Positions 1 to 22,017 of a DNA stretch of 22,017 bases are shown here, piece after piece. The notes beneath the pieces were generated by a model. It was given only the letters and a program-made list of their open reading frames with translations. It was not told where the DNA came from and did no database searches. Made by a program: the position numbers and the translations under genes. Source of the stretch: an uncultured Lachnospiraceae bacterium (GTDB taxonomy: Bacteria; Bacillota_A; Clostridia; Lachnospirales; Lachnospiraceae); contig CAJLNC010000047.1 in assembly GCA_905207905.1 (NCBI GenBank), positions 1 to 22,017 of the forward strand. Direction: 5' to 3'. Numbering within the stretch: the first letter of the stretch is position 1; each line of letters begins with the position of its first letter.

Positions 1-646
<646 letters not shown>

Positions 647-670
647 AGCAGACTTTTATAAACCAGATAA

Positions 671-732
671 AAACAGAAAAAGAGGCAGACCCTCTGTGGA
701 TTTTCTCCTCCAGTCTGCCTCTTTTTCTGTTT
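671..732 (-). terminator. Strong hairpin terminator after the HtrA-type protease gene, possibly bidirectional
   Basis: The arms 671-690 and 713-732 are perfect 20-bp reverse complements, with core AGAGGCAGAC/GTCTGCCTCT and A/T-rich outer parts. The loop is 22 nt. It lies 25 bp past the protease stop codon. The T-rich arm falls on the 3' side when read on either strand, as in bidirectional rho-independent terminators. It separates the protease transcript from eno. Confidence 0.85.
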
Positions 733-756
733 CATTTACCTTTCTCTGTCTCTGAT

Positions 757-2391
757 TTAAAAATACCCGTTTTCTCCGCCAAAGAAGAAATCATAGATAT
801 CTCCCTGGCCGTTCATTCCGTCCTCATATCCATAAAGCTCGTCAGGAGAGGGGACTCCCTGAAACTCCGGTACTTCTTCCAAGCCTTCTCCTTCATCCGG
901 TGCAGCCGCATCCTCCTCATCCGCATCCTCAGACACTGGATTGGGATTCTCCTGCAGCGTTACTTCCAGCTCTTTGGAAACATAAGCGCCGTCTGCCGCC
1001 TGCTGAATCTCAATGGTAACCGTCTCTCCTGCCGCATAGTAGCTCAGAGTATCCACCAGGGTATCAGAAGAATCAATGGCGATTCCGTCAAACCGGGTGA
1101 TAATATCTCCTTTCTTCAGGCCTGCCGCCTCGCCGGCTCCTCCCTCAGTTACTTCATATACAAATGCTCCTGCAGGCATATTGTACATCTCCATAGCCTC
1201 ATCTGATACAGGAACTACTGTAATGCCCATAACGCCATGATTGTCTACCACATCTCTGGTCTCACGGTTAATCAGGTCGGTGAGAATGGGAATAGCTGTG
1301 TCAATGGGAATGGCGTATCCCATACTCTCCGCATAATCAGCCGTAGCCTTTGCGGAATTAATACCAATCACTTCGCCCCTCTTATTGAGCAGAGCACCGC
1401 CGCTGCATCCGAAATTGATGGCTGCGTCCGTCTGCAGCTCTGTAAAAGTCCCTGCATCTGTGGTGATCTCCCGCTCCAAGGCGCTGATAATACCGCTGGT
1501 AACCGTCTGACCAATACCCAGGGCATTGCCGATGGCAATGGCTGTCTCTCCTACCTTCAAATCCTCAGAGCTTCCCAAAGTCGCAATCTTTAACTGACTA
1601 AGCACATCTGAAGGGATATCCTCCAACTTCACTGCAACTACCGCCAGATCATGGGTCTTGTCCGTTCCCTTCGTCACTGCCGGAACCACCAGTTCATCAG
1701 GATCCTCTGCATCTACGCTGAAGCATACGGTCATCTCAGAAGAATTCTCCACCACATGCTGATTCGTAGCGATCAGCAGCTCGTCCTCATTCTGAGCAAT
1801 GATAATTCCGGAGCCTGCTCCTTCTGTCTCAATCTCCTGTCTGCCATAAAGATAGCTTTGCACCTCCTGGATGGATTTGTTCGTAATGGACACAATGGAG
1901 GGCATGGTATTCTCTACAATGCCGGATACGTCCAAAGCCACAATGCCCTCTTCTCCGGTAACGGTAGTCTCCAGGGTCTCATAGGAAACCGCTTCCTTTT
2001 TCTCCTCTTCCTTGGCAGTCTCCTCCTGAGTTTCTTCCGTTTCTTCTTTCTGTTCTTCTGCTGTCTCTTCTTCTGCCGCAGTCTCCTCCTCTGAAGCGGC
2101 AGCTTCCTGTGTCTCCTTGGCAGTCTCCTCTGCCGCTGTCACTGCCTCATCGCCAGTGCCAGGATCTGCCAGGGACAATCCAACCTTTGTCTGATTCTTT
2201 TCTTCCGCCGCCGTCTCGTTCTCCTGCTCCTCCTCTCCTGCGATAGCCAGAGAGAGCGTTTCTTTCGGATCACCTGCTGCTAAAACATTCTTCAGATCAG
2301 GATCCTGGGTCAAAGCTACTGCTGCCAGAAGAACACCTCCGCCCAAACCTGCTGCAATCATTTTTTTGCCTTTCCACTTTTTATTTGCCAT
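757..2391 (-). CDS. htrA: Membrane-anchored HtrA/DegP-family serine protease (trypsin-like + PDZ)
   Basis: This is a predicted surface or envelope quality-control protease. The 544-residue product starts with a basic stretch and a hydrophobic segment (about 10-28) that should act as a signal anchor. A very acidic Glu/Thr/Ala-rich linker follows, about 50-135. The trypsin-like domain (about 150-375) has the catalytic triad in order: His212 in TNQHVV, Asp248 in THDLAVV, and Ser330 in GCSGGALLN. A PDZ domain spans about 388-478, with GAFVYEV and AAGLKKGDIITRFDG. The C-terminus is an acidic tail ending in Phe/Gly-rich sequence. The motif before the catalytic serine is GCSGG, where HtrA proteins usually have GNSGG. 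The start is supported by AGGAG about 9 nt upstream. The gene is single, between gpmI and eno, and ends before a strong hairpin. Family assignment is firm; the substrate is unknown. Confidence 0.93.
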   Translation of the reverse strand: MANKKWKGKKMIAAGLGGGVLLAAVALTQDPDLKNVLAAGDPKETLSLAIAGEEEQENETAAEEKNQTKVGLSLADPGTGDEAVTAAEETAKETQEAAASEEETAAEEETAEEQKEETEETQEETAKEEEKKEAVSYETLETTVTGEEGIVALDVSGIVENTMPSIVSITNKSIQEVQSYLYGRQEIETEGAGSGIIIAQNEDELLIATNQHVVENSSEMTVCFSVDAEDPDELVVPAVTKGTDKTHDLAVVAVKLEDIPSDVLSQLKIATLGSSEDLKVGETAIAIGNALGIGQTVTSGIISALEREITTDAGTFTELQTDAAINFGCSGGALLNKRGEVIGINSAKATADYAESMGYAIPIDTAIPILTDLINRETRDVVDNHGVMGITVVPVSDEAMEMYNMPAGAFVYEVTEGGAGEAAGLKKGDIITRFDGIAIDSSDTLVDTLSYYAAGETVTIEIQQAADGAYVSKELEVTLQENPNPVSEDADEEDAAAPDEGEGLEEVPEFQGVPSPDELYGYEDGMNGQGDIYDFFFGGENGYF

Positions 2392-2840
2392 AGGGATAAA
2401 CTCCTTTCATCTATCTGCTGTTCTTTATGATCTGAAACCTACTTTATCCTATATTTGTGACCAATATGTGAAAATCCTGTAGAAATTGTGTGGATTCAGC
2501 ATCTGCATCCGGGGGGCACTGCCGATGGCCAGACCCGACAAATTTCAAGTTTCTTCCCGCAGCAGATCTCCTCTTTCCAACTTCATTTTTTAATCAAATG
2601 GGGATGTTGCAAAATACGAATTCCGGTGGATTTTCGGTGTGTTTTTCTCCAAAAACACGGTATTTTTCGGAGAGAAATCACTCAAAAGGGTACCGCCGGA
2701 GATATTTTGCAACATCCCCATCACGCTTGCAGCATTCGCCAAATATCCGCGCAAGCGCGGCTGCCAGGCTCATTGCCGTCGGGAATAAATTTTGTCCTTA
2801 TAGTTAATGGGAAGCTCCATTTTCCCTGTCAAAGTTCCAT
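2392..2840. other. 449-bp intergenic region between gpmI and the protease gene
   Basis: I see no credible gene here. The region holds the inverted-repeat element at 2598-2721 and a small perfect dyad CCGCGC-AA-GCGCGG at 2747-2760. The remainder is the leader of the protease gene, with AT-rich sequence at 2400-2480 and the ribosome site just before 2391. No convincing -35/-10 pair stands out. Short open frames across the inverted repeat are products of the repeat itself and are not counted as genes. Confidence 0.6.
2598..2721 (+). repeat. ~120-bp inverted-repeat element, copy 1 (MITE- or REP-like)
   Basis: The ends are perfect 19-bp inverted repeats: 2598-2616 reads ATGGGGATGTTGCAAAATA, and 2703-2721 is its reverse complement. 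Inside, CCGGTGG/CCGCCGG and TTTCTCC/GGAGAGAAA segments can also pair, so the whole element could fold into one long imperfect hairpin. A diverged copy in the opposite orientation lies at 6046-6164. No transposase and no clear target-site duplication are seen. It sits between gpmI and the protease gene and may also help end the gpmI transcript. Confidence 0.85.
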
Positions 2841-4382
2841 TTATTTCTTGATCAACAGAGATTTTCCGGTCATCTCTGCCGGCTGCTCCATTCCCATCAT
2901 CTCAATCATAGTGGGAATAATGTCTGCCAGACACCCGCCCTCTCTTAAAGTATAGGCAGAGTCATAATTTACCAGAATGAAGGGCACTGGATTGATCGTG
3001 TGGGCAGTGAACGGATCTCCTGTCTCATAATCCACCAGCTGCTCTGCATTTCCATGGTCTGCACAGATAAACATCTGGCCATCCACTTCCTTCAAAGCAT
3101 CCACCACACGTCCTACGCACTGATCCACTGCCTCAATGGCCTTGATGGCAGCAGCCTCCACGCCAGTGTGGCCTACCATATCCGGGTTTGCAAAGTTTGT
3201 GATGATCACATCGTACTTGCCGGACTTAATGGCTTCCACAAATTTGTCGCATACTTCAAAAGCACTCATCTCAGGTTTTAAATCATAGGTGGCTACCTTG
3301 GGGGATTTCACCAGAATACGATCCTCGCCCTCATTGGGAGCTTCCACACCGCCGTTAAAGAAGAAGGTCACATGAGCGTACTTCTCTGTCTCAGCGATTC
3401 TGGCCTGAGTCATATGGTGGGCTGCCAGGTACTCTCCGAAAGTATTGGTGATGGACACCTTTTTAAAGGCAATCTCCTTATTGGGAATCGTCACATCGTA
3501 CTCTGTAAAGCATACATAGCACACATTTTTCCGGGATCCTCTGTCAAAACCGTCAAAATCATCACAGCAGAAAGTGCGGGTAATCTCTCTTGCTCTATCC
3601 GGACGGAAGTTAAAGAAGATGATAGAATCACCATCCTGAATCGTTGCAGTTGGCTCTCCGTTCTTCATCACTACGCTGGGCAGAACAAACTCATCCGTCT
3701 CTCCCTTTGCGTAGGACTGAGCCACAGCCTCCACACCGCTGGAAGCAGGAACACCCTCGCCCTTCGTCAGCGCATTGTACGCCTTCTCCACACGATCCCA
3801 GCGATTATCCCGATCCATAGCGTAGTAACGTCCTGTGACAGTAGCAATCTCACCGATACCAAGTTCCTCCATCTTATCCTGCAAAGCCTGTACAAACTCT
3901 TTGCCGGACTCCGGCGGAGTATCACGTCCGTCCAGGAAGCAGTGAACATATACTTTCTTCAGTCCGTGGCGCTTTGCCATCTCCAAAAGCGCATACAGGT
4001 GGGTGTTATGGCTGTGTACACCACCGTCGGACAGCAGGCCGTACATGTGAAGCGCACTGTCCTTTTTCTTCACATTTTCCATAGCATGAAGCAGCGCCTC
4101 ATTTTCAAAGAAATCTCCGTCCTGAATCTCTTTTGTAATTCTGGTCAGCTCCTGATATACGATTCGTCCGGCTCCCATATTCAGATGGCCTACCTCAGAA
4201 TTGCCCATCTGTCCATCTGGAAGTCCCACTGCCATACCGCTGGCATATCCCTTTACAAAGGGGCATTCTGCCATCAGCTTGTCCATCACCGGTGTATTGG
4301 CCTCTGCAATGGCATTTGCCTGCTTCTTCTCATTCAGTCCATATCCGTCTAAAATCATTAATACTGTTGGTCTTTTACTCAT
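2841..4382 (-). CDS. gpmI: 2,3-bisphosphoglycerate-independent phosphoglycerate mutase
   Basis: This enzyme interconverts 3- and 2-phosphoglycerate, the glycolytic step before enolase, using a phosphoserine intermediate and two Mn ions. The 513-residue product has the normal family length. Visible features are the N-terminal metal Asp12 in LDGYG, the phosphorylated Ser62 in GNSEVGHLNMGAGR, His123 in DGGVHSH, DGRDTPP at 151-157, GRYYAMDRD at 184-192 and the RPDRARE phosphate-binding segment at 260-266. The metal ligands follow: Asp401 and His405 (PDMVGH), Asp442 and His443 (DHGNAE), and His461 (TAHT). The start is set by AAGGAG 7 nt upstream of the ATG. The gene lies near eno in the same direction but is separated from it by the protease gene and a terminator, so they are not one operon. 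Every catalytic residue I looked for is present. Confidence 0.98.
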   Translation of the reverse strand: MSKRPTVLMILDGYGLNEKKQANAIAEANTPVMDKLMAECPFVKGYASGMAVGLPDGQMGNSEVGHLNMGAGRIVYQELTRITKEIQDGDFFENEALLHAMENVKKKDSALHMYGLLSDGGVHSHNTHLYALLEMAKRHGLKKVYVHCFLDGRDTPPESGKEFVQALQDKMEELGIGEIATVTGRYYAMDRDNRWDRVEKAYNALTKGEGVPASSGVEAVAQSYAKGETDEFVLPSVVMKNGEPTATIQDGDSIIFFNFRPDRAREITRTFCCDDFDGFDRGSRKNVCYVCFTEYDVTIPNKEIAFKKVSITNTFGEYLAAHHMTQARIAETEKYAHVTFFFNGGVEAPNEGEDRILVKSPKVATYDLKPEMSAFEVCDKFVEAIKSGKYDVIITNFANPDMVGHTGVEAAAIKAIEAVDQCVGRVVDALKEVDGQMFICADHGNAEQLVDYETGDPFTAHTINPVPFILVNYDSAYTLREGGCLADIIPTMIEMMGMEQPAEMTGKSLLIKK

Positions 4383-4506
4383 GTTTTTTCTCCTTTTCTT
4401 CTGTTTTCTCTTTTTTATCTATCTGTTTTTTATCTATAATTAGTCTGTGACCTGATTGGCAGAGCACCTTTTTCCATCACTTTCCAAAACCATTCCCGAA
4501 TCTCGC

Positions 4507-4543
4507 AAAAAAGAAGCTCCCATCGGGCGTCCTTGTCTGGAGC
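4507..4543 (-). terminator. Probable terminator downstream of hom
   Basis: On the minus strand the arm GCTCCA (4543-4538) pairs with TGGGAGC (4522-4516), with one bulged G, and is followed at once by TTCTTTTTT. It lies about 105 bp beyond the hom stop and before gpmI. The stem is modest, so this is a likely but not certain rho-independent terminator. The rest of the 265-bp gap (4383-4647) shows no gene. Confidence 0.55.
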
Positions 4544-4647
4544 GGGCCATGCAGCGCAATCCTGTGGAATATTTTTGTTTCATTCGGAAAGAATTTCCTC
4601 CAAAGCAAGAAATCACATCGGCTGTATACCTGGATCAGCCGTATCTG

Positions 4648-5937
4648 CTAACTGTATACCCGTATCAGCACCGGCTCCGTTTTGATGACAGACATCTCGC
4701 GGAAGGTAAGAATCGCATCCTTGAGATGACGCTCCCGCACCTTATCCGTGATCACCACAATCTCCGCATGATCTCCTACTTTGGACTTCTGCACCACCTG
4801 CTTGATGCTGACACTGTTATTTCCCAGCACACTGGCCACTGTAGCCAGAGCCCCCGGCTTATCCTCCACTTCCATTCTGAGGAAATAGCGGCTCATAATA
4901 TCGTCAATCTTTTTGATGGGCAGATGCTTGTAGCATCCGCAGTGAGTAGCTCCTGTGGAATCATTCACAATGTTCTTTGCCACCTCAAACACATCTCCCA
5001 TCACTGCGCTGGCAGTGGGCAGCTCTCCTGCGCCTCTTCCGTAGAACATCACATCGTCCACAGCATCTCCATGCACGAACACTGCATTGTAGGAGCCTCC
5101 CACCGTTGCCAGGGGATGATCCATGGGAAGCAGTGTGGGATGTACTCTGGCCTCCACACCTTCCTCTGTGTTTTTGGCCACACCCAGCAGCTTGATGGTC
5201 CAGCCCAGCTCCTTGGCATAGCTGATGTCTTTGGAAGTAATATTGGTAATGCCCTCTGTGTAGACATCCTGGAAAGTCACCCTGGAATTAAAAGCAATGG
5301 AGGCCATGATGGCCACCTTGCGGCCTGCATCATATCCTTCCACATCCGCGGTGGGATCTGCTTCCGCATAGCCAAGCTCCGTGGCTATCGCCAGGGCTTC
5401 TTTAAAATCCATACCCTCCTGGGTCATTTTCGTGAGAATAAAATTGGTGGTGCCGTTTACGATACCCATCACAGAGCTGATCTTATTTGCAGAGAGACTG
5501 TGCTTTAAAGGGGCAATAATAGGAATGCCTCCTGCCACAGACGCCTCAAACAGCAGATCTGTGCTGGTGCCGGCTGCCGCATCCAAAAGCTCCCCGCCCC
5601 TGACTGCCATCAAGTCTTTGTTGGCCGTCACCACATTTTTTCCTGCCAGCAGGGCTTCCTTAATGTAGGTTCCAGCAGGCTCCAGGCCTCCCATCACCTC
5701 GATCACGATTTTGATCTGGGGATCCTTTATGATCTCCTGCCAGTCATTGGTAAGTACAGCAGGATCCTCCACCTTTTGGGCCGCCTTTTCCAGATTCCGC
5801 ACCAAAATCTTTTTGATCTTCAATACCGTATTCAGCTTTTTCGCCATCTCAGGCTCCTGTTCCCGCATCACCTTATAGACTCCTGTGCCTACGGTTCCCA
5901 GTCCGAGAAGAGCAACATATACCACATCTTTTTTCAT
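4648..5937 (-). CDS. hom: Homoserine dehydrogenase with C-terminal ACT domain
   Basis: It reduces aspartate semialdehyde to homoserine, the branch-point step for threonine and methionine, with NAD(P)H. The 429-residue protein has a Rossmann fold with GLGTVGTGVYKVM near residues 12-24 and the TANKDLMA segment. The catalytic core includes EASVAGGIPII, NGTTNFIL and GYAEADPTADVEGYDAGRK, which contains the substrate-binding acidic residues and active-site Lys. A C-terminal ACT domain (about 350-429, FLRMEVEDKPGALATVASVL) fits feedback control by threonine, as known for this family. The gene stands alone, with its own promoter at 5986-6014 and a likely terminator at 4507-4543. AGGAG lies 11 nt before the ATG. 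No thrB, thrC or aspartokinase gene is adjacent. Confidence 0.97.
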   Translation of the reverse strand: MKKDVVYVALLGLGTVGTGVYKVMREQEPEMAKKLNTVLKIKKILVRNLEKAAQKVEDPAVLTNDWQEIIKDPQIKIVIEVMGGLEPAGTYIKEALLAGKNVVTANKDLMAVRGGELLDAAAGTSTDLLFEASVAGGIPIIAPLKHSLSANKISSVMGIVNGTTNFILTKMTQEGMDFKEALAIATELGYAEADPTADVEGYDAGRKVAIMASIAFNSRVTFQDVYTEGITNITSKDISYAKELGWTIKLLGVAKNTEEGVEARVHPTLLPMDHPLATVGGSYNAVFVHGDAVDDVMFYGRGAGELPTASAVMGDVFEVAKNIVNDSTGATHCGCYKHLPIKKIDDIMSRYFLRMEVEDKPGALATVASVLGNNSVSIKQVVQKSKVGDHAEIVVITDKVRERHLKDAILTFREMSVIKTEPVLIRVYS

Positions 5938-5985
5938 CTCTTAGAGGACTCCTTTACTAGAATCATTCTTCCTATTTCCACATGT

Positions 5986-6014
5986 ATTATATACGCTTTC
6001 CCGAATTTCGTCTA
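5986..6014 (-). promoter_or_regulatory. Sigma-A-type promoter of hom
   Basis: On the minus strand, the -35 candidate TAGACG (6014-6009) is separated by 17 nt from a perfect -10 TATAAT (5991-5986). The start codon at 5937 is about 50 nt downstream, with AGGAG in between. The -35 is only a partial match (4 of 6). Confidence 0.7.
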
Positions 6015-6045
6015 CGATAAAATTCAACAAAGCCAAAAACAAAAA

Positions 6046-6164
6046 GGGAGATGTCGCAAAACACCTCCGTCGGAACCCTTTCTGATGATTTTTCTCCGAA
6101 AACTAACCTGTTCTCTGCGAAAACCCCACCAAAAATCCACCAGGATCGTATTTTGCACATCCCC
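6046..6164 (-). repeat. ~119-bp inverted-repeat element, copy 2 (opposite orientation to copy 1)
   Basis: The minus-strand sequence begins GGGGATGTGCAAAATACGA and ends TTTTGCGACATCTCCC. It aligns end to end with copy 1 at 2598-2721, with roughly three quarters of positions identical by eye, including GGTGGATTTT, TTTTCGGAGA and AAAGGGT in the same order. The terminal repeats are imperfect here. On the minus strand it is followed by TTTTTGTTTTT. Hairpin plus T-run could terminate the ABC-transporter transcript just before the hom promoter. Open frames seen across it are repeat-derived. Confidence 0.85.
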
Positions 6165-6220
6165 TTATTCACCTGAATTTTTAATTTATTCCTCCGATGC
6201 CTGCCAAATTCCGTCAGCGG

Positions 6221-6964
6221 TCACAGTACCTTGGATAAAAAGTCCTTCAATCTCTGATTCGTAGGATTGGCAAAGAACTCTTTCGGAGCGTTCTCTTCCT
6301 TAATCTGCCCCTCATCAATAAACATGACGCGGCTGGCCACCTCTCTGGCAAATCCCATCTCATGAGTCACCACCACCATTGTCATGCCATCCTGAGCCAG
6401 CTCTTTCATCAGCTCCAAAACTTCCCCCACCATCTCAGGATCCAATGCGGACGTAGGCTCGTCAAAAAGCATCACATCCGGATTCATGGCCAGCGCCCTG
6501 GCGATGGCGATTCGCTGCTTCTGACCTCCGGAGAGCATATTGGGATACTCCTTTGCTTTATCCGGCAGGCCTACCCGAACCAGCAGCTCATCTGCTTTTG
6601 CAGAGGCCTCCTCCTTGGTCATCAGCCCCAGCTTCACCGGAGCCAGCATAATATTTTTTTTGATGGTCAGATGAGGAAACAGGTTAAACTGCTGAAAAAC
6701 CATCCCGATCTTCTGACGCATCTGATTTACATTCACGGACTTGTCGGTAATATCCGTTCCCTCGAAAAGGATTTTTCCTCCTGTGGGAGTTTCCAGAAGA
6801 TTCAGAGATCGGAGAAAGGTGGATTTTCCGCATCCGGAAGGACCGATGATTGCCAGTACCTCTCCGCTGCGTATCTGAGTGGTGATACCGTTTAATACTG
6901 TCAGTTTTCCGAAAGTCTTCTGCAAATTCTGTACGTCGATCAACACTTCGCCGTTAGCGTTCAT
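6221..6964 (-). CDS. Polar amino acid ABC transporter, ATP-binding protein (GlnQ/HisP type)
   Basis: This is the cytoplasmic ATPase subunit that powers the importer encoded by this gene and the next two upstream. The 247-residue protein has Walker [10 protein letters not shown] (41-49), the Q-loop at [10 protein letters not shown] (about 91), the signature LSGGQKQR (144-151), Walker B MLFDEP (165-170) with the D-loop SALD, and switch His201 (VTHEM). Length and motif spacing match the amino acid (PAAT) class. The start ATG at 6964 has GGAGG 10 nt upstream. The first 11 nt overlap the permease stop, so the two are translationally coupled. The gene is last in the three-gene unit. The substrate cannot be told from the ATPase. 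Confidence 0.96.
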
Positions 6965-7640
6965 TGTTTCTTAGCCTCCTCTCCAGCCTGCCCACCATTG
7001 CGGTCAGGAAGCATACCAGAACCAGATAGATGGCTGCCACTGCCAGCAGAGGCAGAAGCGCAGAATAAGTCTGGCTCCGGATGATATCGCCGCCTCTGGT
7101 AAGATCCATCAGCCCGATGTATCCGCTGATGGAAGTCTCTTTCATCAGTACAATAAACTCATTGGCCAAAGCAGGCAACACATTTTTAAATGCCTGGGGC
7201 AAAATAATATAGCTCATAGTCTGACGGAAGTTAAAACCAAGACTTCTCCCCGCCTCAAACTGTCCCTGATCGATGGACATAATTCCGGACCGGACGATCT
7301 CCGCCACGTAAGCTGCGGAGTTAAGGCCAAAAGCCAGGATAGCCGTCACCATTTTCCCCGGATCATAAGTGGCAAATATCACATAATATACAATCAAAAG
7401 CTGCACCATCACCGGGGTTCCGCGAATCACGGTCAGATACGCCTTACAGATCAGATTCAGGAACTTAAAGTTGCCCGATTTGTCATGGCTGGAACGGACA
7501 ATAGCAATCAAAAAGCCAAGGAAAATACCGATGAGCACTGCGAAAAAAGTGATCATCAGCGTATTTCCCAGACCATTAACAATAAATTTCCAACGGTTGT
7601 TTTCTAAAAAATTCAACGAAAATTCTTCTGCAAAAGTCAA
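6954..7640 (-). CDS. Polar amino acid ABC transporter, permease (HisM/GlnP family)
   Basis: This is the membrane channel subunit, probably acting as a homodimer because only one permease gene is present. The 228-residue protein begins [18 protein letters not shown], typical of the family, has about five hydrophobic helices, the [10 protein letters not shown] segment, and the cytoplasmic EAA loop ([13 protein letters not shown], from about 129) that docks on the ATPase. The start is unusual. The first usable start in this frame is TTG at 7640: an in-frame TGA lies six codons upstream, and the next in-frame ATG would delete the first helix region. GTGGTG just upstream is a weak ribosome site. 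The gap to the binding-protein gene is 26 bp. It overlaps the ATPase gene by 11 bp. Confidence 0.94.
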
Positions 7641-7666
7641 AACATCACCACTTTCTCATTCTGCTG

Positions 7667-8467
7667 CTATTTGCGTACAATGATCACCTGAGCAGCAGTG
7701 GTATATGTGTCAGTAAAATCTACGGATTTCAGACGGGTCTCATCCACTGTCATTCCTGCTACGCCGATATCTGCTTTTCCGGACTGTACTGCATTGACAA
7801 TGGCGTCAAATTCCATATCCTCAATTTTCAGCTCATATCCCAGCTTATCACAGATAGCCTGGGCCATATCCGGATCAATACCCACAACCGTGCTTCCATC
7901 ATCGCCGTAAAATTCATAGGGCTCAAAAGTCGCATTGGTAGCCATGGTCAAAGTTCCGTTGGAACGATCCACATCTTCCGGGGAAACATAGGGACAGGTA
8001 CCTGCCTCATCTCCAATGTAGTTGGCAAAAATCTGATCCAGAGTTCCATCTTCTTTCAGCTCTGCCAAAGCGCCATTGATGGCTTCTGTCAGCTCTGTAT
8101 TATCCTTGGACACACAAATGGCATATTCCTCCTCAGAGAGAGCCTCATCCAGGATCATCAGGTCATCATTCTTCTCCACAAATTTCTGTGCAGGCTGATT
8201 GTCAATGATCACGCAGTCGATCTTCCCCTGCTTTAACGCCATGATAGCGTCATTTCCTTTATTATAACGTTCTACCACCGTACCGTCTCCGGCTGCCTCA
8301 TACTCTGTAGCCAAGCTATCCCCGGTGGTTCCCAGCTGAACGCCGATCTTCTTTCCGGGCAGATCATCCTTTCCGGCAACCGTTTCCTCTGCAAATGCTG
8401 CTGCGGTCATGGAAACGGTCATCACTGCTGCTAAAGATAGGGCCATAAATTTTTTCATATTCTTCAT
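7667..8467 (-). CDS. Polar amino acid ABC transporter, substrate-binding protein with circularly permuted domain order
   Basis: This is the extracytoplasmic receptor of the importer. The start at 8467 has GGAGGAG 6 nt upstream; an ATG 15 nt earlier lies inside that ribosome site. The 266-residue product starts with a signal peptide (about 1-26, ending AAAFA-EE) that has no lipobox Cys. The mature order is reversed relative to the SBP_bac_3 family. First comes the segment that is normally second: GKKIGVQLGTTG (about 38-49), IIDNQPA with ligand Asp89, and the C-terminal helix TLDQIFANYIG. After a linker comes the segment that is normally first: ATNATFEPYEF (about 176-186), GMTVDETR with ligand Arg245, then FTDTYTTAAQVIIV at the very end. 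Both ligand-contact residues are kept and the total length is normal. This indicates a functional circular permutation, not a truncation. Ligand specificity is not resolved. Confidence 0.93.
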   Translation of the reverse strand: MKNMKKFMALSLAAVMTVSMTAAAFAEETVAGKDDLPGKKIGVQLGTTGDSLATEYEAAGDGTVVERYNKGNDAIMALKQGKIDCVIIDNQPAQKFVEKNDDLMILDEALSEEEYAICVSKDNTELTEAINGALAELKEDGTLDQIFANYIGDEAGTCPYVSPEDVDRSNGTLTMATNATFEPYEFYGDDGSTVVGIDPDMAQAICDKLGYELKIEDMEFDAIVNAVQSGKADIGVAGMTVDETRLKSVDFTDTYTTAAQVIIVRK

Positions 8468-8515
8468 ACTCTTCTCCTCCATACTTTATGCATATTTATA
8501 CATTCATTGTTGTAT

Positions 8516-8543
8516 ATTATAGCACCTTTTTCATAAAAGGCAA
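8516..8543 (-). promoter_or_regulatory. Promoter of the amino acid ABC transporter operon
   Basis: On the minus strand TTGCCT (8543-8538) is separated by 16 nt from a perfect TATAAT (8521-8516). Transcription should begin near 8509, giving a short leader of about 40 nt before the binding-protein start at 8467. No riboswitch or attenuator fits into that leader. Confidence 0.8.
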
Positions 8544-8582
8544 GAGGAATTTAAAAAATCCCAAAAGGATGCTATAGAAACC

Positions 8583-8620
8583 ATAAAGCAGTCGAAAAAA
8601 CGGCTGTTTTATCTCCTTTT
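8583..8620 (+). terminator. Hairpin with T-run reading on the plus strand, with no plus-strand gene
   Basis: Arms 8583-8594 (ATAAAGCAGTCG) and 8601-8612 (CGGCTGTTTTAT) pair fully in plus-strand RNA if two G-U pairs are allowed, with a loop of six A, and are followed by ATCTCC and seven T. In minus-strand RNA the same arms have two mismatches and no T-run follows. It lies between the Nudix gene and the ABC-operon promoter. It may weakly end the Nudix transcript or a plus-strand antisense RNA. Confidence 0.45.
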
Positions 8621-8651
8621 TTTAATCTGCTGCTGCCAAACTGTAATTTTG

Positions 8652-9272
8652 CTAATCCAGCAGAGTTTTCCAGTTCTTTGTATGGTATGCCTGAAAACAC
8701 ATGCGGATCTGCTCCGTATTCACCTTCTCTTCCGCCAGAACCGGCAGTTCGTCAAGCCCGAAGTATCCGCTCTCCACCGTCTCAGGATTGGGTTGAAAAG
8801 CGCCTCCCATTACAGTGCATAAAATAAATATTTTACACACCTTATATGCATACACCGGAAGATTATGCTTCTCCCTGTCCTGGACGGCAATCACCAGATC
8901 CGCCGTCACATCCAGACCAGCCTCCTCCCGCACCTCCTTGATAACATTTTCTTTCACCGACAGATCTACATCCACCCAGCCTCCCGGCAAAGACCAGGTT
9001 CCGCCATTTTCCTTTACCAGTAAAATCTTATCTTCCTGAAAAATAGCTGCGCGGCAATCCAGCTTGGGGGTCTGATACCCCCTCTCGCTGCAAAAAAGAT
9101 TCTGCACAGTCTCCAAAGGGATCTGTGATTGCTCAGCAACCATTTCCGCTGCAATTTCCCGGACTCTCTGATACCGCTGCCGGTCAAAAGGATCCTTTCC
9201 ATAATACAATCCTGCCTGAGCCAGACTCTGAAGCTCCACCGCCCAGGCAAGCCACTTCTCCTGTCTCTCCAT
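8652..9272 (-). CDS. Nudix hydrolase with N-terminal Nudix_N-type domain
   Basis: This is a predicted hydrolase of nucleoside-diphosphate-linked compounds. The 206-residue product starts with a helical region (about 1-60: LAWAVELQSLAQAGLYYGKD, then FDRQRYQRVREIAAEM). That region resembles the N-terminal domain found in a subgroup of Nudix proteins related to ADP-ribose or nucleotide-sugar pyrophosphatases. The Nudix fold follows: DCRAAIFQEDKILLVKE, WSLPGGWVDVDLS and the Nudix helix KEVREEAGL. The helix starts with Lys where the classical box has Arg, while the metal-binding Glu pair EE is kept. The start at 9272 has AGGAG 6 nt upstream. An open frame continues upstream to 9374, but that stretch is low-quality and lacks a ribosome site. 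The gene stands alone, and the substrate cannot be named. Confidence 0.88.
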   Translation of the reverse strand: MERQEKWLAWAVELQSLAQAGLYYGKDPFDRQRYQRVREIAAEMVAEQSQIPLETVQNLFCSERGYQTPKLDCRAAIFQEDKILLVKENGGTWSLPGGWVDVDLSVKENVIKEVREEAGLDVTADLVIAVQDREKHNLPVYAYKVCKIFILCTVMGGAFQPNPETVESGYFGLDELPVLAEEKVNTEQIRMCFQAYHTKNWKTLLD

Positions 9273-9386
9273 CCTCTTCTCCTCTCTGGCCTGTCCGTGT
9301 GCAAAAAGCACCATCCCTCCAGCCATTCGTTTTGCTCTTTTCCGGCAAAGCGCCTGCGTATAGGTGACCCCCACCTTCTGCTGGCT

Positions 9387-10076
9387 TTATTCGATACCGT
9401 ACTTTTGAGCAGCCAGCTGCCGCACCTTAGAAAACGGCTTTACTTCCGGCTGATGCTCCAGGTGGGGGCCGATCTGTTTTTCCATCCACACCATATCGTA
9501 CCAGCGGTTATATTTGTAGCCGCACTGATAAAACTGCCCCACCATCCGGTATCCCAAACGCTCATGAAACCGCACGCTGTCCAGGGAAAGATAAGGATCC
9601 TCCGCCTCCCTGGGCCAGCCAATGCAGGCATTTAGATTCAAAATATTCTGCTCTCCCAGCACCTTCTCCAAAGCCTGGTACAGTTTTCTCCCGATGCCCA
9701 GCTGCTTCTGATCCTCTCTCACATACACCGTAGTCTCCACGGACCAGTCATAGGCAGCCCGCTCTTTAAAAGGCCCTGCGTAGGCATAACCCACAATCTG
9801 TCCCTGCCGCTCCGCAGCCAGATACGGATACTTTTCCAGAATCTTTTCCATCCTTTTTTGATATTCTTCCAGGGAAGGAGTCTTATATTCAAATGTAATG
9901 GCCGTTTTTTCCACATAGGGCCTGTAGATCTCCAGCAGCTCCTTTCCATCCGCCACAGAGGCGATGCGGATTCGGACGGTATCTGCCCCCTCTTCCGGAC
10001 TTCTTTTTCTAATGTCATGTTCTTTCCTGGATTTCTCTTCCTGGTATTCCATCTCTGCCCCGCTTTCTTCTATCAT
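9387..10076 (-). CDS. GNAT N-acetyltransferase, phosphinothricin acetyltransferase-like
   Basis: It is predicted to transfer acetyl from acetyl-CoA to an amine of a small molecule. The 229-residue product has an N-terminal charged extension (about 1-33). The GNAT core follows: RIRIASVADGKELLEIYRPY, TAITFEYKTPSLEEYQKRM, and YPYLAAERQGQIVGYAYA. The pantetheine-binding loop is QLGIGRKLYQALEKVL, and the C-terminal part contains FHERLGYRMVGQF and YDMVWMEK. This arrangement matches the phosphinothricin/methionine-sulfone acetyltransferase-like group common in Bacillota, where the real substrate is usually unknown. A C-terminal extension of about 30 residues follows the core. GGAAG lies 4 nt before the chosen ATG; a second in-frame Met at residue 9 is an alternative start. 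Confidence 0.9.
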   Translation of the reverse strand: MIEESGAEMEYQEEKSRKEHDIRKRSPEEGADTVRIRIASVADGKELLEIYRPYVEKTAITFEYKTPSLEEYQKRMEKILEKYPYLAAERQGQIVGYAYAGPFKERAAYDWSVETTVYVREDQKQLGIGRKLYQALEKVLGEQNILNLNACIGWPREAEDPYLSLDSVRFHERLGYRMVGQFYQCGYKYNRWYDMVWMEKQIGPHLEHQPEVKPFSKVRQLAAQKYGIE

Positions 10077-10096
10077 CTTTCTTCCGGCAATCCTGC

Positions 10097-10156
10097 CTGT
10101 ATTTTATTCTTCTGTATTTTATTCTTCTGTATTTTATTTTTCTGTATTTTACTTTT
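10097..10156. repeat. Four tandem copies of a 15-bp unit
   Basis: The unit CTGTATTTTATTCTT occurs at 10097-10111 and 10112-10126 exactly, at 10127-10141 with one change, and at 10142-10156 with two. It lies just upstream of the acetyltransferase start in the 137-bp gap after the RNA methyltransferase gene. Transcripts of the acetyltransferase gene must start in or before it. Such arrays can vary in copy number by slippage. Confidence 0.85.
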
Positions 10157-10213
10157 TCTTTCTGTCGCATCCCTGTACACAGGGCAGCATGCCTCAGGCC
10201 ATGGGCTTTGCTG

Positions 10214-11038
10214 CTATCTGGAAAATCTCCCCAACTGCCAGAAAGCTACTGCTGATGCGGCAGCCACATTCAGGGAATCCACTCCATGGGACATGGGAAT
10301 CTTCACTGTGTAATCGCAGGCTGCAATGGTCTCCTCCGACAGACCGTTCCCCTCCGTCCCCAATACGATTGCCAGGCGCTCTTCCTTCTGCAGCCCCGGA
10401 TCATCAATGGACACGGTATCTTCCCGAAGCGCCATGGCCGCAGTCCGGAATCCCAGCCGCCTCAGCAGTCCGATACCAGCTCTGTCTTCGCCATCCTCCA
10501 GATACGTCCAGGGCACCTGAAACACGGTTCCCATACTGACGCGAATGGCCCGGCGATAAAGGGGATCGCTGCAGTCTCCGGTCAGCAAAACACCATCCAT
10601 GTTTAAAGCAGCCGCAGAGCGAAAGATTGCTCCCACATTGGTGGGATTCACCACATTCTCCAAAACTGCGATGCGCCTCGCCTCTGTGCACACCGTTTCC
10701 GCCTCCAAAAGCCTGGGACGGCGCATGGCGCAGAGAGCTCCCCTTGTCATGGGAAAACCAGTGAGCTGCCTTAACACAGCCGCCTCAGCCGCATAAACCG
10801 GAACATCCCTGCACCGGGCGATCAGCGCTCTGGCCTCCCCCTCTATCTGTTTCCACTCCGCCAGAAAGGAAATTGGCTGACAGCCTGCATCCAAAGCCCG
10901 TTCAATGACTTTTGGGCTCTCTGCAATAAAGATTCCCATCTGAGGATCCTGGCGATTCAAAAGCTGCACCTCCGTCAGCCTGGCATACACATCCAGCTCT
11001 GGCGCAGAAAAATCTGAAATTGGAACAATATTGGTCAT
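10214..11038 (-). CDS. SPOUT-family RNA methyltransferase (TrmH/SpoU type)
   Basis: It probably 2'-O-methylates a ribose in tRNA or rRNA with S-adenosylmethionine. The product (274 residues from ATG 11038; a GTG at 11041 directly precedes it) has an N-terminal RNA-binding part with FIAESPKVIERALDAG. The knotted SPOUT domain carries the three family motifs. Motif 1 is NPTNVGAIFRSAAALNMDGV with the catalytic Asn and Arg. Motif 2 is AIVLGTEGNGLS, and motif 3 is IPMSHGVDSLNVAAASAVA, which forms the SAM-binding knot. The length and the N-terminal half fit the group that includes 23S rRNA 2'-O-methyltransferases. GGGGAAG lies about 8 nt upstream. The gap to the EamA gene upstream is only 30 bp, so the two may be co-transcribed. 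The target nucleotide is not inferable. Confidence 0.93.
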   Translation of the reverse strand: MTNIVPISDFSAPELDVYARLTEVQLLNRQDPQMGIFIAESPKVIERALDAGCQPISFLAEWKQIEGEARALIARCRDVPVYAAEAAVLRQLTGFPMTRGALCAMRRPRLLEAETVCTEARRIAVLENVVNPTNVGAIFRSAAALNMDGVLLTGDCSDPLYRRAIRVSMGTVFQVPWTYLEDGEDRAGIGLLRRLGFRTAAMALREDTVSIDDPGLQKEERLAIVLGTEGNGLSEETIAACDYTVKIPMSHGVDSLNVAAASAVAFWQLGRFSR

Positions 11039-11068
11039 CACTTTTTCTTCCCCGTCTCACTTTTATTT

Positions 11069-11932
11069 TTACACCATTGCCATTAACAGTGTTCCCACCA
11101 CAATACAGACCAGACCTGCTGCCGATTTTTTTGATAATTTTTCATGAAATACAACCCAGGAAAATAAGATTGTCACTAAGATGCTTAATTTATCTATGGG
11201 AACTACCACACTTGCCGGCCCGTCCTGCAAAGCTCTGTAATAGCAGAGCCAGGAGACTCCTGTTGCCAATCCGGACAGTAAAATAAACGCCAGTTCTCTT
11301 TTCTCAATTTTTTTAATCTGATGATACTTCCCCGTAACACCCACCATCATCCATGCCATGAAAAGAACCACCGTAGTACGGATTGCTGTTCCCAAATTGG
11401 AATCTATTCCTTCCATGCCGATTTTTCCCAAAATTGCAGTCAGGCTGGCAAATACCGCTGAAAAAACTGCGTAGATCAGCCATTCTTTTTGGGTGTTCTG
11501 TTTCTGCTCGGTTACGCGTCTGTCAATCATCAGCATAGTTCCAGCGCCAATCAGAATTACTGCTATCACTTTCTCTGTATTCAGACCTTCACCGAGAAAA
11601 ATCAAAGCCAGTAAAATCGTCAAAACCGTGCTGGATTTATCAATCGGCGTTACTTTATTGATATCGCCTTTCTGCAGTGCATGAAAATAGCAAAGCCAGG
11701 ATGCCCCCGTAGCCAGTCCGGACAATACCAGAAACAAATATGTTTTTCCCTGAATCTGCCAGATTCCGCTTTCGCTTCCGGTAACCAATACCATCAGCCA
11801 CGAAAACACAAACACAACAATCGTTCTGATTGCTGTTGCAACGTCTGAATCCGTTTTCTGAATTCCGCATTTTGCAAGAACAGCCGTAATCCCGGCAAAA
11901 AAGGAAGACGCCACTGCATAAAAAACCCACAT
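11069..11932 (-). CDS. EamA/DMT-family transporter, 10 transmembrane helices
   Basis: This is a predicted inner-membrane exporter of the drug/metabolite transporter superfamily. The 287-residue protein is an obvious internal duplication. Half 1 has TAIRTIVVFVFSWLMV and LSGLATGASWLCYFHALQKG, with VTPIDKSSTVLTILLA. Half 2 has TAIRTTVVLFMAWMMV and LSGLATGVSWLCYYRALQDG, with VVPIDKLSILVTILFS. Each half forms five helices, the classical EamA arrangement. The start at 11932 has AGGAGG 9 nt upstream. The same frame is open to 11983, but that part overlaps a hairpin repeat and is not counted. The substrate is unknown; the family includes amino acid and metabolite exporters. A repeat element lies immediately upstream. 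Confidence 0.92.
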   Translation of the reverse strand: MWVFYAVASSFFAGITAVLAKCGIQKTDSDVATAIRTIVVFVFSWLMVLVTGSESGIWQIQGKTYLFLVLSGLATGASWLCYFHALQKGDINKVTPIDKSSTVLTILLALIFLGEGLNTEKVIAVILIGAGTMLMIDRRVTEQKQNTQKEWLIYAVFSAVFASLTAILGKIGMEGIDSNLGTAIRTTVVLFMAWMMVGVTGKYHQIKKIEKRELAFILLSGLATGVSWLCYYRALQDGPASVVVPIDKLSILVTILFSWVVFHEKLSKKSAAGLVCIVVGTLLMAMV

Positions 11933-11950
11933 TTTTCTTTCCCTCCTACG

Positions 11951-12028
11951 ATCAGGGCTCCAAAAGCCCTGATGAAAAAACAACAGGCAAATTGTACAAA
12001 AGGGCTGCCCTGGTTCCCATGCACCAGG
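11951..12028 (-). repeat. ~77-bp hairpin repeat family, copy A
   Basis: It contains a perfect 9-bp stem ATCAGGGCT/AGCCCTGAT (11951-11959 with 11965-11973, loop CCAAA). A conserved spacer containing CAAATTG follows, then AAAAGGGCTGC, then a second stem CCTGGT/ACCAGG (12009-12014 with 12023-12028). It starts directly at the MATE stop codon and ends at the ribosome site of the EamA gene. A related copy lies at 20902-20978 in the same orientation. On the minus strand TTGTTTTTTC precedes the 9-bp hairpin. Confidence 0.75.
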
Positions 12029-13516
12029 CTACATCTGAGCGTTCCTTTTTCTCCATTGCTGCCAAAAGGTAATATGCAGTACGATTCCTTTTGTCATGCT
12101 GGTGATGGTCAGGGCCCACCAAATCCCATTCAGGCCCAGAGGCGTACGGCTTAAAATCATGGCCAGCGGAATGCGCAGCGCTGTGATAGAAGCGCTGACA
12201 ATGCTGCAAAGTCTGGTGTTTCCAAAACCAGAAATAGCGCCGATCGCCATCAGCTCCACTGCCATAAAGGCTTCACTGAGACCCACAATGATCAGATAAT
12301 CCACAGCCACCTGGATCACTTCCGCCTCATGGAAAAACAGCCGGGAGAGCGGCTCCGGAAACAGCACAAATGCCGCAGTCACTGCCAGTCCTTCCAAAAG
12401 TACTGTGAAAAAAGCCAGACGGTAACCTTTTTTTACCCGCTCCATCTTCCTGGCTCCATAATTTTGTCCCACAAAGGCGTTCATGGCTGCTCCGAATCCT
12501 TCCGCCGTATTCCAACAGACAGACTCGATCTGCCCTCCCACCCTCTGCGTTGCCACCGCGCCTGCTCCAAACACTGCCACCATCCTGGTAAGCACCATGG
12601 AGATCATGCAGTACAGGGAGGTCTGCACCGCCGTGGGAACGCCGATTCGCAAAATCGCTCTGTAGCGGGAACCTTTCACCCGCTGAAAAATGGGAATCTG
12701 CTTTTTCCCATGGCGCAGCAGATGCGCCACCAACACCCCGGTTACCACCATCTGTGCTCCCACGGTTGCCACCGCAGCTCCCACCACCTCAAGCCTTGGA
12801 AAAGGGCCTGCTCCCAGGATCAGCAGAGGATCAAAAATCATATTAATCACCAGGCCGGCCACATTCGCTTTCAGAGGCGTAGCGGAATCTCCCCTGGCGG
12901 TAAAAAGTCCTGTGAGTACATAATTTACATAGGAAAACACGATCAGACCGCAGGTAATCTTCAAATATCCCTTTGCATAAGTTACCGTAACTGCATCCTC
13001 CACCCCGAAAAATCCCACCAGGGGATTGGTGAATATCAGGCAGATACTGCCAAATAACAGACCGAACAGCAATACCATCTGTACTGCTGCTCCGGAATAC
13101 TCTCTTGCCAGATCTTCCCGCTGACGTCCCACCGCCTGGGCCACATTCACCTGTCCTCCCATACGGGCCAGCGCTGCCAGCCCCTGAGAGAGCCAGACAT
13201 ACATTCCTCCCACTCCTACTCCCGCCACTGCCTGAGATCCAAGTACCCCAATCCAAGCCATGTCCGTAATACTGTAGGCAGTGGATAGAAAAGAAGTGGC
13301 CATGATCGGCAAAGCCAATCTTGCCAATACCCGAAGGATGGGACCCTCTGTCAGATTCCCGGATCGTTTCTCCTTTCTTTCCTGTTCTTTCTGTCTTCCG
13401 GTACCTTCCTGTCCCTTCAATTTTTTCTGCACATTCTGTATTTCTGCCTGTCTTTCCTGTGTATTGTGCACGTTCTGAATCCTCTGTTGCTTTTGTTGTT
13501 CTAACTTTTCTTTCAT
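12029..13516 (-). CDS. MATE-family multidrug/metabolite efflux transporter
   Basis: This is a predicted cation-coupled efflux pump with about 12 transmembrane helices. The 495-residue product from ATG 13516 has an unusual N-terminal cytoplasmic extension of about 50 residues rich in Gln, Lys and Glu (for example EKLEQQKQQRIQN). The MATE core then begins at TEGPILRVLARLALPIMATS. Family features include SITDMAWIGVLGSQAVAGVG, GQVNVAQAVGR, LTGLFTARGDSATP and, in the second half, NTAEGFGAAMNAFVGQNYGA. The two pseudo-symmetric halves are both complete. The start is uncertain: ATG 13516 has GAGAG nearby, while ATG 13603 has GGAAGAGAG and would sit 16 bp from the hisIE stop, but it adds an atypical basic stretch. 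It follows hisIE closely and may be read from the his promoter. Substrate unknown. Confidence 0.92.
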   Translation of the reverse strand: MKEKLEQQKQQRIQNVHNTQERQAEIQNVQKKLKGQEGTGRQKEQERKEKRSGNLTEGPILRVLARLALPIMATSFLSTAYSITDMAWIGVLGSQAVAGVGVGGMYVWLSQGLAALARMGGQVNVAQAVGRQREDLAREYSGAAVQMVLLFGLLFGSICLIFTNPLVGFFGVEDAVTVTYAKGYLKITCGLIVFSYVNYVLTGLFTARGDSATPLKANVAGLVINMIFDPLLILGAGPFPRLEVVGAAVATVGAQMVVTGVLVAHLLRHGKKQIPIFQRVKGSRYRAILRIGVPTAVQTSLYCMISMVLTRMVAVFGAGAVATQRVGGQIESVCWNTAEGFGAAMNAFVGQNYGARKMERVKKGYRLAFFTVLLEGLAVTAAFVLFPEPLSRLFFHEAEVIQVAVDYLIIVGLSEAFMAVELMAIGAISGFGNTRLCSIVSASITALRIPLAMILSRTPLGLNGIWWALTITSMTKGIVLHITFWQQWRKRNAQM

Positions 13517-13619
13517 ATCTTCTCTCAACCGGCAGCCCCCCCGCGCCTTACTGCCTGTGTCTTTGCCTATTGGCGGCAGACACCCGGAGCGCCGTCTTAT
13601 CATTTTCTCTCTTCCAGCT

Positions 13620-15074
13620 TTACCGGTCTGCCAGTTCTCTGGCGATCTCTTCCCAGGTAACGCCTTTTTCTGCCATCAGTACCATCACATGGTACAGAAA
13701 ATCCGAAATCTCATATTTGATCTCCTCCGGATTGGGATTCTTGGCTGCAATCACGATTTCCGTGGCCTCCTCCCCTACCTTTTTCAGGATCTTATCGATT
13801 CCCTTGTCAAAAAGGTAATTGGTATAAGACCCTTCCTTTGGATGAGCCTTCCGGTCCTCAATGACCCCGTAAACCTCCTCAAAGACTTTCATGGGATTTC
13901 TCTCCACATAATCTTTTTTCAGCAAAGTCCGGTAAAAACAACTTTTATTTCCTGTATGGCAGGCTGATCCCACCTGAGCCACTTTGGCCAACAGAGTATC
14001 TTTATCACAGTCAATCCGCAGCTCTTTCACATACTGAAAATGACCGGAGGTAAGTCCTTTCACCCAAAGCTCCTGCCTGCTGCGGCTCCAGTAAGTCATG
14101 CGTCCGGTAGCCACGGTAGACTCAAAAGCCTCCTGATTCATATAAGCTACCATCAACACTTCCTCTGTCTTATAATCCTGCACCACCACCGGAAGCAGAC
14201 CGTTATGATCTGGCTGAAACTCCTGCCAGCTCATGGCACTCTCATAGGTGTTTACCTCTGCCCCAGCGACCTTCAGCTGCCTCTTCAGCCCCATCAGATC
14301 CGCCTGAGGCTCCCGGTATGCTTCCTCCGCCAACCCGGAAATTGCTGCCTGCTTTAAGAGGACGCTCCGCTCCTTAAGGGAAAGGGGAGCCTGCCCCATC
14401 AGTACTGCCAGCACCAAAACCTCCGGATCCTGAATCTCTTTCCTGTCAGTTTCCTCCTCCCCTGGCATCTCCCGTCCATCCGGCCTTTGCCCGCCCTCTT
14501 CCGGCTTGATGACTGTCCTGGCGCCAGTTTCCACTGCTGTCTCTTCCGTCTCCAAATTCAGGAGTACCTCCCTGTCGGTTAGAACTACCAGTTCCTCCGT
14601 GTACTCTCCCAGCGCCTGCTGCCAGCCCCGACGCAGAATCCCGCCGTCATTCTTTTTCCCCTTCTCCTGTCCATGGCTGCTTCTCATATCCAGGCACAGA
14701 GAGATCTTATCCTTTCCAAAGCGATGGGATACCTCCTCCAGCATCGCCCGGTTGGATATTTTAGAGAAATTCAAAACCGCCTTCCTGCACCCTGCGTAAA
14801 TCAGCTTTTTTACATCCTCTACTCTTTTGATATTCCCAAGTCCATACATGGGAATATCCACACTCCGGGAAATCTCCTTGATAATCCCTAAAGCCTCCTC
14901 ATGCTCCGTCTCTTTCTGAGACAGATCAAAAATCAAAAGGGCATCCGCCCCCTGATTGCTGTAATATTCTGCCAAAGTCTGCGCATTCCCATCCCCATAA
15001 GGCTGGGGATCATCCAGTCCCCGAACCGCCTGACCCTGCTTCAGATAAATGACTGCTGCTATTTTTTTCTCCAT
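13620..15074 (-). CDS. hisIE: Histidine biosynthesis bifunctional PRA-CH/PRA-PH with an N-terminal degenerate HisF-like domain
   Basis: It catalyses steps 2 and 3 of histidine synthesis: phosphoribosyl-ATP pyrophosphohydrolase (HisE) and phosphoribosyl-AMP cyclohydrolase (HisI). The 484-residue protein is more than twice the usual HisIE length (~200). HisI is at about 286-385, with metal ligands in DCDKDT (355-360) and Cys372, His373 and Cys379 of [10 protein letters not shown]. HisE is at about 400-484, with [14 protein letters not shown] and [13 protein letters not shown]. Residues 1-130 resemble the first half of the HisF/HisA barrel ([38 protein letters not shown]). The catalytic Asp of the first strand is replaced by Tyr10, and the usual GGG phosphate loop reads GLGN; Asp129 is kept. 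Residues 131-285 are poorly conserved, with an acidic insertion. GGGAG lies 5 nt before the ATG. It is fifth in the his operon. Confidence 0.93.
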
Positions 15075-15117
15075 GGCTTCTCCCTGCTCCTATCAAATCC
15101 TGCAAAAATTCTATTCT

Positions 15118-15705
15118 CTACAGTGTTCCCTTCGTAGAAAGCACATCCTGGATCCTTTGGTCATAAGCCACCGCCTGATCCAGAGCTTTTGCAAAGGCCT
15201 TAAACAGCGCCTCCGCCATATGATGCTGATTCCCGGAGGTCAAAATCTTCAGATGCAGATTCATAGCTGCACTGTAAGAGACTGCATAAAAAAATTCCCG
15301 CACCATCTCCGTGTTCATATCCCCCATATTTCCCGGGACGAAAGAGGCCTCATAAGAAAAATAGGGCCGTCCTCCCAGATCCAGAGCACAGAGAGCCAGC
15401 ACCTCATCCATAGGCAAAATCCTATCCCCGTACCGGCAGATGCCTTTTTTATCTCCAACTGCCTGGCGAATGGCTGTTCCCAGCACGATTCCCGTATCCT
15501 CTACCGTGTGATGATCATCCACTCTAAGATCTCCCTCCGCCTTTACGGTAAGATCAAATAGTCCGTGGCGGGCAAATCCCTCCAGCATATGGTCAAAAAA
15601 ACCAATTCCAGTAGAGATATCCGCATTTCCCACGCCATCCAGATTGATTCTCACATAAATTTTGGTCTCCTTCGTATCCCGACAGACCTCTCCTATCCGC
15701 TCCAT
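15118..15705 (-). CDS. hisB: Imidazoleglycerol-phosphate dehydratase
   Basis: It dehydrates imidazoleglycerol phosphate to imidazoleacetol phosphate in the histidine pathway, using Mn. From ATG 15705 the product is 195 residues, the standard length of the monofunctional bacterial enzyme. It begins MERIGEVCRDTKETKI. The duplicated metal-binding motifs are clear: GFFDHMLEGFARHGLFDL and DDHHTVEDTGI in the first half; ALCALDLGGRPYF and GNQHHMAEALFKAFAKAL in the second. The frame is open for another 350 bp upstream, but that part overlaps hisD antiparallel-free in another frame and is not coding. Weak AAAGGA lies about 10 nt upstream. A GC-rich hairpin lies in the 43-bp gap after hisD. Confidence 0.97.
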   Translation of the reverse strand: MERIGEVCRDTKETKIYVRINLDGVGNADISTGIGFFDHMLEGFARHGLFDLTVKAEGDLRVDDHHTVEDTGIVLGTAIRQAVGDKKGICRYGDRILPMDEVLALCALDLGGRPYFSYEASFVPGNMGDMNTEMVREFFYAVSYSAAMNLHLKILTSGNQHHMAEALFKAFAKALDQAVAYDQRIQDVLSTKGTL

Positions 15706-15724
15706 CGTTCTTCCATCCTTTCCC

Positions 15725-15747
15725 GGACTGGGCTGCCGGCCCAGTCC
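15725..15747 (-). other. Intercistronic hairpin between hisD and hisB
   Basis: A perfect 9-bp GC-rich stem, GGACTGGGC/GCCCAGTCC (15725-15733 with 15739-15747, 5-nt loop), starts 1 nt after the hisD stop and ends before the hisB ribosome site. No T-run follows, so it is unlikely to be a complete terminator. It may mark an mRNA processing or stability point, or partly attenuate downstream expression. Confidence 0.7.
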
Positions 15748-15748
15748 C

Positions 15749-17089
15749 TTATTCCCCGCTTGCCTCGTTTCCTTCTTCCGGCAATCCTGCTGCCCGCTGC
15801 TTTTCAAACCGCACTGCAATGGAATTTGCATGAGCCGTAAGCTTCTCTGACTTGGCGAACTGAATAATATCTTTGTGTATCGGTTCCAGCGCTTCCCGGG
15901 AATAGTATACAATGCTGGACTTTTTGATAAAATCATCCACCGACAGGGGGGAGAAAAATTTGGCTGTTCCGTTGGTGGGAAGCACATGGTTCGGCCCTGC
16001 AAAGTAATCTCCCAAGGGCTCGCTGCTGTACTCTCCAATAAAAATAGCTCCCGCATTTTTAATCTTTGTCATTACCCTAAAGGGATCCTTAGTCACCAGC
16101 TCCAGATGCTCAGAGGCAATCTCATTGGCCGTATCAATGGCGTCCTCCATGGAGTCTGCCACCAGCAGATATCCATACTGTTCCAGAGATTTCTCAATGA
16201 TCTCCCGTCTGGAAAGGCTCTGCAAAAACCCTTTCACTTCTTCAGCCACCTGTTCCGCCAGTCTCCGGGAGGTGGTGATCAAAATAGCGGAAGCCATCTC
16301 ATCGTGCTCTGCCTGCGATAAGAGATCCGCTGCCACATATCTGGGATTTGCGCTCTCATCTGCCAGTACCAATATCTCACTGGGACCTGCAATAGAATCA
16401 ATACTCACATGACCGTAAACTGCCTTTTTCGCCAGAGCCACATAAATGTTTCCCGGTCCTACGATCTTATCCACCCGGGGAATGCTCTCTGTTCCGAAAG
16501 CCAACGCTGCTATGGCCTGGGCACCTCCCACCTTATAGACTAAATCTGCCCCTGCCTCCCTGGCTGCCACCAACGTGGCGGGATTTACTTTTCCGTCTTT
16601 TCCAGGAGGCGTTGTCATCACAATCTGCTTCACCCCGGCCACCTTGGCAGGTACAATATTCATCAGCACGGAGGAGGGATACACCGCCTTTCCTCCCGGC
16701 ACATAGACGCCCACCCTCTCCAAAGCGCTTATCTTTTGTCCTAAAATAATGCCCTCCGGCTGACTGTCAAACCAGCTGCAGCGCCTCTGCTTTTCATGGT
16801 AGGAGCGAATATTTACCAGGGCTTTGCGGATTACCTCCAGAAGCTTTGGATCCACCTTTTCATAGGCCTCCTGAATCTCCTGCTCTGTCACCTGCACAGT
16901 CTCTTTTGTCAAATTTACTCCGTCAAACTGAGCCGTATAGGAAAAAAGCGCCTCATCTTTCTTTTCCTTTACCTGACCTATGATTTGGGCCACCCGGCCT
17001 TCAAATTCCCGGTAATTATCCGGATTCCTTTTCAGTAAATTGCCAAGAATATCTTTTCTTGTCTCCTCTGTCAATGTCACGATCCGCAT
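15749..17089 (-). CDS. hisD: Histidinol dehydrogenase
   Basis: It performs the last two oxidations, histidinol to histidine, with NAD and Zn. From ATG 17089 the product is 446 residues and begins MRIVTLTEETRKDILGNLL; family length is about 430. Recognisable blocks are ERVGVYVPGGKAVYPSSVLMN, KVGGAQAIAALAFGTESIP, IVGPGNIYVALAKKAVYG, IAGPSEILVLAD, the Zn-ligand segment LLSQAEHDEMASAI, DYFAGPNHVLPT, and HANSIAVR with the C-terminal catalytic/Zn His. The chosen start has AGAGAGG 7 nt upstream. An in-frame extension to 17152 is Lys-rich and comes from repetitive intergenic sequence, so it is not used. It lies third in the operon, after a 176-bp gap that follows hisG. Confidence 0.97.
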   Translation of the reverse strand: MRIVTLTEETRKDILGNLLKRNPDNYREFEGRVAQIIGQVKEKKDEALFSYTAQFDGVNLTKETVQVTEQEIQEAYEKVDPKLLEVIRKALVNIRSYHEKQRRCSWFDSQPEGIILGQKISALERVGVYVPGGKAVYPSSVLMNIVPAKVAGVKQIVMTTPPGKDGKVNPATLVAAREAGADLVYKVGGAQAIAALAFGTESIPRVDKIVGPGNIYVALAKKAVYGHVSIDSIAGPSEILVLADESANPRYVAADLLSQAEHDEMASAILITTSRRLAEQVAEEVKGFLQSLSRREIIEKSLEQYGYLLVADSMEDAIDTANEIASEHLELVTKDPFRVMTKIKNAGAIFIGEYSSEPLGDYFAGPNHVLPTNGTAKFFSPLSVDDFIKKSSIVYYSREALEPIHKDIIQFAKSEKLTAHANSIAVRFEKQRAAGLPEEGNEASGE

Positions 17090-17124
17090 GGCTGATCCTC
17101 TCTCTTTCTTCTGCTTCTTACTTT

Positions 17125-17208
17125 TCTTCGGCCTCTTGCTTTCTGCCCCCACTTCGGTTTCCTGCTTTCAACCGCTTTCCGTTGACCCGCATTTTCGTTT
17201 CTTGCTTT
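17125..17208. repeat. Degenerate direct repeats in the hisG-hisD gap
   Basis: On the minus strand a 25-bp unit of the form TGAAAGCA(A/G)GAAAC followed by GAA(A/G)TG(C/G)GGG occurs at 17208-17184 and 17168-17144. A shorter relative, AGAAAGCAAGAGGCCGAA, follows at 17143-17126. The gap is 176 bp, long for a his operon. Purine-rich decay of former coding sequence and local duplication are both possible. Confidence 0.55.
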
Positions 17209-17265
17209 CACTCTTTTGTTAATCTTTTCCTATATCGCCAGGATACAGGCCCTCTTCGGGATTCT

Positions 17266-17919
17266 CTATGATTCCTCCGGATTTTGCAGCACCCGGTTCA
17301 GATCTTCCAAAATCTTTGTGATCCGCTGGTTTTCCATCCGCATACTCACTGGATTCACCACCACCCTGGCGGAGAGGGGACACACCTCCTCCAAAACCAC
17401 CAGGCCGTTTTCCCGTAAAGTGGAACCGGTCTCCACAATATCCACGATCACTTCAGAGAGCCCCACAATGGGAGCCAACTCAATGGAACCATTAAGCTTG
17501 ATAATCTCCACCGTCTGATTTTTCCTGTTATAAAAATAATCCTTGGCAATATGGGGATACTTAGTAGCTACCCGGATCTGCTCCTGATGCTGCAAAAGCT
17601 CCCTTGCGCTCTCAGGACCGCAGACACACATCCGACATTTGCCAAAACCCAGATCCAGCACTTCATAGATCTTCTTTTGCTCCTCCAGGATCGTATCTCT
17701 GCCCACCACACCCATATCTGCAGCTCCATACTCCACATAGGTGGGCACGTCCGGTCCCTTGGACAGGAAAAATTTTAACTTCAGCTCCTCATTTGCAAAA
17801 ATCAGCTTTCTAGAATTGGGATCATGGATCTCCTCACAAGTGATTCCAATCTTCTCAAACAATTCCAACGTTTTTTTGGCAAGGCGTCCCTTTCCCAGGG
17901 CAAAGGTCAAATATCTCAT
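17266..17919 (-). CDS. hisG: ATP phosphoribosyltransferase, short form (HisZ-dependent)
   Basis: It condenses ATP and PRPP, the first and feedback-controlled step of histidine synthesis. The 217-residue length marks the short form, which lacks the C-terminal regulatory domain of long HisG and is known to need HisZ for activity and histidine inhibition. Motifs are FALGKGRLAKKTLELFEKIG, PTYVEYGAADMGVVGRD, VATKYPHIAKDYF, and the PRPP-binding loop IVDIVETGSTLRENGL. AGGAG 9 nt before the ATG lies within the last codons of hisZ; the hisZ stop is 2 bp from the hisG start, so the two are tightly coupled. All core motifs are intact, so loss of the partner HisZ (see the interrupted hisZ) would matter. 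Confidence 0.97.
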   Translation of the reverse strand: MRYLTFALGKGRLAKKTLELFEKIGITCEEIHDPNSRKLIFANEELKLKFFLSKGPDVPTYVEYGAADMGVVGRDTILEEQKKIYEVLDLGFGKCRMCVCGPESARELLQHQEQIRVATKYPHIAKDYFYNRKNQTVEIIKLNGSIELAPIVGLSEVIVDIVETGSTLRENGLVVLEEVCPLSARVVVNPVSMRMENQRITKILEDLNRVLQNPEES

Positions 17920-17923
17920 ACGC

Positions 17924-18430
17924 TTACTCTCCTATTCTGATGATTCCTGCATACTGTCCCAGCTCAAAGGCCCGCTTCTCCTCCAAATCCAGGTCTTCGC
18001 CAAGGCACAGCTCCGCAAATTTTCCCTGCCTTCGATACTCCAGAGCCTTGCAGATCGCCTCTCTCCGGTTTTTCTTCCGGTAAAGGATCAGATACCGCCC
18101 CTGTTCAGAAAGAATGTCGATCTTCTGCCTGGACAAGGCGTTCATCAGCTGATCCATCACCGCCACAAACCCAATGGCAGGAGTCTCCTTTCCAAAATGG
18201 GACAACAGAGTATCGTACCGGCCGCCCTTTACCACCGCATCCCCAATTCCATAGGTATAACCCCGAAAGACCACTCCTGTATAATACCGATACGTTCCGC
18301 TTAACCCCAGGTCAAAAGAAACGTACCGTTCCATCTCATAGATCTGAAGAAGCTCCCATACCTCCAAAAGACGTTCCACTGCCCAAGAAGCATGACCGCC
18401 TTTTGTCATTGCAAGCGCCTGTTCCAGCAC
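17924..18430 (-). CDS. hisZ: ATP phosphoribosyltransferase regulatory subunit, C-terminal part (after in-frame TAG)
   Basis: This frame continues the hisZ reading frame directly after the TAG at 18431-18433. From GTG 18430 it encodes 168 residues: the C-terminal part of the class-II synthetase-like fold, with FDLGLSGTYRYYTGVVFRGY, KGGRYDTLLSHFG, and then a short C-terminal domain. GGAGG at 18438-18442 is exactly 7 nt before the GTG, so reinitiation after the stop is plausible. Together with the upstream part and one residue for the TAG codon the total is about 392 residues, normal for HisZ, so nothing else is missing. Either this is a separate polypeptide of a split HisZ, or the 3' half of a nonsense-mutated gene. 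It is 2 bp from the hisG start. Confidence 0.85.
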   Translation of the reverse strand: MLEQALAMTKGGHASWAVERLLEVWELLQIYEMERYVSFDLGLSGTYRYYTGVVFRGYTYGIGDAVVKGGRYDTLLSHFGKETPAIGFVAVMDQLMNALSRQKIDILSEQGRYLILYRKKNRREAICKALEYRRQGKFAELCLGEDLDLEEKRAFELGQYAGIIRIGE

Positions 18431-19102
18431 CTACCGTCCTCCAAACAACCCGGGCAGCTCCATAAAAAGCCGTTTCCATTCCTTGGGCATCTCTTTTTCT
18501 CCCAGCAGCTTTTCTACCCCAAAGGTGTTTTTATTCTCAATCAGTTCCCGAAGCTGTGTCCCCGTCTCCTCATCAAGTCCTGCCTCCTCTGCCAGCGCCC
18601 GAAAAAAATCCGCATGCCCTACACTGATCTGAAACTCCCGCAGCCCTGCCCGCAAAAGAGTGGCAATCACCAGAGCAATGATCTCTGCATCTGCCTCTGC
18701 CGTGCCGTCCCCGATCAGCTCTGCTCCTAACTGGGTCGTCTCTTTTAAATGTCCCTGATAGCTGGAATTATTTACAAAGGTATTTCCCAGATAGCAAAGC
18801 CGGATCGGCCTTTCTTCATCCATAAAATATTTGGAAGCCGCCCTGGCTATGGACGGAGTAAAATCCGGACGAAGCACCAGCGTGTTTCCCTCCCTGTCAA
18901 AAAATTTGTACAGTTCTCTGGAAGGGGTGGTTCCCATCTGGCTCCCAAACACATCAAAAAACTCAAAGGTCGGGGTCTCAATGTCTCGGTATCCGTAAGA
19001 ATTTAATACCTGCCGGAGATTCTTTTCCAGCACCAGTTTTTTCTCACACTCTTCATTATAGATATCTCTGACGCCCTCCGGCGTGTGCAACAGTTTCTGC
19101 AT
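18431..19102 (-). CDS. hisZ: ATP phosphoribosyltransferase regulatory subunit, N-terminal part, ended by an in-frame TAG
   Basis: HisZ is a HisRS-like protein without aminoacylation activity that pairs with short HisG. This 223-residue part begins MQKLLHTPEGVRDIYNEECE and contains YGYRDIETPTFEFFDVF, the class-II motif 2 region TLVLRPDFTPSIARAAS, RLCYLGNTFVNNSSYQGHLKE and QLGAELIG. It stops in LPGLFGGR-TAG; in related proteins the reading runs on through LFGG-x-EVLEEA. If the TAG codon were GAG, the protein would read LFGGREVLEQA, a good family match. This suggests a single G-to-T change. The start has GGAGG 9 nt upstream and follows a perfect promoter. This is the first gene of the his operon. 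The alternatives are a sequencing error, a real nonsense mutation, or a working split gene. Confidence 0.88.
   Translation of the reverse strand: MQKLLHTPEGVRDIYNEECEKKLVLEKNLRQVLNSYGYRDIETPTFEFFDVFGSQMGTTPSRELYKFFDREGNTLVLRPDFTPSIARAASKYFMDEERPIRLCYLGNTFVNNSSYQGHLKETTQLGAELIGDGTAEADAEIIALVIATLLRAGLREFQISVGHADFFRALAEEAGLDEETGTQLRELIENKNTFGVEKLLGEKEMPKEWKRLFMELPGLFGGR
18438..18442 (-). promoter_or_regulatory. Internal GGAGG ribosome site before the second hisZ segment
   Basis: GGAGG lies 7 nt upstream of GTG 18430 and spans the codons of the conserved Phe-Gly-Gly of HisZ, so it exists for coding reasons too. The TAG stop sits between it and the GTG, an arrangement that permits termination-reinitiation. 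Confidence 0.6.
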
Positions 19103-19131
19103 CTTATGAAACCTCCGTTCTTTTATTATGA

Positions 19132-19198
19132 CAGTTCACTCTGCGATTGCAGTTCACTCTATCACAGCCTTTTTGCTTTATCGTGGTAGAGTGATAAA
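19132..19198 (-). promoter_or_regulatory. his operon leader: operator-like dyad and competing stems
   Basis: Right at the expected transcription start is a dyad TTTATC-N10-GATAAA (19177-19182 and 19193-19198), in a typical operator position. Further into the leader, CAGTTCACTCT (plus strand) occurs twice, at 19132-19142 and 19150-19160. The segment TAGAGTGA (19187-19194) can pair with the second copy (8 bp) or, one base shorter, with the first. These pairings exclude each other. No T-box or his-codon leader peptide is seen. Repressor binding or RNA switching is inference. Confidence 0.5.
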
Positions 19199-19207
19199 CT
19201 TTTTGCT

Positions 19208-19236
19208 ATTATAAAAGAAATCCTCTTTCCTGTCAA
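19208..19236 (-). promoter_or_regulatory. Perfect consensus promoter of the his operon
   Basis: On the minus strand the -35 TTGACA (19236-19231) and -10 TATAAT (19213-19208) both match the sigma-A consensus exactly, with the ideal 17-nt spacer. The recU stop codon TGA (19235-19233) lies inside the -35 box. Transcription should begin near 19201, giving a leader of about 100 nt before hisZ. Confidence 0.93.
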
Positions 19237-19766
19237 TCCCTGCGATCCAGATCTTTTTGCAGAGTATCCAGATAAGGAACCAGCACTCCGTGATTCTGCC
19301 GTATCAGAAAGGTGCGATCCAACTCCTCATAGCGGAAACTTTTTCGGCCTCCCTGAGCTGCCCGGTCCCAAAACCGACGCATATCCCGGTAGGGCAGATA
19401 ATAAATCTCATTTCGGTGGGTATAGAAAATCACCAAAAAGGAGACGCCTCCCTGCTTCTCAAATTCTTCCATAAACTGCACCTGATGCTTATGAATATTC
19501 TGGAGGCTGAAGGTATCATAGTTGCACTCCTTAGCATCAAAACACACAGGAATCCCCTGAACAGCTCCGATGTAGTCCACAGTACTTTTCTGATCAAAAT
19601 AGGCCAGGGTAATATGGCGGTGCTCTTTGTCTATTTTAATGGGCGTAATGGGGGTGGGCACCTTCTGTATCAAGGCCAGCCCCTTCTCTCGGTACTGTTC
19701 ATTGGTTCGGTTGATCAAATCTTCCAGTGTTGAGCCTCTTAAGCCTCTGGAATTCCAGGTTGCCAT
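19233..19766 (-). CDS. recU: Holliday junction resolvase RecU
   Basis: This is a nuclease that cuts Holliday junctions during recombination and chromosome segregation in Bacillota. The 177-residue product shows the RecU layout: an N-terminal GSTLEDLINRTNEQYREKGLA segment, then the catalytic core STVDYIGAVQGIPVCFDAKEC with Asp64, Asp77, Lys79 and neighbouring acids, then LQNIHKHQVQFMEEFEKQGG, FLVIFY and YLPY. Asp77 stands where many homologues have Glu. AGAGG lies 7 nt before the ATG. It is slightly shorter at the N-terminus than the Bacillus subtilis protein. In many Bacillota recU is next to a penicillin-binding protein gene; here it stands between an RluA-type gene and the his operon. Its stop overlaps the his -35 box. 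Confidence 0.95.
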   Translation of the reverse strand: MATWNSRGLRGSTLEDLINRTNEQYREKGLALIQKVPTPITPIKIDKEHRHITLAYFDQKSTVDYIGAVQGIPVCFDAKECNYDTFSLQNIHKHQVQFMEEFEKQGGVSFLVIFYTHRNEIYYLPYRDMRRFWDRAAQGGRKSFRYEELDRTFLIRQNHGVLVPYLDTLQKDLDRRD

Positions 19767-19864
19767 AATTCTACCTCTTGCTTGTCTCTGTTTTTGTTCT
19801 ATCTCTGCACTGTCTCTGTATTTTTATCTCTTATATCTGCCCGGATCTCTGCCGTTTCCGTTTC

Positions 19865-20866
19865 TTACCATTTCACAGCGTAATCGGGAAATTCGCTCTC
19901 CAGGATCGTTTGAAACAATTCCGGCGGTTCTGCATAAAGAGTTTTTCCCGACAGGTTTTCAAGGACTCCCTCCAACCCCGGAAATTCGATTCGGTAAGCG
20001 TGAAGAAGCTGATGCTTTAATCCATATTTCTTTCTAAAATAGTCATTAAACCGAAGATTCCCATACTTTGTATCTCCCGCCAGAGGGTGTCCCTGGGAAG
20101 CTAAATGCGCCCGGATCTGATGGCTCCGGCCGGTAATCAGCTTTACTTCCAGAAGCGTCATATTCCTTCCCTGGCAAAGGGGATAATACTCTGTCCTGAT
20201 CAGTTGGCCCTCTTTCACAGGTTCCCGAAAGATCTCCACCTGATTCGTTCTCTCGCATTTTTTTAAATACCCCTCCACATACCTGGATTCCGTGATCTGC
20301 CCTCTCACTGTACAGAGATAATATTTATGCATGGTACGGTCATGGAACAGCTTTCCCAGCTGCTGCAGACCGGCTACCGTTTTCCCTGCCGCCACCAGAC
20401 CGCTGGTGTTGCGGTCCAGCCGGTTGCAGATTCCCGGGCGAAAACACAGAAGCTCCGCTCTGGTCAGCTGTCCGCTTTCTAGCAGATACTCTGTCACATA
20501 TTCTACCAGAGAAATGTCCGTGGGTGCTGCTTTCTGTGAAAGCATTCCCACAGGCTTATTGACAAAAAGCACCTGTTCATCTTCATATACAATCTTAAGC
20601 GTTTCTCCCAAATCCCCGGAACACTTCTCCGCTTCGGGTAACTGCGTTCCCATAAATTTTTCCAAAGTCTCCTGCGAAAAAAAGAGCCGGATCGCATCTC
20701 CCTCCTGAAGCTTTTCCGATCCATCCGCCTTTTTCCCATTCAGGGTGATATTTTTCTTTCTGAGCATCTTGTACAGAAAACTCTTGGGTGCCTCCTTCAG
20801 ATACTTTCCCAGCAGCTTATCCAGCCGCTGCCCTGCTTCCCTTGCTGTCACTGTAATCTCCTGCAT
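19865..20866 (-). CDS. RluA-family pseudouridine synthase with N-terminal S4 domain
   Basis: It isomerises uridine to pseudouridine in rRNA or tRNA. The 333-residue product has an S4 RNA-binding domain (about 1-65: AREAGQRLDKLLGKYLKEAP, then INLG-like TLNGKKADGSEKLQEGD). The catalytic domain has VLFVNKPVGMLSQ, the active-site loop NRLDRNTSGLVAAGKT with catalytic Asp151, MHKYYLC, LITGRSHQIRAHLASQGHPL, and GDTKYG. The first residue of the active loop is Asn where RluC/RluD proteins usually have His. The start has GGGAGAG 6 nt upstream. A repeat element separates it from the membrane-protein gene upstream; the 98-bp gap to recU contains only A-rich sequence with loose CAGAGA repeats. The target site cannot be named. 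Confidence 0.95.
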   Translation of the reverse strand: MQEITVTAREAGQRLDKLLGKYLKEAPKSFLYKMLRKKNITLNGKKADGSEKLQEGDAIRLFFSQETLEKFMGTQLPEAEKCSGDLGETLKIVYEDEQVLFVNKPVGMLSQKAAPTDISLVEYVTEYLLESGQLTRAELLCFRPGICNRLDRNTSGLVAAGKTVAGLQQLGKLFHDRTMHKYYLCTVRGQITESRYVEGYLKKCERTNQVEIFREPVKEGQLIRTEYYPLCQGRNMTLLEVKLITGRSHQIRAHLASQGHPLAGDTKYGNLRFNDYFRKKYGLKHQLLHAYRIEFPGLEGVLENLSGKTLYAEPPELFQTILESEFPDYAVKW

Positions 20867-20892
20867 ATCCGTCTCTCCCGTTTCCTCTATTT

Positions 20893-20978
20893 CCTAATAA
20901 AATTAGGGGTTCAAAAGCTCTGATAGAAAAACTCGGCTGTCAAATTGCATAAAAGAGCTGCACGCGCTTCGATGCACC
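20893..20978 (-). repeat. ~77-bp hairpin repeat family, copy B, with adjoining small dyad
   Basis: The part 20902-20978 aligns with copy A at 11951-12028 in the same orientation. Shared stretches in order are AGGG, TCAAAAGC/CCAAAAGC, CTGAT, AAAAAC, CAAATTG, AAAAG-GCTGC and ATGCACC. The 9-bp stem is less perfect here (ATTAGGGGT with AGCTCTGAT, same 5-nt loop). A dyad CCTAAT-AAA-ATTAGG (20893-20907) overlaps its end. It lies between the membrane-protein stop and the RluA-type gene, the same context as copy A. Confidence 0.7.
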
Positions 20979-21019
20979 CAACCTTCCCAATGAGCCTTCT
21001 TTCTCTCCTGGATAAAACA

Positions 21020-21631
21020 TCATAAGGATATGGCCAGCAGCACATGCTTGATCAGCTCTTCTCTGGACAGATCCGGATAATCCTCGTCCGGAGTAAAGGA
21101 AATGCCTTCCCGATACTTCTGAGGATCTTTTGCCAGCTGCTCGATACGCTCCAGGAAAGGTTTTTTCTCTGTAAAAATCTTGACTTTCACCGAATAATAG
21201 CCATTTCCGCTTAAAATCTTTGCCATATGTTTTTCCATAAAGGGGATCTTCTCTTTATCTCCTCTGGCGGTGACGCACACCACCTGATTTCCGCAGATCA
21301 CCACCGCCTCCAGAGGCATCCGCCCCTCATAGGCTGTGACAGTCATCTCATAACCACAGGTAAGCTCTCCCGCTTTTTTCCTGGTCTCCTCCACCAACGC
21401 CGGATCTGCAGGTTTCTGCATCAAAATCATCACCCAGTTTACCGCCACCTTGGCTGCCGGAAGAACACCCAGAATCGCTACCAGCGTAAAGAGATTTTTT
21501 CTGGTTCCTGCAATGGCCAGTCCTGTAAAAAATATGGTTAGGGGAATGGCAAACATGATCACTGTGATTATGGTACGCTTTTTCTTCTCATACTGCACAT
21601 ACCCCGGCTCTCCCTTTGCTGTCTTTTTCAT
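21020..21631 (-). CDS. Two-helix membrane protein of unknown function
   Basis: I do not recognise a named function. The 203-residue protein has a charged N-terminus (about 1-18), two hydrophobic helices (about 19-42 and 45-72, IMFAIPLTIFFTGLAIAG and LFTLVAILGVLPAAKVAVNW), and a C-terminal soluble domain of about 130 residues. The soluble part mixes strands and helices (MPLEAVVICGNQVVCVTARG, YYSVKVKIFTEKKPFLERIE) and ends REELIKHVLLAISL. Topology suggests a membrane-anchored cytoplasmic domain. AAGGAG lies 9 nt before the ATG. It is 29 bp downstream of the YgiQ-like gene and is likely co-transcribed with it. No catalytic motif is evident. Confidence 0.85.
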   Translation of the reverse strand: MKKTAKGEPGYVQYEKKKRTIITVIMFAIPLTIFFTGLAIAGTRKNLFTLVAILGVLPAAKVAVNWVMILMQKPADPALVEETRKKAGELTCGYEMTVTAYEGRMPLEAVVICGNQVVCVTARGDKEKIPFMEKHMAKILSGNGYYSVKVKIFTEKKPFLERIEQLAKDPQKYREGISFTPDEDYPDLSREELIKHVLLAISL

Positions 21632-21660
21632 ATCCGATCGCTCCTTTTCAACCCGATTTG

Positions 21661-22017
21661 CTAATGCTTCTTTTTGTGAACATTGCGGATGGTTTTTCTT
21701 TTCGGCATCTTTGTTTCCCTGCCTTTCGCACCCCTGTTCTTGTTCTGCCCTCTCTGATCCCGCCCATTTTCCCTAAGATTGCCTCTGGGACTTCTGTCTG
21801 AAAGAGTTCTCGCTTCTCCAGTCTCCGTATTTTTCTCCGGACGAATCAGACATTTAGATCCATAGCCGATCAAATCTTCCCGATGGGCCAGATGGAGAGC
21901 CTCCAAAACCAGACTGCGATTTTTCGGATCCCGATACTGGATCAGCGCTCTTTGCAGCGCCTTCTCATGAGGGTTCTTTGGCACATACACCGGCTCCATA
22001 GTCCTGGGATCCAATCC
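21661..22017 (-). CDS. YgiQ-family radical SAM protein, C-terminal end; gene runs off the right edge
   Basis: Only about 118 C-terminal residues are in the window. They read GLDPRTMEPVYVPKNPHEKA, then QRALIQYRDPKNRSLVLEAL and HREDLIGYGSKCLIRP. This matches the conserved C-terminal domain (DUF3362 type) of YgiQ-like radical SAM proteins, whose function is not established. The radical SAM core with its CxxxCxxC cluster site is outside. After the conserved part comes a basic, low-complexity tail of about 55 residues (for example RETKMPKRKTIRNVHKKKH) that may bind nucleic acid or simply be disordered. The frame is open through the window edge, so the internal TTG and ATG codons near 22014 and 21999 are not starts. 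Confidence 0.88.
   Translation of the reverse strand, partial: GLDPRTMEPVYVPKNPHEKALQRALIQYRDPKNRSLVLEALHLAHREDLIGYGSKCLIRPEKNTETGEARTLSDRSPRGNLRENGRDQRGQNKNRGAKGRETKMPKRKTIRNVHKKKH

Follow-up and report, generated by a model that had tools for sequence, protein, structure and literature searches.

The 22,017-nucleotide stretch of DNA analysed here, referred to as the window, comes from an uncultured Lachnospiraceae bacterium and carries on its minus strand (7667–8467) a circularly permuted SBP_bac_3 gene. The gene encodes a protein of 266 residues in which open reading frame, Pfam, PDB-sequence and profile matches place the canonical C-terminal half before the canonical N-terminal half, an arrangement that we abbreviate as CN. 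The reading frame, its coordinates and its length had been given in a first-pass annotation and were correct on re-checking. An in-frame ATG at 8482, upstream of the annotated start, would add 5 residues if it were used. Judged by eye, residues 1–26 (8390–8467, minus strand) form a signal peptide of the signal peptidase I type with an AFA/EE end, and this peptide has no lipobox cysteine. A crude motif scan of 94 distinct, separately encoded CN proteins found a lipobox in 73 and none in the other 21.

After the binding-protein gene, on the same strand, come a gene for an ABC permease with a BPD_transp_1 domain (6954–7640) and one for an ABC ATPase (6221–6964), both assigned with Pfam and NCBIfam to the polar amino-acid ABC family. 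The permease scores 69.8 bits against the NCBIfam model HEQRo_perm_3TM and passes its cut-off of 42.2. The ATPase scores 138.7 bits against PF00005 (cut-off 25); its nearest models are GlnQ and TcyN, and it falls below the NCBIfam equivalog cut-offs of both. The binding protein falls below all the listed NCBIfam equivalog cut-offs (GlnH, FliY-type cystine, ArtJ and HisJ). Upstream of the operon is a promoter-like site (8516–8543, minus strand), recognized by consensus match only, with 10 of 12 matches and TG before the second hexamer; seven such sites were found in the region, against 4.2 expected. Rfam gave no match within the window. When it was applied to 11 loci, the one match was a ZMP/ZTP riboswitch downstream of the operon in locus L016, a 3′ position that makes it uninformative about the substrate.

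Two further features of the window concern histidine genes. A hisZ-like gene (17924–19102, minus strand) is split by an in-frame TAG at 18431–18433 into two open reading frames, which match two parts of PF13393. In a HisIE protein (13620–15074, minus strand), a partial His_biosynth barrel (PF00977, profile positions 2–162 of 228) stands at the N-terminus, ahead of the PRA-CH and PRA-PH domains.

The halves of the binding protein are swapped

PF00497 recognizes the window protein with 126.4 bits (curated cut-off 26.4) and hits it in two stretches, the best of which places residues 173–266 on profile positions 1–92. Alignment to PDB sequences gives the same order, with residues 29–153 matching AncQR 108–233 and residues 170–266 matching AncQR 9–104. 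We also compared the protein with a canonical profile built from 31 unpermuted relatives of the same bacterial group. The natural sequence matches this profile in two non-overlapping pieces, profile positions 97–217 at residues 27–151 (165.2 bits) and positions 2–95 at residues 170–265 (140.5 bits). After rotation of the sequence in silico, a single match covers positions 2–217 of 219 with 311.3 bits. The two pieces are thus complementary and become one on rotation, so that no loss or duplication is visible. The rotated protein is 64% identical to the closest of the 31 canonical relatives (L146).

These results confirm that the window protein is an amino-acid-binding protein of the SBP_bac_3 family that has been circularly permuted in nature; on its sequence, it is a permuted member of the family and not a standard one. 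The first-pass annotation had read it in this way, with the second SBP_bac_3 half first, the first half last and each block present once. The PDB and profile alignments bear out that order, the profile covers the canonical domain one time, and where a collinear full-length profile match would have spoken against the reading, the alignment came out swapped. Its placement of the break at the interlobe hinge also holds and can be refined: the chain is cut where the first interlobe strand ends.

Alignments, profile and structural model together divide the protein into a canonical C half (residues 34–153; 8009–8368, minus strand), comprising lobe 2, the second hinge strand and the C-terminal helices of lobe 1, and a canonical N half (residues 169–266; 7670–7963, minus strand) that has the first hinge strand at its end. 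Between the old C- and N-termini runs a linker of about residues 154–168 (7964–8008, minus strand), EAGTCPYVSPEDVDR, which is modelled with high confidence. The cysteine previously noted in this linker is present (Cys158), but the segment is about 15–17 residues long and not about 20. Cys158 occurs in 23 of the 28 sequences of alignment A1 and is therefore common but not required. Asp89 and Arg245, whose counterparts contact the ligand in GlnBP and LAO, are retained as previously described: they align with the corresponding D and R of AncQR, and none of the 58 sequences of alignment A2 departs from them. Asn178 of the window protein takes the place of an acidic residue of AncQR (E in TEATF), a replacement that might conceivably alter the ligand.

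One covalent crossing joins the two lobes

The type II periplasmic binding protein fold has two covalent crossings between its lobes. We modelled the window protein with AlphaFold2, run as a monomer only and with the 58-sequence alignment as input, and obtained a mean pLDDT of 92.6 and a pTM of 0.84. The low-pLDDT part of the model is the first 30 residues; the linker blocks reach 95 and 97. Residues 28–112 superpose on lobe 2 of TmArgBP (4prs; 81 residues, 1.5 Å, 42% identity) and residues 168–258 on its domain 1 (6gpc; 90 residues, 1.4 Å, 42% identity). The superposition on a type II binding protein that had been suggested as a check thus succeeds for the two parts, each fitted separately and in permuted order, and the Pfam assignment and best lobe matches are both those of a type II SBP_bac_3 protein.

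The top Foldseek hit is 6h30, the GlnPQ tandem SBD1–SBD2. Its sequence match is collinear (residues 19–258 on chain positions 91–322) and spans the border between the domains, pairing the window protein with the C half of one domain and then with the N half of its neighbour.

The model contains both hinge strands. Residues 111–120 (8108–8137, minus strand; from model secondary structure) and residues 256–265 (7673–7702, minus strand) are, by homology, presumably the second and first hinge strands, respectively. The chain begins past hinge 1 and has the hinge-1 strand as its last, next to the free C-terminus, so that residues 111–120 alone connect the lobes covalently and the window protein has one interlobe crossing rather than two.

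Permuted importers in the genomes of Clostridia

A scan of genome contigs yielded at least 526 stretches coding for a relative of the window protein, of which the best 80 were kept. All 80 have the permuted order: in 76 the binding protein is separate, in three it is fused in frame to the permease, and in one (L072) it is fused but interrupted. A permease hit accompanies the gene in all 80, and the permease is of the same type throughout, which answers affirmatively the question of permease type raised with the first reading. An ATPase hit was obtained in 77; none was found within the fetched stretches of L017, L035 and L047. The permuted loci include those of the named isolates Blautia schinkii, Parasporobacterium paucivorans, Kineothrix sp. 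and Roseburia hominis, and the permuted order is also found on a complete Ruminococcus chromosome. Where protein hits carry a source name, it is mostly of the type ‘transporter substrate-binding domain-containing protein’; ordinary annotation conceals the permutation.

Frequencies were estimated in genome samples drawn round known carriers, with the centre genome counted. A full collinear match to the permuted form was present in 30 of 150 genomes from the family of B. schinkii (at most 17 candidates scored per genome), in 15 of 120 from the family of a Ruminococcus and, when the whole phylum was sampled with no more than six candidates per genome being scored, in 3 of 398. In 9 of the 30 carrier genomes of the first sample and 2 of the 15 of the second, the permuted protein lay within an open frame of at least 510 residues, as long as a permease fusion. 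The 150-genome sample also contained a close canonical form in 32 genomes, intact in 31 and interrupted in one (L166). No genome of the 150 held both forms at E ≤ 1e-40, against 6.4 expected (P about 3e-4, with kinship ignored); the remaining 4 of the 66 matching genomes are those of L161, L162, L163 and L164. Comparison of 61 permeases from permuted operons with 31 from canonical operons gave a median best identity of 69%. The distribution suggests that the permuted and canonical forms replace each other in the same transporter.

Two loci stand apart in other respects. The record of L079 is labelled as an archaeon (Methanocorpusculum) and carries a bacterial permuted operon, so the contig is probably misbinned. 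In L011 (3110–4573), a long acidic repeat of the TEAVTEAAET type lies between an apparent lipobox and the permuted domain; it is possible that this repeat forms a wall-spanning tether.

Another group has its cut at hinge 2

The proteins of L161, L162 and L163 show a different order. Their chains start at the second hinge strand; the C-terminal helices and a linker come next, then the N half, and finally, beyond hinge 1, lobe 2. A database search with the L162 protein placed the query itself first, and 119 of the best 120 of 7,760 proteins have this order; P0138 combines the same order with an internal repeat. Cultured bacteria have proteins of this kind too, among them entries that bear the names of Thermoclostridium stercorarium, Acetivibrio mesophilus and A. 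clariflavus. The cysteine of the apparent lipobox is invariant in a 49-sequence alignment. With the centre genomes included, the hinge-2 cut was present in 2 of 299 genomes in a phylum sample and 4 of 96 in an order sample.

The model of one such protein, P0185, has a pLDDT of 90.6 and a pTM of 0.82, and its residues 94–285 fit both lobes of TmArgBP (6ggv) over 172 residues at 2.3 Å and 32% identity. A fit across both lobes is what a hinge-2 cut predicts, and the modelled structure is in line with it. The hinge-1 and hinge-2 cuts cannot be derived from the canonical order by one event; there have therefore been at least two permutations, both at hinge strands.

How often the hinge-1 cut arose

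The first-pass annotation had asked whether members with the same order form a clade. A main clade of 23 rows does so with support of 99/92 in a tree of 71 rows, but further groups lie outside it in the best tree. Some trees were built from a subset of the rows, as this one was and as was another with 103 rows; the interrupted gene of L072 was left out of the trees. The hinge-1 groups placed elsewhere in the best tree are CNb (L139, L140, L179 and L182) and CNc (L195–L199), and the hinge-2 protein of L161 also falls elsewhere. A Papillibacter cinnamivorans protein (P0283) was among the hits of the search with L195.

The grouping depended on what the trees contained. With CNc not yet included, FastTree united the CN and CNP rows, 107 of 107, in a single clade (0.924). 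Adding the permease shifted four CN rows to two NC rows (96), and once CNc was added the best tree held the hinge-1 groups apart. In AU tests, a single CN clade was not rejected either without CNc (p 0.437, 50 rows) or with it (p 0.19), and the permease alone was no more decisive (p 0.48, 50 rows); grouping CP2 with L161 was likewise not rejected (p 0.312). The linkers of CNmain (L126, TPYEKKDVDRPNGTL) and CNb (L139, TPYFKKDVERPNGTL) are alike, and those of CNc differ. The likeness of the linker sequences speaks for a possible single origin of CNmain and CNb. The best tree leaves room for as many as five separate events (CNmain, CNb, CNc, CP2 and L161).

Fusions, tandem genes and three-half proteins

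Across 16 fused loci, some of which represent the same genome twice and one of which is interrupted, the permease match begins 7–14 residues beyond the hinge strand. In the fusions, the hinge is thus what holds the receptor to the membrane domain. This fusion of the C-terminus to the permease in some genomes, the cut site at the first strand and the second group cut at the other strand are new beyond the first-pass annotation. Fusion as the ancestral state was considered and is not supported: in the concatenated tree the fused CN–permease genes are scattered inside CN.

Whole importers are also encoded as single chains. B. schinkii has a frame of 1,137 residues that reads C-N-C-N, then permease and ATPase; L105 (238–3285) holds 1,016 residues of it and is cut by the locus end. 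A one-chain importer of the same composition, 1,143 residues long, is encoded in L164 (3106–6537). In L116/L177, which belong to one genome, two CN genes stand in tandem before one permease and one ATPase.

Metagenome proteins with three halves could be living intermediates of permutation by duplication; 53 of C-N-C and 9 of N-C-N composition are among the 120 matches listed, in a ranking that favours longer chains. However, they combine the C1 and C2 types as a mosaic, and in the genome loci L001–L199 the C-N-C-N importers are the only proteins seen to carry an additional complete half. Chimeric assembly of co-occurring permuted and canonical genes explains such products, although real recombinants would look alike. 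Their mosaic composition and their absence from L001–L199 make assembly chimeras the likelier account; we consider it unlikely that they are intermediates and do not use them as evidence. The three- and four-half binding proteins of the metagenome sets (P0003–P0024 and others) are accordingly probably chimeras and possibly recombinants, and P0267, a c2-N-C-N protein of 424 residues, is probably of the same kind.

A probable working receptor with one hinge strand cut

The window protein is very probably a working binding protein of a polar amino-acid ABC importer, with its chain permuted at the first interlobe (hinge) strand. In function it is most likely an ordinary Venus-flytrap receptor of such an importer. 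The chain runs from lobe 2 through hinge 2 to lobe 1, and a short linker bridges the old termini. An amino acid would be captured in the cleft, and the protein would close like a Venus flytrap and then deliver its ligand to the permease. The hinge would keep both of its strands, one as the covalent crossing and the other ending near the free C-terminus, and the membrane anchor or signal peptide would sit on lobe 2 and no longer on lobe 1. The cut probably arose by gene duplication followed by trimming of the ends, for which tandem domains may have provided the raw material, and the fold would tolerate a cut at the hinge. The new position of the termini could, as the first-pass annotation proposed, affect closing or docking on the permease.

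The swapped order might be questioned on two grounds, to neither of which we give any appreciable credence. An ordinary collinear binding protein could be misread through the pseudo-symmetry of the lobes, and collinear alignments of the model to PDB structures do exist over roughly 157–213 residues. These fits have 8–19% identity and mostly 3.0–5.5 Å (one at 7.8 Å), compared with 42% and 1.4–1.5 Å for the swapped parts. Fits as poor as these are expected from lobe pseudo-symmetry, and the sequence profiles, which show the swapped order, already refute the collinear reading. An artefact of assembly or rearrangement in the window is just as remote and is refuted by the relatives: 80 loci, which come from many records and include named isolates, share this order.

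Another reading accepts the permutation but places the two lobes of each receptor on different chains. Because one interlobe connection is gone and a single covalent crossing is left, lobe 2 of one chain could pack with lobe 1 of another in a domain-swapped oligomer; swapped elements are mentioned for engineered permuted constructs of a ribose-binding protein (PMC10601554). The AlphaFold2 model, run as a monomer only, is confident and has a good pTM, and we regard a domain-swapped oligomer as quite improbable. A flytrap permuted at the hinge is the reading that we retain. We extend it only tentatively, and with some doubt, to the proposal that Clostridia have cut the hinge repeatedly and at either strand, and that the resulting ‘single-crossing’ flytraps may be adaptive, with opening and closing or the tether changed and fusion to the permease allowed.

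Comparison with known binding proteins

Binding proteins of the SBP_bac_3 type are a standard system for hinge motion and a main scaffold for biosensors. The window protein shares with GlnBP, HisJ/LAO, TmArgBP and AncQR, all of the SBP_bac_3 family (PF00497), the same two lobes, the conserved Asp and Arg and the operon partners. It differs from them in that its halves are swapped, its termini lie at the hinge and one covalent crossing remains instead of two. The permutants described here occur naturally and widely, and each has either its first or its second hinge strand covalently broken; unpermuted relatives at about 63–64% identity use the same permease type. With such natural pairs of permuted and unpermuted proteins, what each hinge strand contributes to opening, closing and docking can be tested directly.

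Among the entries listed in a search of one open-access library, covering mostly titles and abstract openings, there was no natural permutant of SBP_bac_3. Natural permutation is already known for a Type I binding protein, and what is described here is the variant in SBP_bac_3. In TpMglB-2 (Tp0684), a glucose-binding lipoprotein of Type I, circular permutation has occurred in nature; the protein binds glucose and shifts conformation, and it has relatives in gut Gram-positive bacteria (‘Type Ic / cluster Bc’; PMC4990184). TpMglB-2 resembles the window protein in being a naturally permuted binding protein of an ABC system, but it has the Type I sugar fold, and its permutation adds a fourth crossing near the hinge. 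In the window protein, which has the type II fold by Pfam and lobe matches, a covalent crossing is lost where TpMglB-2 gains one. Circular permutants of binding modules have also been engineered in FRET sensors (PMC7683729, PMC3454389); these are likewise permuted ligand-binding modules but were made on purpose in the laboratory.

The CN–permease fusions resemble importers of the GlnPQ type (6h30, 4kqp) in combining binding and membrane domains in one chain. The tandem domains of GlnPQ contain a C–N order in their middle, yet each binding domain is canonical. In the CN–permease fusions, unlike in GlnPQ, about 7–14 residues connect the first hinge strand with the permease.
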